A DNA stretch of 64,000 nucleotides, taken from assembly GCA_027487435.1 (NCBI GenBank), contig JAIYDP010000265.1, positions 1 through 64,000 of the forward strand. The letters run 5' to 3'. Origin of the DNA: Verrucomicrobiaceae bacterium (GTDB lineage: Bacteria; Verrucomicrobiota; Verrucomicrobiia; Verrucomicrobiales; Akkermansiaceae). Shown here in pieces: positions 1 to 64,000 of the stretch (within the stretch, counting starts at the first letter, position 1; every line of letters begins with the position of its first letter). A program made the position numbers and the translations under genes. The notes below the pieces were generated by a model, which did not search any database, was not told the origin of the DNA, and saw nothing but the letters and a program-made list of their open reading frames with translations.

Positions 1-1016
1 CCACAATAACGCGATGCGATCACTGGCAGACCAAATGCCATAGCTTCCAATTGCGTTATAGCAAATCCATCTGAGATCGTTGGAAGAATGAAGACGTCTG
101 CACTTTGATAAAGCTTGCGAACTGTTTCTCCGTCAACCGATCCTGTAAACCTCACGTTGGGGTTATTGGAAATGTCTTCTGGGATCTTCACGCCAATGGG
201 GCCGGCAAAGACAAATTCTATTGGAGAATCCTTTAGTATCCTTATCGCATCAAAAAGTTGGCCCACACCCTTGCGCAGGATAACTTGCCCCAGAAACAAC
301 ACACTAAGCTTGCCACTAAGTTGCTTATCGGCTTTCGCCAGAACTGAGCTATGAGGAATCTCATAAGCAAGAGGAATCACGCGAATTTTGTCTTCCGAGA
401 TCTTCTGACGAATCAGTAATTCTTTCGACCATTCCGAATTAACAATGATGATATCTGCTAACTCAACTTCCTCCCGCCATTCATCCCAATACTGTTGTGA
501 TGGACGATCTTCATCCACAAGCTTTAACTGTTGATACTCTTTCGTTGCGGCATCAACGATGTCGTATTCGATTGGCCCCGGATCAATCTGACCGAGGATA
601 CATTTCATCCCACGTTTTTTCGCAATACGAAACGGCAACCGAGCCGTGTAACTGTAGGAAAAGCAAACATTTGCATCATCTTTCTTCTGTTCAAGAGATC
701 TTGCTGCAAACTTTTGAAACCATCGATTTCTCTTAAGAATCGCATCCCATGTCGCGCTCTTGCTCATTCGCATACGAATATCGAATGCAACACGCGAAAT
801 CGTCGCTGCTTGAACTAGATGATCAGGAACATCATCATGTCGCCGCAGCGATAGCGATTTGGAAGCTAATGCTACCAAGGGTTGGGCTTTGGCAGAGACC
901 CAGCTATCAGTAATGAGCGATTCGAGATTGCCCACACTATGAAGCATACGAGGAATCGCGTAATGCTCACGTGAACCAAGCTGAATACATATCCACTTGT
1001 TTTTCTCCGTTGTCAT
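1..1016 (-). CDS. Glycosyltransferase, family 4 type (3' end beyond window)
   Basis: The gene starts at 1016 and runs off the left edge, so at least 338 codons are present and the C-terminus is missing. The visible protein begins MTTEKNKWICIQLGSREHYA. The second half has the layout of a GT-B glycosyltransferase: a linker reading KLSVLFLGQVILRKGVGQL, then FAGPIGVKIPED, then the nucleotide-sugar pocket SADVFILPTISDGFAITQLE followed by AMAFGLPVIAS. That E-x7-E-like pocket is typical of retaining GT4 enzymes. The start overlaps the stop of the upstream acyltransferase gene as ATGA, so the two are probably translationally coupled. It is the last visible gene of the polysaccharide cluster and presumably adds one sugar of the repeat unit on the cytoplasmic face of the membrane. 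Donor and acceptor cannot be told from sequence. Confidence 0.85.
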   Translation of the reverse strand, partial: MTTEKNKWICIQLGSREHYAIPRMLHSVGNLESLITDSWVSAKAQPLVALASKSLSLRRHDDVPDHLVQAATISRVAFDIRMRMSKSATWDAILKRNRWFQKFAARSLEQKKDDANVCFSYSYTARLPFRIAKKRGMKCILGQIDPGPIEYDIVDAATKEYQQLKLVDEDRPSQQYWDEWREEVELADIIIVNSEWSKELLIRQKISEDKIRVIPLAYEIPHSSVLAKADKQLSGKLSVLFLGQVILRKGVGQLFDAIRILKDSPIEFVFAGPIGVKIPEDISNNPNVRFTGSVDGETVRKLYQSADVFILPTISDGFAITQLEAMAFGLPVIASRYC

Positions 1017-2149
1017 GAACTTCGAAATTTCGCAATAGTCGTTTTCATAAATTTACGCAAAACCTGAGTTCTTGACTCGAATAGCCACCAAAAAGCTCCG
1101 GAAATGATTAGTGATACAAGATTGAGTCCCAGAAACCAAATCACTCCCATAAAATCGAGTTGAAATAATTTCCCTCGAAGGAACACAGTCGTAATCAAAA
1201 ACATAATAGGAAAATGAATGATATAGAGAGAAAATGATATCTCAGAAAACCAAAAACTTAACTTTTTATGCCAACCATGGAAGCCCCATGCACCTAGAAG
1301 AGATGGCATCCATAAAGCGAAAGAAACTCCAACGATGAGATCTGGATAAGGTACCATATTCAGTTTTGCGGCTAGCATTGACACAAGAAACACACCACCG
1401 CCAACAAGAGTCCACACCCATCCTCTAGACAATTGTGAAAATCTCTCCTTGTTGCTGAAATACCAAACGACAACACCAAACATCCAAATTAATCCACCGA
1501 CAAGCAACTCATGTGGCAACACAAAGCAAAGTGCAGCAAGCAAGATGATATAGATAATGCGTACGCTACGATGTGTATCTTTGGTTAAAGCAGCGCAAGC
1601 CAGCAATGGGAAGAGGACATAATACCAAAATTCATAGGCTAAGCTCCATAATGGACCATTTGTTCCGAACACAGGAGCTACAACTGTTTGTAAAAAAAAC
1701 ACATTGTAAAAAAATGTGTTTACCCCATAACTGCTAGGACTCAAGGACGAGGGCCCTGAATTGAATAGCTTGTGGAACGCACCTTGATACGCCTCAGGCA
1801 ATACATTTGAACCGATCCCATCCAGCAGCAACGTCAAGAATAGTGCAGGGATGAGAACCATCCACAACCTAGACAAACGTGCCGTCGCGTAGTCAGACCA
1901 AGTAAACCGTTTCTTCGAAATAGCACCAAGAACAGAACCGCCGACAAAATACCCAGACAAAACGAAAAAGACCATCACGGCTTGATGGTGCAAGCTGGTC
2001 AATAAATAAAACAACTTCGCAAATACCGACTTCGAGATGAGTTGCTCTGAATCTACCATAACAAAGTTACGGGCATGTCCTGCCATCACCAATAAAGCAC
2101 TAGCTCCACGGATTAGATCCAATTTTTCGTCCCTAGTTTTCATCTGCAT
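1013..2149 (-). CDS. Membrane acyltransferase, OafA/acyltransferase-3 family
   Basis: This 378-residue protein is an integral membrane O-acyltransferase. The N-terminus LDLIRGASALLVMAGHARN carries the conserved R-G and H motif of the acyltransferase-3 family, and FVLSGYFVGG follows in the next helix. About ten hydrophobic segments can be seen, which fits the usual ten-helix core. Members of the family acetylate or otherwise acylate sugars of lipopolysaccharide, capsule or exopolysaccharide from a membrane donor. The gene sits 5 bp after the glycosyltransferase at 2155-3255 and overlaps the next gene by 4 bp, so it belongs to the same transcript. The acyl group and target sugar are unknown. 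Confidence 0.88.
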   Translation of the reverse strand: MQMKTRDEKLDLIRGASALLVMAGHARNFVMVDSEQLISKSVFAKLFYLLTSLHHQAVMVFFVLSGYFVGGSVLGAISKKRFTWSDYATARLSRLWMVLIPALFLTLLLDGIGSNVLPEAYQGAFHKLFNSGPSSLSPSSYGVNTFFYNVFFLQTVVAPVFGTNGPLWSLAYEFWYYVLFPLLACAALTKDTHRSVRIIYIILLAALCFVLPHELLVGGLIWMFGVVVWYFSNKERFSQLSRGWVWTLVGGGVFLVSMLAAKLNMVPYPDLIVGVSFALWMPSLLGAWGFHGWHKKLSFWFSEISFSLYIIHFPIMFLITTVFLRGKLFQLDFMGVIWFLGLNLVSLIISGAFWWLFESRTQVLRKFMKTTIAKFRSS

Positions 2150-2154
2150 TCTCT

Positions 2155-3255
2155 TTACACTTGGAGTTCCGAGTTAATTTTCGAACAAAAGGCTTTTGCG
2201 GAATACAGTAGGTCAAACTGTTGGCTATCTGCCAAAATTGGATTTTCTTGGTGATTCCACTGTGCAATGTAAGATCCAAGATTTTCAGGCTCTTTGACAA
2301 TTGCCACAAGAGACGTAAATTGCTTTTTCAGCAACTGAAACCAAGACGTATCTGAACCGATCACGGGGATTCCATACTTAACAGCATGTAGGGCAAAAGA
2401 CGAAATACCCGTATGTCCAGACTGAACCATTAACATTGCGTCTAATGAGCAGATATAGGAAAACATCTCATCATGATCGAGAAACCGATTGACCAAGATC
2501 AACCGAGATTTGGTTATTGGATCGATTTTCTCTAATTGATCGAGAATCTCCGGCGCAAACTTTCCTGCCAGTAAGATTCGTTGATTTGCCCGGATACTGC
2601 TAGCTGCACGGATGAGATAGTCAGCACCTTTCCTGCGGTCAATCCCACCGATACAACCCAAGATCTCTACATCTTGAGGCAAACCCAATGCCGTACGCGA
2701 AACTGATCGATCTTTTGCTGGTGGACTCGATAATGGATCTGCCAGATAGCCAATTTCCAGCCCCAACGGATTCAAACCCGTTTTTAGTGCCTCACATGGG
2801 ACTACATCCACAGAAAGAAATCTGCATCGAATGGCGAATCGAAACGTGATATACGAAAATAGATGAATCAATCGATCTCGTGTATTTTTGACAGGATAGC
2901 CAAACTTCGCGCGATGGAGTACGCAAACAACTTTACATCCGAAAATCAAAAACAAAGGAGAGAGTAGGAACAAAAACTGAGCAAGGCCATCTCCCGTGGG
3001 GATCAAAACTTTGTTCGGGCGGCAAGTAACGATCGCGAGGAATAAGAACCGCAGACGTGCTAAAGCGCTGCCCATTCCTTTACTGGAATGAGATCCAATT
3101 TTCTGATGAACCGTGCCATTTCCAAGAGAAATCTCTCCTTCTTCCGGGAGAAAATAAATCCATCCACCATCATTAGAAGCCAGTCCTTGATCAATCACCG
3201 ACAAATAATGGCGACGGTGACCATCAAGCGATGTTTCATAGACGAGATGTTTCAT
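2155..3255 (-). CDS. Glycosyltransferase of the polysaccharide cluster
   Basis: The protein is 366 residues long and starts MKHLVYETSLDGHRRHYLSV. It has a GT-B-like two-domain arrangement: a Rossmann N-terminal half with hydrophobic strands around residues 80-135, then a second half starting LGLPQDVEILGCIGGIDRRK, which resembles the start of GT1 C-terminal domains. Near the C-terminus SGISSFALHAVKYGIPVIGS corresponds to the donor pocket, although the usual E-x7-E is weakened. The gene is 15 bp from the pyruvyl transferase and 5 bp from the acyltransferase. It is likely a cytoplasmic or membrane-associated enzyme of repeat-unit assembly. The sugar specificity is not predictable. Confidence 0.75.
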   Translation of the reverse strand: MKHLVYETSLDGHRRHYLSVIDQGLASNDGGWIYFLPEEGEISLGNGTVHQKIGSHSSKGMGSALARLRFLFLAIVTCRPNKVLIPTGDGLAQFLFLLSPLFLIFGCKVVCVLHRAKFGYPVKNTRDRLIHLFSYITFRFAIRCRFLSVDVVPCEALKTGLNPLGLEIGYLADPLSSPPAKDRSVSRTALGLPQDVEILGCIGGIDRRKGADYLIRAASSIRANQRILLAGKFAPEILDQLEKIDPITKSRLILVNRFLDHDEMFSYICSLDAMLMVQSGHTGISSFALHAVKYGIPVIGSDTSWFQLLKKQFTSLVAIVKEPENLGSYIAQWNHQENPILADSQQFDLLYSAKAFCSKINSELQV

Positions 3256-3269
3256 ACATGAAAATGAGA

Positions 3270-4394
3270 TCAGCTATCGTTCGAAAGCGCATTCAATAAT
3301 TGAGCCGCCGATGCACTGCCCATTTCTCTGAGTTTACTCGCTACATTGCTTGCATCGAACCCGAAGAAGCGAGAATCAGTGATGCGCTCTATATGGTTCG
3401 GCGATGTCAACAGGAAGTGACCTAAGCCGACACGATCTAACAAATCCTGCATCCTCTCAGCACGCCAGTCTTCGGCGTATGCAACCAATTTTCGACCAAA
3501 CTTTAAGGAAAAAACGCACCCGTGGAAAGAATCTGTAACCACATATTCCGCATTATGGATGAGTTCTAACCAATCCTCTGGGGAGCCAGATTTCTCATAC
3601 CGTTGACATCCTGGAATAAGATGTGCGTTTTCAGAACAAATCTGTATAATGGGAATATCTGCTGCTATCGCACGCAACTGCTGTATAATAGCTTCAGCCA
3701 TTGCAGATTGCCCTTCGTCTATTGAATACAGCAGAATGTAGGGAGGCTGCTTAGCAGGCACTTCACGAATGGGCCATGTAATGTCAGGTAGAAGCGTTGG
3801 ATCAACCACCAACGGGACATTTCGATCAGTCACACTTTCCACAACTTCCTTCGTGAGTTGGTTTCTAGAAAATACAGCGTCAAATGCAGCAATCTGCTTG
3901 GCTGCAAGGTTGAGCATTTGCACCGGCTGCTGTTTTTTCCCAAAACAAGCTGCATAAGAAATCTTTTTGCAACTGGAGTTGTGGATTTGTTCCATGAAAT
4001 AATAACTATCAAATGAATTCTCAAGATGCCAATTGAGATTCCATACTTGATCACTACCGCAAATGACAGCGTAAGAATCGCGCTGCAGCTTTAATGATTG
4101 CTCTAACGTTTTCGCATCATGGTTGATGCTCATGTATTTTTTCCTAAAATTTTGAAAACGCAACCTACGAGGTAATGTGCGGAGTTTTTGCAGTACCAAC
4201 TTCATCCGAATTTTACCACCAGACTTGATACCACGAAGCAGCGCAGAGGATGGAACCATGTACTCAGGAATATACGCAGGAAAAGAAACCAAAAACTTAT
4301 TTGTTTTTAAGAACTGCTGCAAAGCATACGCCTGAAGAACAGCCCCGTAATTCTGGTTAAAGTGAAATGTTAAAATGGTTACTCTTTTGTTCAT
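3270..4394 (-). CDS. Polysaccharide pyruvyl transferase family protein
   Basis: The 374-residue protein matches the polysaccharide pyruvyl transferase family, which adds ketal-linked pyruvate from phosphoenolpyruvate to sugars. Diagnostic stretches are VTILTFHFNQNYGAVLQAYA at the N-terminus, YAVICGSDQVWNLNWH near residue 110, ISYAACFGKK, and AEYVVTDSFHGCVFSLKFGR near residue 285. The TDSFHG motif holds the residues that bind the phosphoenolpyruvate phosphate in characterised relatives. Its start overlaps the flippase stop by 4 bp (ATGA). Some family members without proven pyruvyl transfer exist, so the exact reaction is an inference. Confidence 0.87.
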   Translation of the reverse strand: MNKRVTILTFHFNQNYGAVLQAYALQQFLKTNKFLVSFPAYIPEYMVPSSALLRGIKSGGKIRMKLVLQKLRTLPRRLRFQNFRKKYMSINHDAKTLEQSLKLQRDSYAVICGSDQVWNLNWHLENSFDSYYFMEQIHNSSCKKISYAACFGKKQQPVQMLNLAAKQIAAFDAVFSRNQLTKEVVESVTDRNVPLVVDPTLLPDITWPIREVPAKQPPYILLYSIDEGQSAMAEAIIQQLRAIAADIPIIQICSENAHLIPGCQRYEKSGSPEDWLELIHNAEYVVTDSFHGCVFSLKFGRKLVAYAEDWRAERMQDLLDRVGLGHFLLTSPNHIERITDSRFFGFDASNVASKLREMGSASAAQLLNALSNDS

Positions 4395-5788
4395 GATCGG
4401 AGACTCAATGATAAAGATTTAAATTTTAGTGCCAACGCACCGACGAGAACGACAATTCCTAGAATCGTAGAAACAATAGAAATAGGAATGTATTTTTGAG
4501 CAGTCAGATCCAGCAGAACTACGCCAGTAAAAAGAAGAAATCCGGGTAGTACGGACTTAAGGAAGATTGTCTTAGTATTCGGTAAAACCATCGAGGTTGT
4601 GAAAGAATGAATGACAATCGTGAGAATCGGCCTACAGGCGAGAGCGATAGCGATGACCATCAAACCTTGGCTATGGAATGCGAGAACCAAGATAATATTT
4701 AGTAGAACCTGTAAGAAGGCATGAAGTAAACCGATCCCCGGCTTACCTACGGACTTATACAACGTCATAGGCACTATCAAAGTACATTGCATCACGCCAA
4801 GAAGCGCTAGCACTTGCAGAATCGGAATCGAGTTCTCCCATTTGCTACCAAGAATGCCTGTAGCGAGGTAGGGCGCAACGATATATAATCCACCAAACGC
4901 CACGGCGCCAATGTAGCAACAATTTGACAAGCTTTTGTAGAAGGAATCGGTCAGATTTTTTATGTTATTCTGCAAAGATGCATAATGTGGAAACATGACC
5001 TGAGCTAAGCCCATGATGAAAAGCGAACTTATTCGATTGATCCCCTCCGAAGCAATCGAGTAGATACCGACCTCTCTTGCTGTAAAAAAGAAACCTAGTA
5101 CGAATCGATCTGTTCTAGCAGAAATGGAAGACAGTATTCCGGTAGCTAGGGCTTTATAGCCAAATTGGAAAATTTGCTTGGCATCATTTTTCTTGAATTG
5201 CCAAGCAGGAAGCCACCCGCTGCACTTCCATACCATGACGGTTTTGATCGTATTTGAGACAAGCGATTGAATGATGATGGCCCAACCTCCCATACCGAGT
5301 TGCGCAGCTACAATGCCCATGCAACATCCAACAAGATCTGATGCTATTCCTCGTCGGGCTAAAACTTTGTTATTGAGGTCAGCTCTTAGCAAGCTGGTAG
5401 GGATATTTCCTAATGCAGAAATGGGAATTCCTATCGCTAAAACAGCTAGATATTGGCCAATTTTGGGATTATCTGATAATGGAACTGTACATGTAATAAC
5501 GAAAACGATAGCTGTCCCAAGAAGTGCCAAACAAAGATTAAGCCAAAACGCTGTCGATACATAGCACTGATCACGGTCATTTTTCTGAATGACGGCATCT
5601 CCAATGCCAGCTTCTGTAAGACTCATAAAGAGTGCAGACCAAGCCGAAGCAATCGCCACGATGCCAAATTCTTCAGGTCCAACCAACCGCGCAATAAAGA
5701 GAAAGGTAATGAGTGAGAAAACTTGGGCGGAGCCGTTTTCGACATAAGACCAAATTCCAGACTTTAGGATGTTACGCTCAGATGGCAT
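4391..5788 (-). CDS. Wzx-type oligosaccharide flippase (MOP superfamily)
   Basis: This 465-residue polytopic membrane protein begins with an amphipathic stretch and then SGIWSYVENGSAQVFSLITF, typical of Wzx/RfbX and MurJ-like MOP exporters. Around twelve to fourteen hydrophobic segments can be counted. LVGPEEFGIVAIASAWSALF is the characteristic second-helix loop of this family. In O-antigen and capsule clusters such proteins flip undecaprenyl-linked repeat units across the inner membrane. It follows the SDR reductase by 11 bp and overlaps the pyruvyl transferase, so it is central to the operon. No Wzy polymerase was recognised inside the window; it may lie beyond the left edge. Confidence 0.88.
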   Translation of the reverse strand: MPSERNILKSGIWSYVENGSAQVFSLITFLFIARLVGPEEFGIVAIASAWSALFMSLTEAGIGDAVIQKNDRDQCYVSTAFWLNLCLALLGTAIVFVITCTVPLSDNPKIGQYLAVLAIGIPISALGNIPTSLLRADLNNKVLARRGIASDLVGCCMGIVAAQLGMGGWAIIIQSLVSNTIKTVMVWKCSGWLPAWQFKKNDAKQIFQFGYKALATGILSSISARTDRFVLGFFFTAREVGIYSIASEGINRISSLFIMGLAQVMFPHYASLQNNIKNLTDSFYKSLSNCCYIGAVAFGGLYIVAPYLATGILGSKWENSIPILQVLALLGVMQCTLIVPMTLYKSVGKPGIGLLHAFLQVLLNIILVLAFHSQGLMVIAIALACRPILTIVIHSFTTSMVLPNTKTIFLKSVLPGFLLFTGVVLLDLTAQKYIPISIVSTILGIVVLVGALALKFKSLSLSLRS

Positions 5789-5799
5789 GATATCCTTGC

Positions 5800-6633
5800 T
5801 TATTGTTGCGGCACATAACGCATCACTTCATTTTTGCGCATGGGTAACGCACCTGTCAGTAGCGTTCCCGTTGCTCCGAGACGTTCCCATTCTTTTTTGG
5901 CAAAGTTTGCAAGCGTTTGCGGTGAACCTGTCCCAAGATTTTCGATTTTCGGGCTACCAGCCGTAAGGTCTGTTCGCGAAATGGCTCTGACAAAGGCCGC
6001 AGCAACATCGGTGACATTGATGAAATCGCGAATTTGCAGCCCTTCACTCATAGGCAAATCTTGGCCAAGCAATGCTGCTTTGCGCAACGACGGCCAAAAT
6101 CGACCTTCGGCTTCCCCTTCGCCATAGACCTGAAAAATGCGTAAGAAGAGAAATTCGAGGTTTTCTTCACAGGCCAATGCATGGAACGCAACGGATGCTG
6201 CTGCTTTGGATGCTGGATAACTGGTGGTCGGCTCCAAAGGGGCATCGGTCGGGATGAAATCGTATCGCTCTCCTGCGCGACCGTATTCGAAACAAGATCC
6301 TGCTACAATGAAACGTCGAATGCCTGCCTCAACAGCGCTTCGCATCAGGCTGATTGGATGAACCACATTGTGTAGGATGCAATTTTCTAAGGTATCGTAA
6401 GGAACATTGGCCGAATGAGCCGCTAAGTGAACAACCACTTTACAGCCGATCATTTGCTCCGCTGTTACTTCCTGCATCGGCAGATCAATCCATGTTGGCT
6501 CTGCGTTGAGGGGGATGCGCGACTTCGAATCAACAGATCGCCTGAGCGCAATGATTTCGTGACCTGCTGCGTGGGCTTGGTTGATGAAATGCGAGCCAAT
6601 GAATCCCGTGCCGCCTGTGAGGAAGAGTTTCAT
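5800..6633 (-). CDS. NAD-dependent epimerase/dehydratase (SDR), probable CDP-sugar 4-reductase
   Basis: The 277-residue protein is an extended short-chain dehydrogenase. It starts MKLFLTGGTGFIGSHFINQA with the Gly-rich dinucleotide motif, has VVHLAAHSANVPY in strand 4, and the catalytic Tyr-Lys pair in SYPASKAA with Ser upstream in VAGSCFEYG. The length is short for an epimerase and closer to RfbJ/AscF-type 4-ketoreductases of CDP-dideoxysugar pathways. In this operon it follows the cytidylyltransferase, 4,6-dehydratase, C3-dehydratase and 3,5-epimerase genes, so the last reduction of a CDP-4-keto-3,6-dideoxyhexose is the likely reaction. This role is inferred from context. Confidence 0.78.
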   Translation of the reverse strand: MKLFLTGGTGFIGSHFINQAHAAGHEIIALRRSVDSKSRIPLNAEPTWIDLPMQEVTAEQMIGCKVVVHLAAHSANVPYDTLENCILHNVVHPISLMRSAVEAGIRRFIVAGSCFEYGRAGERYDFIPTDAPLEPTTSYPASKAAASVAFHALACEENLEFLFLRIFQVYGEGEAEGRFWPSLRKAALLGQDLPMSEGLQIRDFINVTDVAAAFVRAISRTDLTAGSPKIENLGTGSPQTLANFAKKEWERLGATGTLLTGALPMRKNEVMRYVPQQ

Positions 6634-6635
6634 CG

Positions 6636-6797
6636 TCAGCGGTTGAGAGTTGGAGAAAACATAAAAATGGCACGCACTTCTTTTTTGATGCGATCTTCAT
6701 CCCAATCCGGGTGGAGTTTGCGCAAGGCATTTTCCTTGAGTGTTCGCGCGCTCCAGTAGAGCGCGGAGGCCGTGGCGAGCTTTTGCGCTGTTGTCAG
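6636..6797 (-). CDS. Small conserved-looking protein, CTG start or frameshifted
   Basis: A 53-codon frame ends with TGA at 6636, only 2 bp before the SDR gene starts. It reads TTAQKLATASALYWSARTL at its N-terminus and then has HPDWDEDRIKKEVRAIF. This resembles a family of short proteins of Verrucomicrobia and other phyla that carry an M-T-x-x-Q-K-L start and an H-P-D-W-x-E motif; that resemblance is from memory. No ATG, GTG or TTG opens the frame in the right place. CTG at 6797-6795 aligns with the expected methionine. An ATG at 6817 opens a different frame that ends after seven codons at a TGA overlapping the CTG. Either CTG starts translation, or a one-base change has split the gene. The function is unknown. 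Confidence 0.55.
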   Translation of the reverse strand: MTTAQKLATASALYWSARTLKENALRKLHPDWDEDRIKKEVRAIFMFSPTLNR

Positions 6798-6825
6798 CGT
6801 TTGCGTTCTTGCGGCATGGTTGGAC

Positions 6826-7386
6826 TTACGTCAGAAGGGACGATCCGAAGGGACTGGCAAAATCGACGAAGCGCGGGTGGGCGAGGTCTCTAGTAGAAAT
6901 GGTGGGTGTGATGTCATCGATCGGCCAGTCGAAGCCAAAAGAGTTCCAGAGAATTCCTGCATCATGATCGGGAGCATGCACGGCATCGGTTTTATAGACG
7001 AGGCACGAGTTGTCCTCCAAACTCAGAAATCCATGGGCGAATCCGACAGGGATGTGAACCATGTGGCGGTTTGCAGCCGACAACTCAAAACCAATGGACT
7101 TGCCGAAGGTGGGCGAATCTTTTCTTAGATCCAGCAGAACATCAAGGACTTTGCCCGTGATGCAATAGACGAGCTTTTGATGAGCATGAGGTGGAACCTG
7201 AAAATGCATTCCGCGCAGAACTCCCGCAGCCGAAGTCGAAAAGAATTCCTCGCGGACGGTCATTTCGATCCCATGCTTCGCAAGCTGATCTTCGTGAAAG
7301 GGCTTGACGAAATTGCCTCTTGCGTCTTCGAACACAAAAGGTCGCAAGATTTTTACACCTGGCAGTGGTTCAGAAATGAGCTGCAT
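6826..7386 (-). CDS. dTDP-4-dehydrorhamnose 3,5-epimerase (RmlC) family protein
   Basis: The 186-residue protein is a cupin-type sugar epimerase of RmlC length. The family markers are present: RGMHFQVPPHAHQKLVYCI with the catalytic-dyad His, LDLRKDSPTFG, and IPVGFAHGFLSLEDN. In RmlC a T-x-D-Y-Y segment provides the catalytic tyrosine; here it reads TDAVHAPDHD, so that tyrosine pair is not conserved. The change suggests a different stereochemical outcome or a CDP-sugar substrate, as in AscE of the ascarylose pathway. No rmlA, rmlB or rmlD homologue for dTDP-rhamnose is present nearby, which also argues for a CDP-sugar role. This substrate assignment is inference. Confidence 0.82.
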   Translation of the reverse strand: MQLISEPLPGVKILRPFVFEDARGNFVKPFHEDQLAKHGIEMTVREEFFSTSAAGVLRGMHFQVPPHAHQKLVYCITGKVLDVLLDLRKDSPTFGKSIGFELSAANRHMVHIPVGFAHGFLSLEDNSCLVYKTDAVHAPDHDAGILWNSFGFDWPIDDITPTISTRDLAHPRFVDFASPFGSSLLT

Positions 7387-7408
7387 CGTTTCAAGTCAGC
7401 AAGCTTAG

Positions 7409-8962
7409 TTATGAGATTTTTTCTGCAACGAAGTCGCAGATGACTTTGACCATGTAGTCGATTTGCGTGCTGGTCAGGCCGGGATAGGTGCCGAGGAACA
7501 AGGTTTGGTTCATGATGCGATCCGCTTCGGGAAGTTCGCAGGAAACTCGAACCGCTGCGGGGTTGTCGCGGCGGAGTTGCACGAAGGCGGGTTGGCGAAC
7601 GAGATTGCCACCGAAGAGCATTCGATTTCCGATCTTATGTGCATCGAGATTGCGAACAAACTCCGTGCGGGTGAAAGGTGCGGATTCTTTGATGGTGATT
7701 TTGAAGCCGAACCATGAGCAATCGGTGTAGCAACCGGTATCGTCCCAGGAGAAATTCGAATCGAGAGGGGATTCGGGGTTTTCTGGTGCATGCCATGCTG
7801 TAGCGTGGGTAGGCAGAGCGAATTCCATATGTGCCTCAAGACCGTGAAGCCCGCGGCGGAGTTGCTCCCAGTTGCGCTTGCGCGCTTCAATGAAAGCCGG
7901 GAGGCGCTTCACCTGCACTCGCCCAATGGCGGCTTGAATGTCGAGCGGCTTGAGGTTGAATCCGAGGTGGCTGTAGATGTATTTGTGATCGTAGCCCTCG
8001 GGTAGTTCTCCTAATTGCCATTGGAAGCGCTTGCCGCAGGTATCGTCCTTGCCGGAGGGGCACCAACAATCGCGCCCCCAATCGCGAAAGCTTTCTGCGT
8101 ATGTTTTGAGCGGGGGTTTGCGGATGATGCTGACCGCGCCACCCTCTCCCATGGTCAGGTGGTGTGGAGGGTAAAAGGATTGGGTAGAGAGATCGCCAAA
8201 GGAACCGGTAGGTGCTGTGATCACGGAGTCATTTCCCTCGCCCGTAATTCGGATGATCGGGTGCTGGCCTTTTTCGGCGATTTTGATGAGGTGATCGAGG
8301 CCAAGAGCACGAGCTTTGCCGAGAGGTAAGGTGTAAGTGCAGCCTAAGGCATCGCAATTGTCCTCAACCAACCAAAGGTCATATTTTTGGCAGAATTCAA
8401 GAACTGTGACGAGTTCAAAAGGATTACCCAAGGCGTGGGCCATCATTACCGCTTTGGTTTTACCTGGCGAAAAGGCTGCTTCGAGTTGTGAGCAGTTAGC
8501 GTTTCCTGTTTTCACCATGGCGTCGATGAATACCGGCACAGCGCCACATTGAATGATAGGTGCTACAGTCGTGGGGAAACCCGCAGCAACGGTGATGACT
8601 TCATCGCCTGGGTTGATGCGTTTGTGGGGAGGTAACTTATGGGTAGTCAGAGCAGAAAAGGCAACAAGGTTGGCACTGGAACCTGAATTGACGAGTAGAG
8701 AATGCTTCACGCCTAGAAATGCAGCCAACTCGCTCTCCATCGCTTCGCCTTCGGGTCCTAGGGTCAACCAGAAATCGAGGGTCGAGGAGACTGCGGCTTC
8801 TACTTCATCTGGAGTGAAAACCCTTGCAGCGTAGGGAATGGTTTGGCCGACGGTGTATTCGGCTCTGGCCGGATCATCGGCAGGGAGATTTCCGCTGTGA
8901 GTGAGCCGTGAATATTCACGTGTCAGGCGGAGGATTTCTGTTTTAAGTTCGGATGGTGACAT
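7409..8962 (-). CDS. rfbH: CDP-4-dehydro-6-deoxyglucose C3-dehydratase, E1 (RfbH/DdhC type)
   Basis: This is an aspartate-aminotransferase-fold PLP enzyme. The PLP lysine is replaced by histidine in SFYPPHHLTMGEGG, the hallmark of E1 dehydratases, which bind PMP and remove the C3 hydroxyl. A cysteine-rich loop follows, RDWGRDCWCPSGKDDTCGKR, matching the [2Fe-2S] ligand region. An extra segment of about 35-40 residues lies between DNCDALGCTY and GSFGDLSTQ. The frame is open to 9001, but Met at 8962 (MSPSELKTEILRLTREY) matches known family starts and leaves 20 bp to the upstream stop, so it was chosen; the protein is then 517 residues. Family members are about 440 residues. No E3 reductase gene is visible in the window. 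Confidence 0.9.
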   Translation of the reverse strand: MSPSELKTEILRLTREYSRLTHSGNLPADDPARAEYTVGQTIPYAARVFTPDEVEAAVSSTLDFWLTLGPEGEAMESELAAFLGVKHSLLVNSGSSANLVAFSALTTHKLPPHKRINPGDEVITVAAGFPTTVAPIIQCGAVPVFIDAMVKTGNANCSQLEAAFSPGKTKAVMMAHALGNPFELVTVLEFCQKYDLWLVEDNCDALGCTYTLPLGKARALGLDHLIKIAEKGQHPIIRITGEGNDSVITAPTGSFGDLSTQSFYPPHHLTMGEGGAVSIIRKPPLKTYAESFRDWGRDCWCPSGKDDTCGKRFQWQLGELPEGYDHKYIYSHLGFNLKPLDIQAAIGRVQVKRLPAFIEARKRNWEQLRRGLHGLEAHMEFALPTHATAWHAPENPESPLDSNFSWDDTGCYTDCSWFGFKITIKESAPFTRTEFVRNLDAHKIGNRMLFGGNLVRQPAFVQLRRDNPAAVRVSCELPEADRIMNQTLFLGTYPGLTSTQIDYMVKVICDFVAEKIS

Positions 8963-8982
8963 AGTCGAAGAAGAATAGGGGT

Positions 8983-10110
8983 TCAATGGCTCGTGGTCCA
9001 AGAAAGATTGCGCTCGATGGCGGCTTGTTGATAGGCTTGGATTTGGCGAATCGTCAGTTCCTTAGTGTCGCAGTTTTGATTTTCTTCAAGATACCACTCA
9101 GCAGTACGTTGAATGGTAGTTTCAAAGCCCCACACAGGCTGCCAACCTAACAAATGAAACGCTTTATCGGTTGCCAGATTGAGCTTGGAGGCTTCATGCA
9201 AGGCATTCGGATCCGAAGCATCTACCCAATCGCCGTTTGTGTGCTTGATCAGTTCTTGGACGAGTTGAGCCACGGTACGATTGCTTGTGAGAGAAGGGCC
9301 AAAATTGAAGGCGCTGCAGAGTTGTTCCACGCGAGGGTCAGACTGCTCAGACTTGAGTCCCAATAACGCACCCAACCACAAGTAACCGCTCAATGGCTCC
9401 AAGACATGCTGCCAGGGGCGTGTGGCGATTTTGTTTCTCACAGGAATGGACTGCTTTTGTCGCAATGCCCGGATGCAATCAGGCACGATGCGATCTTTGG
9501 CCCAGTCGCCGCCGCCGATGACATTACCCGCCCTCGCTGAAGCAAGGCGTATGTTGGATCGATTGACAGAACCATGCTCAAGGAAAAAGCTGTTGCGAAA
9601 CGAACTAATCACAAGCTCCGCAGCTCCCTTACTGGCACTATACGGATCATGCCCGCCCATCGCATCTTCCTCGCGATACGCGTGAAGCCATTCGCGATTT
9701 TCGTAACATTTGTCGGTGGTGATACAAACGACACTGCAAGGCATGTTGCGGAGACGCACGGCATCCAACACATGAGCAGTGCCCATGACGTTCGTCGCAA
9801 ACGTTTCTACTGGAATATCATACGACAACCGCACCAGAGGTTGCGCCGCAAGATGCAACACCACATCAGGGTTAGCAATATCCAAGGCATCTCGCAGTGA
9901 TTCGCGATCCGCAAGATCCGCTCGGGTATCTGATGCAAGTTGAGAGGAAAGACCGAGTTGATCGTAAAGAACCTCGTGAGGTTGTGGATCCAAAGCGTAG
10001 CCATGAACCTCGGCTCCCAACATGAGTAACCACTGTGTTAGCCAGGATCCCTTAAATCCCGTGTGTCCTGTTAGAAACACTCGCTTGTTTCGATAATAGG
10101 AAGAAAACAT
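8983..10110 (-). CDS. rfbG: CDP-glucose 4,6-dehydratase
   Basis: The 375-residue protein has the full length of RfbG/DdhB. It opens with KRVFLTGHTGFKGSWLTQWL, where the TGHTGFKGSWL form is specific to CDP-glucose dehydratases rather than dTDP-glucose ones. Other markers are VLHLAAQPLVRLSYDIPVET, VCITTDKCYENREW, the catalytic DPYSASKGAAE with Tyr-x3-Lys, and RAGNVIGGGDWAKDRIVPDC. It is an NAD-dependent cytoplasmic enzyme that turns CDP-glucose into CDP-4-keto-6-deoxyglucose. It lies between the cytidylyltransferase (59 bp upstream) and the E1 dehydratase, as in known ddhABC operons. Confidence 0.95.
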   Translation of the reverse strand: MFSSYYRNKRVFLTGHTGFKGSWLTQWLLMLGAEVHGYALDPQPHEVLYDQLGLSSQLASDTRADLADRESLRDALDIANPDVVLHLAAQPLVRLSYDIPVETFATNVMGTAHVLDAVRLRNMPCSVVCITTDKCYENREWLHAYREEDAMGGHDPYSASKGAAELVISSFRNSFFLEHGSVNRSNIRLASARAGNVIGGGDWAKDRIVPDCIRALRQKQSIPVRNKIATRPWQHVLEPLSGYLWLGALLGLKSEQSDPRVEQLCSAFNFGPSLTSNRTVAQLVQELIKHTNGDWVDASDPNALHEASKLNLATDKAFHLLGWQPVWGFETTIQRTAEWYLEENQNCDTKELTIRQIQAYQQAAIERNLSWTTSH

Positions 10111-10169
10111 GTGATTCCCTAGGGTGATTGCGTAGTGAGATTATGAGATGAAGGAAGCCCAAGCTTCGA

Positions 10170-10937
10170 CTACCAGACCTTCCACTTGGCTGTCCCAGAG
10201 TCCCAAAGCTCCTCCAAGTCGTGTTTATCTCGCAAGGTGTCCATAGGACGCCAAAAGCCATGATGCTTAAAGACACCTAGATCGTTCTTGGCAGCTAGCC
10301 TTTCCAAAGGAGCGCGCTCCCAAATGGTAGAATCCCCGTCAATCAAATCAAATACCGAAGGTTCAAGGACAAAAAATCCTCCATTGATCCATGATCCATC
10401 GCCCATGGGTTTTTCTTGGAAGGATTTGATCTTTCCGTCTTCGATCAACAGAGCACCAAAGCGCCCTGGAGGCTGAACTCCAGTCAATGTCGCAGCGAGT
10501 CCAGAGGCCTTGTGGTGCGCCACAAGAGATGTGATATCAATATCCCCTACCCCGTCGCCATACGTGCAGCAAAACGTTTCACCGCCTACGTACGGTTGGA
10601 TCCTTTTGATGCGGCCTCCCGTCATCGTTTCGTCTCCTGTATCGATGATAGTCACTTTCCACGGCTCAGCCTTTTTGTGATGCACCTCGATGGTGTTGTT
10701 GTTCATGTCGAAAGTGATATCTGACATGTGAAGGAAATAATTGGCGAAATATTCCTTGATCACGTAACCTTTGTAGCCAGCACAAATCACAAAATCATTG
10801 ATGCCATGAGCACTATAAATTTTGAGAATATGCCAAAGAATTGGCCGCCCACCAATTTCGACCATAGGTTTGGGCTTCAGGTTGGTTTCTTCGGAAAGGC
10901 GTGTGCCTAAGCCACCAGCGAGGATTACAGCTTTCAT
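10170..10937 (-). CDS. rfbF: Glucose-1-phosphate cytidylyltransferase
   Basis: The 255-residue protein is a nucleotidyltransferase that makes CDP-glucose from CTP and glucose-1-phosphate. It starts MKAVILAGGLGTRLSEETNL with the G-x-G-T-R-x(n)-K signature, continues KPKPMVEIGGRPILWHILK, and has CTYGDGVGDIDI for the metal site and WINGGFFVLEP. The length is the family norm. It is the first gene of the polysaccharide transcript: upstream lies an AT-rich stretch of about 280 bp with no gene. The next genes complete a CDP-deoxyhexose pathway. Confidence 0.95.
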   Translation of the reverse strand: MKAVILAGGLGTRLSEETNLKPKPMVEIGGRPILWHILKIYSAHGINDFVICAGYKGYVIKEYFANYFLHMSDITFDMNNNTIEVHHKKAEPWKVTIIDTGDETMTGGRIKRIQPYVGGETFCCTYGDGVGDIDITSLVAHHKASGLAATLTGVQPPGRFGALLIEDGKIKSFQEKPMGDGSWINGGFFVLEPSVFDLIDGDSTIWERAPLERLAAKNDLGVFKHHGFWRPMDTLRDKHDLEELWDSGTAKWKVW

Positions 10938-11220
10938 GCGTATTGCTGTTGAGTATGGATGAAAAAATCAAATTCCTTTTCTTGGAATTTGCGTTACATT
11001 ATTTTGAAATCGAGATTCGATGTGGCAAACAAAATGAAAATTATTTTTTGGCAGACTACCGTCATTGGTTGTAATGTTGATCACTGAACAAAAAACCATG
11101 AAAAAGTGAACTGTTTGCGCTAGTGTCTTTCAATTTTTTTCCAGACGGCGAAGACTAAACAGCAATTGCGCTTTGGAAAAGAATTATTTTTTGGGAATTT
11201 GTTTGTTTTGTTACCCCGCA
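10938..11220. promoter_or_regulatory. AT-rich leader of the polysaccharide operon with an inverted repeat
   Basis: This stretch carries no convincing gene. It is clearly more AT-rich than its surroundings and lies upstream of the first gene of the minus-strand polysaccharide cluster, so it probably holds the promoter. A perfect 8-bp inverted repeat, CAAATTCC at 10969-10976 and GGAATTTG at 10984-10991 with a 7-base loop, falls 31-54 bp upstream of the rfbF start and could be an operator or leader hairpin. No confident -35/-10 pair could be assigned. The gene on the other side (11221-12000) is also minus-strand and ends here. Confidence 0.4.
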
Positions 11221-12000
11221 CTAAAATGCTCGACCCTCATGGGAATGTCGGGGCAGCAAGACTGTTTTGCTTTGTCCGCATCTTGTCCGCCGAAGCACCG
11301 ATCGAACAAAACCTCGCAGGCCGCGATGCACCTGCGCCAGAAAATCACGATTTTTCATACCAATCGTCCGCAGCGCCCGACCATGGCCCAACCACAAAAC
11401 AGCGGCGCAGGCGTAACCGAGGAAATAAAACCACGCACGCTGAAAAAGATTCCACCCTTGTGGATGATCTTGGCACAAGCGATCTCGATGATAAGAAATA
11501 TGTCCGGATTCATCACGCAAAATCAACGTGCACATTTCAACAATCGGTGGATCGTCGCAATGCTTGCGAATGATCCGATAGTACACCGTGCTGATGATTT
11601 CCACTTGTAGCAGCACCAACATCTCAAATTGAGCCCCCATGAAGCGTCTGACTCGTTGGAATTGGCGAAAGGCAAATGTATCGGTCACGAAAGTTCCACC
11701 CAAACGCCGCACCGCTCCACTCAAGAGCCGCGAATGCTCAGCTTCCTCGCGAAACCACATATCGGTGACACGTTGCGTGCTGCTCGAACTAGCACGATAG
11801 ACATCAGCATCGCGAGCAATCAAACAACACGGTCCACCACCATCGCCGAGCTGGTATTCTGCTAGCGACCACGCCAAGGCACGACGTTTTTTCTCTTCCA
11901 TGGCAAAAGGCATCTGCCAATCAGGCTCCTTTCGGTTCATCCGGTTTTTTTCAAAATGCCAGATCCATTTTTGTTGATGTATGTCTCGGTTCGTTTTCAT
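11221..12000 (-). CDS. Ferritin-like diiron-type protein, function unknown
   Basis: The frame opens at 12102, but the first thirty residues look non-native and Met at 12000 (MKTNRDIHQQKWIWHFEKNR) is preferred, giving about 259 residues. Two helical pairs with metal-ligand spacing are visible: WFREEAEHSRLL (E-x2-H) and LRDESGHISYHRDRL (E-x2-H), and EIISTVYYRII sits on the helix between. That pattern matches ferritin-like carboxylate-bridged diiron proteins. The C-terminal part has a hydrophobic stretch near residues 185-205 and a basic tail. The gene is divergent from uxaC. No specific reaction can be claimed; oxygenase, desaturase-like or oxidoreductase roles are all possible. Confidence 0.65.
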   Translation of the reverse strand: MKTNRDIHQQKWIWHFEKNRMNRKEPDWQMPFAMEEKKRRALAWSLAEYQLGDGGGPCCLIARDADVYRASSSSTQRVTDMWFREEAEHSRLLSGAVRRLGGTFVTDTFAFRQFQRVRRFMGAQFEMLVLLQVEIISTVYYRIIRKHCDDPPIVEMCTLILRDESGHISYHRDRLCQDHPQGWNLFQRAWFYFLGYACAAVLWLGHGRALRTIGMKNRDFLAQVHRGLRGFVRSVLRRTRCGQSKTVLLPRHSHEGRAF

Positions 12001-12173
12001 AAGATGCATTGCCAAAGGCGCTTGCACTTTCGCTCCCAGATATGAATCTTTGATGCATCGACAATGAAATTTCGATGAATTGAACAAGCAAACGAAAGCC
12101 AAAATGCCCGCTTGTCTTCCCCTATTGACTCATGCATGCTGGGGCGGCGCCATGGCGCAATCGAGACTCCTTC

Positions 12174-13610
12174 ATGAAAACATTCATCACAGACGATTTC
12201 CTACTCCACAGTGAAACAGCGCGCGCACTATACCACCTGTATGCCGCGCCCCAGCCGATCATCGATTACCATTGCCATTTGGCACCGGATCAGATTGCGG
12301 CAAATCGTACGTTCGAGAACCTTCATCAAATTTGGCTTGAAGGCGATCACTACAAATGGCGAGCCATGCGCACCAACGGCATCGATGAAAAATATCTCAC
12401 CGGCTCGGCAACGGAACGCGAAAAGTTCCAAGCCTTCGCGGCCACAGTACCTAAGGCCGTGCGCAATCCGCTCTATCATTGGACGCATTTGGAGCTACTT
12501 CGCTACTTTGGCATCGATGATTTGCTCGATGAATCCAGCGCCGAGGCCATCTGGAGTGAGGCTCATCGTCAGTTGCCAAACATGCCCGTTCACCACCTTC
12601 TTACACAGAGTAACGTCGAGGTGGTTTGCACGACAGACGACCCTGCCGATTCCTTAGAATTTCACGAAAAAATCCGCACTGACGGCACCTTGCGCACCAA
12701 GGTTTACCCAACATTTCGTCCCGATAAAGTATTCACCGTTGATCAGCCGACCATTTTCCGCGCTTGGATCGAAAAACTTTCTAACACCAGCAGTGTGGAT
12801 GCCACGAGTTTCGATGGCTTGCTCGCAGCACTTCGCAAGCGCCATGATGATTTTCATGCCGTAGGCTCGCGCCTCTCCGATCACGGCATGAGCGCCCTCG
12901 ATGCGCAAGATTGTAGCGATGAGGAAGCAGCGAAGATTTTCGACAGCGCGATGAGTGGAAAAGTCGTATCTCCTACAGAAGCCTCGATGTTTCGCAGTTA
13001 CATGATGCTATTCTTTGGTCATCTGGATGCAGAAAAAGGCTGGACGAAACAGCTTCACATCGGCGTGCGACGCAACAACAACACTCGCCTATTTCGCGCC
13101 ATCGGTGCCGACGCCGGCTTTGATTCCATCGATGACAAACCGCAAGCTGCTGGCCTCGCGAAATATCTCGACGATCTGGATCGCGACAATCGTCTGCCCA
13201 AGACCATTCTCTACAACCTCAATCCCGCAGACAATTACTTGTTTGGCACCATGACTGGGAATTTCCAGGATGGCAGCGTGGCGGGCAAAGTCCAGTTTGG
13301 CAGTGGCTGGTGGTTTTTGGATCAAAAAGAAGGCATGGAATGGCAAATCAACGCGCTATCCAACCTCGGCCTCCTGAGTCGATTCGTCGGAATGCTCACC
13401 GATTCTCGCAGCTTCTTGAGCTACACCCGACACGAATACTTCCGCCGCATTTTGTGCAATTTGATCGGTCGTGATGTGGATCGCGGCGAGTTGCCCCGTG
13501 ACATGGAGTTGCTCGGCTCGCTGGTCGTGGACATTTGCTATGGCAATGCGAGTCGCTTTTTTGGCTTCGAACTGCCCAAGGCATCGCCCGCAGCGGATAG
13601 ATCCCACTGA
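12174..13610 (+). CDS. uxaC: Glucuronate (uronate) isomerase
   Basis: Starting at the Met of MKTFITDDFLLHSETARALY, the protein is 478 residues, the normal length for UxaC. The frame is open to 12132, but family alignment supports the internal Met. Conserved segments include IIDYHCHLAPDQIAAN with the HxH metal motif, WKAMR-like WRAMRTNGI, KQLHIGVRRNNNTRLF, FGSGWWFLDQKEGMEWQINA and GMLTDSRSFLSYTRHEYFRR. The enzyme converts D-glucuronate to fructuronate or D-galacturonate to tagaturonate in the cytoplasm. No other hexuronate catabolic gene is adjacent, so here it stands alone. Confidence 0.95.
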   Translation: MKTFITDDFLLHSETARALYHLYAAPQPIIDYHCHLAPDQIAANRTFENLHQIWLEGDHYKWRAMRTNGIDEKYLTGSATEREKFQAFAATVPKAVRNPLYHWTHLELLRYFGIDDLLDESSAEAIWSEAHRQLPNMPVHHLLTQSNVEVVCTTDDPADSLEFHEKIRTDGTLRTKVYPTFRPDKVFTVDQPTIFRAWIEKLSNTSSVDATSFDGLLAALRKRHDDFHAVGSRLSDHGMSALDAQDCSDEEAAKIFDSAMSGKVVSPTEASMFRSYMMLFFGHLDAEKGWTKQLHIGVRRNNNTRLFRAIGADAGFDSIDDKPQAAGLAKYLDDLDRDNRLPKTILYNLNPADNYLFGTMTGNFQDGSVAGKVQFGSGWWFLDQKEGMEWQINALSNLGLLSRFVGMLTDSRSFLSYTRHEYFRRILCNLIGRDVDRGELPRDMELLGSLVVDICYGNASRFFGFELPKASPAADRSH

Positions 13611-13653
13611 GTAAAAACATCGTGCCATGCTTTTGAAAGTTCTTGCGTGACAA

Positions 13654-14172
13654 ATGACCGCGCCATGCTTGAGTGGTGCTGTGAGTGATCATCGGGAAAA
13701 AAGCAATGCAGCAGGCTCTAGCGAGCTGCGCGTCGAACCAGCGTGCTTGGATGATTTATCGGCTCTCGTGGAATTGACGATGGATCTCTTCGCGCATTCA
13801 GGCGATCTTCGAGCTGATTCCCGTGTGCAAGAACACGGCTTACGATTGATCCTTGAACAGCCATCGCGCGGCAGAATATTCGTCTTGCGCAACCAAGACG
13901 CCATCTATGGCATGGTGAATTTGCTCTTTACCATCTCCACCGCCATGGGGGGATTTGTGATCTTAATGGAAGATGTGATCGTGCATCCCAAGCACCGCGG
14001 CAATGGTTATGGCAGCTTGCTGATGGACTACGTGTTGGATTTTGCGCGTAAGAAAAATTTTCGCAGGATCACTTTGTTGACCGACAAAATGAGCCAAGAC
14101 TCGCAGAACTTCTTTGCCAAAATGGGCTTTGAATACTCGGCCATGATCCCGATGCGAAAAATCATCTCATGA
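13654..14172 (+). CDS. GNAT-family N-acetyltransferase
   Basis: The protein is 172 residues from the first Met; the real start may be slightly downstream because the GNAT fold begins at ELRVEPACLDDLSALVELTM. The acetyl-CoA binding motif A is clear in MEDVIVHPKHRGNGYGSLLM (R-x2-G-x-G/A). The C-terminal strand RITLLTDKMSQDSQNFFAKM-GFEY completes the domain. Substrate is unknown. Its stop overlaps the ATG of the next gene as ATGA, so the two are translated together. Confidence 0.88.
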   Translation: MTAPCLSGAVSDHREKSNAAGSSELRVEPACLDDLSALVELTMDLFAHSGDLRADSRVQEHGLRLILEQPSRGRIFVLRNQDAIYGMVNLLFTISTAMGGFVILMEDVIVHPKHRGNGYGSLLMDYVLDFARKKNFRRITLLTDKMSQDSQNFFAKMGFEYSAMIPMRKIIS

Positions 14173-14468
14173 CACCACTGTATGCCATCGGCCTTGTGGG
14201 AAAATGCCTCGGCTCTGTCGAAGCAGATGCTTTCGCGTTGATGATGCTGGTCGTGATTTTTTTCAGCCTTGGGATTGTCGGCTTATTGCTATGGATGATG
14301 AAAGTAAAAGCCGCGAAGCGCGATCCCCACGTGGATGCGCTACTCGATGAACTCGCAGAAAGCGCAAAAACCTCAAAAACCAACGCAGAGAAGAAGCACG
14401 GCAACGAAACACCTAGCCAGCCTTGGGAAAAGTCCGCAGATTGGTGGAAAGCTCCCTCCGATCAATAA
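14169..14468 (+). CDS. Small single-pass membrane protein, unknown function
   Basis: This 99-residue protein starts MTPLYAIGLVGKCLGSVEAD and has one hydrophobic helix around residues 20-42 (FALMMLVVIFFSLGIVGLLL). The tail is charged and ends in a tryptophan-rich stretch, PSQPWEKSADWWKAPSDQ. The start overlaps the GNAT stop by 4 bp, which supports it as a real gene. The 3' end overlaps a convergent minus-strand lipoprotein gene by 7 bp. Similar short membrane proteins with W-x-K/P-x-D-W tails occur in Verrucomicrobia, as far as I recall, but no function is known to me. Confidence 0.7.
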   Translation: MTPLYAIGLVGKCLGSVEADAFALMMLVVIFFSLGIVGLLLWMMKVKAAKRDPHVDALLDELAESAKTSKTNAEKKHGNETPSQPWEKSADWWKAPSDQ

Positions 14469-14632
14469 GTCGGCGCACCGTAGGGATCATAATTGCCTCC
14501 ACCGCCATTGCGGGACTGTTGAATCTTGTTTTTCGACCAAATGAAACCCTGCTTGGTATCGCGCCACATGCCGATGGCGGTATTGCAGGAATTCAACAAA
14601 CAAATCATAGCGAGCGCAGCGGCGATTTTCAT
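14462..14632 (-). CDS. Entericidin-like small lipoprotein
   Basis: This gene is only 57 codons long. It reads MKIAAALAMICLLNSCNTAI, a lipoprotein signal peptide with lipobox LNSC and the mature N-terminus CNTAIGMWRDTKQG, followed by a short C-terminal tail NYDPYGAPTY. The CNT-x-x-G-x-x-D/RD motif is that of the entericidin A/B family, small toxin/antidote or envelope-stress lipoproteins. The tail resembles Verrucomicrobial members as I remember them. It would be an outer- or inner-membrane-anchored peptide of about 42 residues. It is convergent with, and overlaps by 7 bp, the 3' end of the membrane protein gene. Confidence 0.75.
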   Translation of the reverse strand: MKIAAALAMICLLNSCNTAIGMWRDTKQGFIWSKNKIQQSRNGGGGNYDPYGAPTY

Positions 14633-14683
14633 ACGGGCATTTTAATTATCAGACAATCCGATGCAATCAATAAAAATGTTTTT

Positions 14684-17600
14684 TCATGGTGCAAATAGCG
14701 ACTGTGGTTTCACTGCAAGGCGAGCAAAAATCCGCTGATGTGGTTCCTCTGGAGTTGGCAAAGTTACTTCGATCAAGTCGGGGTCGCTGTCGTTCTCGGT
14801 AATCTGCACACCATCGAAGCTCGAAAACGGGATCGTCATATCATTCCATTCCGTGAGGTCGTAAGACCATTGCACCGTGAGATTGTGGCTAAAAAGACTG
14901 CTGTCCTTGCGGCGAAACCGGAAAACGGCTGGCGATCCTGGAGTGTATTGGATCGCAGGCCACTCCACTTGATTTCCTACAGCTGGCAACACGGCCTCCA
15001 TCCGGTCATCGATGCCATTTTCATTCAGATCATTCTCCGAACCACCGACAATGGTGATTTGCCCGGTTACCACATTCCACGTAGTTTTCCCCAAATCTGG
15101 AGCGATTTCGATCACAACACCAGGCCCAATGGTAAGATTGCTGGTTTGGAAAAATGAGGCGACAACGCCCGCGCCTGAATCATAGCCCTCCGCACGTTTG
15201 ATGCGGATCGTGCCGCCGAGGATCGAAATCGAATTTGCGGCGATGCGATCAAATCCACCGGGGACACCGGATTGTACTTCCAGAACCAAGGTTCCCGACT
15301 CCATCAAAAAATCGCCATCGACAGTCATCGTACCTGGAGAGAACCCAGGACTGATGAAGCCACCTGCGTTGACCAAATCATCTCCGTCAGCAGCCGACCC
15401 GAGAACAGTGCCTGTGCCGATCAAGTATCCACCACTACCGACGACCATTGCACCTGAGCGAAAGTCCTGATCCACTGCATTCGCTACATCACCGAGATAG
15501 ATCGCAGATGTCGCATCAAGGGAAATCGGCGTGGCGTTTGCAGCAAAATACCCCGGAGATACGGGTTCGGGACGTTTCCATTGCCCAAAGGCACCCATGT
15601 AGGAACCAATGGCGAGCCGCGCACCAGAAGTAAGATTCAAAGAGCTTTGCCCACCGGGAACAGAAAAAAATGTGCCGTCAAAACCAACAGGCTCGATAGG
15701 TCCAGGTGGTCCCGGCCGCGTGCTTATCGCAGGAGTGCTTGCCACACCAAGTTGCACGTTGCGGAAGCCGACATGGGTGGACTCACCAGAAATGGTAACA
15801 GTGCCATTGCCGCCGCCATACTGCGCGACTCCAAGCGATCCCGTTACCGTCGAATCACCTCCAATCGTAAGCTGGGAATGCAGAGCTACAGGAGCCGGCT
15901 CATCTGGGATGCCCACACCTCCAGCAGGGCCGACGTTGAAATCGACATCATGAACCGTAGAACCATCTGTGATGATGCCTACGCTCCCGCCAATCACATT
16001 TCCCAACAGCAACGATTGAGCGATATTAACCATTTCCACTCGTTCCGGCTGCCATGTGCTTGCACGCATCGTAAAAAGAGCCCCATCGCCAAGATTCAGC
16101 GACACTTGATGGAGCACTGCCGGACTCGACACGGAGCCGATGTCACACTTCGCGGTAGCATCTTGAAAAACGAGGTTAACATTTTTCATGCTTGCGCCCA
16201 TCACGCTTAGATCACTGCGGGTCGTCGTGCCTTGGAGAAAAATATTTCGCACATCGGCGATGTATTTACCCTCTTCCCCATACTCGGTGGTTTCGCCGCC
16301 AAGGAACGTTGCGCCATCGGCGAGATCGAGATGCATACGGCTCCAGCGAGATGCGGGCAATGTCGAGTAGAGATACGGCGCAAAATCGCTCATCGGTTTG
16401 AGCCGAAGCTCGGAGCCAGCACCAGAAGCAGAAAAAAGCAATCTTCCTCCCGGATCGATGCCCAAGCTATTCGGGATATCGATTTTTGCACCGCTGAGTG
16501 CAGAAATGACATGACTCTCGGCATTAAGATGGAGTTGGATCGCCATATTTTGACTGAGGGCGATACGGCCATTGGTCGTTGCGACCCAATCCAGCTGGGC
16601 GGAGCCGAAGCTCGAAGAATGCGAGGACGTCACATCGTGCATGGTGATGATACCATCGCGATTGGCACGCAGACCCATTTTCCCATCATTCCCAAGGTTG
16701 GCTACGTAACTATGAAAATTCATGGTCGCACCGTCTTCGATCTGCGCCAAAGTGCCGCGGAATCCAGTAAGAACCGTAGAATGATTCACAGAAAATGCAG
16801 TTGCCGGAGAATTCACTCCTGTCGCATGGAATATGATAGCCGGATCGGTGGCGGAATTACTGCCGCTAGCACTGACATAACCGATTGTCGCCCGACCTCT
16901 TCCGGAGCTGGCGTTGATGACTTTTCCTCTGGCATCATTGAGGACAACCGATGTCGTTTGAAGATGACTGTCACTCTCGAGCGCAACAATCGCATGACTT
17001 GTGGCGGGCTCTGGACCCGGCTGGAATTGGTACGTTAGGCTATGAAGATCCGCCACAGAACCAGACCGCAGCCGAAAAGAAGGCGAAGTTTGGGCACCAC
17101 TACGGGATAAAAAAACATTTCCTTGGCTACGAACATTGCAGCTATTTCCCGCTGATGAAACATCGCCCGTGATCGTCAGCATAGAATTGATGACCTCGAT
17201 GAAATTGGCGTTGAGAATCGTGCGATCAAAATCAATATTCGCGCCGTTCGCGAGATGAAGTGCATGCGATGCAGCTATCGACATGACACCCAGCGGAGCC
17301 GCAGCAACATCAGGAGTGCCCTGGAAAATGATTTCGTCGGCATCGAATTCCACGCGGGAAAAAACGGGAGTCACGGCTGGAGGAGTAAAACCCAAACGAG
17401 CTGCTGTGTAGAGCGTGAGATTGTCCGTTGGCAAGGCGAACGATTGGCCGCTGGGATTCTTCACCCCGAAGTCGAGCCAATGCGTATCTGTCGGCACGAT
17501 GGGCGTTTCCGCTGGGTTCGTGCGGTTGCGCCAGAAGCTCGGATCCCAAAACGATTTCTCGGTCTCCATGCTTTCGCTCGTAAAAAAAACTTGCTCCCCC

Positions 17601-17764
17601 CTGAGTTCATCCTCAGGCGCAGCATGAAGGAAGGAAACGCCAAACGTCATCAACGCCGACAATCCGCATAAGTGAAGTCGAGACATAGGATGCAGCATCA
17701 CATGACGCAGCGGAACTTCCTTTACAAAAAAAATCGTAGGCATGGGTTTCTTCATGGTGATCAA
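14684..17764 (-). CDS. Large secreted beta-helix/autotransporter-repeat-like protein
   Basis: The frame holds up to 1026 residues; the signal peptide more likely begins at Met 17686 (MSRLHLCGLSALMTFGVSFL, cleavage after HAA), giving 1000 residues. The body is rich in Gly, Ser, Thr and Asn with many short beta repeats, and it contains GGFISPGFSPGTMTVDGDFL, the phrase seen in autotransporter-associated passenger repeats. A Ca-binding-like DLNENGIDD follows near residue 905, then a C-terminal domain of about 100 residues with QWSYDLTEW typical of Verrucomicrobial surface proteins. No C-terminal outer-membrane barrel and no PEP-CTERM tail were seen. It is likely exported, with an adhesive or structural role. 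Confidence 0.75.
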   Translation of the reverse strand: MITMKKPMPTIFFVKEVPLRHVMLHPMSRLHLCGLSALMTFGVSFLHAAPEDELRGEQVFFTSESMETEKSFWDPSFWRNRTNPAETPIVPTDTHWLDFGVKNPSGQSFALPTDNLTLYTAARLGFTPPAVTPVFSRVEFDADEIIFQGTPDVAAAPLGVMSIAASHALHLANGANIDFDRTILNANFIEVINSMLTITGDVSSAGNSCNVRSQGNVFLSRSGAQTSPSFRLRSGSVADLHSLTYQFQPGPEPATSHAIVALESDSHLQTTSVVLNDARGKVINASSGRGRATIGYVSASGSNSATDPAIIFHATGVNSPATAFSVNHSTVLTGFRGTLAQIEDGATMNFHSYVANLGNDGKMGLRANRDGIITMHDVTSSHSSSFGSAQLDWVATTNGRIALSQNMAIQLHLNAESHVISALSGAKIDIPNSLGIDPGGRLLFSASGAGSELRLKPMSDFAPYLYSTLPASRWSRMHLDLADGATFLGGETTEYGEEGKYIADVRNIFLQGTTTRSDLSVMGASMKNVNLVFQDATAKCDIGSVSSPAVLHQVSLNLGDGALFTMRASTWQPERVEMVNIAQSLLLGNVIGGSVGIITDGSTVHDVDFNVGPAGGVGIPDEPAPVALHSQLTIGGDSTVTGSLGVAQYGGGNGTVTISGESTHVGFRNVQLGVASTPAISTRPGPPGPIEPVGFDGTFFSVPGGQSSLNLTSGARLAIGSYMGAFGQWKRPEPVSPGYFAANATPISLDATSAIYLGDVANAVDQDFRSGAMVVGSGGYLIGTGTVLGSAADGDDLVNAGGFISPGFSPGTMTVDGDFLMESGTLVLEVQSGVPGGFDRIAANSISILGGTIRIKRAEGYDSGAGVVASFFQTSNLTIGPGVVIEIAPDLGKTTWNVVTGQITIVGGSENDLNENGIDDRMEAVLPAVGNQVEWPAIQYTPGSPAVFRFRRKDSSLFSHNLTVQWSYDLTEWNDMTIPFSSFDGVQITENDSDPDLIEVTLPTPEEPHQRIFARLAVKPQSLFAP

Positions 17765-17906
17765 TCAGTTACGAAGACTTCTATCCAGATCCATCCGCCG
17801 CGTCGATACAAAAAAGCATGATAGATCAATGGCTTTCACCGTAGGCTCCATTCGGTCCGAGATGATGGGGGTGATTCACCGTTGATGGGTGTATGGTGAC
17901 GAGGTT

Positions 17907-18539
17907 TCACTCGCTAATGTCTCGGAACAATTGCTTCAAGCTATCATACGCCGAATCATCCCAGTTGAAATCGATGTTGGCTATGGCTCGTTCCATCGAC
18001 AGTCGGTGCTTGGCTTTCTGCCCTTGGGCGATGATTGTCCAGAGACCAAAGCGGACTTTTTCGTGTGGCTTTTGTCCCCAATTTGCTTCGAGGCATGCCA
18101 CAAAGGGGTCGAGGCAAGCGAAGATTACGGGGTCATTTGAGCGCGCGGCGTTCAAGCAAAGAGTTTCGATCATGCCGGTTTGATCTGCACCAGGTATGAC
18201 CCAGGCCGCCATTTTGCCCCCTGATTCCAATTCAATCCATTCGCCCGGCTGGGTAACGGTCTGTGCAAATACTTTTTGCATGGAGCCTTGGATGGATTTC
18301 CATGCGGCATCATAATCCGAATCGGCATCGCGTGTGACCAAAATTTTAGCATATTCACCGCGCGCGAATTCTGGACTGACTTTGAGATTAGCAAGGAAGG
18401 CACGTAAGTTGGATTCCCCATCATAGCTCTCGAATTTCAGGTGCGCATCAAGACCACAGTGCTGGGCGAGTCTTTCCATCACGAGCCTATCGTCTTTGCC
18501 CTCGCACAAGACCAATGTTACGGGGGTATGCTCTCTCAT
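17907..18539 (-). CDS. TOPRIM-fold protein, nuclease partner of the adjacent ATPase
   Basis: The 210-residue protein begins MREHTPVTLVLCEGKDDRLV; the CEGKDD segment provides the acidic residue of the first TOPRIM strand, and LVTRDADSDYDAAW supplies the D-x-D pair. It resembles the DUF3226 group of TOPRIM proteins. TOPRIM domains in OLD, Gabija and PARIS proteins cut nucleic acid or release an effector. The ATG overlaps the stop of the ATPase gene (ATGA), so both are made together. I infer a two-gene ATPase/TOPRIM system. The exact class, and whether it is active against phage, cannot be decided from sequence alone. Confidence 0.78.
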   Translation of the reverse strand: MREHTPVTLVLCEGKDDRLVMERLAQHCGLDAHLKFESYDGESNLRAFLANLKVSPEFARGEYAKILVTRDADSDYDAAWKSIQGSMQKVFAQTVTQPGEWIELESGGKMAAWVIPGADQTGMIETLCLNAARSNDPVIFACLDPFVACLEANWGQKPHEKVRFGLWTIIAQGQKAKHRLSMERAIANIDFNWDDSAYDSLKQLFRDISE

Positions 18540-19525
18540 CTCATCTCGCGGTTGAACTCGATGGCGGTTGCCATTTCCTCTTTGCCGAAGGTGGTTGCCA
18601 CGATTTTTGCAGGATCATCGATGCGACGATCAAGTCGTAGATAACGCAGCGGATTACTCGGCACATCCTTTGACGCGCGGTAGGCTGCTTCCATGCACTC
18701 GCGACTATGGGTGGTGGCGAAAAGTTGCACGTCCTGATCTTCTAAGACAGCCATGAGACCTTTCCAGTAATCTTCCATGCCCTCGTAGTAGAGGCCGTTT
18801 TCAATTTCATCGATGAGTAGAATTTTGGGGCGCTGGGCAAAGATTTCGCAATAGACTTGCAAAGTGCGGGCAAAGGCTTGGCCCATTTGCGTGAAGGGAA
18901 TCATTTTCCCCTGTCCGAGATCAACATAGACGAGGTGCTTTTTTATGCCTTCGGGTTTGGCATAGCGCAAGCGACGCAGCCGAGGCTCAATAGATTCGCG
19001 AAGCAAATCTTGCAATTTATCTTCATTTACTGGATTGAGTGGTGCGATGCGGTTGAAGAGTTCAGAGATAGTTGTTGGATCCGACTGTTTGGTGGATAGA
19101 ACAGATAAGTGATAGGGGTGTTGATGTGTTGTAATACCCAAATTTCCGTTTAATCCAATCGTCACAGCAACACTAGCAGGGCTTTTGTCCTTCTCAGGTC
19201 GAACAAAAGCCCAATTACCTTGGTTTGCTTTTTTGCCGTAAATTGATCCAATATTTGATTCAATGTGAAATCCAATTATTTGCTCATCTTTTATGAGGAG
19301 CTTCCAGAAACCCTCAAGAGCATCAACTCCATTCGGTGGCAATTCACGAAATGTAACAGGCAAATCCTTGATCTGATCTGGGCTACCACACAGCAATACC
19401 AAAGCCTCCAAAATCGAAGTCTTACCCACGTTATTTCCGCCCACGATCAAATTCACACGACCGAGCTTCTCAAACTTGACGTTTTCGAGACCGCGGAATT
19501 GCTGGAGTTGTAAGGTAGAAATCAT
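18536..19525 (-). CDS. AAA ATPase of the SMC/OLD type (AAA15/AAA21)
   Basis: The protein of 329 residues starts MISTLQLQQFRGLENVKFEK, the usual opening of RecF/OLD-like ATPases. Walker A is GGNNVGKTSILEAL near residue 30, Walker B with the catalytic Glu is ILLIDEIENGLYYEG near residue 238, and the H-loop is FATTHSRECM near residue 275. There is no TOPRIM domain in this chain; it is supplied by the overlapping downstream gene. Such split pairs occur in OLD class 4/PARIS-like defence systems, where the ATPase senses phage inhibitors and controls the TOPRIM effector. That function is inferred. Confidence 0.87.
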   Translation of the reverse strand: MISTLQLQQFRGLENVKFEKLGRVNLIVGGNNVGKTSILEALVLLCGSPDQIKDLPVTFRELPPNGVDALEGFWKLLIKDEQIIGFHIESNIGSIYGKKANQGNWAFVRPEKDKSPASVAVTIGLNGNLGITTHQHPYHLSVLSTKQSDPTTISELFNRIAPLNPVNEDKLQDLLRESIEPRLRRLRYAKPEGIKKHLVYVDLGQGKMIPFTQMGQAFARTLQVYCEIFAQRPKILLIDEIENGLYYEGMEDYWKGLMAVLEDQDVQLFATTHSRECMEAAYRASKDVPSNPLRYLRLDRRIDDPAKIVATTFGKEEMATAIEFNREMR

Positions 19526-19575
19526 CTTGTTGTCGGCGATAGGCTAGTGCTTTTCGGAAATGGGGTCAAGCTTGT

Positions 19576-19640
19576 GATTTACACCTACCCCGAGGGCTTT
19601 CTGCGTCTCGATGACGCTTTCGATTTGTTAGGTTCGGTTT
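19576..19640. repeat. Degenerate repeat, copy A, upstream of the ATPase gene
   Basis: This segment resembles 21071-21136. The best-matching part is about 36 bp, here starting at 19605, and agrees at roughly 70% of positions by eye, including TTCGATTTG in both. Copy A lies about 50-115 bp upstream of the ATPase start, copy B about 40-105 bp upstream of the HEAT-like gene start, both in the same orientation. In one minus frame both read as related residues (QIE-x-x-I-x-T), but no start codon opens either frame. Copy A also contains a perfect short hairpin, GCGTC-ATCGA-GACGC on the minus strand. Confidence 0.4.
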
Positions 19641-19648
19641 CCTGCATT

Positions 19649-21034
19649 TCATACCATAACCTCGGCGAACATCTCACGAATGCCGGGCATGGCGTCCCAA
19701 GCACCTTCCTCCTTGATACAGTCGGGGCAGATGTCGCGTGCGAGCAGCATGCGCACGGCGGCTTGGCGACAAACTCGACAACATGAATGTTCATAGACAA
19801 ATAACAGCAGTTGCGGTTCCGTGATGTGCTGATTATCGCGCATGATCATTAACAATAGGATGAACGCTTCGTGAGGATCCGTAAAATCAGGCAACTTGGG
19901 ACGCAAATCCACAAGAAGTTGCAACAACAGATCGGAATCACCGTTGCGGGCACTGCGATGGAGTAGAGTCAGTGCGAGTTCTTTCTTTTTTCTCACCAAC
20001 GCGGCGAATGCGGCTTCTCTTACTTCAGGTTGGTCGTGTTTGTGAAATACCCATTTTGCCACCTCGCGCACCGCTGGGTGTTTGTGCTGTAGAAGGGCGA
20101 GCAAAGATGGGTCAAATTCTGCCAAGCCGTTTTCCAAGAAACATACCAAAACCCTTTGCAATACGCCCGGGTCAGTTTCCTTGTGCAAAAGGCGCTGAAG
20201 GCTTAGCCGTTCTTCATGCGTGGCAGAACAGATGTATCGTTGCAGATCATGATACTTCATTTCGTCCCCGTAGATGTGCTGCATTACTTTCTCTAACGTA
20301 ATCGTAGGCTCAGAGCTTGGATGCGCCCATTTTTCTGCTTCTTCATTTCTGCTTATCATTTTTTCCCGCCATCTCATACGGCGATAGATCCGCACGCAAC
20401 GGGAAATCATACGACTGGTAGAGAACTTGCCGGATAGCAGTCGCAGCGCGCTTCCTTCTCCGTTGAGTGTGTCGAAATAGTTTATCGCGTCCACAATCTG
20501 CCAAACACACCCGAAATATTCGTTTTCATCTTCCCTGCCGAAGGCCTCAGCCACTTGCATCAAGCCCTGCGCACCCTGAGTGGCGATGATATCTTGCCAA
20601 TGCTCTGTTTTTGAACTGTGAATTTCCTCCCACTCGGGTGGCGCTTCCATGTATCCACTCTCTACCAATTCTTCTTCGATGCAGTTCCATTGGATTTGGG
20701 AAATATGGCGATCCATGGTTGTCGCCAGCACTTGGTCTGCAATCCCCGCCACGAGACATAGTTTTGCGAGATTCCACCCCTGAATGGCTTTTTCTTGCGA
20801 GGTTGGGCACGGTGGTATGGGATTGTATTCTGTAATTGGTTGCTCATAGCGGCAATGGATCGCTGCATCGAGAATCAAGTCTTTGAAGGCTTCGACGCCG
20901 TATCTCATGGCGTGGACAAGGGGGCGTCCATGCCCAGTCGTGAGCGAACGGTCAAACGCCTTTCGATCCAAGGGATAGACCGGAGGAATCACATCGATCG
21001 AATCAGGAAACGGAATTTTATAGTCGAATGCCAT
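19649..21034 (-). CDS. HEAT-like helical protein with C-terminal cysteine pairs, unknown
   Basis: This 461-residue soluble protein is not recognised as a named family. The C-terminal half reads as short alpha-helical repeats (HPAVREVAKWVFHKH, QPEVREAAFAALVRK) like HEAT or armadillo repeats, which usually serve as protein-binding scaffolds. A cysteine cluster follows: SCCRVCRQAA and ARDICPDCIKEE, possibly a zinc site. There is no signal peptide. It is co-directional with and 123 bp upstream of the ATPase/TOPRIM pair, and is flanked by the two copies of a degenerate repeat. It might be an accessory subunit of that pair or an independent gene. Confidence 0.65.
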   Translation of the reverse strand: MAFDYKIPFPDSIDVIPPVYPLDRKAFDRSLTTGHGRPLVHAMRYGVEAFKDLILDAAIHCRYEQPITEYNPIPPCPTSQEKAIQGWNLAKLCLVAGIADQVLATTMDRHISQIQWNCIEEELVESGYMEAPPEWEEIHSSKTEHWQDIIATQGAQGLMQVAEAFGREDENEYFGCVWQIVDAINYFDTLNGEGSALRLLSGKFSTSRMISRCVRIYRRMRWREKMISRNEEAEKWAHPSSEPTITLEKVMQHIYGDEMKYHDLQRYICSATHEERLSLQRLLHKETDPGVLQRVLVCFLENGLAEFDPSLLALLQHKHPAVREVAKWVFHKHDQPEVREAAFAALVRKKKELALTLLHRSARNGDSDLLLQLLVDLRPKLPDFTDPHEAFILLLMIMRDNQHITEPQLLLFVYEHSCCRVCRQAAVRMLLARDICPDCIKEEGAWDAMPGIREMFAEVMV

Positions 21035-21070
21035 GGTTTTATCAAATGTTCAACCGTTGTGATGGCAATG

Positions 21071-21136
21071 GTATTCTACACCTGGCCCAAACCCCTAAGC
21101 GTCTTGATGATACCTTCGATTTGGTCGGTGCGTTTT
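21071..21136. repeat. Degenerate repeat, copy B, upstream of the HEAT-like gene
   Basis: This is the partner of the repeat at 19576-19640. It has the same orientation and a similar distance to a downstream minus-strand start codon. Shared stretches include TACACCT and TTCGATTTG. It could be a duplicated promoter/leader or the footprint of a dispersed intergenic repeat. Confidence 0.4.
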
Positions 21137-21248
21137 TGATTTTTTCGGAGCTAACTAAGGCGGAACTCTATGTTAGATCGTGGACTTTTTCCTTCGGATC
21201 TCGGAATTTTGGCTATGGGTGGTTTTTGTAGCGAAAGAGGATTCCCTC

Positions 21249-22706
21249 CTACAGCAAGATCGACTTCACCGCGTGGGCTTTTTCGACACCGGTGAGCTTG
21301 GCATCGAGTCCTTGAAATTTATGAATGAAGCGAGAGTGATCGATACCTAGACGATTCAGCATCGTGGCATGGAGGTCGAAGATGCTGACCGGGTCGCGCA
21401 CGATGTTGTAGCAAAAGTCATCGGTTTGGCCGATCGATATGCCAGGCTTGATGCCGCCACCCGCAAGGAAAATCGTGAAGCAGCGAGGGTGGTGATCGCG
21501 TCCGTAATTGTCCTTGGTCAGTGCTCCTTGCGAATAGATCGTGCGACCAAATTCGCCGCCCCAGACGATCAAGGTATCGTCCAGCAAGCCTCGTTGCTTG
21601 AGATCTTTGATCAATGCTGCGGTGGGCTGATCGGTGTCATGACATTGCCCGCGGATGGCTTTGGGCAAGGTGAAATGCTGATCCCAGCCCATGTGAAAGA
21701 GTTGCACGAAGCGCACATCGCGCTCAGCGAGTCGGCGCGCCATGAGGCAGTTTGCGGCGTAGCTGCCGGGGCGTTTCACATCGGGGCCATACATGTCGAG
21801 AATGTGCTGCGGCTCTTTGGAAAAGTCGGTAAGTTCTGGCACACTGGTTTGCATGCGGAATGCCATTTCGTATTGAGCAATGCGGGCTTCGATTTCGGGA
21901 TCGCCGACCACGCCAAGGCGTTGTTGATTGAGAGAATTCAAGTCATCCAACGTAGCTCGTCTTGTAGCTGCGGACATGCCCTGAGGATTGGAGAGATACA
22001 GCACCGGATCACCCGAATTGCGGAACTTCACGCCTTGATGCTGAGCAGGTAAAAAGCCGCTGCCCCAGAGTCGATCGTAGAGTGGCTGGTCATCACGACG
22101 ACCGCTGCCAAAAGAGCTTAGCACCACAAAGGCGGGCAGGTCCTTGTTTTCGCTGCCGAGCCCGTAGCTCAACCACGAGCCCATACTCGGGTAGCCGGCG
22201 ATTTGCCGACCTGTTTGGAAAAAAGTAATCGCGGGATCGTGATTGATCGCCTCGGTGTGCATGGATTTGATGAAGCATAAGTCATCGGCGATGGTTGAAA
22301 TGTGCGGCATCAATTCGCTGATGGTGGCACGACTTTCTCCATGCTCGGCGAATTGGAAAATACTCGGCGCGATGGGGAAATTTTTTTGCTTCGAGGTCAT
22401 GCCAGTGAGGCGCTGGCCTTTGCGGATCGACTCAGGAAGGTCCTTGCCAAAGAACTTGGACATCTCTGGCTTTGGATCGAACAAATCCATTTGCGAGGGC
22501 GCGCCGGACTGAAACAGATAGATCACGCGTTTCGCCTTGATCGGCAAATGAGGAAATCCGCTGATCATGCTCGGTGCGTTTGCGGCTTGAAGCCATTGCG
22601 GTGAGAGTAGCGAATTCAATGCCGTGAGCCCCAGCAGCGACGATGTGGTGGTGAGAAATGAGCGTCGATTGATCGCATCCTGGGCTTGCAAAAGAAAGGG
22701 ATTCAT
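21249..22706 (-). CDS. DUF1501 domain protein, Tat-exported
   Basis: This 485-residue protein has a twin-arginine signal, AINRRSFLTTTSSLLGLTAL, at residues 12-31. The family features of DUF1501 are present: VIYLFQSGAPSQMDLFDPKP near residue 62, GYPSMGSWLSYGLGSENKDL, FVQLFHMGWDQHF, VWGGEFGRT and GRDHHPRCFTIFLAGGG. DUF1501 proteins have an alkaline-phosphatase/sulfatase-like fold, but the reaction is not established. It lies 18 bp downstream of the cytochrome/DUF1553 gene, the canonical pairing in Planctomycetes and Verrucomicrobia, where these operons are often linked to polysaccharide use. Confidence 0.93.
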   Translation of the reverse strand: MNPFLLQAQDAINRRSFLTTTSSLLGLTALNSLLSPQWLQAANAPSMISGFPHLPIKAKRVIYLFQSGAPSQMDLFDPKPEMSKFFGKDLPESIRKGQRLTGMTSKQKNFPIAPSIFQFAEHGESRATISELMPHISTIADDLCFIKSMHTEAINHDPAITFFQTGRQIAGYPSMGSWLSYGLGSENKDLPAFVVLSSFGSGRRDDQPLYDRLWGSGFLPAQHQGVKFRNSGDPVLYLSNPQGMSAATRRATLDDLNSLNQQRLGVVGDPEIEARIAQYEMAFRMQTSVPELTDFSKEPQHILDMYGPDVKRPGSYAANCLMARRLAERDVRFVQLFHMGWDQHFTLPKAIRGQCHDTDQPTAALIKDLKQRGLLDDTLIVWGGEFGRTIYSQGALTKDNYGRDHHPRCFTIFLAGGGIKPGISIGQTDDFCYNIVRDPVSIFDLHATMLNRLGIDHSRFIHKFQGLDAKLTGVEKAHAVKSILL

Positions 22707-22724
22707 AGCGGTGCAACAAAGGGT

Positions 22725-25277
22725 TTAGTTACGCGTGATGATTTCATCGAGATTGAGAATGACATTGGCACAGACGGTGTAGGCGGCAAGCTCGATGGGA
22801 TCGACGGCGGCGACTGGCATGTCACCGGCATCGATCAACTTGGCGGCCTCCTGCGGTGCGGCACGATAGGTAACAAGATGGCGTTCAAAGCTTTTTTGCA
22901 ATACCGATAACTCTTCCGCGCTTGGTTCACGCAGCGTGGCTTGTCGGAATGCCCAAGCGAGTCGTTGTGCAACATCGTTGCCGCCCTCTTTCATCATGCG
23001 TTGTGCGAGCACGCGTGCGGCTTCGACGAAGGTGACTTCGTTCAACAAGGCGAGAGCTTGAAGCGGGGTGTTGGTGTTCGAGCGCTTGACGGTGCAGATT
23101 TCTCGCGTCGGAGAATCGAACAACAGCATCGACGGCGGCGCTGAGGTCCGCTTGCGAATGGTGTAGAGGGTGCGGCGGTACAACCCGCCATTGGGATCGT
23201 GTTTGTAATTGCGCAAGTCGCCATAGACGCTGGTTTCATCCCAGACACCATTCGGCATGTAGGGTCGCACACTCGGGCCGCCGACTTTGCGATCGAGTAG
23301 CCCGCTGATGGTCAGTGCCTGATCGCGAACAGATTCCGCTGGTAGGCGCAGTCGAGGAGCGCGGGCGAGCAGGCGATTGTAGGGATCTTGTTCAAGGAGT
23401 GACGGGGAAAATCCTTTGACGTTTGAGGATTGCCGATAGGTCGCGCTCATGACCATGCGCTTTTGCATAGCTTTCATGTCCCAGCCGCTCGTCACAAATT
23501 CGGTAGCGAGCCAGTCGAGCAATTCCGGGTGGCTTGGCGGCTCGGACTGCATGCCGAAATTTTCGCTGGTCTTGACGATGCCATTGCCGAAAAAGCGTTC
23601 CCATTGTCGATTGACCCAAACGCGGGCGGTGAGAGGATTTTGTGGGGAAACAATCCACTGCGCCAGCGTCAAGCGATTGCGCGGAGCTTTGGCGGGAAGC
23701 GCTGGCAGCACTGCGGGTGTATTGGCGAATACTTCCTCGCCTTTGTCCGTGTATTGTCCACGGTGCAATACGTAAGCGGGACGAGGCTTAGGCAGCTCCT
23801 CCATTACCATGGTGACGGGCATGGCTTCATCGAGCTTCACCAATTGTTTTTGTAAATCAGCGAGTTTCGTTGCCTGTTGTTTGCCGTTGTGATCCATGGT
23901 TTCGCGATAGTATTTGCTGAGTTGCTCGGCTTGTTTTTTGTCGCGCTTATTCGCTGCGAGGACGATGATTTTTTTTATGTCAGCAGGCGTTTGTGCATGC
24001 AGATTGGTATTTTTTTCCCATTCGCTTTGGGCTTTTGCGAGAGCTTTGTTTGATTGCGCTAACGCTGCGGTAAGTTCTGCGATCTTCTTTTCTAACTCTT
24101 TTGCCTGCTTGTGTTGCTCGGCCGTGCCCACGCGGATGATGGGATCGAAATTGCCACCGGAGCGATTTTTCGCACCGACTGCGACACCGGTTTCATTGAT
24201 GTTGTTAAAAAATGCGAACATCTGATAAAACTCTTTTTGTGAAATCGGATCGTATTTGTGATCATGGCAACGCGCACATCCCAAGGTGAGGCCAAGCCAA
24301 GTGGCGCCAGTAGTATCGGCACGATCGATCACGTTTTCTATGTGCCACTCTTCAGGAATCAAACCACCCTCGCCATTGAGTCGATGGTTGCGATGGAATC
24401 CTGTCGCCACGATTTGCGCGTTGGTCGGCTGGGGTAGCAGGTCACCGGCGAGTTGTTCGATGGTGAATTGATCAAAAGGTTTATTTTCGATGAAAGCGCG
24501 GATCACCCAATCGCGCCAGGGCCACATGATACGTGAACTATCGCTCTGAAAGCCATGACTATCTGCATACCGTGCATAATCCAGCCATGTGCTTGCCATG
24601 TGCTCGCCGTAGGCTTTCGATGCCAGCAAGCGATCGACCAGAGCTTCGTAGGCAACTTTGGAGATCGTGTATCCCGTGCCATCCGCAGAGCGGCAAGCCT
24701 TCACAAACGCTTCTACTTCCGCGGGTGAAGGAGGCAAGCCAGTGAGGTCAAGAGTGACGCGGCGGATCAACGTCTGCGGATCGGCAGGCGGGGAAAGCTG
24801 CGCCTGTGCCTGTTCGAGTTTTTCTAACACAAAGGCATCGATGGCATTGCCAAACGAAGCGGACGTACTTTTGACAGCAGGAACATTCTGCCGTTTCGGC
24901 GCGACGAAAGCCCAGTGCTCCTCGTATTCCGCACCCTCAGAAATCCAGCGCTTGAGCAATTCTTTTTGCGCACTGTTGACGATTTTGTGGGTCTTGGGCG
25001 GCGGCATGATTTCATCCTCATCATCGGTGAAAATTCGCTCAATCAAATCGCTCTCCTCAGGCTTGCCCGGCACGATCGCGCCTGCCTTGATGACCTCGGC
25101 ACGAATGTCCAAACGCAAATCTTCCTCGCGGTTTTTTTCATCCGGGCCATGGCAATAGTAGCAATTTTCCGAAAGGATCGGCCGAATATCGCGATTAAAG
25201 CTGACTTTCCCCTCGACAGCAGACAACTGCGAGATCGAGAGAAAAAAACAAAAAGTTCCGGTAAGAGGCAAGTGCAT
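22725..25277 (-). CDS. PSCyt1/DUF1549/DUF1553 multidomain secreted protein
   Basis: The protein has 850 residues and a signal peptide, MHLPLTGTFCFFLSISQLSA. A planctomycete-type cytochrome C domain follows with the haem motif CYYCHGPDEKNREEDLRLD near residue 38. DUF1549 begins around residue 125 (AIDAFVLEKLEQAQ; TLDLTGLPPSPAEVEAF), a coiled-coil insertion rich in Lys and Glu lies around 390-480, and DUF1553 makes up the C-terminal third (NPLTARVWVNRQWERFFGNG; SEPPSHPELLDWLATEFV). It is exported, most likely membrane- or periplasm-located. It heads a two-gene operon with the DUF1501 gene and is divergent from the gene at 25473. Confidence 0.93.
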   Translation of the reverse strand: MHLPLTGTFCFFLSISQLSAVEGKVSFNRDIRPILSENCYYCHGPDEKNREEDLRLDIRAEVIKAGAIVPGKPEESDLIERIFTDDEDEIMPPPKTHKIVNSAQKELLKRWISEGAEYEEHWAFVAPKRQNVPAVKSTSASFGNAIDAFVLEKLEQAQAQLSPPADPQTLIRRVTLDLTGLPPSPAEVEAFVKACRSADGTGYTISKVAYEALVDRLLASKAYGEHMASTWLDYARYADSHGFQSDSSRIMWPWRDWVIRAFIENKPFDQFTIEQLAGDLLPQPTNAQIVATGFHRNHRLNGEGGLIPEEWHIENVIDRADTTGATWLGLTLGCARCHDHKYDPISQKEFYQMFAFFNNINETGVAVGAKNRSGGNFDPIIRVGTAEQHKQAKELEKKIAELTAALAQSNKALAKAQSEWEKNTNLHAQTPADIKKIIVLAANKRDKKQAEQLSKYYRETMDHNGKQQATKLADLQKQLVKLDEAMPVTMVMEELPKPRPAYVLHRGQYTDKGEEVFANTPAVLPALPAKAPRNRLTLAQWIVSPQNPLTARVWVNRQWERFFGNGIVKTSENFGMQSEPPSHPELLDWLATEFVTSGWDMKAMQKRMVMSATYRQSSNVKGFSPSLLEQDPYNRLLARAPRLRLPAESVRDQALTISGLLDRKVGGPSVRPYMPNGVWDETSVYGDLRNYKHDPNGGLYRRTLYTIRKRTSAPPSMLLFDSPTREICTVKRSNTNTPLQALALLNEVTFVEAARVLAQRMMKEGGNDVAQRLAWAFRQATLREPSAEELSVLQKSFERHLVTYRAAPQEAAKLIDAGDMPVAAVDPIELAAYTVCANVILNLDEIITRN

Positions 25278-25472
25278 GAAAGTGATTCACCCTGAATACG
25301 ACACGAAAGCACCAAACTTTCTACCAGATGCGTTTGACGCCCCACAACGCAGAGCCATGCCCTGTGTTTGGCTGACATCGATAAGACTATCGGGAGTTTT
25401 CAAAGTAGCGAGCGAGGCAATCATCTCAGGGAATCTTCTTGCTGGTTTTTCTGTTTGCGATAGGGTGACGGG

Positions 25473-27452
25473 GTGTTTCGTAAACTCGCAAAAATGATGC
25501 TGATTCTCGGCGGCGGAGTGACGCTGGGAGGACTCGCGAGTCGTTTCCGCACGACCATAGGTCTGGAGGAACATGGCAAGGCCGAACAACCGGTGGTTTT
25601 TCACAAAGAACTCTTTGCCCAAGCTTCGTCCATCGACTCGGTGGTGATGCTGGCGCATCAACTGCCGAAGTCCGATGCGGAACAATGCGCAGCATTGGCA
25701 CAAGCGATGTTGCTCAAGCGCATCCAGGTCACAGTCGAGGATGGCGATCAGAAAACGGCTCAAGAGCAAGTGCTACCGACGCGGGTGTGGGAAGGTTTGT
25801 TCAAACGCTGGATGCAAGTGGCACCGCAGGCGGCTTGGGCTTTTGTGGGAAAACATCATGGCCACGAACTGCCGCTGCGCACCGCGGCATTGCGGCAATG
25901 GGCTTTACTCGATCCCATGGCAGCGGCAAAAGCCGCAGGTTCAGCCATTTCGGAGGAAGAAAAATTTACCATCGCCAAAGCCTGTATCGAGGCGAACCCG
26001 GCAGTCGGATTGCATTTGTTAGTCGAATGGGGGGTGGATTTCGGTGAAGCTAATATAGATTTCACCTCAGAAGATGAGCCAGACTATCGTGGTCCCATCA
26101 GCGCCTTGTTGGAGAAGTATGCGGAAAAATCACCACGCGCGGCATTGGAGTTTTGCCAACTTCACGAGCCAAAACATGTAGGCGATGTCTGTGCTGGCTG
26201 GATGCGTCTGGATTCAAGCGGCTGCCTCGCATGGATTCAGGAACTGCCAGTGGAAGAGCAAAAGGACATTTTACAAACGCTCACCGATGAAGCAGATGTG
26301 AAAGCGGAGACTGTGCGGCGACTCGCAGTGCTTTGTGAGCCTAGCGAGCGTCGCGATACGATACGTGAGGGAATCTCACTAATCGCAAAACGCGATACCG
26401 CTACTGCTCAGTCATTGATCGACGAGCTATTGAGCAATCCTACGGATCGGCTCGTTCTACGAGATGAAATCGCGGAAGAGATTGCGGATGCAGATCCTCG
26501 CAAGGCCATGGACTTTTTGATGATTTCTCTTCGTCAGCCCATGCCGATTGATATAGAACCACTGTTACCCATGTCAATTCATCCAGGATATAATTTTGAT
26601 CAGGGACCTAGATTTGGAAATGCCGCTTTTATTTTTGAAAATTATATCGAGCTTAGCCAAGAGGCGGGGGTAACGAGAGAAGACGTTTTGCTGCGTCTCC
26701 ATGAGATTCATCCACAATACCGCCGTTGGATGATGGAGGACAACTTGCACACACTCCAGGATATCCTGGGAAATCCTTCAGAATGGTTGCCCACTTTGAT
26801 AGAACGAATGCCAAAAGAGCAAATTCCCGATCTTGTAGATTTCTTTGATTACTCTACCTCAGAGCAACTGATCAAAGAAATGCACTCATCGCCACAGGGA
26901 GCTTTTCGTGATGCGTTAGCGCAGCGATCGCTGGAGATGATGTTAGAGGAGAAAGTGCCAGTGACAACTGTGGTAGAGAAAGCACAAGAGTGGGGAGGCG
27001 ATTTCGACTGGTCTGAAATCTATGATGCTTGGATGGATCATTCGCCAGAAGAAGCCGTGAGTCATTTATTGAAGCGAACAAATGCCACGGAAAATGAATG
27101 GGAAGCTGTCATTCATGAAGGTTATGGCCGGTATGCAGAAGTGATCGAAGACTCTGTCGAAAACATGCCGCAGGGGGCGCTCCGCGATTCTTCCGTTTCC
27201 GCGCTGTCCTACTCCGCCATGGGTGAGAACAAGGACATGGTGACTGCAATGTATTGGGCAACAGAGGTCAAGAATCGCACAGATCGCTATGCTTGCATGA
27301 AAAACCTATGGAAGACATGGCAGGACGACGAAATGCTTTCGCAAGATGCGCATACAATCGAAGGTGTGCGGCAAAACATCGTACGTTCCACTCTGGATGC
27401 GCAGGAAAAAGCTCTTTGGTTAAACCGCCTAGAAAGTGAGGTTCTGAAATGA
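25473..27452 (+). CDS. Secreted helical-repeat protein, unknown function
   Basis: The frame starts with GTG; an ATG at 25494 is an alternative. Residues 8-22 (MMLILGGGVTLGGLA) form an uncleaved anchor or signal sequence. The rest of the 659 residues is alpha-helical with a loosely repeated pattern of about 30-40 residues of the form W-A-x-x-D-P-x-A-A (QWALLDPMAAAKA, EKSPRAALEFCQL, DPRKAMDFLM, DHSPEEAVSHLL). Proteins with this pattern are abundant in Verrucomicrobia, but no role is known. It overlaps the following gene by 4 bp (ATGA), and the two proteins share the repeat style, so they probably act together in the periplasm. Confidence 0.75.
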   Translation: MFRKLAKMMLILGGGVTLGGLASRFRTTIGLEEHGKAEQPVVFHKELFAQASSIDSVVMLAHQLPKSDAEQCAALAQAMLLKRIQVTVEDGDQKTAQEQVLPTRVWEGLFKRWMQVAPQAAWAFVGKHHGHELPLRTAALRQWALLDPMAAAKAAGSAISEEEKFTIAKACIEANPAVGLHLLVEWGVDFGEANIDFTSEDEPDYRGPISALLEKYAEKSPRAALEFCQLHEPKHVGDVCAGWMRLDSSGCLAWIQELPVEEQKDILQTLTDEADVKAETVRRLAVLCEPSERRDTIREGISLIAKRDTATAQSLIDELLSNPTDRLVLRDEIAEEIADADPRKAMDFLMISLRQPMPIDIEPLLPMSIHPGYNFDQGPRFGNAAFIFENYIELSQEAGVTREDVLLRLHEIHPQYRRWMMEDNLHTLQDILGNPSEWLPTLIERMPKEQIPDLVDFFDYSTSEQLIKEMHSSPQGAFRDALAQRSLEMMLEEKVPVTTVVEKAQEWGGDFDWSEIYDAWMDHSPEEAVSHLLKRTNATENEWEAVIHEGYGRYAEVIEDSVENMPQGALRDSSVSALSYSAMGENKDMVTAMYWATEVKNRTDRYACMKNLWKTWQDDEMLSQDAHTIEGVRQNIVRSTLDAQEKALWLNRLESEVLK

Positions 27453-28798
27453 AAATGGCATGGATGGGATTTGTCGTTTCGTTCATTGCAGGATACGCTG
27501 CCTTTTCTTGGCATGGTATTGACTGGCGCGATGTGATGACGAATGAAAAGCCTATTACACGTGCATCAACGAGTCGTGAGATCAGTATAGATGGCGAGTA
27601 TGAGAAACTGATGTTGAACGAAGAAGAGCGCTATGAGATTGCGTTGGAAAAGGCGAATCGTCTCACCGAGTTGTTAGGGCTGGGGGAAAAAATGCACCAG
27701 AACGATGACTTGGGGATACTTGGTTACAATCCGCTAGTAAAAAAGCTGGCTCGTCTTTTTCCTCAACAAGCCTTGGAATACTACGGGGCTTGTCCGACTG
27801 ATGCCGAAATGAATCGAAATATGTACGAAGCTGTACTCTGGGAATGGGGTCAACTGGATTTCAGATCATGCTCCACCTATTTGGCAAGCCTATCAACCGC
27901 ACGCTTCATGGATTTAGTTCGTTACTGGGGAGTTTTGGCTCGAGATCGTATGGTGTCGCATCCGAAAGATTGCATCGAGGCTTTTCAAGAATTTAGTAAA
28001 GAAAAACAGCGAGATTTCATCGACAATTATGGAATGAGCGATGCACTGCTGGAAGCACTTTTGTCTGTGGCCAAGGATCAGCAATACGTTGCTGAAAGAA
28101 GCGAAAAACTTGCGCAAGAAAAACAGCAGCGTGAAGAACGGGCAAAGCGAGAATCCGACGAAATGAAAAACTCGCAGCCGAAGGTGGCTACGCAAGTGGA
28201 AGCATTGAAAAGTTTATGGCGAAGAGAGTGGCCCACTCCAGATGTCATGGTGGAAAACATTCGTGCCCTTGAGACACGTAAGGAACGGCGTGAAATGCTA
28301 GATTGGGTGACTCGACCGCGTGGAAGTTCAGCGGAGGAACCGCAAGCTTGGTTGCAGCGCATCTCAAAGGTGTTGCAGGAAGTGGGGGATGTTCCTTTGT
28401 CGGCTCTGGAATATCCGCGTGGGACAATCGATAAGTATCAAACGGTACTTGCTGAGTGGTTGCCACAACAATCGCCTGAAATGCAGCGAACTTGGGCAGA
28501 ATCAGTCGTTCGATTTCAGGATACGCACGAAGCCTTAGCTTGGATCGAACAACTCAATACCCAAGCCTTGCGGCACGACATGCGTGATTTCGCATGGGAG
28601 CGTAGTGTGGCTGAGGAGCCAAAAAAAGCGGCGGCAGCCCTGATGCAGCAGGCTACGCCGCATGAGTTGGAAATCCATTTGCCCGAAGCAGTCTATGGCT
28701 GGGCCAAGCACGACTACGCCGCGGCAAAACAATGGCTCGAAGCGCAACCGGACTCCGAAGCCAAAACCCAAGCACTTCAGAAAATCGAGGTAAAGTGA
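27449..28798 (+). CDS. Secreted helical-repeat protein, partner of the preceding gene
   Basis: The protein has 449 residues with an N-terminal membrane segment, WMGFVVSFIAGYAAFSW. A charged coiled-coil of about 45 residues (rich in Glu, Lys, Arg, Gln) lies near residues 210-255. The flanking parts show the same loosely repeated helical pattern as the upstream protein, for example GWAKHDYAAAKQWLEAQ near the C-terminus. Its start codon overlaps the stop of the upstream gene, which is strong support for the assigned start. Function is not known. Confidence 0.75.
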   Translation: MKMAWMGFVVSFIAGYAAFSWHGIDWRDVMTNEKPITRASTSREISIDGEYEKLMLNEEERYEIALEKANRLTELLGLGEKMHQNDDLGILGYNPLVKKLARLFPQQALEYYGACPTDAEMNRNMYEAVLWEWGQLDFRSCSTYLASLSTARFMDLVRYWGVLARDRMVSHPKDCIEAFQEFSKEKQRDFIDNYGMSDALLEALLSVAKDQQYVAERSEKLAQEKQQREERAKRESDEMKNSQPKVATQVEALKSLWRREWPTPDVMVENIRALETRKERREMLDWVTRPRGSSAEEPQAWLQRISKVLQEVGDVPLSALEYPRGTIDKYQTVLAEWLPQQSPEMQRTWAESVVRFQDTHEALAWIEQLNTQALRHDMRDFAWERSVAEEPKKAAAALMQQATPHELEIHLPEAVYGWAKHDYAAAKQWLEAQPDSEAKTQALQKIEVK

Positions 28799-28850
28799 TT
28801 GATTCGCAACTTGCATCTCGGGCAAGGCTCCATCCTGAGCTCATGCTTAG

Positions 28851-28889
28851 CACAGCAGAATGCTGCGACACCCTATGCAGCGTGCTGTG
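28851..28889. terminator. Hairpin between convergent genes
   Basis: CACAGCA at 28851-28857 pairs with TGCTGTG at 28883-28889, with GCTGC/GCAGC pairing inside. It sits between the convergent genes ending at 28798 and 28903. No strong T-run follows on either side, so termination activity is uncertain. Confidence 0.4.
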
Positions 28890-28902
28890 AAGAACAGCAG
28901 CT

Positions 28903-29652
28903 TCACTGGCGTGGCTTTAGCACCAAGAAATTTCGCACGGGGTTGTTAAAAAAGGGGCGCACAGTCTGACCGCCGCCGGGGATATCGGCACTGACGAAGA
29001 GTTCGGCGGAACGACCGCCATCGAGGTTCAGTGCGCTGGCTATGGGGAAACCCGCAGGGCTGGCTCCGGCGAGGGCGGCGGACAGCGCGCTGAGCGTGCA
29101 TGGCGATGTGCGACCGATGACCCAGAGACTGCCGCCATCCCAGGCGATGAAGGAACGGGCGCTTTGTCGCTTGGCTTCCAGTCCTTTTACAGGTGCTGAT
29201 TTCTCGGCGAGCATGGGACCGGCTTGCAGTAGATGATTGGCGCGGAAATTTGATTTTTCGCGTCGAAGAATCGAACTACGGCCTTGGTCTTCATACCAAA
29301 CCCCACTGCCAAGTGAGGATGGATGAGTCGCACCGGCGCGTTTCCCGTTGGCGATGCAAACCCCAAGCGGTTTGCCTTCGGGTGTAAAAAAACCGGCGTT
29401 GATTGCAGCGATCCCACCGATGGATTGCGCGGCTTCCTTGCTCGTAGGCCACAGGGTGCCTGGCCCCGCTGGCTGATCTAGGACATGGAGTTGGTGGCTG
29501 CGGATGTCGAAGCTAACGCACTGCATGGTGATGCCTTGCAAGGTGACATTGTGATAGCGTGGCGCGACTTTTGCCGCAGGCGCAGCACGTGGTGCGTCTT
29601 CGGCGAAGAGAGCGAGAGTCATGGCGAAGAGGCTGAAAAGGCGCAGGATCAT
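28903..29652 (-). CDS. Phosphodiester glycosidase (NAGPA) domain protein, secreted
   Basis: This 249-residue protein has a signal peptide, MILRLFSLFAMTLALFAEDA. The NAGPA domain features are AAINAGFFTPEGKPLGVCIA near residue 78, LQAGPMLAEKSAPVKG, ARSFIAWDGGSLWVIGRTS and ALNLDGGRSAELFV near residue 210. The family is named for the mammalian enzyme that uncovers mannose-6-phosphate by removing N-acetylglucosamine from a phosphodiester; bacterial members act on cell-wall or exopolysaccharide phosphodiesters. Its ATG overlaps the stop of the upstream MscS gene by 4 bp, so both are cotranscribed. Confidence 0.9.
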   Translation of the reverse strand: MILRLFSLFAMTLALFAEDAPRAAPAAKVAPRYHNVTLQGITMQCVSFDIRSHQLHVLDQPAGPGTLWPTSKEAAQSIGGIAAINAGFFTPEGKPLGVCIANGKRAGATHPSSLGSGVWYEDQGRSSILRREKSNFRANHLLQAGPMLAEKSAPVKGLEAKRQSARSFIAWDGGSLWVIGRTSPCTLSALSAALAGASPAGFPIASALNLDGGRSAELFVSADIPGGGQTVRPFFNNPVRNFLVLKPRQ

Positions 29653-31310
29653 ACTTCAGGTCGGTGGATGGTGAGTTGCGGAAAGGGAATCACCCAATCG
29701 TTTTCATTTGCGGCATCGACGGCAGCTTGCTGCAGCAAGCGAATGATGGCGGGGTATTGAGAAGCAAGGGAGCCATCGGCTAAGCAAATGATGATGAAAT
29801 CCAAGGACGATGAAGATGCGGAAGAAAACTGAACGCTGACGGATAGAATGGACTCAGGCGGGTAAGTCGCTTCAAGCAAGGCTCGCACTTTTGCTTGGAT
29901 GACCGGGGGAATGGTGGTCGTCGCGATGCTTTGGTAGCGATAATCGAGACCGAAGTTGGTGCTGACGCCAAAGCGCTTGCTGAGATTGTCGGGATTTTTT
30001 GCAAGATAGTTGTTGATCGTATAAGTCACTACGGAACCGCTTAGTTTTTCCAGCACGACTTGCTCTGGAGTTTGGTGGAGGATTATTCCAATCAATCCAT
30101 CGTCCAGCCTGACGTACTCGCCCACGTAAGACGGAAACCAAGGCTCGTCTGGCATGGTCGGCCTTGAATGAGATTGCAGCAAGGCTTTTGCGGGAATTTG
30201 AATGATTCCACCATTGAGCGCAGGATTTTCTAGCGTGCTGAAAAAGTTGAGCGATTTGACTTTCCATGGCAGTCCATTGTGGATGATGCGCTCACCGATG
30301 CGGACGTTACCAAGATTGAGAATCAGGCGGATTTGCTCAAAATACGGGGGCAATGCCGTGCGCGACACCCACGCCATGCCGATGAGGAAAATGAACGCCG
30401 CTGTGAGCAGCAGCCAGTCATTACGCACGTAAAACACCAACAATGCCGACATCAGCGCCATCAAGATCACGGTGGCATGAGCAATCACATCGGTGAGACG
30501 CGCCGCGATGCAAGCTTCGCCTTTTTTGTGCAGCGGACTGTAACGGCAAATGTAACGATATGATCGACGAAGCAAAGAGAATGAAGCAACACTGGCGATG
30601 ACAGCAAGTAGCAAACTCAAACCTCGATTGCGCCAAAAGTAGGACAACGACTTCGTTATCGCCGTAAACACCGAAGGCGCGTTTTTTTTGCGTTCACCAA
30701 GCTGGATGTTGAGATTTTTGACTTGGCTTAGCGCATCGTTCTGCTTTTTGACCCACGATTTGCGCAGAGCCGTGAGGCGAGTTTTCAGCTCTTCCGAAAT
30801 AGTTTCCCCTAGTGCTACATCGAGGTTCCGCAATGCTTCTTCACTGATCGCACGCTTTTTTTCCAGTCGCTGAATCTCTAACGTGAGATTTTCGATTTCT
30901 CTTGGCTGTGCAGTTGCCTCGCGCAATTCACGCATCAATGGCGCGAAAATGTTTTGAATCTCTTCTTGGATCGAAAAACCTTTCGTCGGTTGATCCGCCA
31001 ACTTCGAGGCATCGATGCCTGTGGCCGTGGTGGCTAACTCCTGTTTTTTGGCTTTGATTTTTTCGGAAAGCGCACTGGCTTCCGCAGTCAATTCTTTCTT
31101 CTTTTCTTCGAGAGTCGCAGCTTTGATTTCAACCCCGAGTCGCTCGAGGTCTTTTTCATCCGCTTGAAGCGTGAGGATCAAGGACTCTAGCGCATCGAGC
31201 TTGGTATTCGGAGCATTTTCTGCAATGACTGTCGGTGTTTCCTTAGGTTCTTGCGCGGTGAGAGGCTGCACAAATGCGAAACACAAGAAAATGGACAGCA
31301 AACGTAACAT
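29649..31310 (-). CDS. MscS-family mechanosensitive channel with N-terminal coiled-coil
   Basis: The frame is open to 31343, but Met at 31310 (MLRLLSIFLCFAFVQPLTAQ) starts a good signal peptide and is preferred, giving 553 residues. Residues 25-210 form a periplasmic coiled-coil rich in Lys, Glu and Leu. Three to four membrane helices follow, and then the MscS beta domain can be read in LNLGNVRIGERIIHNGLPWK, VRLDDGLIGIILHQTPEQVV and SGSVVTYTINNYLAKNPDNL. It resembles the larger MscK/YbdG-like group. It would open under membrane tension. Overlaps the NAGPA gene downstream. Confidence 0.87.
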   Translation of the reverse strand: MLRLLSIFLCFAFVQPLTAQEPKETPTVIAENAPNTKLDALESLILTLQADEKDLERLGVEIKAATLEEKKKELTAEASALSEKIKAKKQELATTATGIDASKLADQPTKGFSIQEEIQNIFAPLMRELREATAQPREIENLTLEIQRLEKKRAISEEALRNLDVALGETISEELKTRLTALRKSWVKKQNDALSQVKNLNIQLGERKKNAPSVFTAITKSLSYFWRNRGLSLLLAVIASVASFSLLRRSYRYICRYSPLHKKGEACIAARLTDVIAHATVILMALMSALLVFYVRNDWLLLTAAFIFLIGMAWVSRTALPPYFEQIRLILNLGNVRIGERIIHNGLPWKVKSLNFFSTLENPALNGGIIQIPAKALLQSHSRPTMPDEPWFPSYVGEYVRLDDGLIGIILHQTPEQVVLEKLSGSVVTYTINNYLAKNPDNLSKRFGVSTNFGLDYRYQSIATTTIPPVIQAKVRALLEATYPPESILSVSVQFSSASSSSLDFIIICLADGSLASQYPAIIRLLQQAAVDAANENDWVIPFPQLTIHRPEV

Positions 31311-31395
31311 GGGAAATGGGATGCCAAGAACTAGCCAGCCCATGGATGATTTGTCAAGATATCAGAGCGTCAAACGAGGAGAAACAACGCGAACA

Positions 31396-32277
31396 TCACG
31401 GCTTCAGTCCACGAACGATGGCTGTCACGTTCTGGCGAATCATTTGCTCGTAGGATTTAACATTCGTGCCATCGGCGCTCAGGGCATCGCCCAATTGAAT
31501 TCCCGTGTCTTTGGTGATGGATGCAAGAATTTTTGGATTCGACTCTTTTTCAGGGAAAATGGCGGCGACTTTGTTTTCTTTTAACTCGCTGATGAGCGCA
31601 GCAAGTTTTTTGGCATCTGGCAGTTGTTCGCGATTGATCCCCTGGACGGGATAGGAAGTAAAGCCATAGTCTTTGCAGAAATAGGCAAAGGCATCGTGAG
31701 CCGTAGCGAGCTGACGACGGGCTTTCGGAACGCTCGCAATTTCTTTCCTGACCCAGCGGTCTAGTTCCTCAAGCTTCGCGATGTAGGCATCGGCACGCTT
31801 TTGATAGTAGGCTGCGTTTGGCACGTCCGCAGTCGCTAGTTCTTTTTCTACGACCCTTGCCGCACGACGGAAATTTTCGATGGAATGCCACCAATGCGGA
31901 TCGATCTCCTCCTCATGCTCGTGCTCTTCTTCGTGATCATGTTCGCAAGTGGAACAGGTGCCAGTGATGGACGGCAGGCTTTGCCCCACCTCGATGATGC
32001 GTGCTGGAGCTTTGACGAGATTGCGTAGCGATGGAAGATAGGATTCCATTCCCTTGCCGGAGAGGAAATAGAGTTGCCGATCTGTCGTGGAGCGCAGTTG
32101 ATCGGCTGTGGGTTCAAAATGATGCGGATCCCCTGTTTCACCAATCAAATCAAGATTCTGAATCTTGTCGCCACCGATTTGCTGAAGCAGATCATTGAGC
32201 AAGGGATGCAAGGTGCAGGTTTTCACTTGAGAAAAAGCCGCACTTGCTGAGAGCAGAAATAACCAAAACGTTTTCAT
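31396..32277 (-). CDS. Zinc/manganese ABC transporter substrate-binding protein (ZnuA-like)
   Basis: The 293-residue protein has a signal peptide, MKTFWLFLLSASAAFSQVKT. The metal-binding core of cluster A-I receptors is present: GDPHHFEPTADQL, a histidine- and acid-rich loop, CEHDHEEEHEHEEEIDPHWW, near residue 110, HDAFAYFCKDYGF, and FPEKESNPKI. The charged His loop and DPHWW motif favour zinc. A cysteine pair, CSTCEH, precedes the loop. The cognate ATPase and membrane subunits are not next to it in this window. A CobW-type GTPase lies 8 kb away on the same strand. Confidence 0.92.
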   Translation of the reverse strand: MKTFWLFLLSASAAFSQVKTCTLHPLLNDLLQQIGGDKIQNLDLIGETGDPHHFEPTADQLRSTTDRQLYFLSGKGMESYLPSLRNLVKAPARIIEVGQSLPSITGTCSTCEHDHEEEHEHEEEIDPHWWHSIENFRRAARVVEKELATADVPNAAYYQKRADAYIAKLEELDRWVRKEIASVPKARRQLATAHDAFAYFCKDYGFTSYPVQGINREQLPDAKKLAALISELKENKVAAIFPEKESNPKILASITKDTGIQLGDALSADGTNVKSYEQMIRQNVTAIVRGLKP

Positions 32278-32371
32278 CGGCTTCTAGGTAGCACGGCCAG
32301 CGAATCAAGCAAGCGGATACGCAAGTATTTTGCATCAAAAACCCATTCAGCTAGAAAGATGGGCATAAAAA

Positions 32372-35300
32372 TCAATTCCCGTTTCTTTCCAGACGCTCGA
32401 TGCGGGTGCCGAGTGTCGAATGACTGAGCAAGAGGGCGAAGGCTTTGACATGCGTTGGGTCAATATTGTTATGATCGCGATAGTTGAATTTTCCTCGCAG
32501 GTCAGTGTAACCGTCTTTGAAAAACTGCACGGAATCATCATCCATGCAAGCATAGACTTTCACGTAGGTCTGCGGCATGACTTTGCTGCTGGCTTGTTCG
32601 ACCAATTGGATTTCGCCTAACGCTTTGTTGGTTTTCATGGCAAACTTGCCACTGTTGATGTTTTGCAAGATTTGCGTATTCGCGGACTCCACAGCAGCAA
32701 TGACGTTGCCTTTTGCGTAGTCAGGTGGAAGTGTGATAGCGGTTTCGTTGCCGCTCAGTTTGACATTGAGAATCATGTTTGGGCGTATGGCGTGATGCAG
32801 AACCTTGCTCTGCTCCAGGAAGGGATTTGCCGTAAAAAGCAGCTCCATATCCACTTGATAGAGATGAACTTCGGCTTGTCGTAGTCCCTCATGCGTTAGG
32901 AGAATTTTACCATTTTCCTTATGAGCCATGGTCAAATAACTGCCGATGGATGGTTTCTTTTCCATCTCCGCATTGGCGACGACAGGCTTGGCGATTTCGT
33001 CAGCTTGGGCGATGACGGATTGGAAGCGTTGCCTCCAGATGCCGAGGGGGTGTTTTTCATAGGTCAGGGCAATCGCTTTCGCCGCAGCAGTTTTTTGCTG
33101 ATAGAAGAGAATGTAGCAGTGCATGTAATCGTAATGCAGATACTGGAGAAGTTTGGCTCGATCAATTTTCGCGAAACTCTCTAACGCTTCTGCGATCCGG
33201 TTTTGTAAAAACAGGAAATAGCAGAGTTGCAGATGATCATCGGCAGAGAGATCGTTTTTGTGGCATAGGATGTTGAGGAATTGCGTGTAGTGCGCCTTTG
33301 CTAGATCGAGAGGTAATTGATCTTGAGAACCAAGGCGATGAGCACGGGAGTTGATGAAGGGATCGAACTCTTGATCAAACCAATGCAAGTCTCTAGCAGA
33401 AGTCACTTTCAAGAATGGACTATCGAGCCATGGACCCACGGCATGAATGGTGCTTGAGTTTTCCAAATAACGCCGGATGTTTGCTTGATCGCGATGGTAA
33501 AAGGCAAAGCTGAAGACTTCCGCGTGAAAGTGAAGTCGATCGTTCAAGATCGCCATAACTTGATCATAAAACGCCCGATCCTTGAGCCGCCAAAGGATTT
33601 CATACAGATCGGTATGATCATCGAAAAGTGATTTTGTGCGCAAGAAATCTAACAATTTTTCCTCATCGCCATCATCGGCTAAATCATAAAAGTAGTCCTC
33701 GTCGGTGCTAGTGAATTCGTCTGTCACTCGCATGGTGGTGACTTGCGGATAGGCAAGGATGGTATCGTTCTCGGAAACATGAAACGGGTAGCAGGTGAAT
33801 TCGCCTAGCGCAGGAAAGTAAAAGGAGTAATTGATTTGTTCGTTGGAGTAGGGCGGCAATTCAAGCGTGACAGAATCGGTTGCAGGACGCCCCATTAAAG
33901 GAAGTGAACCGGAAGGAATTTGCCAGAGCACTTGAACTTGTCGAGTTTCCCCAGTGGGATTGGCAATGATCAGGGCAGAACCATAGGCTGTGCTAGGCGA
34001 AAACTTGCCACCGATGATGGTGTTTTCGATTTGGCGGCCATTGACTTCTTGATAGCGCTGACTCGCTGGGTAAAACGTTTGCCTAACGAGGATGGGAGAG
34101 TTTTCGATGATATTGTTCGTCTGGCGAGTATCGCGATAGAACAACAGCAACGGCTGCTTTGCTTTCAGGCTTAGTGCATCATTGGTCAACGCGGTTTCTG
34201 ATGGAACCTTCGTGAATGGCAGGTCGAGAACTGCCAGCGCCATAAGCATTTCATTATCGTTTTTCATGCACTCGTTGAAGTGAGTAGAAAGAAATTCTCC
34301 CGTGCCATCCCACTGCGCCAGATCTAACCAAAAGCGATTGATGGTAATCATCGTAGCAGGGTTATTCATGCTGTGGTTGCGGTATTGCCAGTATTGACTT
34401 TCTTGGTAGGCACGGGTCGTGGTTGTATGATCCAATGAGGCTTTGGATTGCTCGGCCACCTTTACTTTAGAATCTAAGGATTCGCCCAAAGCAAATGCAT
34501 CGGATGCAGGAGCGTCCATGAAGGGGTCTTCACTGCCGTTATAGGCTAAAGAATTTTCTTCCAGTGCGAGGCCATTCCCCGACAAAGGCGTCCAAGCTTT
34601 CGGTGATTCTGAAGCTTTTAAGCTTTGAGTAATTTCTTCGATCAACTCGATATTGCTGGGCGTGTTACGCACGAGTAATGTGGAGCTTGCAGGGTCGTAG
34701 GAGGCTGATGCGCGATAAGGAAACGGAACACCTCTCTGTTCGAGGAGATGTTGAATACTGATGGGATCTTTTTTTTCATCATTTTCGCTACCACTGGAGA
34801 AAGCAGCAACAAAATCGGGAGGCACTTGAAACACTCTTACGACCATATCTTCAGACATATCTGACGATGGCCTAATCGCGATAACATTCCGTTGAATCGA
34901 ATATTTCATTCTGATGAGTTCACAGATTTGTCTCAATGCTTCAACGAAGGGCACATTGGTGAGCTTCATTTCACGAATTCGCACAGTCGCTAGATTCGAG
35001 AGGAATCGTTCTTCACATTCCAGAGTGTATTGGGGAGAATAACCTTGGAGAAATGAGATGGCTTCCGCGATGGTAACATCTTCCAAATTTACTGAAGGAA
35101 TGATGATCGACTTCAAATGATTCATGAGCGCTTGCTCCTCAGCCAAGCGTTCTTGCTCATGCAGCAATCCGAGAGATGCCAGTTCTGCACGTTCACTTAG
35201 ACTCAATTGGCTGCCTTCGAGTGCTTTGGAAAAATGCATAGCCTGCACATTCAGGGGTATGGGGAATTTCAGCATTTCATATTGCATTTCCTTACGAATG

Positions 35301-38300
35301 CGAGCCGCAGCCGCTGGCATGGCTCGGCAAAGCAATGCTCGCTCGGCAGCGTTGAGCTTGAACCATTCTTTTTGATTGAGATACTCGCTAAGGTCGTGCT
35401 CTAACAAATAATGATCCATGAAGGTAAGTTCGCGTTTTTGCACAAGATTCGGTTTCACAAACTGATCGAAAAATTTCCGATCCTTGCGCGCCAAGAATAG
35501 GTGCAATTCATGACAAGCGTGGAGTTGGTATCGTTGGATTTTTTCAGCTTCGGCCAAGGTGTTCCATTTCGGCAAGAAGGATAACGTGTAAAGTGAGTTA
35601 TTCGACGAACTAACAAAAAAACGGAATACATCATCGAGAGTGGCGTATTCCTTCCAGCGGGCATCGAGCATGTTGTTGATCACTTCGCTCTGGTCTTTTG
35701 CAAGGATAACCGCGCGCTGCGTGCCGATGTAATGTTTGCTTGGGTCAAACGCGCGCTGAAGTTGTCGTTCGCGCTTTTTCAAAGGGATCTGCTCCAGCGG
35801 CACTACGGTCTGATGGTAGTGATTGCCATCGGCAGCACAGATGGTAAGGAAGCGAGCATCGGGCATTTTGTTGCGTTCGATGGTAACCACGCCATTGGCA
35901 TCGGGTTGGAGATCGTAGAAAACAGCAGAACCATGGACGAGGAAATCGTAAAGCGGGCTGTTGTGTGCTGAATCGATTTTTTTGTTGTTCACGGAAGAAC
36001 CTCTAGCACTGCCGAACGCTGATCCTATGCTTGACGAGCCCTTTTTCTCGAAGCCAGCAGGATCGTAGTTGCCATCGTCAGAATCAAAATGGACACGATG
36101 CACCAGTCGTCCAGGACGGGGCAGCATGTTGCCCGGAAAGATCTTGTTGCCACGGCGATCGAGGACGTAGCGCATTTCCTCGTCCAGTCCACGATTGTTG
36201 AGAAACGATGATTCGTGATATCCGAGAATGGTATAAGCTGGTAGAATGGTAGGAAGCATATCCCAAGACTCAGACAGAGATGGAGTGGCGGAAAATTGCG
36301 AGGCAACTACGGACACGCGGGCTTGGGCACTCGGCTGCTTCAAGCGGATCTTGATCGTCTCGCGATTCACGTCGGTGGCAGAAATTTGCAGCGTGGAGGG
36401 CAATGTCGGTTGCAAGATGCGTTGTGGCGACACCAACAGCGACGAATTCGGTTTTGCAGGCGAAATCCGCACAGGAATGGTGGTTTGATCAATGGTTAAG
36501 AGGAAATTTCCTGCGGGGATATTTTTGATGATCAATTGATCCTCCTCGATGCTGAGCAACGCCGTGTGATCTCGTGTGGGGAGCGCTTGATCAGCCGATT
36601 TCGGCGAAGTAACCATCGTGGTCTCTACCAAGCTCATGCCGCTACGCTTGGTATTTTTTGCCAATGGAATGCGGATGACCTGATCGGCGGACGTGTGGAT
36701 AACTTGCGGCAAGGTGATACGCTCTAACGAATGCGGAGCATAGGGCTCCGTCGAGATTGAGGTGACATCGAGCTTGACCATCTCGATATCTTTGAGTGGG
36801 CCGAGCTCGATCACGCCCTCTTTAGACGTCTGCATCATGATGCGCAATGGCAGCTTGAATTCACGGTGCGTGAAAATTAGCGGAATCGTTCGCTCCGACC
36901 ATGGCTCCCCATTTCTGCCTAAAATTTCCACACGATGTCCTTCTGTGGTCTGCACGAAAAAGCTCGAGTAGATGGTGTCGGTAGCCAAAGATTGATTGAA
37001 CTGATAGACGTGGTTGGCATGGAGACGAATGGGCGATACATTCTGTTCGCGGGGGATTTCGGCATCAACTTTGATCTTCAAACTTGTGGCATCGCGCGGC
37101 ATCGTGAAGTCTGCCGTCATCACGGACTGCCATTTCTGAAGGCTGATAACATGATCGCTAGTGGCACCAGAGAGGAGCTCTGCGGTGATGGTAATACTGC
37201 CGTTTTTGATGGCATCGAGCGCACAAGGCTGTCCGTGAATGAGCAAGCGCGGTTGCAAGAAAATGCGCGATGTTTGATCGGCGATGAGCTGCTCTCGGTC
37301 GATGTGAAACCCGCAGAAAAATTGATAGGTTGCAAGAGTTGAGCCAAGGGTCACGTGCTTGGCAAGAGTCGCCCCCTGAGAGGTACCAGGGGTTACTTCG
37401 ATCACCGCTTTTTGCGATACGGATACAGCATCGGTGTAGGGAATCAATAGAGTCCCGTCCTCTTGTGAGACCAGCGTCTCGCGACTGGTATGAACGCGGA
37501 ATGAGCGAATGGGTTGCTGGGATTCATCAAACAATCGAATCAACTGACCGGCGCTTGTTTGTTCAATGTAGGGTATCAAATCGCCCTTACGAATCAAAGC
37601 TCTGCTAGCGATACCGCCAGATACGCATTCGATGACCCATGCTCCACGACCTTTAAGTTCCGGCACGGCAATGCTTTCCCGATGTTGAATGATGGGTGCT
37701 TGTGCAAAGCTCAAGGTTCGTTCCACATGCGGCACTAGGCCATCAAGCTCAATCGTTGCGTCTGGATCATCGCTGTGGTGACGTAGGTAACGCACGAGAT
37801 CCAGTTCAAAAATACGCAACGATATGCTCGGCGTGTTTTTGCAATCTAACAAAAGAACGACATCATCCTTCGCAGAAAACTGGTTTTTTTGCTGTGCCGC
37901 AAATGTGAGCTGAGCTTCTTGGCGCAGTTCTTTTAGCTCCTCGGCAGAGAATGCCGCAGCCCATTGGTTATCTTCATCGCCCTTGAGCAAATGCGCCTTG
38001 GCGTGCAGTTTTTTTGCTGCGTCTTCCAGCAAGTATTTTTCAAAGTCGCCAAGATCTTTCGTCTCTCGGAGAAAATGAATGAGCATGGATTCTAGGTCAT
38101 CTTGATTGCCAGAAAGATTGCCGCCGATGACGTCAAAGTGCGATTGACCAAACATCGTTTGCATTCCTGGAGCCACATTTTTGGGTTCACGCAGCAGCGA
38201 GCAGTTTTGCAATGGCAGCGAAAGAAAACGCAGCAGATCTTCGCGCGAGAGTTGATTGATTTTACGCTGCAACAATAATTTTTGCCAAAGGCAATCGGCC

Positions 38301-39151
38301 TTCCACGGATCAAACGTCGGCGGCAGGTTGCGCAGATAGTCGTCACAGGTTTGAAGATGGGCAAGATATCGCAGAGGATCGCGCAGGTAATTGCGCTCAT
38401 CCGATGGACGCAACGTCTGCAAATAGCGAAGAGAAAATTTCTGACTGAGTGCGAGTGATGGAATGCGATTGAGGAGTGTCTTTAATTGCTCGTGAGTGAG
38501 CGATTGATGAATCGTTTCACTGCCAAAACCTGCGAACGGATACTTTTCTAGGCACAGTGCGATCAACTCAAGCGCATCGGCAGACGCAGTTGTCGGAAGC
38601 AGTCGCAGAAGCGCTAAACATTTTTCGTCGGAGAGGTTTTTTAGATTTTTAAGTTCCGCCGTCAGACGTTCTGTGGTGTAATGCCGCCATGGTTCATCGG
38701 GTGTTCTCTTGCGAGCTTCGGCTTCAAAGGCGCTTGCCGAGATCTGTTGTGGGTCGAGCTTCGATGGTTCTACGCGAGATTCCGCCACGGACGATTTCTC
38801 ATAATCAAAAGTAAAGTCCAGTTTCTGCGATAACTTTGCCGCGGTAGCATCAGGATCGGATTTTGCCCCTAGCAACAATTGTCGATTTTCCAGCACGGAA
38901 AACCCCGTGTTCATGATACGAAATTTCGGATTTTCGACATATTGTTGCCATTCTCTCATGGTAGCATAGAAGGCTACATCATCACCCCGCAATTGCTGCT
39001 CAAGAGCATGATAATAAAACCAATCGCGCGTGAGAGGAGTGAGCTTTTGCAGAGCTTCCTTTCGCGTGGTTGGGGTAGCAAATTTCTCCAAAAACGCCAT
39101 CTCCTGTGCTGGGAGTGCAAGGGTGAAAAGAACAAAGAGGAAAGCTTTCAT
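32372..39151 (-). CDS. Giant secreted protein (about 2260 aa) with MG-like and secretin/STN-like segments
   Basis: The frame opens at 39211, but Met at 39151 (MKAFLFVLFTLALPAQEMAF) starts a signal peptide, so about 2259 residues are expected. The first ~430 residues look helical. Residues from about 500 to 1050 are beta-rich and resemble repeated Ig-like or macroglobulin-type domains. Around residues 1350-1510 there is a secretin/STN-like module (VNLEDVTIAEAISFLQGYSP; TLLVRNTPSNIELIEEITQS). The C-terminal end reads FFKDGYTDLRGKFNYRDHN, a phrase I associate with very long secreted proteins of Verrucomicrobia and Planctomycetes. No catalytic motif or thioester was seen. Its length and start suggest one intact gene with no frameshift. 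Confidence 0.75.
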   Translation of the reverse strand: MKAFLFVLFTLALPAQEMAFLEKFATPTTRKEALQKLTPLTRDWFYYHALEQQLRGDDVAFYATMREWQQYVENPKFRIMNTGFSVLENRQLLLGAKSDPDATAAKLSQKLDFTFDYEKSSVAESRVEPSKLDPQQISASAFEAEARKRTPDEPWRHYTTERLTAELKNLKNLSDEKCLALLRLLPTTASADALELIALCLEKYPFAGFGSETIHQSLTHEQLKTLLNRIPSLALSQKFSLRYLQTLRPSDERNYLRDPLRYLAHLQTCDDYLRNLPPTFDPWKADCLWQKLLLQRKINQLSREDLLRFLSLPLQNCSLLREPKNVAPGMQTMFGQSHFDVIGGNLSGNQDDLESMLIHFLRETKDLGDFEKYLLEDAAKKLHAKAHLLKGDEDNQWAAAFSAEELKELRQEAQLTFAAQQKNQFSAKDDVVLLLDCKNTPSISLRIFELDLVRYLRHHSDDPDATIELDGLVPHVERTLSFAQAPIIQHRESIAVPELKGRGAWVIECVSGGIASRALIRKGDLIPYIEQTSAGQLIRLFDESQQPIRSFRVHTSRETLVSQEDGTLLIPYTDAVSVSQKAVIEVTPGTSQGATLAKHVTLGSTLATYQFFCGFHIDREQLIADQTSRIFLQPRLLIHGQPCALDAIKNGSITITAELLSGATSDHVISLQKWQSVMTADFTMPRDATSLKIKVDAEIPREQNVSPIRLHANHVYQFNQSLATDTIYSSFFVQTTEGHRVEILGRNGEPWSERTIPLIFTHREFKLPLRIMMQTSKEGVIELGPLKDIEMVKLDVTSISTEPYAPHSLERITLPQVIHTSADQVIRIPLAKNTKRSGMSLVETTMVTSPKSADQALPTRDHTALLSIEEDQLIIKNIPAGNFLLTIDQTTIPVRISPAKPNSSLLVSPQRILQPTLPSTLQISATDVNRETIKIRLKQPSAQARVSVVASQFSATPSLSESWDMLPTILPAYTILGYHESSFLNNRGLDEEMRYVLDRRGNKIFPGNMLPRPGRLVHRVHFDSDDGNYDPAGFEKKGSSSIGSAFGSARGSSVNNKKIDSAHNSPLYDFLVHGSAVFYDLQPDANGVVTIERNKMPDARFLTICAADGNHYHQTVVPLEQIPLKKRERQLQRAFDPSKHYIGTQRAVILAKDQSEVINNMLDARWKEYATLDDVFRFFVSSSNNSLYTLSFLPKWNTLAEAEKIQRYQLHACHELHLFLARKDRKFFDQFVKPNLVQKRELTFMDHYLLEHDLSEYLNQKEWFKLNAAERALLCRAMPAAAARIRKEMQYEMLKFPIPLNVQAMHFSKALEGSQLSLSERAELASLGLLHEQERLAEEQALMNHLKSIIIPSVNLEDVTIAEAISFLQGYSPQYTLECEERFLSNLATVRIREMKLTNVPFVEALRQICELIRMKYSIQRNVIAIRPSSDMSEDMVVRVFQVPPDFVAAFSSGSENDEKKDPISIQHLLEQRGVPFPYRASASYDPASSTLLVRNTPSNIELIEEITQSLKASESPKAWTPLSGNGLALEENSLAYNGSEDPFMDAPASDAFALGESLDSKVKVAEQSKASLDHTTTTRAYQESQYWQYRNHSMNNPATMITINRFWLDLAQWDGTGEFLSTHFNECMKNDNEMLMALAVLDLPFTKVPSETALTNDALSLKAKQPLLLFYRDTRQTNNIIENSPILVRQTFYPASQRYQEVNGRQIENTIIGGKFSPSTAYGSALIIANPTGETRQVQVLWQIPSGSLPLMGRPATDSVTLELPPYSNEQINYSFYFPALGEFTCYPFHVSENDTILAYPQVTTMRVTDEFTSTDEDYFYDLADDGDEEKLLDFLRTKSLFDDHTDLYEILWRLKDRAFYDQVMAILNDRLHFHAEVFSFAFYHRDQANIRRYLENSSTIHAVGPWLDSPFLKVTSARDLHWFDQEFDPFINSRAHRLGSQDQLPLDLAKAHYTQFLNILCHKNDLSADDHLQLCYFLFLQNRIAEALESFAKIDRAKLLQYLHYDYMHCYILFYQQKTAAAKAIALTYEKHPLGIWRQRFQSVIAQADEIAKPVVANAEMEKKPSIGSYLTMAHKENGKILLTHEGLRQAEVHLYQVDMELLFTANPFLEQSKVLHHAIRPNMILNVKLSGNETAITLPPDYAKGNVIAAVESANTQILQNINSGKFAMKTNKALGEIQLVEQASSKVMPQTYVKVYACMDDDSVQFFKDGYTDLRGKFNYRDHNNIDPTHVKAFALLLSHSTLGTRIERLERNGN

Positions 39152-39376
39152 ACCAGAACACTCTAGCAGGAAGGCTCCGCGTGGAAAGAAGGAAAATTTC
39201 AGCCATCGCAAATCCTTGCATGGGCTATAGGAGCCATAACGAGCAACAGAGCTACCCGACCTATGGCAATAATGCGAGTGGCGGGTCTATTGATCGCTTA
39301 CGATTGTTTGTGCCGTACTTGATATGCTCGATTCCCCTTCACTCCGCTCCGCAGTGCCATTTGATTGGGACATGTA

Positions 39377-40171
39377 TCACTTGCCTGCGGCGGGAGCAGC
39401 TTCTTTTGCCTCGGGTAGTTTACAAGTGAAGATCATTTGAACTTTGGTGCCAGTCTTAGGGATGGTTTTTTCGTTAACTTCTAAGCCTGAACCAGGATCG
39501 CCGTACGGGTTTTCGTTAGGAATTCCGTACTGGATGAGCGCAGTGGGATCTGGCCAAATGCCAACGAGAACACCGCTGAGGTTAGCAGCATAGAGTTTAT
39601 TTCCGCCGTTTTCTGGCGTATGAATGAACGACCCGCAAAAGATCCACGAGTCTTGCGGCTCCTTTACTTCGACTTTTTGCTGCCCTGGAATGGGTGGCCC
39701 CTCCGCTTCTCGGCTGCGCATCAATTCGTGTAAGCTGTAGCGTTTTTTCTTCGATTCTTCTTCCCACTCTACGTGAATTTGCACGCGAGATTGATTTTTT
39801 TTCTCTACTTCCATCCACCAGATTTCTGGGGAGCTGTGGGTCTGTGGGCTGGCCCTGAGTCCGCAGAGCAGCAATGCGGCGTGGATCAATTCGGGCTTCG
39901 CGGTCGTGGTGAAAAGTGCCTCGTGTTCAAAGGTGCCAGGCTTGCAAACGGCAAATTCTAGGATCCCCGTCTCCAAACAAGCAACGGCTTCGACGCGCAC
40001 CTCTTTTTTTTCTCGATCAATGGTGACACCGGGGAGCTTGAGTTCTTGCGTAGCGGGTGCTTGAGCTGGCTCTGCTGTGGCAGGCGGAGCGGGCTTATCT
40101 TGTGCACAAGCCATGCTTGCGGAGAACAGGATTGCTGAATAAAGGGCGAGAGGTGTGGCGGTAGAAAACAT
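39377..40171 (-). CDS. YdjY-domain secreted protein
   Basis: This 264-residue protein has a signal peptide, MFSTATPLALYSAILFSASM, cleaved before ACAQ. A proline/alanine linker leads into the YdjY-like region PGVTIDREKKEVRVEAVACL and LEFAVCKPGTFEHEALFTTT, then IHAALLLCGLRASPQ. YdjY domains occur in secreted proteins of Planctomycetes and Verrucomicrobia; their function is unknown. A C-terminal NPYGDPGSGLEVNEKTIPK stretch completes the domain. It is in the minus-strand series between the giant protein and the CobW gene. Confidence 0.82.
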   Translation of the reverse strand: MFSTATPLALYSAILFSASMACAQDKPAPPATAEPAQAPATQELKLPGVTIDREKKEVRVEAVACLETGILEFAVCKPGTFEHEALFTTTAKPELIHAALLLCGLRASPQTHSSPEIWWMEVEKKNQSRVQIHVEWEEESKKKRYSLHELMRSREAEGPPIPGQQKVEVKEPQDSWIFCGSFIHTPENGGNKLYAANLSGVLVGIWPDPTALIQYGIPNENPYGDPGSGLEVNEKTIPKTGTKVQMIFTCKLPEAKEAAPAAGK

Positions 40172-40194
40172 GGGATCGAGAGGATGTGATGGTG

Positions 40195-40635
40195 TTACTT
40201 TTTGTACTTCGTAGATTTACGCACGCGTTTTTCGATTTCATTCAAGCATTCGATCCAAAAATCTGCCTCCATGGCATCATACCGCACAGAATCAGGACCA
40301 GTGCGAGTCGTGAAAAGGATATTGCTCGGTTCTTCAGAGAGTTCTTCGAACAATCGTGTGAGAACATAGGCATGAACTTCATCACGGGCGCCAACTGCTG
40401 GCTGAGGATCGCCTTTGCGTGCGTGTTCGCGCAGGCTTTCCAGCACTTGTGCGATGCCGTCGGTATCGAGAATGATATTCATCGACTGCGCGGCGCGGCG
40501 ATGTTCATCAATCAACACCATGATGCGTGGGGCAATGCGGGAGATTTCCAAAGAACGTTCTTGAGGCGTTCGAGGCGCCCGTTGTTTGGTGCTATCGGGC
40601 AAATCGGGCTGAAGTTGAAATACGAATGGCTCCAT
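40195..40635 (-). CDS. Small conserved-looking soluble protein, unknown
   Basis: The frame opens at 40671, overlapping the CobW gene by 31 bp, but Met at 40635 (MEPFVFQLQPDLPDSTKQRA) leaves 5 bp and is preferred; the protein is then 146 residues. It is hydrophilic with no signal peptide or membrane segment. It has AAQSMNIILDTDGIAQVLES and a mixed charge C-terminus ending in a Lys-rich tail (RVRKSTKYKK). I do not recognise the family. The position between a CobW GTPase and a YdjY protein hints at shared transcription. Confidence 0.6.
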   Translation of the reverse strand: MEPFVFQLQPDLPDSTKQRAPRTPQERSLEISRIAPRIMVLIDEHRRAAQSMNIILDTDGIAQVLESLREHARKGDPQPAVGARDEVHAYVLTRLFEELSEEPSNILFTTRTGPDSVRYDAMEADFWIECLNEIEKRVRKSTKYKK

Positions 40636-40640
40636 GGGGA

Positions 40641-41837
40641 TTACAGGTGTTTGGTAAGTTGGGACGGCCAAGGATCAGAGAAAGGCGAATGATTTTTCCA
40701 TGCTGAGATCTCTGATTCGGAGCAAAGAGCACCGAGCAGTGCGCGGGAAAATGTGGTAACCGCCTCTGGTTGGCCGATGAGAGTAAGTTCGTTGTGACGG
40801 TCGCCAAAATCAGGATCTTTATCGGAGAGAAATTCGACTAATGCCGCACGTTCTTCTGCGAGAATGGATGAATTTTTTTGCTCCATAAGACCAGCACGCC
40901 AGAGAGCCATCAGTTCAAGTGTCACTCGGCTACCCGCTTGCTGCCAAAGCAAGACATGATCGGGGCGAGAGGCGAGCCAGATGAAGCCCTTGGTTCGATA
41001 CAATCCGGTCGCGAGTTGGCTTTGACAGAGATCAAACAATCGCTGCGGGTGAAAAGGCCGTTTGTCGCGAAAGACCGAACTGGTGACATCGGCCGTTTGG
41101 TGATGGCGTGAAGTTTGAGAGCTGACGAGATCGGCAGCTTGCTGCATGCGCTTGAGACTCGGAGCAGGGAGTGCCTCGAGTTGGGTCAGCGCGAGACCTG
41201 CTCTCGCAGAACAAGCAATCGCCGCATGCGGCTGGAGTCGCTGCAATAAGCGGATTTGCTGATCGATGACAGCTTTGCTTACCGTGTCTGTTTTTGTCAA
41301 AATGATCACGCTCGAGAAGATCAGTTGTTCGACGAGCAAGTTAGCCGCATCGGCAATGGCAGGATCGCCGGGGAGTGGGATTTCGCCGGTGAACATCTTG
41401 CCGTCGGCGAAATCGCGGTGCAAATTCAAGGCATCTACCGCGACGATCCAATGGCGGAGTGAGAAACGGGGATTTTGCGTCATGGCTTGCCACAAAGGAA
41501 GCGGGCGAGCAGCTCCCGTGCTTTCGAGCAAAAGCAATGGCACTGGCGGCTCAATGTTGAGGATTTCCGTGAGAGTTCGCCCTAAGGATTGATGCAGCAA
41601 CTCCTTAGCATGTGTGCCATGAAGCGCGGCGACACGACCAACAAGCGATCCTACAGGCGGCGTTGGATCATCTCCTGAGACCAATTCCGCATCCACCCCA
41701 AACTCGCTGTAATCTTGAACGATCACCGCAGCATCACGGCACAATTCCTCACGGCGCCATCGGCGCAACAAGGTGGTCTTTCCGGAGCCAAGAAAGCCCG
41801 TGAGCACCACTGTGGGGATTTTTGCAATATCGTTCAT
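40641..41837 (-). CDS. CobW/G3E-type GTPase lacking the CxCC motif
   Basis: The 398-residue protein opens with IPTVVLTGFLGSGKTTLLRR, the P-loop of G3E GTPases, and has LLLLESTGAARPLPL (Walker B/ExxG), IILTKTDTVSK for guanine recognition, and a CobW C-terminal domain from about residue 260 (RPFHPQRLFDLCQSQLATGL; SRPDHVLLWQQAGSRVTLEL). In most COG0523 members a GCxCC metal site follows the switch region; here the corresponding place reads VGSLVGRVAALHGTH without cysteine. Metal insertion or metallochaperone function is typical of the family, but the missing cysteines make zinc handling uncertain. Confidence 0.88.
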   Translation of the reverse strand: MNDIAKIPTVVLTGFLGSGKTTLLRRWRREELCRDAAVIVQDYSEFGVDAELVSGDDPTPPVGSLVGRVAALHGTHAKELLHQSLGRTLTEILNIEPPVPLLLLESTGAARPLPLWQAMTQNPRFSLRHWIVAVDALNLHRDFADGKMFTGEIPLPGDPAIADAANLLVEQLIFSSVIILTKTDTVSKAVIDQQIRLLQRLQPHAAIACSARAGLALTQLEALPAPSLKRMQQAADLVSSQTSRHHQTADVTSSVFRDKRPFHPQRLFDLCQSQLATGLYRTKGFIWLASRPDHVLLWQQAGSRVTLELMALWRAGLMEQKNSSILAEERAALVEFLSDKDPDFGDRHNELTLIGQPEAVTTFSRALLGALCSESEISAWKNHSPFSDPWPSQLTKHL

Positions 41838-41988
41838 GTAAGGCGACGCAAACGTGTATGCACTAGCAAAATTTTTACGACAAGTGCATTCTGAGCTATG
41901 GTGTCGAATCCATTGGCGTAGGAAAAGCCATCAAAAGCCTATCTGCTTGAAAGTTTGCTTCTTGAGTCAACGTCTTAGGCTTTTGCGC

Positions 41989-43620
41989 ATGAAAAAAACC
42001 CTTTTCTTTTTGTTGTCTGTCATTACTGCCTTGAGCTGTCAGAAGATCTCTGCGGCAGAAAAAGAGCCTGTCTATGACATCGTGGTCTATGGAGATTCTT
42101 CTGGAGCCGTCGTTGCAGCCCTTGCCGCGAAGCGTGAAGGACGTTCTGTTATTTTAGTCAATTCCACGAAGTTTCTGGGTGGAATGAGCGCGAGTGGACT
42201 CGGCGCGACCGATTTCCTTGGCTACCGCAGCACATTTGGCGGCATCGCTTCAGATTTTTATGACGCTGTTTCGGCACACTACGGGCTAAAAAATGTCCGC
42301 AGTTTTGAACCACATGTGGGCAAAAAGGTCTTCGACAAAATGATCTCTGATGCAGGTGTGACCGTGGTGTACAATGAGCAACTGGATCGCACATCAGGCA
42401 AAGGTGTTACCATGGACGGCAAGCGCATCAAGGCCATCACAACACTCAGTGGCAAGACCTACGAAGGCAAAATGTTCATCGATGCCTCTTACGTAGGCGA
42501 CCTGATGGCAGCTGCCGGTGTGACCTACACCGTGGGACGCGAGCCAGAGAGCCAGTACGGCGAAGATCTCGCTGGGGTGCGCCGCGGCGACACCAATCCG
42601 CGGGTGCATTATGGACAAAAAGACAAAGACCATTTTATCAAAGATGTGGATCCCTACATCAAACCTGGCGACCCTAGCAGCGGATTGCTGCCGCACATCA
42701 ATAAAATCGAAGGCTTAACCAACGGCCAAGGCGACAAAAAAATCCAAGCATTCAACTACCGCGTTTGCCTTACCAGCAATCCCGACAATCGCATTCCTAT
42801 CGAAAAACCCGAAGGCTACCGTGAAATCGACCATGAGCTGCTGTTGCGCAACTTCGATGCAGGAGACACTCGCCTACCCGCTTTGGTAGAGCCACTGACA
42901 GGCGAGGGGAAAAAGGTGGACTGGAATAATATGCACGCGGTCGGCTCCGATTTCGTTGGCGCGAACTGGGAATATCCTGAAGCTAGTTATGAGCGTCGTA
43001 TCGAAATCGAAAAAGCCCACCAAACGTACATTCGCGGGTTCCTTTGGACGATGTCGAATAGCCCACGCGTGCCAGAAAAGCTTCGCCAACGCACAGCAGA
43101 ATACGGTTTACCGAAAGATGAATTTACCGACAATGGTGGCTGGCCGTGGATGATCTACATCCGTGAAGCGCGTCGTGTGGTGAGCGATTATGTCATGACT
43201 CAGCACGATGCCATGGGCACGCGAAAGGCCGAAGACCCGGTCGGCCTTGCCTCCTTCGGCATGGATTCTCACTGCGTTCAGCACATTGTCACCGACAAAG
43301 GCACGGTTCAAAATGAAGGTGTCATCTGGCGCACGCCACCACGTCCGTATGGTGTCTCGTATCGCTCGATCATTCCAAAACGCGGTGAATGCGAAAACCT
43401 CTTTTCACCGATATGCCTCTCTGCCTCCCACGTGGCGCACGGATCGATTCGCATGGAACCCGTTTTCATGAGCCTAAGCCAAAGCAGCGCCATCGCCGCA
43501 GGTATGGCCATTGATGGGAAAACCACTGTTCAGGATGTCCCCTACCCTGCTCTGTTGACAAAACTGGAAGCAGCCAAACAAATTGCCCGCCCAGAAGCGT
43601 GGAATCGCAAAAGGCAATAA
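41989..43620 (+). CDS. FAD-dependent oxidoreductase, exported (FAD_oxidored family)
   Basis: The frame begins at 41854, but Met at 41989 starts a signal peptide, MKKTLFFLLSVITALSCQKI, so the protein is 543 residues. The N-terminal FAD motif is VYDIVVYGDSSGAVVAALAA (GxSxGxxxA), followed by SVILVNSTKFLGGMSASGLG. These are typical of FAD-dependent oxidoreductases paired in Planctomycetes and Verrucomicrobia with sugar catabolism. A LSCQ near the end of the hydrophobic stretch could be a lipobox, so a lipid anchor is possible. The gene is followed 45 bp downstream by a lactonase-type amidohydrolase. Confidence 0.87.
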   Translation: MKKTLFFLLSVITALSCQKISAAEKEPVYDIVVYGDSSGAVVAALAAKREGRSVILVNSTKFLGGMSASGLGATDFLGYRSTFGGIASDFYDAVSAHYGLKNVRSFEPHVGKKVFDKMISDAGVTVVYNEQLDRTSGKGVTMDGKRIKAITTLSGKTYEGKMFIDASYVGDLMAAAGVTYTVGREPESQYGEDLAGVRRGDTNPRVHYGQKDKDHFIKDVDPYIKPGDPSSGLLPHINKIEGLTNGQGDKKIQAFNYRVCLTSNPDNRIPIEKPEGYREIDHELLLRNFDAGDTRLPALVEPLTGEGKKVDWNNMHAVGSDFVGANWEYPEASYERRIEIEKAHQTYIRGFLWTMSNSPRVPEKLRQRTAEYGLPKDEFTDNGGWPWMIYIREARRVVSDYVMTQHDAMGTRKAEDPVGLASFGMDSHCVQHIVTDKGTVQNEGVIWRTPPRPYGVSYRSIIPKRGECENLFSPICLSASHVAHGSIRMEPVFMSLSQSSAIAAGMAIDGKTTVQDVPYPALLTKLEAAKQIARPEAWNRKRQ

Positions 43621-43665
43621 GCTCCTTGATCCGCCGCAACTTCATCCATAGGCTTTCTGACAGAT

Positions 43666-44499
43666 ATGGCATTGATCGACGCACACCACCATCTTTGGCG
43701 ATACGACGCAAACGACTATCCGTGGATTCCGGCGGAGAGTCGTTTGGCTTTTACCTACCTAGGTGACGAACTGGAAGCCGCCGCTGCAAGTGCTGGAGTG
43801 ACTGGCACAGTGGCCGTGCAAGCTCGCCAATGCATTGCCGAAACGGCGGCGCTTTGTGACCTAGCCGCGTCTTGCCCGCTGATCCGCGGCGTGGTCGGCT
43901 GGTTGCCGCTGATTGACGAATCGATTCCGCGCTTGCTTGAGCAATGGTCGGAAACATCGGCGCTCAAAGGTCTGCGCCATGTCCTCCAAGAAGAGCCCGC
44001 CGAATTTTTTCGCGACGCGCGCTTTCATCGTGGCTTGGCCGCCATGGTGCCTCACGGCCTGCCTTACGATCTGCTGATTTACGAACATCAAATTCCGTTA
44101 GGAATCGAGCTGCTCGATGCTCATCCGCAACTGCCGATGATCCTCGATCACATCGCCAAGCCTGTCATTCGCAACGGCGAAGTCAGCGCAACATGGCGCG
44201 ATGGCATGCGCCAGCTGGCCACTCGCGATAACCTCATCGGCGTGAAAATTTCCGGCATGGTGACCGAAGTGCGCGATGCGAATCTCGATGACGCCACTCT
44301 CTGCCGCTACATCGATGAAACCATCGAGATCTTCGGCTACGATCGCGTGCTTTTTGGCACCGATTGGCCCGTGTGCTTGCTGCGCGTCGAAGAATACCGC
44401 CATTGGCCCGATTTGGTGCGCTCTCATTTGGCGTCGCTTTCTGCTAGCGAACAAGCTGCCATTTTTTCCGGCAATGCCGAACGATGCTACAAGCTATAA
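43666..44499 (+). CDS. Amidohydrolase, L-fuconolactonase type (COG3618)
   Basis: The 277-residue protein has the metal-dependent lactonase pattern: LIDAHHHLWRYDANDYPWIP at the start, TGTVAVQARQCIAETAALCD, ILDHIAKP near residue 160, GVKISGMVTEV, and VLFGTDWPVCLLRVEEY near residue 230. Relatives hydrolyse sugar lactones such as L-fucono-1,4-lactone or L-rhamnono-lactone. It follows the FAD oxidoreductase closely on the same strand and may form a short sugar-acid operon with it. The exact lactone is unknown. Confidence 0.88.
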   Translation: MALIDAHHHLWRYDANDYPWIPAESRLAFTYLGDELEAAAASAGVTGTVAVQARQCIAETAALCDLAASCPLIRGVVGWLPLIDESIPRLLEQWSETSALKGLRHVLQEEPAEFFRDARFHRGLAAMVPHGLPYDLLIYEHQIPLGIELLDAHPQLPMILDHIAKPVIRNGEVSATWRDGMRQLATRDNLIGVKISGMVTEVRDANLDDATLCRYIDETIEIFGYDRVLFGTDWPVCLLRVEEYRHWPDLVRSHLASLSASEQAAIFSGNAERCYKL

Positions 44500-44564
44500 A
44501 ATGCTGACAACCTCCCTGCGAAGATTGATTTACATTTTTCACAAACTTGCCTAACTCTTTCCTC

Positions 44565-45173
44565 GTGAAACCATTTCATAAAAAGCCGCACGGCAGGCGT
44601 GATGACGAAGCTCGGGAAAACCGACACGTGCGCTCTCTGACCTCGTCAGGTGGAGAACACACGGAAATTCCCGCTCGCAATGAAGATGACTTGATGGAGC
44701 ATCTTGCCACGGCGAAAAACCCCTTGGTGCTGATTCTCGATTGCATTCAAGACGTTCACAACCTAGGCGCCATCCTCAGAACCTGCGATGGCGCGGGAGT
44801 CACGGCGGTCATCGCCCCAAAGGACAAGTCCGCATCGATCACAGAAACCGTGCGGCGCGTCTCCACTGGCGCTGCGGATTGGGTGCCGTTTTTTCAAATC
44901 ACCAACTTGGCTCGTTGCATGGAAAAACTCAAGGAAGCCGGAATTTGGATCGTAGGCACTTCTGATCGCGCGACGAAGAGCTTGTATCAGATTGATCTCA
45001 AAGGCCCCATCGCCCTCGTGTTAGGAGCGGAAGGCAAAGGCATGCGCAGGCTCACCGAAGAAAACTGCGACTTCCTCTGCAAGCTGCCCATGGCGGGAAA
45101 AGTCGATTGTTTGAACGTTTCCGTCGCCACGGGAATCTGCCTTTACGAAGCTGTGCGTCAACGAATGTCATGA
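44565..45173 (+). CDS. TrmH/SpoU-family RNA 2'-O-methyltransferase
   Basis: This is a SPOUT methyltransferase with all three motifs: [18 protein letters not shown] (motif 1), [14 protein letters not shown] (motif 2) and [20 protein letters not shown] (motif 3). The C-terminal knot follows a short basic N-terminal tail ([19 protein letters not shown]). The start is uncertain: GTG at 44565 gives about 202 residues, TTG at 44547 gives 208. The family methylates a ribose in rRNA or tRNA; RlmB-like guanosine methylation of 23S rRNA is one option. It ends in ATGA overlap with the phosphoesterase gene. Confidence 0.88.
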
Positions 45174-45970
45174 ACGAACCCGTGCTCATCCTATCCGACT
45201 TTCACCTCGGCCATGGCGGGAGTGTATTGATGGACGTTGGCATGGTAGAACCTCTGCTAGAAGATTGCAAAACCTTGCTGCTCAATGGCGATACCTGGCA
45301 GCAATTGGCTGTAGAGTTCCGCGCCGATGGCATGCGTCTGTGGGCGGATTTGCAGGATCTTTGCCGCAAAAAAAACATTGATCTCATCGTACTTCCTGGC
45401 AACCACGACCCTGATGCAGGAGACGCTGGCTGGGTAACCTTGGCGAATGGCGCTATCGCAATCACTCACGGTGATGCCGTCTATGCCGAAGGTGCTCCAT
45501 GGAGCCGCATGGCACTAAAACTCACCAAGGAAATCGCCGAAGAATGGGCGAACTACGAGCCGACTGGCATTGATTCTCGCCTTGCCATGAGCCAAAGAAT
45601 CGCCCACCTCCTCCTGCCACCGCATATCGGCAAGAGCCGCAACATTTTTCTGCGCATCTGGGATGCGATCACACCACCAACGCGTGCGTTCCGTATGATC
45701 GTCTGCTGGTACTGCATGGTCGCACAGACTAGGCGCTTCAGTCGTGAATTTTTTCCTCGCGCAAAAGTCATCATCTGCGGTCATTTCCATCGCACAGGCA
45801 TCTGGGATGACGGCAAACTTCTCGTCATCAACACAGGCTCCTACATGCCCCCTGGAGGAGCCTATTGGTGCGAGTGGAACGGCGGCGAATTGCGCGTCGG
45901 CAAAGTGAACATCGCTACGAACTCCTGTAGCCGAGGAGCTTTGATGGGCGTTTGGCGAATCGATGCCTAA
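45170..45970 (+). CDS. Calcineurin-like metallophosphoesterase (LpxH-like)
   Basis: The frame is open upstream to 45107, but Met at 45170 ([20 protein letters not shown]) overlaps the methyltransferase stop as ATGA and is the sensible start, giving 266 residues. The five metal/phosphate motifs are visible: [35 protein letters not shown] and ICGHFHRTG. These match the UDP-2,3-diacylglucosamine hydrolase group and other class III phosphoesterases. The basic C-terminal region (about 150-195) has a hydrophobic helix-like insertion. Whether it acts in lipid A synthesis is not known. Confidence 0.85.
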
Positions 45971-45972
45971 CC

Positions 45973-46356
45973 TCAAAAACTCGCATCCGCCGGCGGGCGA
46001 ATGATGTCGTTCTGGTCATTCAGCAAAGCCTTGCGAGCAGCGATGGGACTCTCAGAAAGCGCGAATGACATAATCGCCACGCGTTCGCCTTTCTTGATCC
46101 GATGCGCCGCACCACCATTGATGATGATATGCCCCGTGTTCGGCGGCCCAGGTTGCACATAGGTTTCGAGACGATTCCCTGTCGTGATCGAGGCAACCAG
46201 AACTTTTTCCCCCTCCCACAGACCCACGGCTTCCATCAAATCTGTGGGGATTTCGATGCTTCCTTCATATTCCACATCTGCCGCCGTAATCATAGCGCGA
46301 TGGAGTTTCGATTTTAATAGCTGACGCAGCACGCGGTGAGGAAAGACCCTGTCCAT
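45973..46356 (-). CDS. panD: Aspartate 1-decarboxylase
   Basis: The 127-residue precursor matches PanD: LKSKLHRAMITAADVEYEGS near the N-terminus, followed by IEIPTDLMEAVGLWEGEKVL and RLETYVQPG and INGGAAHRIKKGERVAIMSF. The self-cleavage site is the Gly-Ser bond in YEGSIEI, whose Ser becomes the pyruvoyl group. The enzyme makes beta-alanine for pantothenate. The start is annotated at 46356 (MDRVFPHRVLRQLLKSK); it is slightly longer than most homologues, which begin at M-L-x-x-L-L-K-S-K. The upstream intergenic region contains the 22-bp tandem array. Confidence 0.93.
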   Translation of the reverse strand: MDRVFPHRVLRQLLKSKLHRAMITAADVEYEGSIEIPTDLMEAVGLWEGEKVLVASITTGNRLETYVQPGPPNTGHIIINGGAAHRIKKGERVAIMSFALSESPIAARKALLNDQNDIIRPPADASF

Positions 46357-47135
46357 GTCACGGTCAAGGTCATTTTTCCCTTCCGAAAGGATTTCTCACC
46401 CGAAAAATCAACAAATCCCCCTCCCATAATCCGCCACTTTCCACGATCAAATCCACCTTGCAAGCTCACCTCATCCGCAGGAAAAGCGGTAGAAAACACA
46501 TGCACGCCCCCCAAAAACATCGTACAGGCAGACCCAATCATCGTACAGGCCGAGTCGTAACATCTGTACGGCTCGACCAAAACATCTGTACAGCTCACCC
46601 ATAACAATGCATAGACCGATCAAAACATCTGTACGGGCGAACCAAAACATCTGTACGTGCAAACCAAAACATCTGTACGTGCAAACCAAAACATCTGTAC
46701 GGGCGGACCGAAACATCTGTACGAATGGATCAAAACATCTGTACGGGCCATCAAAACATCTGTAAGGGTGCATCAAAACAACTGTAAGGGTGCATCAAAA
46801 CAACTGTACGGGTGAATCGAACCATCTGTACGGATAGATCAAAACATCTGTACGGGTGAATCGAAACATCTGTACGGGTGGAACAAAACATCCGTAAACA
46901 TCGCCCGAAACATCCGGAATTCTCGATCAAAACATTCTACAAATCCCCCCAAAACCCTGCGTAAATGGACTGCAACGAGATACCGCCAGAGCATGATCGC
47001 GCCTTCATCAAAAACATAGTCGCACCGCAATTTTCCCCTTCCCAAGCCATCGAAATTTGCTACCGTTAAGGCAACAGTAGAACGGCATGCACCACCGTGC
47101 CGCTTGCTGTTTCTCAACTCAACTCCATCACCATC
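46357..47135. other. Intergenic region between panD and the divergent gene
   Basis: Apart from the 22-bp array, nothing recognisable as a gene is present. Short open frames through the array are products of its composition. Promoters for panD (minus) and the 47136 gene (plus) must lie at its edges but could not be assigned. Confidence 0.5.
46518..46963. repeat. Tandem array, about 20 units with a strict 22-bp period
   Basis: A core reading CATCTGTAC with a leading AAAA occurs about 20 times. The cores begin at 46518, 46539, 46561, 46583, 46605, 46626, 46648, 46670, 46692, 46714, 46736, 46757, 46779, 46801, 46823, 46845, 46867, 46889, 46911, 46933 and, decayed, 46955. Spacing is 22 bp, with three 21-bp steps. 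The first and last units are degenerate and the middle ones are near-identical, as in minisatellites. The period is two helical turns, so a protein bound to each unit would face one side of the DNA. It lies between divergent panD and the gene at 47136. It is not coding and not CRISPR. Confidence 0.9.
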
Positions 47136-47840
47136 ATGAACGACCTTAACATCCTCCAGTTCAACCGTGTCAGCCGAGTGCAAACCTTTGGCCGCGACCA
47201 CGCCTCCGACTTCGCCCCGGGCAGTAAAACCAGAGACTTGTTTCTCAAACTCGACCCCATCGTCACAAAACTAGAAGAATACCGTGTCGGCAAGCTCCGG
47301 CAACCCGTCGGCAAAAAAGCCTGCATTGCAGCGCTTATCGCAGACTTCAAAGACATCGCCCGCACCGCCCGCGCCATTTACCTCGATGACCCGAGCTTCC
47401 CCAAATCAGAGTATCGCACTCCCCGCACCCGCACGGAAACCCCCATCGCCACCCATGCCGATGCCCTGCTGCAACTCCTAGAAAACCAAGAAGAAGACAC
47501 CCCCGCCCAGCTCGCCGAGAAGGACGCCTTGCGCGCCAAATTCATCGCCTATGAGCTTCCCGGAGACTTCGTCGAAGACCTCCGCTCCGACCGCGATGCC
47601 CTCACCGACTGCAACAAAAACAAACACAGCGACCTAAGCGAAAGCGTAGAAGCCACCGCCGCCATCGAAGAGCTACTTGACCAAGCACAAACCGTCATCA
47701 CTCGTCTGGATGCAGCGATCAAAAACAAATACGCCCGAGTCCCCGAAAAACTCGCCGCCTGGCGCACCGCCAGCCGCACCCACCGCCCCAGCAGACCCGC
47801 CAAATCCACGCCACCAACCCCTACCCCACCCACTGCCTAA
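47136..47840 (+). CDS. Conserved-looking protein of unknown function, multi-copy family in Verrucomicrobia
   Basis: The frame opens at 47097; Met at 47136 (MNDLNILQFNRVSRVQTFGR) matches remembered homologues and is preferred, giving 234 residues. The protein is soluble and predicted helical: SDFAPGSKTRDLFLKLDPIV, KDIARTARAIYLDDPSFPKS, DALRAKFIAYELPGDFVEDL, and a four-helix-like C-terminus with TAAIEELLDQAQTVITRLDA. The tail is Pro/Thr-rich (PSRPAKSTPPTPTPPT). I recall a family with the FxxRxxF and ARTARA motifs in many environmental bacteria but know no function. The gene sits directly beside the 22-bp array. Confidence 0.65.
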   Translation: MNDLNILQFNRVSRVQTFGRDHASDFAPGSKTRDLFLKLDPIVTKLEEYRVGKLRQPVGKKACIAALIADFKDIARTARAIYLDDPSFPKSEYRTPRTRTETPIATHADALLQLLENQEEDTPAQLAEKDALRAKFIAYELPGDFVEDLRSDRDALTDCNKNKHSDLSESVEATAAIEELLDQAQTVITRLDAAIKNKYARVPEKLAAWRTASRTHRPSRPAKSTPPTPTPPTA

Positions 47841-47865
47841 GCGCTGTAACCCCATCCCCCCTCAC

Positions 47866-47902
47866 AATCCCGACCGATCCACCATCGGTCGGGATTTTTT
47901 CT
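47866..47902 (+). terminator. Rho-independent terminator
   Basis: A 13-bp stem, AATCCCGACCGAT at 47866-47878 pairing with ATCGGTCGGGATT at 47884-47896, has a 5-base loop and is followed by a T-run. It lies 26 bp past the stop of the 47136 gene. Confidence 0.85.
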
Positions 47903-48361
47903 TTCGCGATCATAAAAAAAGGAATCCGCAAGTCCAACGAACAATCGACAGCATGTTGCGGCACCAACCACATCTCCCGTGGATCTGCCCCGAATGCTGC
48001 TATCGCACCCAGATATCCAAAATTTTTTATCTTTCCAAAGGCGCATAAAGTCGCTAAGAACTGTTCATAAACACAGCGCACATGACAAATCACGTGAATT
48101 CTCTCCATAACATGTTCGCCACCTTCCTCAAAACCACCACGACAGTCAAAAGCATCAATGTCAAAACCACCAAGCTCTACAACCACCGAAACACTCCCAG
48201 CACCAACAAAGACAGCGGCATCACCAACTATGCCAACCTCTACGCCACCCAAACCATGAACAACACCAAATACCTCATAGAACTCCCACTAAGAGCCTTC
48301 ACCGGCAACGTGGCAACCAACAAAATCTTGGCACGCTTGCCATTACTCAATATTTGAACTC
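47903..48361. other. Intergenic stretch, no supported gene
   Basis: Open frames exist on both strands, but they are of low complexity (Thr/Asn-rich on plus, Gly/Val-rich on minus) and mutually overlapping. No signal for an RNA gene was recognised. The stretch precedes the AT-rich TcmP pair and may contain its promoter. Confidence 0.4.
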
Positions 48362-49513
48362 ATGAGCACTTCCAAAAAAGATATTTGGCATGCCGATCCT
48401 CATACTTTGGCAAAAATAGCGATTTTGAAAAACTATTTGCGTGCTTGGTTTCCTATAGTTGGGAAATCATTTCCAGGTCCGATTTTGTATATTGATGGAT
48501 TTGCAGGACCAGGCTATTATCTCAATAGTGAAGAGGGTTCTCCGGTAGCAGCTTATGAAACAATAAAAAATATATATTTACGCGACGGCGATAAAATTAG
48601 ATCAAACTGCAATCTTGTTTTTATAGAAAAAGAAAAAAAGCTCTTTGAAAAATTAAATGAAACTATCGGAGCTAAGAAAAAATATCCTAGAATTGATATT
48701 CATTTGATGAATGCTTCATTTGATGAAGCTATGTATAATTTAATTGAATCAACTAAATATGAACAATCATTTCACAATGCGCAGCCTCTTTTAATTTTTG
48801 CAGACCCATTCGGAGCTACTGGCGTTCCATTCGAGATAATTAAAAAATGCTTTAAATCTGAAACCACAGAATTGTTACTCAACTTCGATGCTGATGGCGT
48901 GGAACGTATACGTAAGGGCCAAAACGAGAACTGGGAACAGCAGTTAGATGAAATTTTCGGAGATCGTTCATGGGAAAGAGAAATCTCTAATAGCAGTAGT
49001 TTAACGGACGGAGCCAATAAAGCATTAAAATTGTATGAAAAAAAGCTCAAAGAACTAAGTGGATTAGATTACGTGTGGGCATTTGAGATGCGGGGAAAAA
49101 ATGATAAAATTAATTATTTTTTACTGTTTGCCTCGAAAAACATTCTTGGGATGAAAAAAATGAAAGAGGCGATGACTGCTCTTGATAAAACGGGTGATTT
49201 CACTTTTTCTGACGCACACTACAACCAACTTAATCTATTTGATAAAAATAGTTATATGGATTACGCAAATCATCTGCACGAATATTTCAGAGGTCAACAT
49301 GCAGACATGTTTACTATCGAAAAATTCGTATTATGTAACACTCCTTACACCTCATGCAAGACGCTGTTGCAACAGCTTAGTCGACGTGAACTTGTTAAAG
49401 TGCATCCAAAAAGTGGATTTACTCTGATGGCACACTCTTTTCCTGAAGAAAAAATTCAATCAGTTGAATTTTTGATTAAACAAAGTAGCTTTGAACAACA
49501 GACCTTATTTTAA
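48362..49513 (+). CDS. tcmP: Three-Cys-motif partner protein TcmP
   Basis: The 383-residue protein begins MSTSKKDIWHADPHTLAKIA and has the family signature near residue 43, ILYIDGFAGPGYYLNSEEGS, which resembles the SAM-binding motif of Rossmann methyltransferases. A second motif, LLIFADPFGATGVPFEII near residue 140, resembles the catalytic D-P-F region. TcmP proteins are predicted methyltransferase-like partners of a three-cysteine protein. The gene is much richer in A and T than its neighbours, suggesting acquisition by transfer. It ends 2 bp before the DUF5131 gene. Confidence 0.88.
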   Translation: MSTSKKDIWHADPHTLAKIAILKNYLRAWFPIVGKSFPGPILYIDGFAGPGYYLNSEEGSPVAAYETIKNIYLRDGDKIRSNCNLVFIEKEKKLFEKLNETIGAKKKYPRIDIHLMNASFDEAMYNLIESTKYEQSFHNAQPLLIFADPFGATGVPFEIIKKCFKSETTELLLNFDADGVERIRKGQNENWEQQLDEIFGDRSWEREISNSSSLTDGANKALKLYEKKLKELSGLDYVWAFEMRGKNDKINYFLLFASKNILGMKKMKEAMTALDKTGDFTFSDAHYNQLNLFDKNSYMDYANHLHEYFRGQHADMFTIEKFVLCNTPYTSCKTLLQQLSRRELVKVHPKSGFTLMAHSFPEEKIQSVEFLIKQSSFEQQTLF

Positions 49514-49515
49514 TT

Positions 49516-50253
49516 ATGGCCACTAGCTCAATCGAATGGACTGAACTCACTTGGAACCCAACGACCGGATGCGACAAAGTTTCCGCTGGTTGCAAGTTCT
49601 GTTACGCGGAAATTATGTCACGTCGTCTCAAGGCGATGGGTGTAGAAAAATACAAAGATGGATTCAAAGTGCGCGAGCACGAGGCAGCTCTTATGATTCC
49701 CTATTCATGGAAAAAACCGGCCATGGTTTTTGTCAACTCCATGAGCGATTTATTTCACAAAGATGTGAGCTTGGAATTTATCCAAAAAGTGTTTGCCGTC
49801 ATGAACGCAAACCCCCATCTGATTTTCCAAGTGCTTACCAAGCGCTCTGAGCGATTGGCTGAAATCCATCCCCAGCTTCAATGGACGCAAAACATCTGGA
49901 TGGGCGTGAGTGTCGAGGACGAGCGAGTGATTCATCGCATAGATGACCTCAGGAAAGCTCCTGCTGCAGTTCGATTTTTATCTTGTGAACCATTGATTGG
50001 ACCATTGAAAAAACTAAAGCTGAAAGGCATCGATTGGGTAATTGTCGGCGGCGAAAGCGGGGCGAACCCACGTCCGATGAAAGAGGAATGGGCCACATCG
50101 ATCCGCGATCAATGTGAAAAGCACGATGTCGCATTCTTTTTCAAACAATGGGGCGGTCGTAATAAAAAAGCCGCTGGTAGAGTGTTGGATGGAGAATACT
50201 ACGATGAATTCCCCACGCCAAATTCGAAACGTTTCACTTGCGTCACACGTTGA
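49516..50253 (+). CDS. Three-Cys-motif DUF5131 (phage Gp37/Gp68-like) protein
   Basis: The protein has 245 residues and starts MATSSIEWTELTWNPTTGCD. The cysteine motif TGCDKVSAGCKFCYAE (C-x5-C-x2-C) is radical-SAM-like and is the three-Cys motif that gives its partner a name. Other conserved stretches are MVFVNSMSDLFHKDV, FQVLTKRSERL, WMGVSVEDE, RFLSCEPLIGPL and VIVGGESGANPRPM. Homologues occur in phages and in mobile islands. It is directly coupled to tcmP. A nucleic-acid or nucleotide modification role is plausible but unproven. Confidence 0.88.
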   Translation: MATSSIEWTELTWNPTTGCDKVSAGCKFCYAEIMSRRLKAMGVEKYKDGFKVREHEAALMIPYSWKKPAMVFVNSMSDLFHKDVSLEFIQKVFAVMNANPHLIFQVLTKRSERLAEIHPQLQWTQNIWMGVSVEDERVIHRIDDLRKAPAAVRFLSCEPLIGPLKKLKLKGIDWVIVGGESGANPRPMKEEWATSIRDQCEKHDVAFFFKQWGGRNKKAAGRVLDGEYYDEFPTPNSKRFTCVTR

Positions 50254-50606
50254 TTGTTTCATCCATATTGATTTCTTTGCGCCCCGGCACCCAATACATT
50301 TTACCATGAACATGATACCTGTTCCTTCCTCAGAGAACTGTGCCATTGCTTATGATCCATAAACGAAACGAATAAAAATCCGTTTCAACAACTGCCTGCT
50401 CAGTGGTTCATGGTTTTAGTTAGGCGTGAATGCGGGGCGAGAGCCGTGGAATCCCCGATGAGGCTTGTAACATTCCCCGATAGGCTGACCTAAGGCCGTG
50501 CGGTGCTTGTCCTAGGCTTGGCATATTTCCCCCTGAGGGGCGGGGGAAATCATGCGCTTTTTTCGATTGATGGATCACCCGACCAAAATCAATCGGCAAC
50601 TGGGTC
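50254..50606. other. Intergenic region after DUF5131
   Basis: There is no supported gene. A minus frame over 50014-50346 is mainly a shadow of the DUF5131 gene. The only clear structure is the hairpin near 50521-50560. Confidence 0.5.
50521..50562 (+). terminator. Terminator-like hairpin, possibly bidirectional
   Basis: GCATATTTCCCC at 50521-50532 pairs with GGGGAAATCATGC around 50543-50555 with one bulged base, and a T-run (GCGCTTTTTTCG) follows on the plus strand. It lies downstream of the minus-strand DapA-type gene's stop at 50607 and 268 bp past the DUF5131 stop. Confidence 0.6.
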
Positions 50607-51551
50607 TTACTTGCCATCCCATGCAGCCCACCAGGCGCGGAAGAGCGCGTGCTGTTGATGAAGATACATGCGTTGGCTTGCGCTCAAGCTGTCGTAGGAA
50701 TTGATGTGATATCGGTAGGCTTCATGACCTTCCAGAACCATCAGTTCCTTGTAAAATAGCACCAAGTCTGGGCCTTCATCGAAGGTCGAAAGCACCGTTA
50801 ATGCCTCGGACAATTCCAGGGCATAGCGGCGATCTTGCAAATTGCCTTTCGCCGCAGATTCGCAAAGCTCCACGTAACGCAGAATCTCCTTCGGCAGCGC
50901 ATTGCCCACACCGGTAATCGCGCCGGTAGCGCCACAATTCACAAAGCCATGATAGACTTGCGTATCGACTCCAGCCATGAGGATCACCGAAGGATCTTGG
51001 CTGGTGATAAATTCTGCGGCATAGCTGAGGGATTTCGCACCGCCGAATTCTTTGAATCCAACAAGCGATGGAAACTCCGCACGCAACGAGAAAAAGAGAT
51101 CCGCTTTGGTCTCAAATCCATAATACGGCGAATTGTAAATCACGGCAGGAAGATCGCCGCCAGCTTTGAGAATTTCACTAAAGTGATGGCGTTGCGCCAC
51201 AGGAGAAAGACCACGAGATAACACCCGAGGAATGACCATCAAACCATCAGCTCCCACCTCGCGGGCATGAGCAGCCAGCGCGGCAGCACTGCGACCATTC
51301 TGCGCACCTGTGCCCACCACAGTAGGAATGTCTGCTTGCACTAACAATTCCACGCCCTTCATGCGCTGCTCGTCGGTGAGCAATGGCCAATCTCCCATCG
51401 ATCCACAATAGACCACACCACGCATGCCTTGATCGATCAATTGCCGCCCCGTCGCAACGAGCGCGTCATAGTTGATTTCCCCATTTTCAAAACAGGGCGT
51501 CATGAGAGCTGGAATGCAGCCTTGGAATATCGGACCGGAAGTGTGTGACAT
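50607..51551 (-). CDS. Dihydrodipicolinate synthase/N-acetylneuraminate lyase family aldolase
   Basis: The 314-residue protein is a (beta/alpha)8 class I aldolase. Evidence includes GCIPALMTPCFENGEINYDA at the start, GVVYCGSMGDWPLLTDEQR, VGTGAQNGRSAAALAAHA, the catalytic-Tyr region VIYNSPYYGFETKADL near residue 138, and the Schiff-base lysine in SLVGFKEFGGAKSL near residue 165. Relatives make dihydrodipicolinate or cleave keto-deoxy sugar acids and neuraminate. The sequence is not close enough to DapA, by eye, to call lysine synthesis; catabolism of a sugar acid or hydroxyproline-type acid is at least as likely. It stands alone on the minus strand. Confidence 0.88.
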   Translation of the reverse strand: MSHTSGPIFQGCIPALMTPCFENGEINYDALVATGRQLIDQGMRGVVYCGSMGDWPLLTDEQRMKGVELLVQADIPTVVGTGAQNGRSAAALAAHAREVGADGLMVIPRVLSRGLSPVAQRHHFSEILKAGGDLPAVIYNSPYYGFETKADLFFSLRAEFPSLVGFKEFGGAKSLSYAAEFITSQDPSVILMAGVDTQVYHGFVNCGATGAITGVGNALPKEILRYVELCESAAKGNLQDRRYALELSEALTVLSTFDEGPDLVLFYKELMVLEGHEAYRYHINSYDSLSASQRMYLHQQHALFRAWWAAWDGK

Positions 51552-51611
51552 GCGCCGAACATGCGCAATCTCGCTAAGAAATGAAATAGCAAATATTAGA
51601 AAAATCTCCTG

Positions 51612-52523
51612 TCATGGTCGAACCACACGCCAAAACCTCCGCGCATCTGCTCCTACAGGGAAAAATTTCTCTGTACTGACCCCAGCCGAACCTTGCAGTG
51701 TTTCCACAGCTTGCCAGATCGTCAGCGTTGTGGATGTTTCGACCCTGTAGCTACTCCCGGGGTTGCTTTCCCACTTGAGGAAAAATCCCTGCGCCTGCAA
51801 ACCAGATTGCATGATCGCGATCGAGGGTGAAGCATTTTGATGCAGCACACCTATCGCCTCAAGGTCGAATCCACCCGAACCGACTGTGGGCGTAGGATCA
51901 TAAATGCTCCGCCCTGCCTGATCTTTCGCCGAGCCATCGCCGATGATATCGATGATACGAACATAGCGAATGTTTTGCCGATCCAACAATGCATGCGCTG
52001 GCAACACCGCCAAATCAAACGGCGTGCCGAAGCCCGCACGATACTTCCCCGCAAAGCCATCGATTTCCTCTGCCTCCACCGCACCAAACGGCCCCACCGC
52101 ACTTGGTGTCAACGATGTGGTAGGGAAACGAAAAAAATGTACCCCGTTCGACGACACCTCGACGAAGGCCAGCTCCAAAAATGTATCGCTAAACGCATTT
52201 TCAAACAGCGCAAAATCCGCGCCAGCACCATCAGCAATCGGCAGAGGGAAATACATCGTTAGGCTCCCACCATTGCCGAGGCACACGATGTCGGACGCGA
52301 TGCCTGTTGCCTTGCCGTATGCCTTCGCGGGCGTCCTCCACGTCGCGTCCACATCCGCGCCTGGCAGATAGGATGAATGTCCATTTGCCCAATTGACGAA
52401 AGCCGCAGAGTCCTTCGCTATCGCCGTGCTGCCCGTCGTGCCAGCAGGCCCAGGAAATACTGTTTGCGCGGCGAGGGGAGAAACCATGATCGTTACGATC
52501 CACCAAAAAATGTTAGAATTCAT
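51612..52523 (-). CDS. Secreted surface protein of the B12 operon
   Basis: The frame opens at 52574, but Met at 52523 (MNSNIFWWIVTIMVSPLAAQ) starts a signal peptide and overlaps the TonB-receptor stop by 11 bp, giving 303 residues. The mature protein contains FVNWANGHSSYLPGADVDAT and LGNGGSLTMYFPLPIADGAG and FALFENAFSDTFLELAFVEV, then ENIRYVRIIDIIGDG-type text and a C-terminal domain GFFLKWESNPGSSYRVETST common in Verrucomicrobial exported proteins. I recall similar cell-surface proteins near BtuB-like receptors. It is the third gene under the cobalamin riboswitch, so a role in corrinoid capture is inferred. Confidence 0.75.
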   Translation of the reverse strand: MNSNIFWWIVTIMVSPLAAQTVFPGPAGTTGSTAIAKDSAAFVNWANGHSSYLPGADVDATWRTPAKAYGKATGIASDIVCLGNGGSLTMYFPLPIADGAGADFALFENAFSDTFLELAFVEVSSNGVHFFRFPTTSLTPSAVGPFGAVEAEEIDGFAGKYRAGFGTPFDLAVLPAHALLDRQNIRYVRIIDIIGDGSAKDQAGRSIYDPTPTVGSGGFDLEAIGVLHQNASPSIAIMQSGLQAQGFFLKWESNPGSSYRVETSTTLTIWQAVETLQGSAGVSTEKFFPVGADARRFWRVVRP

Positions 52524-54492
52524 ATTGCATACCAAGTTGAAATTGACGACCCGCCGCCGGAAACCAAACGCCATTGTATTTCAGCGAAGCGTAGTGATGA
52601 TCCCACAAATTGTTGACCCGCACATACCAAGCAAAGCTCGGCGACGGCTGATGCCGGAAAGTCAGATTCGTCACCTGAAACGCCGGCAATCGTTGTTGCT
52701 CGCCAGAAAAATCATTCCCCTCCGGGCTGCTGCTTTGCCACTGATGCTCCACGCGCAGCAAAAACGCCTGTTGCGGTCGATACTCCCATGCGCTCGTCAC
52801 CATTTGGCTCGGCACTAACGGAACATGATTTCCCTCATACGCTCCCTTGGTAAATCGCGCATCGACCGCGCTGTAGTTCAGGGAGAAACTGCATCGCTCC
52901 CACTCATACCGCGCCTCAAGCTCCCCTCCCAGCCTTCTGGTATCGGCAAAATTCACATTCAGATTCTTGCTGAAATCATACAAAATTTCCCCATCGAGAA
53001 ATTGCGAAAACACATTTGCCCTCAGCTTCCACGCCGCTGGATTCCACTCGCCACCCAGCTCGATGTTATGCCCTGTTTCCGCCTCTAACTGATCATTGAA
53101 TGGCTGCGAAAGGGGAAATCCCTGATACGCAGCGATCTCGTCCATGCTCGGCAATCGATACAGCCAATCGTAGCGAAACCAAGCCGCCGTCGTTGCTTCC
53201 GGTTGCCAGCGCACGCCCCATTGAAATGCCGCGTTCGCCTCGTTTTGCGACTGATCAAAGTTCAAAAACGGATCACTCGGACGCCGCACATCCCTAAGCT
53301 TTGCGGCCACATCCGTCCAAGCTGCACGCGCTGCGATTTGCATGTTCCACTGTTCCCGCACTTGCCCATCGACGCTCGCAAACGCCGATAGTGTCGTTCG
53401 TTCTAACGCGGCGTTACTGCGTGGTCGTTGCCGCGCGAAGTCGCGAAACAAGGTCACGTCCATGAAATCAGCACGCAAGTCAAGACCTTGCTCCGTCGTC
53501 CATTTTCCGCGATGTTGCCGCACCGTGGGTGTTACCGCCATGGTATCCAGCACATTGTCGGCGTGCGCTCCAGGCCCCATATTCCAGGAAAGATCCCGCC
53601 GATTCCACGATACCGGAATTTCGATCTGACCCAACATCGTGTCGTCAAGCTGCACTGTCACATCACCGCGATAGCTCGTTTGCTGACTGCCGTATTGCTC
53701 GGCAAAGATCCCGGAGTAAATCGATTGCCGTGGATTGCTATGAAATTGCTGCGTGCTCAAAGGTCCAGGAAAACGACCCTCTTGCTCACTCATCGCAAAC
53801 GACGAATGAAGGTGAACTCGCTCACTCCAACTAAGCGATAAACCGAATTGCAACATCCTTGAATCCGACTGGGAATTGTCACGCCATCCGCCATCGAAGT
53901 TCGCCTCGCCATCGACGGTGTATCGCAAAGCCCCCGCCGCAGAGGAATGATGAAATCGACCCATCGTCCAGTCGTTCGAGCCCACAGCCGTCTCCACGGT
54001 ACTCACTGCTCGCTCCTGTCCAGACTTCGTGACGATATTGACTACGCCACCCACCGAGTTATCGCCAAAGCGCGCGGTTTGACTCCCGCGCAAGACCTCC
54101 ACACGAGCGATGCGTGCCAGTGGAATTTCCTGCAAGTTCACGCCCTCCATGTCTGGGCGATTCATCGGCCTACCATCGATCAAGATCAGCGTTCGCGAGC
54201 TGGCATTTTCTCCAAAGCCCCGCAGAGAAATCTCCCCACGCGAACGATCCCCCGTAGTGCTCGCCACGCGCACCGCAGCTTGCGTTTCTAACAATTCGGC
54301 CAGAGAACGAGCGCCAGATTCGCGAATTTGACGCTCGTCGATGACTGTCGTATGCCCCGCTTCATGCTCGGAAATCACCGAGCCGCGCACGCCTGTCACC
54401 ACCACCGGCGGTAACAGCACGCGGCGTTCCTGCGCCGACGAAACGACGCAGAAAACACTCGTGAACACGATGATGGAAAACAGGCGCGACAA
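52513..54492 (-). CDS. TonB-dependent receptor, BtuB-like
   Basis: The 659-residue protein has a signal peptide (MSRLFSIIVFTSVFCVVSSA), then a TonB-box-like LLPPVVVTGVRGS and a plug domain with IRESGARSLAELLETQAAVR, LRGFGENASSRTLILIDGRP, IARVEVLRGSQTARFGDNSV and GGVVNIVTKSG. The rest is a 22-strand-type barrel ending FQLGMQYEF with a terminal Phe, as required by the assembly machinery. Length and plug sequence fit BtuB. The cobalamin riboswitch upstream of the operon strongly supports vitamin B12 or another corrinoid as cargo. It is 5 bp downstream of the DUF4465 gene. Confidence 0.92.
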   Translation of the reverse strand: MSRLFSIIVFTSVFCVVSSAQERRVLLPPVVVTGVRGSVISEHEAGHTTVIDERQIRESGARSLAELLETQAAVRVASTTGDRSRGEISLRGFGENASSRTLILIDGRPMNRPDMEGVNLQEIPLARIARVEVLRGSQTARFGDNSVGGVVNIVTKSGQERAVSTVETAVGSNDWTMGRFHHSSAAGALRYTVDGEANFDGGWRDNSQSDSRMLQFGLSLSWSERVHLHSSFAMSEQEGRFPGPLSTQQFHSNPRQSIYSGIFAEQYGSQQTSYRGDVTVQLDDTMLGQIEIPVSWNRRDLSWNMGPGAHADNVLDTMAVTPTVRQHRGKWTTEQGLDLRADFMDVTLFRDFARQRPRSNAALERTTLSAFASVDGQVREQWNMQIAARAAWTDVAAKLRDVRRPSDPFLNFDQSQNEANAAFQWGVRWQPEATTAAWFRYDWLYRLPSMDEIAAYQGFPLSQPFNDQLEAETGHNIELGGEWNPAAWKLRANVFSQFLDGEILYDFSKNLNVNFADTRRLGGELEARYEWERCSFSLNYSAVDARFTKGAYEGNHVPLVPSQMVTSAWEYRPQQAFLLRVEHQWQSSSPEGNDFSGEQQRLPAFQVTNLTFRHQPSPSFAWYVRVNNLWDHHYASLKYNGVWFPAAGRQFQLGMQYEF

Positions 54493-54497
54493 GCAGC

Positions 54498-55280
54498 TTA
54501 CGGTGAATCGTTTTGCCTCACATTTCTACGCCGACGCCATACCAGCAGCGCGGATGTCATCACCAAGCTCACGCTTGATGGCTCTGGCACCACAAGTTGA
54601 TCCATCGCAAAATACGCCGGCGTGTTCATGCCAAAATCTCCTTCATCGCTCGAGCTAAGCGAAAAACGAATTTCATCCACCGAGCCGAGAGGCGTGAAAT
54701 CGACAGTCGTCCACGAGCTAAGAATGTAGTCGAACGAATTGTCGGCAAAGCGAAAATCCGCCAAGTAGAGCGATGTTGATCCCATTGCTACGCCGTCTTG
54801 GAAGCCGTGGATCGAAAGCAAGAACCAATCTGCCTCATTTCCGCTAGCGCCACCGAATTTTTTCGCAAACGCATCGCCATTCAGCATGGAGTTCGCCGCA
54901 GCGAGCGTGTTGGTGAACTGCGCGCTTAGGCCCGACATTTCGGTCACGCCGCCGAAAAGCAATCGCGTGCTCATGCTGGAACTTACGTAACCCACGGCGA
55001 ACTGCGAACCTTCAGCCGCGCCGCCTGCATGGGAGATGTATTCGTTTGGCACAAACGACGAAGACGTCGTGTTGCTGTTGTTCGAGATCGCAAAGCCCGA
55101 CCAAGAACCCCAAGTCGGGTTAAATGCGTTCGTATGAGTGACCCCCGAAGCTGCGTACGGAGTATCGTTTGCGTAACCTTGAGCGCCGAGCGAGACATCT
55201 TCATAGGTGATGATCGTTGCGGCGGAGGCACGAGTGATGAGGCACGCGGCGAGAGCCACGCGTGAGGTAAGGAATATCAT
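54498..55280 (-). CDS. DUF4465 protein with PEP-CTERM anchor
   Basis: The frame opens at 55331; Met at 55280 (MIFLTSRVALAACLITRASA) starts a good signal peptide, so the protein is 260 residues. The DUF4465 domain is visible in FNPTWGSWSGFAISNNSNTT, SQFAVGYVSS, NTLAAANSMLNGDAFAKKFG and YLADFRFADNSFDYILSSW-T. The C-terminus is VVPEPSSVSLVMTSALLVWR followed by Arg-rich tail: the PEP-CTERM sorting signal. In Bacteroidetes DUF4465 proteins accompany BtuB and bind corrinoids at the surface. Here it is the first gene after the cobalamin riboswitch. No exosortase gene was found in the window. Confidence 0.88.
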   Translation of the reverse strand: MIFLTSRVALAACLITRASAATIITYEDVSLGAQGYANDTPYAASGVTHTNAFNPTWGSWSGFAISNNSNTTSSSFVPNEYISHAGGAAEGSQFAVGYVSSSMSTRLLFGGVTEMSGLSAQFTNTLAAANSMLNGDAFAKKFGGASGNEADWFLLSIHGFQDGVAMGSTSLYLADFRFADNSFDYILSSWTTVDFTPLGSVDEIRFSLSSSDEGDFGMNTPAYFAMDQLVVPEPSSVSLVMTSALLVWRRRRNVRQNDSP

Positions 55281-55449
55281 TTGATGTGGTTGTGTATGTA
55301 TGGGCAAACACCGGGAAATGAGTACAACCAACCGAACGTGAGCCCTGATGACGCACGTTAGGAAAAATCTTCCTCGTTGTCCTGCTTACGCGGCAGAACG
55401 CATCGCACAAGTATCCCGGCGGCACTTGTTGCGGACGAGCGTGGTTCGC

Positions 55450-55615
55450 GAAGTATTCGGACTCCTGAAGCAGGTGCGAAAACACACCAACACTTGGCCT
55501 CCTTCACCCCGGTTCGCCATGACGACGCGCACGAGATTGGATTAGGACAAACGATCTTTCAGTTACCGCTGCGCGACAGTTCCAGGCTTTCACTGGATTC
55601 CATGCACGAACTACG
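55450..55615 (-). promoter_or_regulatory. Cobalamin (AdoCbl-type) riboswitch
   Basis: On the minus strand the conserved core reads GGAATCCAGTGAAAGCC, then TGGAACTGTCGCGCAGCGGT and AACTG (55557-55601), matching the GGGAA-x-C-x-GGTG-x-AA-TCC-x-G-x-CGG-x-CCCGC-ACTGT core. Some 85 bases later CACCTGCTTCAGGAGTCCGA corresponds to the closing P-helix and the AGGAGACC-like box. About 170 bases separate it from the DUF4465 start, containing further pairing (TCTGC/GCAGG) that could be the expression platform. High B12 would turn off the uptake operon. Confidence 0.85.
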
Positions 55616-55674
55616 ATTCATCGCCGCCACTCTGTAGCGATAGCAGAAACCCGTCAAGCTCGAACCCCAGAAGT

Positions 55675-56220
55675 CTATCGACCCGAATCAAGAGACGAGG
55701 GAGGCAGCGCATCGCCAGGCAGGGTAACAGGCGGCATGGGCAAGCCCGTGCTAGGATCTAGCTTCGGCAAAGCACCCACATCACCAGCACTGCTCGGTGG
55801 CAAGTCGCCAGGCAAACCATTTCCTAGGGTCGTGGGAGCAGGCATGCCGTTGTTCATAGCTGAAGCAGGTGGGCGAATCATAGCAACGGCGACATAGCCC
55901 ACTTTTTGGTCATCCAGTTCTACCTTGAGAAATGAGCTATCGACTTTCACAACCCGCATCATCGTGCCAGCGGGAAGTAAAAGTTCAGCCGTCGAATTGT
56001 CTCCCGGACGTTGGGAGAAAAACGGCGTAGAATTGACTGCTGTGGTCACATACGAACCGACTTTCCATGATGCTGCCGGATTGAGGACACCCTGGTCAAC
56101 TTGATTGACGCCAGGAGCGCCGAGGGGATTGAAATCACTATTCATCGATGAGTCTGAACCACCACAACTGGCCAGAAATGAGCAAAGGAACATGGTGGAT
56201 GCAAAAGCGCGCAATTTCAT
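55675..56220 (-). CDS. Lipoprotein with SH3-like domain
   Basis: The 181-residue protein begins MKLRAFASTMFLCSFLASCG with lipobox LASC. After a Ser/Asn-rich linker, residues 50-115 form an SH3b-like fold (ASWKVGSYVTTAVNSTPFFS; LLPAGTMMRVVKVDSSFLKV; QKVGYVAVAMIRPP). The tail is a Pro-rich low-complexity linker of about 60 residues. It would be anchored in a membrane and could bind peptidoglycan or a peptide; the role is unknown. Confidence 0.75.
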   Translation of the reverse strand: MKLRAFASTMFLCSFLASCGGSDSSMNSDFNPLGAPGVNQVDQGVLNPAASWKVGSYVTTAVNSTPFFSQRPGDNSTAELLLPAGTMMRVVKVDSSFLKVELDDQKVGYVAVAMIRPPASAMNNGMPAPTTLGNGLPGDLPPSSAGDVGALPKLDPSTGLPMPPVTLPGDALPPSSLDSGR

Positions 56221-56304
56221 AGTGCCAGAGACTTCCTCATTTGCAGCGATATGTCAAGCTGCTTTCGAGCAACAACAGGTAGCGCTGATTCGGATGGATT
56301 GTGA

Positions 56305-56700
56305 TCACGGGACAGGTTCCTCCGTTTCTGTCCACAAGACACCAAAGTCTGCTGCGGCGGATGCAAGTCGTTTGTCCCGCGTCCACAATGGCGCTTTGCT
56401 TACTTTTGCTGCGGCGAGTAACAGCAGGTCATTCCATTGCAACCCGCGTCCATAAAGCTTTCGACTTTCACTCATGCCCAGAACCTCAGCAAAGCTCGGC
56501 TCTTTCGCCAGTGGTAAGGAAAGCAGAAATTCCCGAACGACGGCACGGTTCGAAATGGAACCCACGAGCACTTCTCCGATCACACAAGAGTGCGTGATGA
56601 CTTGCTGGCGTTTCACCAGCAGACGCAAAGCAGGCAGCGGCTTGCTGAGGAATTCGATCCACACATTGGTGTCCACCAGAACGCGGGTTCCGTCAGTCAT
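56305..56700 (-). CDS. vapC: PIN-domain toxin (VapC family)
   Basis: From Met at 56700 (MTDGTRVLVDTNVWIEFLSK) the protein has 131 residues; the frame is open from 56709. The four acidic PIN residues are visible: D in LVDTNVWIEF, E in SCVIGEVLVG, D in LQWNDLLLLAAAK and D in LWTRDKRL. VapC toxins are Mg-dependent ribonucleases, often cutting tRNA. The start lies inside the end of the antitoxin gene, so the two overlap and form a type II toxin-antitoxin operon on the minus strand. Confidence 0.92.
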   Translation of the reverse strand: MTDGTRVLVDTNVWIEFLSKPLPALRLLVKRQQVITHSCVIGEVLVGSISNRAVVREFLLSLPLAKEPSFAEVLGMSESRKLYGRGLQWNDLLLLAAAKVSKAPLWTRDKRLASAAADFGVLWTETEEPVP

Positions 56701-56929
56701 GGGAATCATTCAAGGTTGCTGAGACGATCGTATCTCTTCCGTAGCGAACGCCACGGTCTGCGTATGCCAATTCAGGCATGCTGCCCTCTAATGCCAAAAA
56801 CCGTTCGGCATACTCCCGTTTGACCAATTCCCGCAAGGCATGGTTGATCAACCGAGATTTCTCTGCAATGCCTGTGCAACCGATGGCCTCGGCTAAAATG
56901 CCATCATCTAAGGTTATCGTCGTTCTCAT
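56693..56929 (-). CDS. vapB: VapB-family antitoxin
   Basis: The 78-residue protein starts MRTTITLDDGILAEAIGCTG with a ribbon-helix-helix N-terminus, then EKSRLINHALRELVKREYAE, typical of the VapB (type II) antitoxin family. The C-terminal half, rich in charged residues, is the likely toxin-neutralising region. It precedes vapC by overlap. The RHH domain suggests that it represses its own operon. Confidence 0.88.
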   Translation of the reverse strand: MRTTITLDDGILAEAIGCTGIAEKSRLINHALRELVKREYAERFLALEGSMPELAYADRGVRYGRDTIVSATLNDSHD

Positions 56930-57379
56930 GCATCAAAATCTGCATCTTTTGATGCTCAAGTAAAGCATTTTTTCATTTTTTGCCCCATGCGCTGACGGCT
57001 CCCTGATTCGTGACCCAAACGCAGTATGGCCTTGGTCGGTGGATGCGAGGGCTCCGCAAACACTCTGCAAAATTTGGCTACCGCAATCCGTTGAAAGAAA
57101 AACGTGACTCCACTACCACCAAGGAACTGCCACAGAACCCAAATCCCATCGCCGCAGGAAAGGTGAATTTCACCCGCCTCGGACGTATCCGCATTTCTTG
57201 AAGGGAGGAGCATGAAGCTGATGAATTTCGGGTTACGTCCCTATTGGGACATTACGATTTGTTACATTTCAGCCATGGTCAATAGCAAGATAATGTCTCG
57301 TGATCCGTTAATAAGCATTTTACAAATCTCTCAAAAATAAAATTGACTTTTTTCTATCATTTTCGAAAATCATTCCGCC
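56930..57379. other. Intergenic region between VapBC and a PEP-CTERM gene
   Basis: Short frames exist on both strands (for example 56956-57213 minus), but none has support. The minus frame contains AEPSHPPTKAILRLGHESGS, which I associate, from memory only, with a phrase repeated in spurious Verrucomicrobial proteins. The segment may therefore be a dispersed intergenic repeat. Confidence 0.35.
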
Positions 57380-58015
57380 ATGAAAACCTTTAACAAAATT
57401 ATCGTTGGGTCTGCAATCTCTGGGACTTTTGCAGGCGTAGGGCAAGCAGCCATTGTGAGTACAGATTTTTCCTCTGCGTCTCTCATCATTAATACTGCTC
57501 AATTTATCAGCATCGATTTCGAGACTGGAGCAGCCGCGACCTCCGATGTATTTGGAGAAGATGCTCGTCTTTCTTTCAATTTTGGTACTGGCGCGAAGCC
57601 GCAAATCAAAGCGAATGGCGACTGGAGGATTCCCGAAGGATCTTCTTTAGCCAATCGATATGCTTTTGGTGACACGATACCTGCTTTGCTCGCTTCGGCG
57701 AGCACAAGTCTGCAGCTCGACACTGCCGCAGGAACAGGGTCCGAGTGGAATCAAGATGGTGGTGGTGGCGCACTTGACGGACTAGGATACCTCGGTCTTC
57801 ACAACCACGTGACGGGTAACCAAGCATGGCTTTACATTGATTATACTGACACAGCACCCTTAGATAATAGCAATACGATCAGGCTTCTGGGTGTTGGCTA
57901 CAACACTGCAGGGACATTGACAGCAGGTGCTGTCCCCGAGCCTAGTGCAGCAGCACTTGCTTTGCTCGCAGGGAGCGTCTTGGCTTTCAAGCGCCGCCGC
58001 CGTATCGATGCATAA
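57380..58015 (+). CDS. PEP-CTERM surface protein
   Basis: The 211-residue protein has a signal peptide, MKTFNKIIVGSAISGTFAGV, cleaved near GQAA. The middle is beta-rich and anonymous (FSSASLIINTAQFISIDFET; GLGYLGLHNHVTGNQAWLYI). The C-terminus, AVPEPSAAALALLAGSVLAF followed by KRRRR, is a textbook PEP-CTERM sorting signal: motif, hydrophobic helix and basic tail. Proteins of this type are exported and processed by an exosortase. A terminator follows immediately. Confidence 0.88.
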   Translation: MKTFNKIIVGSAISGTFAGVGQAAIVSTDFSSASLIINTAQFISIDFETGAAATSDVFGEDARLSFNFGTGAKPQIKANGDWRIPEGSSLANRYAFGDTIPALLASASTSLQLDTAAGTGSEWNQDGGGGALDGLGYLGLHNHVTGNQAWLYIDYTDTAPLDNSNTIRLLGVGYNTAGTLTAGAVPEPSAAALALLAGSVLAFKRRRRIDA

Positions 58016-58045
58016 AGTTCTCATTTTCCAAGCATTTGACCAGAG

Positions 58046-58071
58046 AGCCCGCTGAGTTCCAGCGGGCTTTC
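58046..58071 (+). terminator. Terminator after the PEP-CTERM gene
   Basis: AGCCCGCTG at 58046-58054 pairs with CAGCGGGCT at 58060-58068 around a 5-base loop, followed by a short T-run. It separates the PEP-CTERM gene from the next gene 19 bp away. Confidence 0.75.
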
Positions 58072-58089
58072 CGCTATCCACCTTAGAGC

Positions 58090-60942
58090 ATGGAATCAGA
58101 CAAGAAGCTGCTGCTATTTGCGAGCGATTTTGATCCATGGCAAGACCTGAAATATGCCATGCAACGGGGTGCTATGCCTACGTTGCGAGGGATTTGGGAA
58201 AATGGGGTCAGCGGAAGCCTAAGGGGCCTGGAGAGGTGTCCGACTGTGATGGGCTGGACTAGCGTGGCAACGGGCCAACACCCAGCCGAACATGGCATGG
58301 TGGGGACGAGTTTGGATGTGCCATGCCGATGCGAGACACTGTGGACGCGGTTTTCACAATACGGGTGGCGCTCACGGGTGGTAGCATGGCCGGGCGTGCT
58401 TCCCGCGAAGGAGTGGGATGGAGTATTCGTCACGGATCGCTTCGCGACACCGTATGACGGCAGCGGGGTAGGAACTACAGGATTTGTCCATCCTGCGAAT
58501 CTGGCGTGCGAGTTCGAGGATTGCAAAGTATCGCCGGAGGAAATCGAGCCAGGGTTGTTGAGGTTGTTCATGCCAGATATCACACCTTCTAGGCTACGTC
58601 ATGACAAATTTGCGCGGAGATTGCTGGTGCATCTGGCGGAACTCTACAGCAACCACAATGCCGCAATTGCTGTTACTGGCGGAAATGAGGGCCTTTGGGT
58701 GGTGCATTGTCCATTTTTGCGAAAAGTACGCAGGGATTTTGGAATGTTTGCCTCTGATGAGACTTGGGATACCGCGATTTCGGAGGAAGATCGGCACTTT
58801 TATGGAAAGGTCCTAGGGGCAGCTCACCATTTGCGAGATTTGTTGCTCGGGGAGCTAATCAAGGAATTAGGCACGAATGTTTCGGTGTGCGTTGTATCGT
58901 CAGGTGGAGATTGGCATGAGGCTCGAACGATACTTGGTGAACGCCATGAAAGAGAAACCGAGGCAGGACATTTTGCGATGTGTGGGTCGCATTTTCAAAA
59001 GGGCGGCGAGATCGTCTCTGGAGCATCCATCTTTGATCTATTACCGACTCTTGAGCACGCGGCAGGGCTGCCGCCCCGAATGACCTCTGGAGCGGGGCGG
59101 ATCATGGCAGAAGTTTTGCTGGCTTATCCAACAGAGGAGCGGAGTGATCCGGGGGCTGGGAAAGACCAAGTGTCGGGGAAAAAATCTGCGAGCCGATGTG
59201 TTGTTTCACCGGATTTCTCGAACATCGCTGAATCTGGCAAGTATGCATTTGCTCTCGGGCGTGCGCTGCTGCAGGTGGGGCGGATGGAGGAGTCGTGGAC
59301 ATGGCTGGAGTTCGCGTGGTTTGTGAGAGCTGGCGATTGGGAATTGGCATTGATGCTAGGAAAATGCCGAGCGCGCTTGGGCTTGCTGGAGGAGGCCGCG
59401 GCGTTGGACTTGGTATTGGAGGATTTTTGTGACAAATCTCCTCATGCCGATCTGGCACTGGCGGAAGCCGCTGGTCAGCGAGGTGAGTATGCAAAGATGG
59501 CGAAGCATGCGCGGCGTGCACGAGAGAAAGGATCGAAAACGACACAGACAGGACCCTTGCTGGGACTGGCACTTTTACATTTGCAACATTGGGAGGAGGC
59601 GGAATCTCTCGCACGCGAATGGCTGAGCGAAGCACCCAGTGGACTGTGGGGGCAGCTTTTGCTCGCACGAGCGCTATACCACCAGGAGAAATTTGATGAG
59701 GCGACAGTGGAAACGGACGATTTGCTAATGAACTATCCCAACAGCGCAATCGGATGGTTCACTCGTGGTCAACTGCACGCAGTGGCTGGCAGGATGGAGC
59801 TTGCCAAACAAGCACACACGCGCGCCGAGCAGCTGAATGCGATGCTCGTATCTGCAAGGGCTGGAAGACTGAGCGCCGATCAAGAATTGAGAAAAGCCAA
59901 GGGCGAAAAAATTCCTTATGACTTTTTGGGCATCGATTTCCAAGACCCGCCGCACCTGCGCCTCGAACGGGAAAAAGCTGAACTCGTGAACTTGAGACGC
60001 CACGAACAAGCCGCGAGAGAGGCCGCATGGCGAGAGCAGATGGCAGTGCTGCATGGCGCAGATCTGGCAACGGGCACGGACGAGGATGTGTGGTTGCGTG
60101 TGCCGTGGCCTGAGGAAATGGAGCGAGTGGCTTCTTGGCTAGATATTTCAAGCGATGCAGTGCAAGTCATGACGCGCGGAAAGCCAGAGCGTTTGATCGG
60201 TGCTGTGGGGATTTTCTCGAAGGACATGTCTTGGGGGGCAGCGGAAATGCGAATACGTGTTCTTCCCGCCTATGTGGGGACGGAAGTTCATTCGTGCCTC
60301 TTTTCAGAGGGGTTGGATATGGCACGTCAAGCTGGTTTGGCAGGAGTCACGATGACCGTGGCTGCCGATGATCCTTCCGTATCGATGTATCTACAGAGCA
60401 CCGGAGTCAGCGTAAGAACGGATCGATTTTACGAAGGCAGTATCCGCACTGCTTTGGGGCGAGCTGGCAAGTTATGGGATCTTGCGCGCGAGAGAAGCAA
60501 AGGATCTGTCCATGGTCTCGAGCCAGCCTTCCATCCCCAGGTTTCCCAGTTTGCGGTACACTATGGGCTTTTAAGTGAAGCACGAGCCTTGTCGGCATTG
60601 GCTGATGACTACGATCCCACGATCAGCGCAGTTTACTGTATCAACGGTTCACCCGTAGGTGCTCTGTTGGCAAAATCGATGGATCAAGGGAGAATTTATT
60701 TGGAAGCATTTATGGTAGAGCAGAAGCATCGAGCGAACTCTGGAGTAATTTGCAGCGGGATGTTCTCACATGCTTTCAAGGCGTGTTTGGAGCAAGGCTA
60801 CACTTTAGCAGTCTTTACGTGCCAGCCTGAGAAAAACCCCGAAACTGTCAAGTTAGCCAACCGGATGAGATGTCGTAAAATCGGCGAAAGACTGGTTCTG
60901 GCTTGGCAATTCAATCCGAGATCCGAAATGGAACGTCTGTAA
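58090..60942 (+). CDS. Phosphodiesterase-TPR-GNAT fusion protein
   Basis: This 950-residue protein combines three parts. The N-terminal ~340 residues resemble the alkaline phosphatase/type I phosphodiesterase family: LLLFASDFDPWQDLKYAMQR, RGAMPTLRGIWENG, CPTVMGWTSVATGQHPAEHG. TPR-like helices span about 390-600 (ALMLGKCRARLGLLEEAAAL; FTRGQLHAVAGRMELAKQAH). The last ~280 residues look like two GNAT domains: WGAAEMRIRVLPAYVGTEVH with VTMTVAADDPSVSMYLQS, and IYLEAFMVEQKHRANSGVIC with LANRMRCRKIGERLVL. No signal peptide was seen. No family with this exact arrangement is known to me. Confidence 0.72.
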   Translation: MESDKKLLLFASDFDPWQDLKYAMQRGAMPTLRGIWENGVSGSLRGLERCPTVMGWTSVATGQHPAEHGMVGTSLDVPCRCETLWTRFSQYGWRSRVVAWPGVLPAKEWDGVFVTDRFATPYDGSGVGTTGFVHPANLACEFEDCKVSPEEIEPGLLRLFMPDITPSRLRHDKFARRLLVHLAELYSNHNAAIAVTGGNEGLWVVHCPFLRKVRRDFGMFASDETWDTAISEEDRHFYGKVLGAAHHLRDLLLGELIKELGTNVSVCVVSSGGDWHEARTILGERHERETEAGHFAMCGSHFQKGGEIVSGASIFDLLPTLEHAAGLPPRMTSGAGRIMAEVLLAYPTEERSDPGAGKDQVSGKKSASRCVVSPDFSNIAESGKYAFALGRALLQVGRMEESWTWLEFAWFVRAGDWELALMLGKCRARLGLLEEAAALDLVLEDFCDKSPHADLALAEAAGQRGEYAKMAKHARRAREKGSKTTQTGPLLGLALLHLQHWEEAESLAREWLSEAPSGLWGQLLLARALYHQEKFDEATVETDDLLMNYPNSAIGWFTRGQLHAVAGRMELAKQAHTRAEQLNAMLVSARAGRLSADQELRKAKGEKIPYDFLGIDFQDPPHLRLEREKAELVNLRRHEQAAREAAWREQMAVLHGADLATGTDEDVWLRVPWPEEMERVASWLDISSDAVQVMTRGKPERLIGAVGIFSKDMSWGAAEMRIRVLPAYVGTEVHSCLFSEGLDMARQAGLAGVTMTVAADDPSVSMYLQSTGVSVRTDRFYEGSIRTALGRAGKLWDLARERSKGSVHGLEPAFHPQVSQFAVHYGLLSEARALSALADDYDPTISAVYCINGSPVGALLAKSMDQGRIYLEAFMVEQKHRANSGVICSGMFSHAFKACLEQGYTLAVFTCQPEKNPETVKLANRMRCRKIGERLVLAWQFNPRSEMERL

Positions 60943-60963
60943 GCCGACATCCTGCTTTGATTT

Positions 60964-60980
60964 GCAAGGCATTTCATGAC
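60964..60980 (+). repeat. Short repeat, copy related to 61627-61699
   Basis: GCAAGGCATTTCATGAC recurs at 61629-61645 with changed bases and, inverted, around 61685-61710. It is downstream of the fusion gene. Confidence 0.45.
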
Positions 60981-61056
60981 CATCGCAGTCTGCACCACTC
61001 CATCAAGCAAGTTCCCGCAGAATAGGGTCACCTTACTACTCGTTGGATGAACTGGC

Positions 61057-61557
61057 TTACTTTCCTGCTTCTTTTATTGGATTGGTAGGAGTGGCTACAG
61101 TCGCGACGAATGCGTTTAGATCGGATCGGCGCGATGGAGATAACACGGTAGCCAGAGGCATGAACCGAATATAAACGTCCTCCGTGAATCCACCGCCATC
61201 AGCTTTTAGTGTCAGTCCAAGACAGTCGGTTCCAGCAAGCTCACCCAAATACGCATCTAAGGTCTCGGAGGTATATTGTTCATTCAACGCGAAGGAGTAG
61301 CGCAGCTTGGGCGATCTTGCCGTCAACTCATTCCCGATGGCAACGGATCCGGGCATGATGGGTGGAGACCAAACCTTCTCTAGAGCTCGCATCTCGTCAG
61401 CAGAAAAAGAGAACACGGCACCAGTGCTCGATAGGAGATGGAAACTCGTAAACGTGCAGTTGCGACCAATCCCCGAATTGTGCGACTCATGATTCGACTT
61501 GCATCCCACGATAAAACACAAGGATAGGCTGATCATTGATATAAGTAATTTTTGCAT
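61057..61557 (-). CDS. Small lipoprotein, unknown function
   Basis: Met at 61557 (MQKLLISMISLSLCFIVGCK) starts a lipoprotein signal with lipobox VGC, so the protein has 166 residues; upstream codons to 61632 are ignored. The mature part has no recognised domain (FTSFHLLSSTGAVFSFSADE; VSPPIM-like text; LDAYLGELAGTDCLGLTLKA). It is on the minus strand, convergent with the fusion gene. Homology is not known to me. Confidence 0.62.
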   Translation of the reverse strand: MQKLLISMISLSLCFIVGCKSNHESHNSGIGRNCTFTSFHLLSSTGAVFSFSADEMRALEKVWSPPIMPGSVAIGNELTARSPKLRYSFALNEQYTSETLDAYLGELAGTDCLGLTLKADGGGFTEDVYIRFMPLATVLSPSRRSDLNAFVATVATPTNPIKEAGK

Positions 61558-61626
61558 AATTTTTGAGAAGAATGTATAGCCCAAGGCCCGAAGTAGAGCG
61601 AGAGATCGTCGCTTGCATACTTTGAT

Positions 61627-61699
61627 ACGCAAGGTGTTTCATGACTGCTGCGGGCTACATCCAACGATGCAGACCCCCAAGGTCTGAAATGCCTTGCGT
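61627..61699. repeat. Imperfect inverted repeat, REP/MITE-like
   Basis: ACGCAAGGTGTTTCA at 61627-61641 and TGAAATGCCTTGCGT at 61685-61699 form a 15-bp stem with two G-T pairs around a 43-base interior. A related copy lies at 60964. Confidence 0.5.
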
Positions 61700-61862
61700 G
61701 GCAAATCATGGCAGCGTTATACTTCGGATTTCGGGGTTAGTCCACCTGCATTTTGACCGTAAAATAGAGTGAAACTTGCGGTTAAAGATTGAATTGTCAT
61801 ATCGACTAGAACGCAGAGCAAGTTGCTCCCTGCTTCAAAGTCCGCGACTTTCCATCCAGAAC

Positions 61863-61940
61863 TCATGAGATGCAGATGTCGCCAGTGACGTTGATCATAT
61901 TACGGAAGCGGTCAAGGAACCTAACGATGGAGGGGAGGAG
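61863..61940 (-). pseudogene. Remnant of a dicarboxylate/amino acid:cation symporter C-terminus
   Basis: A minus-strand frame ends RFLDRFRNMINVTGDICIS, with LLLPSIV just before it. The pattern D-R-x-x-x-x-x-x-N-V-T-G-D is the conserved region of the sodium:dicarboxylate symporter family near its last helices. The rest of the roughly 400-residue gene is absent: upstream text does not continue the family. It is therefore a short decayed fragment. Confidence 0.45.
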
Positions 61941-62104
61941 TAGTATCTCAAGTAGAGGAGAATCCAGAGACCGCAGTGGATCAGAGACATACCAGCCATC
62001 ATCCGAGTTGCATGGGACTGCCTTACCGCTGTGTGGTGCGTGAAGTGCGCCAGTTCTTTGTGGATCTTTCGCTCGGGATACAAGCTTGTTCCAGCGAAAG
62101 CCTG

Positions 62105-62138
62105 CTAAAAAAACCACAGCGGTTGACCGCTGTGGTTG
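62105..62138 (-). terminator. Rho-independent terminator of the CHRD gene
   Basis: On the minus strand AACCACAGCGG pairs with CCGCTGTGGTT around a TCAA loop (62112-62137), followed by seven T (62107-62113). It lies 30 bp past the stop of the CHRD/PEP-CTERM gene. Confidence 0.9.
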
Positions 62139-62167
62139 GGAAAGGCTACGCTTTGGCGCAGAAACGA

Positions 62168-62770
62168 TTAGCGCTTGCGACGTGCGCCAAGCATTACAAG
62201 GCCGAGCAAGCTTAGAAGCGCCTGTGATGGTTCTGGGACGATCACAAGGTTGCCACGAATCTCACCCGCTGGGTTAATACTAGTAGCGTTACCTGGAGTC
62301 GAGTTAGTATGAATATTCAGGTAGGTTTTTCCATCGAGCAATGCGGCTTCTTGCGTTGCGTTGAGCGTAACGGTGCGGTTGAAAACACCGCCGTTGGTTG
62401 CGGAGGGATTCCAAGTCGGGCCACTGTCGAGTCCAATCATGACTCCAGCGTTTTGGGTAAATGAACCAACTCCTCCGGATGCGGTAGGGCCGTGAATGTG
62501 ACCGGCAGACGCCTCTTTGGAAAGATCCATAAAACCGTTAGCAGATCCCCATCCGAAGTTGAGGGTAAGGACTTTTGTAACATCATCGAAGAAAATGCCA
62601 GCGCCCATTTCACCACCCATACCAGGGATAAAGTTGACGTTCATAGCGTGGTTTTCATTCGTGGAGAGCATACCAGCACCACCTTTCCCGAGGATGTCGA
62701 AATAGATGATGGCGGAGTGTGCGGTAGAAGCGAGCAACAATGTGGTCGCAGCGATTAGGATTGTTTTCAT
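62168..62770 (-). CDS. CHRD-domain protein with PEP-CTERM anchor
   Basis: The 200-residue protein has a signal peptide, MKTILIAATTLLLASTAHSA, then a CHRD-like domain: LTLNFGWGSANGFMDLSKEA, GHIHGPTASGGVGSFTQNAG, TLNATQEAALLDGKTYLNIH and NPAGEIRGNLV. The final VPEPSQALLSLLGLVMLGAR with RRKR tail is a PEP-CTERM sorting signal. CHRD domains take their name from chordin and are seen in exported bacterial proteins of unclear function. An efficient terminator follows. Confidence 0.92.
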   Translation of the reverse strand: MKTILIAATTLLLASTAHSAIIYFDILGKGGAGMLSTNENHAMNVNFIPGMGGEMGAGIFFDDVTKVLTLNFGWGSANGFMDLSKEASAGHIHGPTASGGVGSFTQNAGVMIGLDSGPTWNPSATNGGVFNRTVTLNATQEAALLDGKTYLNIHTNSTPGNATSINPAGEIRGNLVIVPEPSQALLSLLGLVMLGARRKR

Positions 62771-63134
62771 AATGATTGTTTTTTGTATAATAATTGCAAC
62801 GGCTTTTCTTTGAGAAATCCCCCAAAAAATAAACCAAAGCTAGGCTGAATGACGAATCCCATGGTGTCAAATTTTTTTTCCACATCTGATTTCTGGCAGG
62901 CCTTTTTACAACAACCAGTGCGCACGGAGATGGCGGAACTAGCTGCATATCCATGATTCCCGCAAATTTACGGAATCGTTTGATGGTTTATGTATTTCAG
63001 AGGAACAGGCACTTTACATTGGTACACTTTCTTGAGTTATTTTTATAACCAGCTTGATATCACATCGCATAGTGATGAAGTAGATCATCGATCTCTCGCC
63101 GTCTAAGAACGGTTGGAGGAGGCGGGACGCGGAT
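62771..63134. other. Intergenic region, AT-rich, upstream of CHRD gene and helicase
   Basis: It must hold the promoter of the CHRD gene (minus), but no box could be assigned. No gene or RNA was recognised. Confidence 0.4.
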
Positions 63135-63218
63135 TTGGAGTGCGGCGACATGTCGCCGCTTTTGCTCGGCGCGACATGTCGCGCTACGAGAAAGCTGCGA
63201 CATATCGCAGCACTCCAA
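63135..63218. repeat. Palindromic element with 22-bp inverted ends
   Basis: The ends TTGGAGTGCGGCGACATGTC (from 63135) and its inverse, finishing CACTCCAA at 63218, match at 20 of 22 positions. Inside are perfect palindromes GCGGCGACATGTCGCCGC at 63142-63159 and GCGCGACATGTCGCGC at 63169-63184, and a near-palindrome GCTGCGACATATCGCAGC at 63194-63211. The shared core is GCGACATGTCGC. Its spurious translation resembles a phrase I recall from many Verrucomicrobial genomes, suggesting a dispersed REP-like repeat. Confidence 0.8.
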
Positions 63219-63269
63219 GGTTGGATTTTTGCTTGCGGGGATGGGGGTTCTGTTCGAGGGTGCGGGGCG

Positions 63270-64000
63270 TTGGAAAAGGTGAAACATCGAGCGGAAGAAT
63301 ATTTCCTGTCGCGGGGGTGGGAGGCGTTTGCGTTTCAACAGGAGACGTGGCGGGCGTTTGCGGCGGGGGCTTCGGGGCTACTGCATGCACCTACGGGGCA
63401 AGGGAAAACCTTGGCGGTTTATCTTGGGCCGCTGGTGAAGACTCTGGAGAGCAAGAAGGGGCTGTCGATTTTATGGATTACGCCGTTGCGGGCGTTGGCG
63501 GCGGATACGTTGCGAGCCTTGCGCAAGCCGATGGCGGAGATGGCACCGGAGTTGCAGGCTGAGGCGCGGACGGGCGATAGCTCGGGCACGGTGAAGGCGC
63601 GGTTGCGCAAATCGCTGCCGCATACGTTGGTGATCACGCCGGAGTCGCTGTCGCTGATGATGACGCATGCGGATTTCCGCGAGAAAATTTCTGGGCTGCA
63701 ATGTGTGATCGTGGATGAATGGCATGAGTTGTTAGGCAACAAACGTGGGGTGCAGACGGAGTTATGTTTGGCGCGATTGCGGCGATGGGTGCCGGGCTTG
63801 CAGGTGTGGGGGCTGTCGGCGACGTTGGGAAACTTGGAGCAGGCGGCAGATGTTTTGTTAGGGATGGACTGTGAGCATCGGCGCATCGTGGCGGCGGATG
63901 TTGCGAAGCCGATCGCGATAGAGACCTTGATCCCGCGAGAGATGGAGAGGTTTCCGTGGGCGGGACATTTGGGGCTAAATCTATCGGCGGCGGTGGTGCG
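63270..64000 (+). CDS. Ligase-associated DEXH-box helicase (3' end beyond window)
   Basis: The frame from TTG at 63270 (or GTG at 63279) continues off the right edge, giving at least 243 residues. The N-terminal part reads HRAEEYFLSRGWEAFAFQQE, then Walker A LLHAPTGQGKTLAVYLGP, motif Ia ITPLRALAADTLRAL, motif TPESLSLM, DEWH (motif II, VIVDEWHELLGNKRG) and SAT (GLSATLGNLEQA). This matches the Lhr-like ligase-associated helicase, which works with an ATP-dependent DNA ligase and an exonuclease in DNA repair. The start is chosen by similarity to family N-termini. The partners would lie outside the window. Confidence 0.87.
   Translation, partial: MEKVKHRAEEYFLSRGWEAFAFQQETWRAFAAGASGLLHAPTGQGKTLAVYLGPLVKTLESKKGLSILWITPLRALAADTLRALRKPMAEMAPELQAEARTGDSSGTVKARLRKSLPHTLVITPESLSLMMTHADFREKISGLQCVIVDEWHELLGNKRGVQTELCLARLRRWVPGLQVWGLSATLGNLEQAADVLLGMDCEHRRIVAADVAKPIAIETLIPREMERFPWAGHLGLNLSAAVV

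Follow-up and report, generated by a model that had tools for sequence, protein, structure and literature searches.

The array and the genes around it

The window, the whole 64-kb stretch of DNA analysed here, carries a tandem array between two divergent genes, as a first-pass annotation of the sequence had described: panD on its left (45973–46356, minus strand; Asp_decarbox, E 8e-33) and a gene encoding a 234-aa protein on its right (plus strand). Contigs are referred to as genome:contig (Gn:Cn), with G000 being the window's own genome, and loci as Ln. The array, the gene and the features associated with them are as follows.

46518–46954, plus strand: tandem array of 20 units of 21–22 bp, with a consensus near ATCAAAACATCTGTACGGGTGA; the end at 46954 is approximate
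46955–47135, plus strand: spacer between array and gene, in the part of the cassette common with paralogue G000:C254 (homology over 46931–47916)
47083–47102, plus strand: hairpin CGGCATG-CACCAC-CGTGCCG before the start codon
47136–47840, plus strand: gene for a 234-aa protein, all-helical by model, with a basic segment and a proline-rich end; it belongs to a multi-copy family that matches no database family
47866–47896, plus strand: intrinsic-terminator-like stem of 13 pairs after the gene, inside the shared cassette
48062–48107, plus strand: 46-bp block, 91% identical to a stretch downstream of the paralogue

Tandem Repeats Finder (TRF) called the array at 46559–46896 with a period of 22 and 15.5 copies, with wider rows starting from 46514, and this single array lies behind all five TRF rows in the 64 kb. 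Read unit by unit, the unit near 46605 is degenerate and the edge units are decayed; the spacing of 21–22 bp bears out the nearly constant 22-bp spacing and decayed edges that had been noted first. The accompanying statement that the core recurs about 20 times is correct for the 21–22-bp unit, of which there are 20, but not for the exact core 9-mer, CATCTGTAC, which is present in exact copies in 11 of the 20 units. With one mismatch allowed, CATCTGTAC has 18 matches in the window, of which the array contains 13; the expectation for the whole window is 8.1 matches, and the maximum in 100 shuffles is 17. A CRISPR array was ruled out, as the units abut without unique spacers between them.

The first-pass annotation had also considered the array as a feature of panD or as a replication origin, to be checked by GC skew. 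The panD loci of eight genus mates, with up to about 1.5 kb read on each side, have no such array, and the partner of the array is the family of the 234-aa gene. In G005 the left side of the panD neighbourhood is common with the window, the right side differs and the array is absent. GC skew does change sign near the region, but it also does so at several other places in the window, so it lends an origin no support. The array is real; it is neither a panD feature nor a lone minisatellite, and it belongs with the gene on its right.

The gene family and its protein

By BLASTP the window gene and a gene from G005 seem unrelated, but their families are homologous by profile comparison (hhalign E 8e-11 over 211 columns). 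Each of the two queries matches five of the ten genus genomes and both together match six. Family 1 has 15 matches and family 2 has 12, giving 27 copies including the queries, several of which are fragments. A profile search added a 28th copy, G000:C40 (L297:5156–6400), which has an array upstream and whose gene frame is broken near residue 177 by about 215 bp.

No fitting family was found in Pfam (eight proteins), NCBIfam (seven), PHROG (five) or PADLOC (five). The best family match was to ZorA, along a coiled-coil stretch of the window protein (E 0.004; PADLOC, five proteins); this stretch aside, none of the five matched a PADLOC model and a known anti-phage defence gene was discounted. A ParB-like PHROG match (E 0.07 over 60 residues) was within noise and was likewise rejected. 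The AlphaFold model of the window protein is all-helical, with nine helices and no strands (pLDDT 83, pTM 0.49), and no known DNA-binding fold was matched for the family protein. Net charge is negative in 16 of 20 family proteins, and their last 45 residues are positive in 18 of the 20, at +1.6 or more in 15.

Arrays lie upstream of family genes

An upstream array was scored when autocorrelation similarity was 0.6 or more at 21 or 22 bp, or at double these periods (42, 44), within 1 kb upstream of the gene. Among the 24 of 27 family copies with at least 600 bp upstream, 18 have such an array, compared with none of 21 downstream flanks and none of 60 ordinary kilobases of the window. Discounting three copies that had been reached through arrays (G005:C148, G005:C161 and the window itself), the count is 15 of 21. 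The 18 include the decayed gene G005:C135 and the partial copies G005:C161 and G008:C71. The six copies under threshold are G005:C144 and G005:C46, which form a subfamily of their own in the tree described below, G002:C42, the contig-end fragments G008:C61 and G008:C55, and G000:C403, whose array is weak (0.56).

TRF was also run on 320 kb of genus DNA (loci picked by protein, the window and eight panD loci) and called 18 arrays. Fifteen of them stand no more than 511 bp upstream of a family gene, and a 16th, at G005:C225 (L276), precedes the re-assigned start of the gene there. The remaining two are a 63-bp repeat inside a contig-end fragment and an array 2.2 kb upstream of G005:C46; the latter has a 21-bp period (L263:9702–9933), and the gene belongs to a subfamily that is otherwise without arrays. 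Arrays upstream of family genes stand 23–593 bp from the start codon, and copy number per array runs from about 3 to 20. The initial description of an iteron-like array, at two-helical-turn spacing and beside a multi-copy undescribed family, is upheld.

Period and unit sequence follow the protein

The period is 22 bp in the window, in its 81%-identical paralogue C254a, in G007:C3 and in the partial copy G008:C71, and 21 bp in every other array beside a family gene. A maximum-likelihood tree was built from 24 copies, without four fragments and with G008:C71 as a long, half-filled row; in it the four 22-bp copies fall into a single clade, with support of 97/95 and recovery in 98% of 200 bootstrap trees. 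The period changes once on the tree, and none of 500 label shuffles gave a count as low.

Unit sequences are locus-specific, yet similar units go with similar proteins (Mantel r 0.40, 0 of 5000 permutations; computed on 19 copies after removal of one decayed copy). Unit scores taken on the opposite strand show a weaker correlation of the same kind (r 0.23, 11 of 5000), and in the 14 pairs that are more than 50% identical the same-strand unit score is 17.6 versus 13.8 for the opposite strand. The pair G000:C403 and G005:C62 is a counter-case, with the better unit fit on the opposite strand. G006:C19 and G008:C16 have the unit CCTGGTACGACC in common, and the units of the window and C254a align as GGATCAAAACATCTGTAC and GAATCAAATCAT-TGTGC. 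The search of genome and relatives suggested in the first-pass annotation did return further arrays with related units, but the unit sequence itself differs by locus. Because it does so while period and position are kept, a lack of conserved units in relatives would not refute a function.

Conserved unit positions tend to fall together within a 10-bp block (Fisher p 0.0005 across 13 arrays, with relatives counted as independent); taken singly, three of the 13 arrays fall below 0.02 and supply most of the signal, and seven lie above 0.18. Folded as RNA, 12 consensus units gave z scores from −1.8 to 1.4 with no consistent sign on either strand, the lowest belonging to the window's own unit on the gene strand.

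Array and gene form a cassette

Together the array and the gene make up a single cassette some 1.6 kb long. Between the window copy and C254a identity is 82% over 46931–47916 and 91% over 48062–48107, and it does not extend past those stretches in the compared regions of 8 and 12 kb; the paralogues have array, spacer, gene and terminator in common but not their flanks. By eye, a GGCATG/CATGCC hairpin occupies the same place in G000:C254 (L247) as the hairpin in the window. The block at 48062–48107 is, from this comparison, probably the outer edge of the cassette. C23, G006:C19 and G008:C16, with proteins 58–79% identical, have no common neighbours in the 12-kb regions compared, and at G005:C42 an array stands next to a decayed gene fragment. 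Judging by sequence, cassettes recur at different places, duplicate and decay, since the flanks of paralogues differ, the gene at G005:C42 has decayed and the G005 panD region has no array. None of the ORFs inspected was recognisable as a transposase.

A computational search with a unit pair pattern gave 22 matches in the window's own genome versus none for a reversed control. The matches fall in the window, in C193, C61 and C276, and right where contig C356 ends; a 23-bp array at another position in that contig was found separately. In the flanks read, neither tblastn nor the profile detected a family gene beside four of the G000 arrays (C193, C61, C276 and C356 near 36.1 kb). The array in C193 has a 22-bp period and is built of the window's unit (73% identical, E 5e-32); it stands alone at L011:4628–4900, has a similar left edge, and may be a second target of the window protein. 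At L010:5661–5855 contig C356 breaks off inside a 21-bp array. The same pattern found three 21-bp arrays in G005 (C42, C148 and C161), two of which immediately precede a gene whose product is about 231 aa long; one of these genes is cut by the contig end. By analogy with this layout a family gene would be expected just past the break in C356. The G000 assembly comprises 9.39 Mb in 506 contigs (82% complete, 0.6% contamination), and those of its nine genus mates 2.9–4.4 Mb.

Homologues, DUF6261 and a phage contig

Outside the ten genus genomes the family is sparse: the family-1 profile has matches in five of 387 phylum genomes, G000 and G008 among these, and in three of 37 genomes of other groups, two Bacteroidota and one Chitinispirillaceae. 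No clear upstream array was seen at nine homologue loci outside the genus, several of them broken. Some 120 bp upstream at the Chitinispirillaceae locus (L305), a weak 21-bp periodicity reaches 0.49, where shuffles give no more than 0.45; this is possibly a decayed array. At a Bacteroidota locus (L304) a weak downstream signal of 0.55 at 21 bp exceeds the shuffle maximum of 0.50, and one broken copy in G119 has a 52-bp triple repeat downstream.

DUF6261 is a Bacteroidota family of a size similar to that of the window protein. The family (PF19775) gave 12 matches in six of 296 genomes, and the flanks of ten loci were judged (L317 and L318 left out). Strong 41–42-bp arrays with similarity of 0.69–0.96 are present upstream at four of the ten (L307, L308, L313 and L315), each with locus-specific units. 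L312 (0.57, shuffles at most 0.56) and L316 (0.53, at most 0.50) are marginal, and the other four do not rise above their shuffles. A lag of 41 or 42 scores best at eight of the ten loci, or at nine of ten with the L309 start assumed, and no periodicity of 0.5 or more was found in the downstream flanks. The DUF6261 model is all-helical with nine helices (pLDDT 86). The two families show no detectable homology (hhalign E 0.24 and 0.48; no DUF6261 match among eight family proteins).

Two further loci, found via the array pattern, each have a 104-aa, helical-looking gene directly beside an array: L085, from Prevotellaceae, and L224, a phage contig that also carries portal, head and methyltransferase genes. 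In L224 the 21-bp-like array and then the 104-aa gene (8186–8688) lie between a regulator and a DNA methyltransferase. The two proteins are 34% identical to each other and match a joint profile with E 0.04 (L085, weak) and 2e-5 (L224). Another contig from the same metagenome as L224 contains a 21-bp array (L225), and a Bacteroidota contig (L117:5359–5741) has about 19 units of 21 bp between two unrelated genes, with no recognised family gene.

Comparison with known systems and alternative explanations

In iteron–Rep loci, direct repeats lie upstream of one gene. The window system resembles them, and the Rep_3 type in particular, in its direct repeats near 20 bp, two helical turns apart, just upstream of one gene, and in a locus-specific repeat paired with a protein. 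Unlike them it is chromosomal and present several times per genome, and where Rep_3 proteins are winged-helix its protein is all-helical by model. A relic of an iteron-type replication origin from an integrated plasmid would explain why 21–22-bp direct repeats precede one ~230-aa gene, and is nevertheless very improbable: no Rep match was found in Pfam (eight proteins) or NCBIfam (seven) at E up to 1, the protein model has no beta strands, neither the window protein nor a family-1 member has a plasmid match, and ten neighbouring ORFs scanned with Pfam carry no plasmid functions. Type III toxin–antitoxin systems consist of a repeat RNA and a toxin that is a beta-fold ribonuclease. They too have a repeat array directly upstream of one gene, and an array transcribed into such a repeat RNA would fit the hairpin ahead of the gene, the same strand orientation in most close relatives and a window unit that folds somewhat better than its shuffles (z −1.8, gene strand). 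This explanation is improbable given that the 12 units have no consistent fold on either strand, no Rfam match comes near threshold and the protein model is all-helical. In ParMRC partition loci the parC repeats are bound by ParR. PMC9426499 reports that ParR binds the parC of its own family and not that of another, and ParMRC resembles the window system in these cognate protein–array families. It differs in that the ten window ORFs scanned by Pfam include no ParM-like gene, that the window protein is about 230 aa and all-helical by model, with no match to the ribbon-helix-helix ParR family, and that several private pairs occupy one chromosome. DUF6261 is alike in its helical protein of about 240 aa and strong upstream arrays, and unlike in its lack of detectable homology and its doubled period. 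By analogy, there is perhaps an even chance that the system operates in the manner of iterons and Rep or of parC and ParR; those defining protein features of the two systems that were tested are absent from it.

Neutral minisatellites might arise easily here by slippage and be linked to the gene by hitchhiking in a duplicated segment. Homogenised units within arrays, decayed edges, copy numbers of about 3 to 20 and the four arrays without a family gene are all in keeping with this, but period, position and gene stay constant across arrays whose units differ, none of the 21 downstream flanks has an array, and DUF6261, with no detectable homology to the family, has 41–42-bp arrays in the equivalent position at 4 of 10 loci. 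A plain minisatellite, one of the first suggestions for the window array, leaves the gene linkage unexplained; these arrays do have a fixed genomic partner, the four gene-less ones being the exceptions, and we consider neutral slippage distinctly unlikely. Alternatively, the array could be read by a host factor, or act via DNA shape, as promoter-proximal control, with the job of the gene product unrelated. The position of arrays 23–593 bp upstream of the start codon and the negative charge of 16 of 20 proteins speak for it. A single host factor should, however, keep a single unit sequence, and the units differ by locus and track the protein, which leaves this explanation rather unlikely.

A protein that may read its own array

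The arrays are linked to the gene family, keep their period and position, diverge in unit sequence alongside the protein and recur in unrelated neighbourhoods. From the co-divergence, the fixed period and the private units we infer that the protein may read its own array, the two forming a DNA-binding system that is cooperative, phased by the helix and carried on a relocating cassette; on sequence evidence we regard this proposal as evenly balanced. The helical protein, or an assembly nucleated by it, would recognise the roughly 10-bp conserved half of each unit, and sites every two helical turns would place the copies on one face of the DNA. The bound copies would assemble cooperatively into a nucleoprotein array a short way upstream of where the cassette's gene starts, each cassette being a private protein–array pair as iterons are with Rep or parC with ParR. 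The likeliest direct effect would be autoregulation and self-recognition of the cassette, and the whole would act as accessory or selfish elements do, spreading, duplicating and decaying.

Several observations count against a protein that reads its array: the mostly negative net charge, the lack of a recognised DNA-binding fold, the six copies under threshold, the homologues outside the genus without a clear array and the four gene-less arrays. The case is weakened also by the non-independent arrays in the 10-bp-block test, the opposite-strand correlation and the RNA fold of the window unit.

Taken together, the data suggest that bacterial chromosomes carry a previously unrecognised kind of element in which a protein is paired with an array that it binds. 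A broader formulation, which we hold slightly short of evenly balanced, is an undescribed class of two-part element in the chromosomes of Verrucomicrobiota and Bacteroidota and in a phage: a helical protein from one of several families with a private tandem array, its period locked to two or four helical turns, where each copy would write and read its own DNA address and the pair would spread as a cassette without a recognisable transposase. In the literature searched we found no described kind of element that covers an array-plus-gene cassette, although descriptions we have not seen may exist. If the protein reads the array, one genome would contain several orthogonal protein–DNA array pairs in which specificity and repeat sequence co-evolve, a natural laboratory for DNA recognition and possibly a toolkit, and there would be a first functional handle on DUF6261 and on the unnamed multi-copy family. 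Even without binding, a gene family drags along an array of constant period and ever-changing sequence, which raises the question of what holds the period when the sequence is free.

Genes beside the cassettes

To the right of the cassette, at 48362–50253, the window has a TcmP gene (TIGR04474) and, after it, a DUF5131 gene whose resemblance to radical SAM mobile pair protein A falls short of the cut-off for that protein. A related pair of neighbouring genes (27–33% identical) occurs beside cassettes of different genomes, at L263:8027–9320 and L297:6482–7754; the first is PIN-domain-like by eye.
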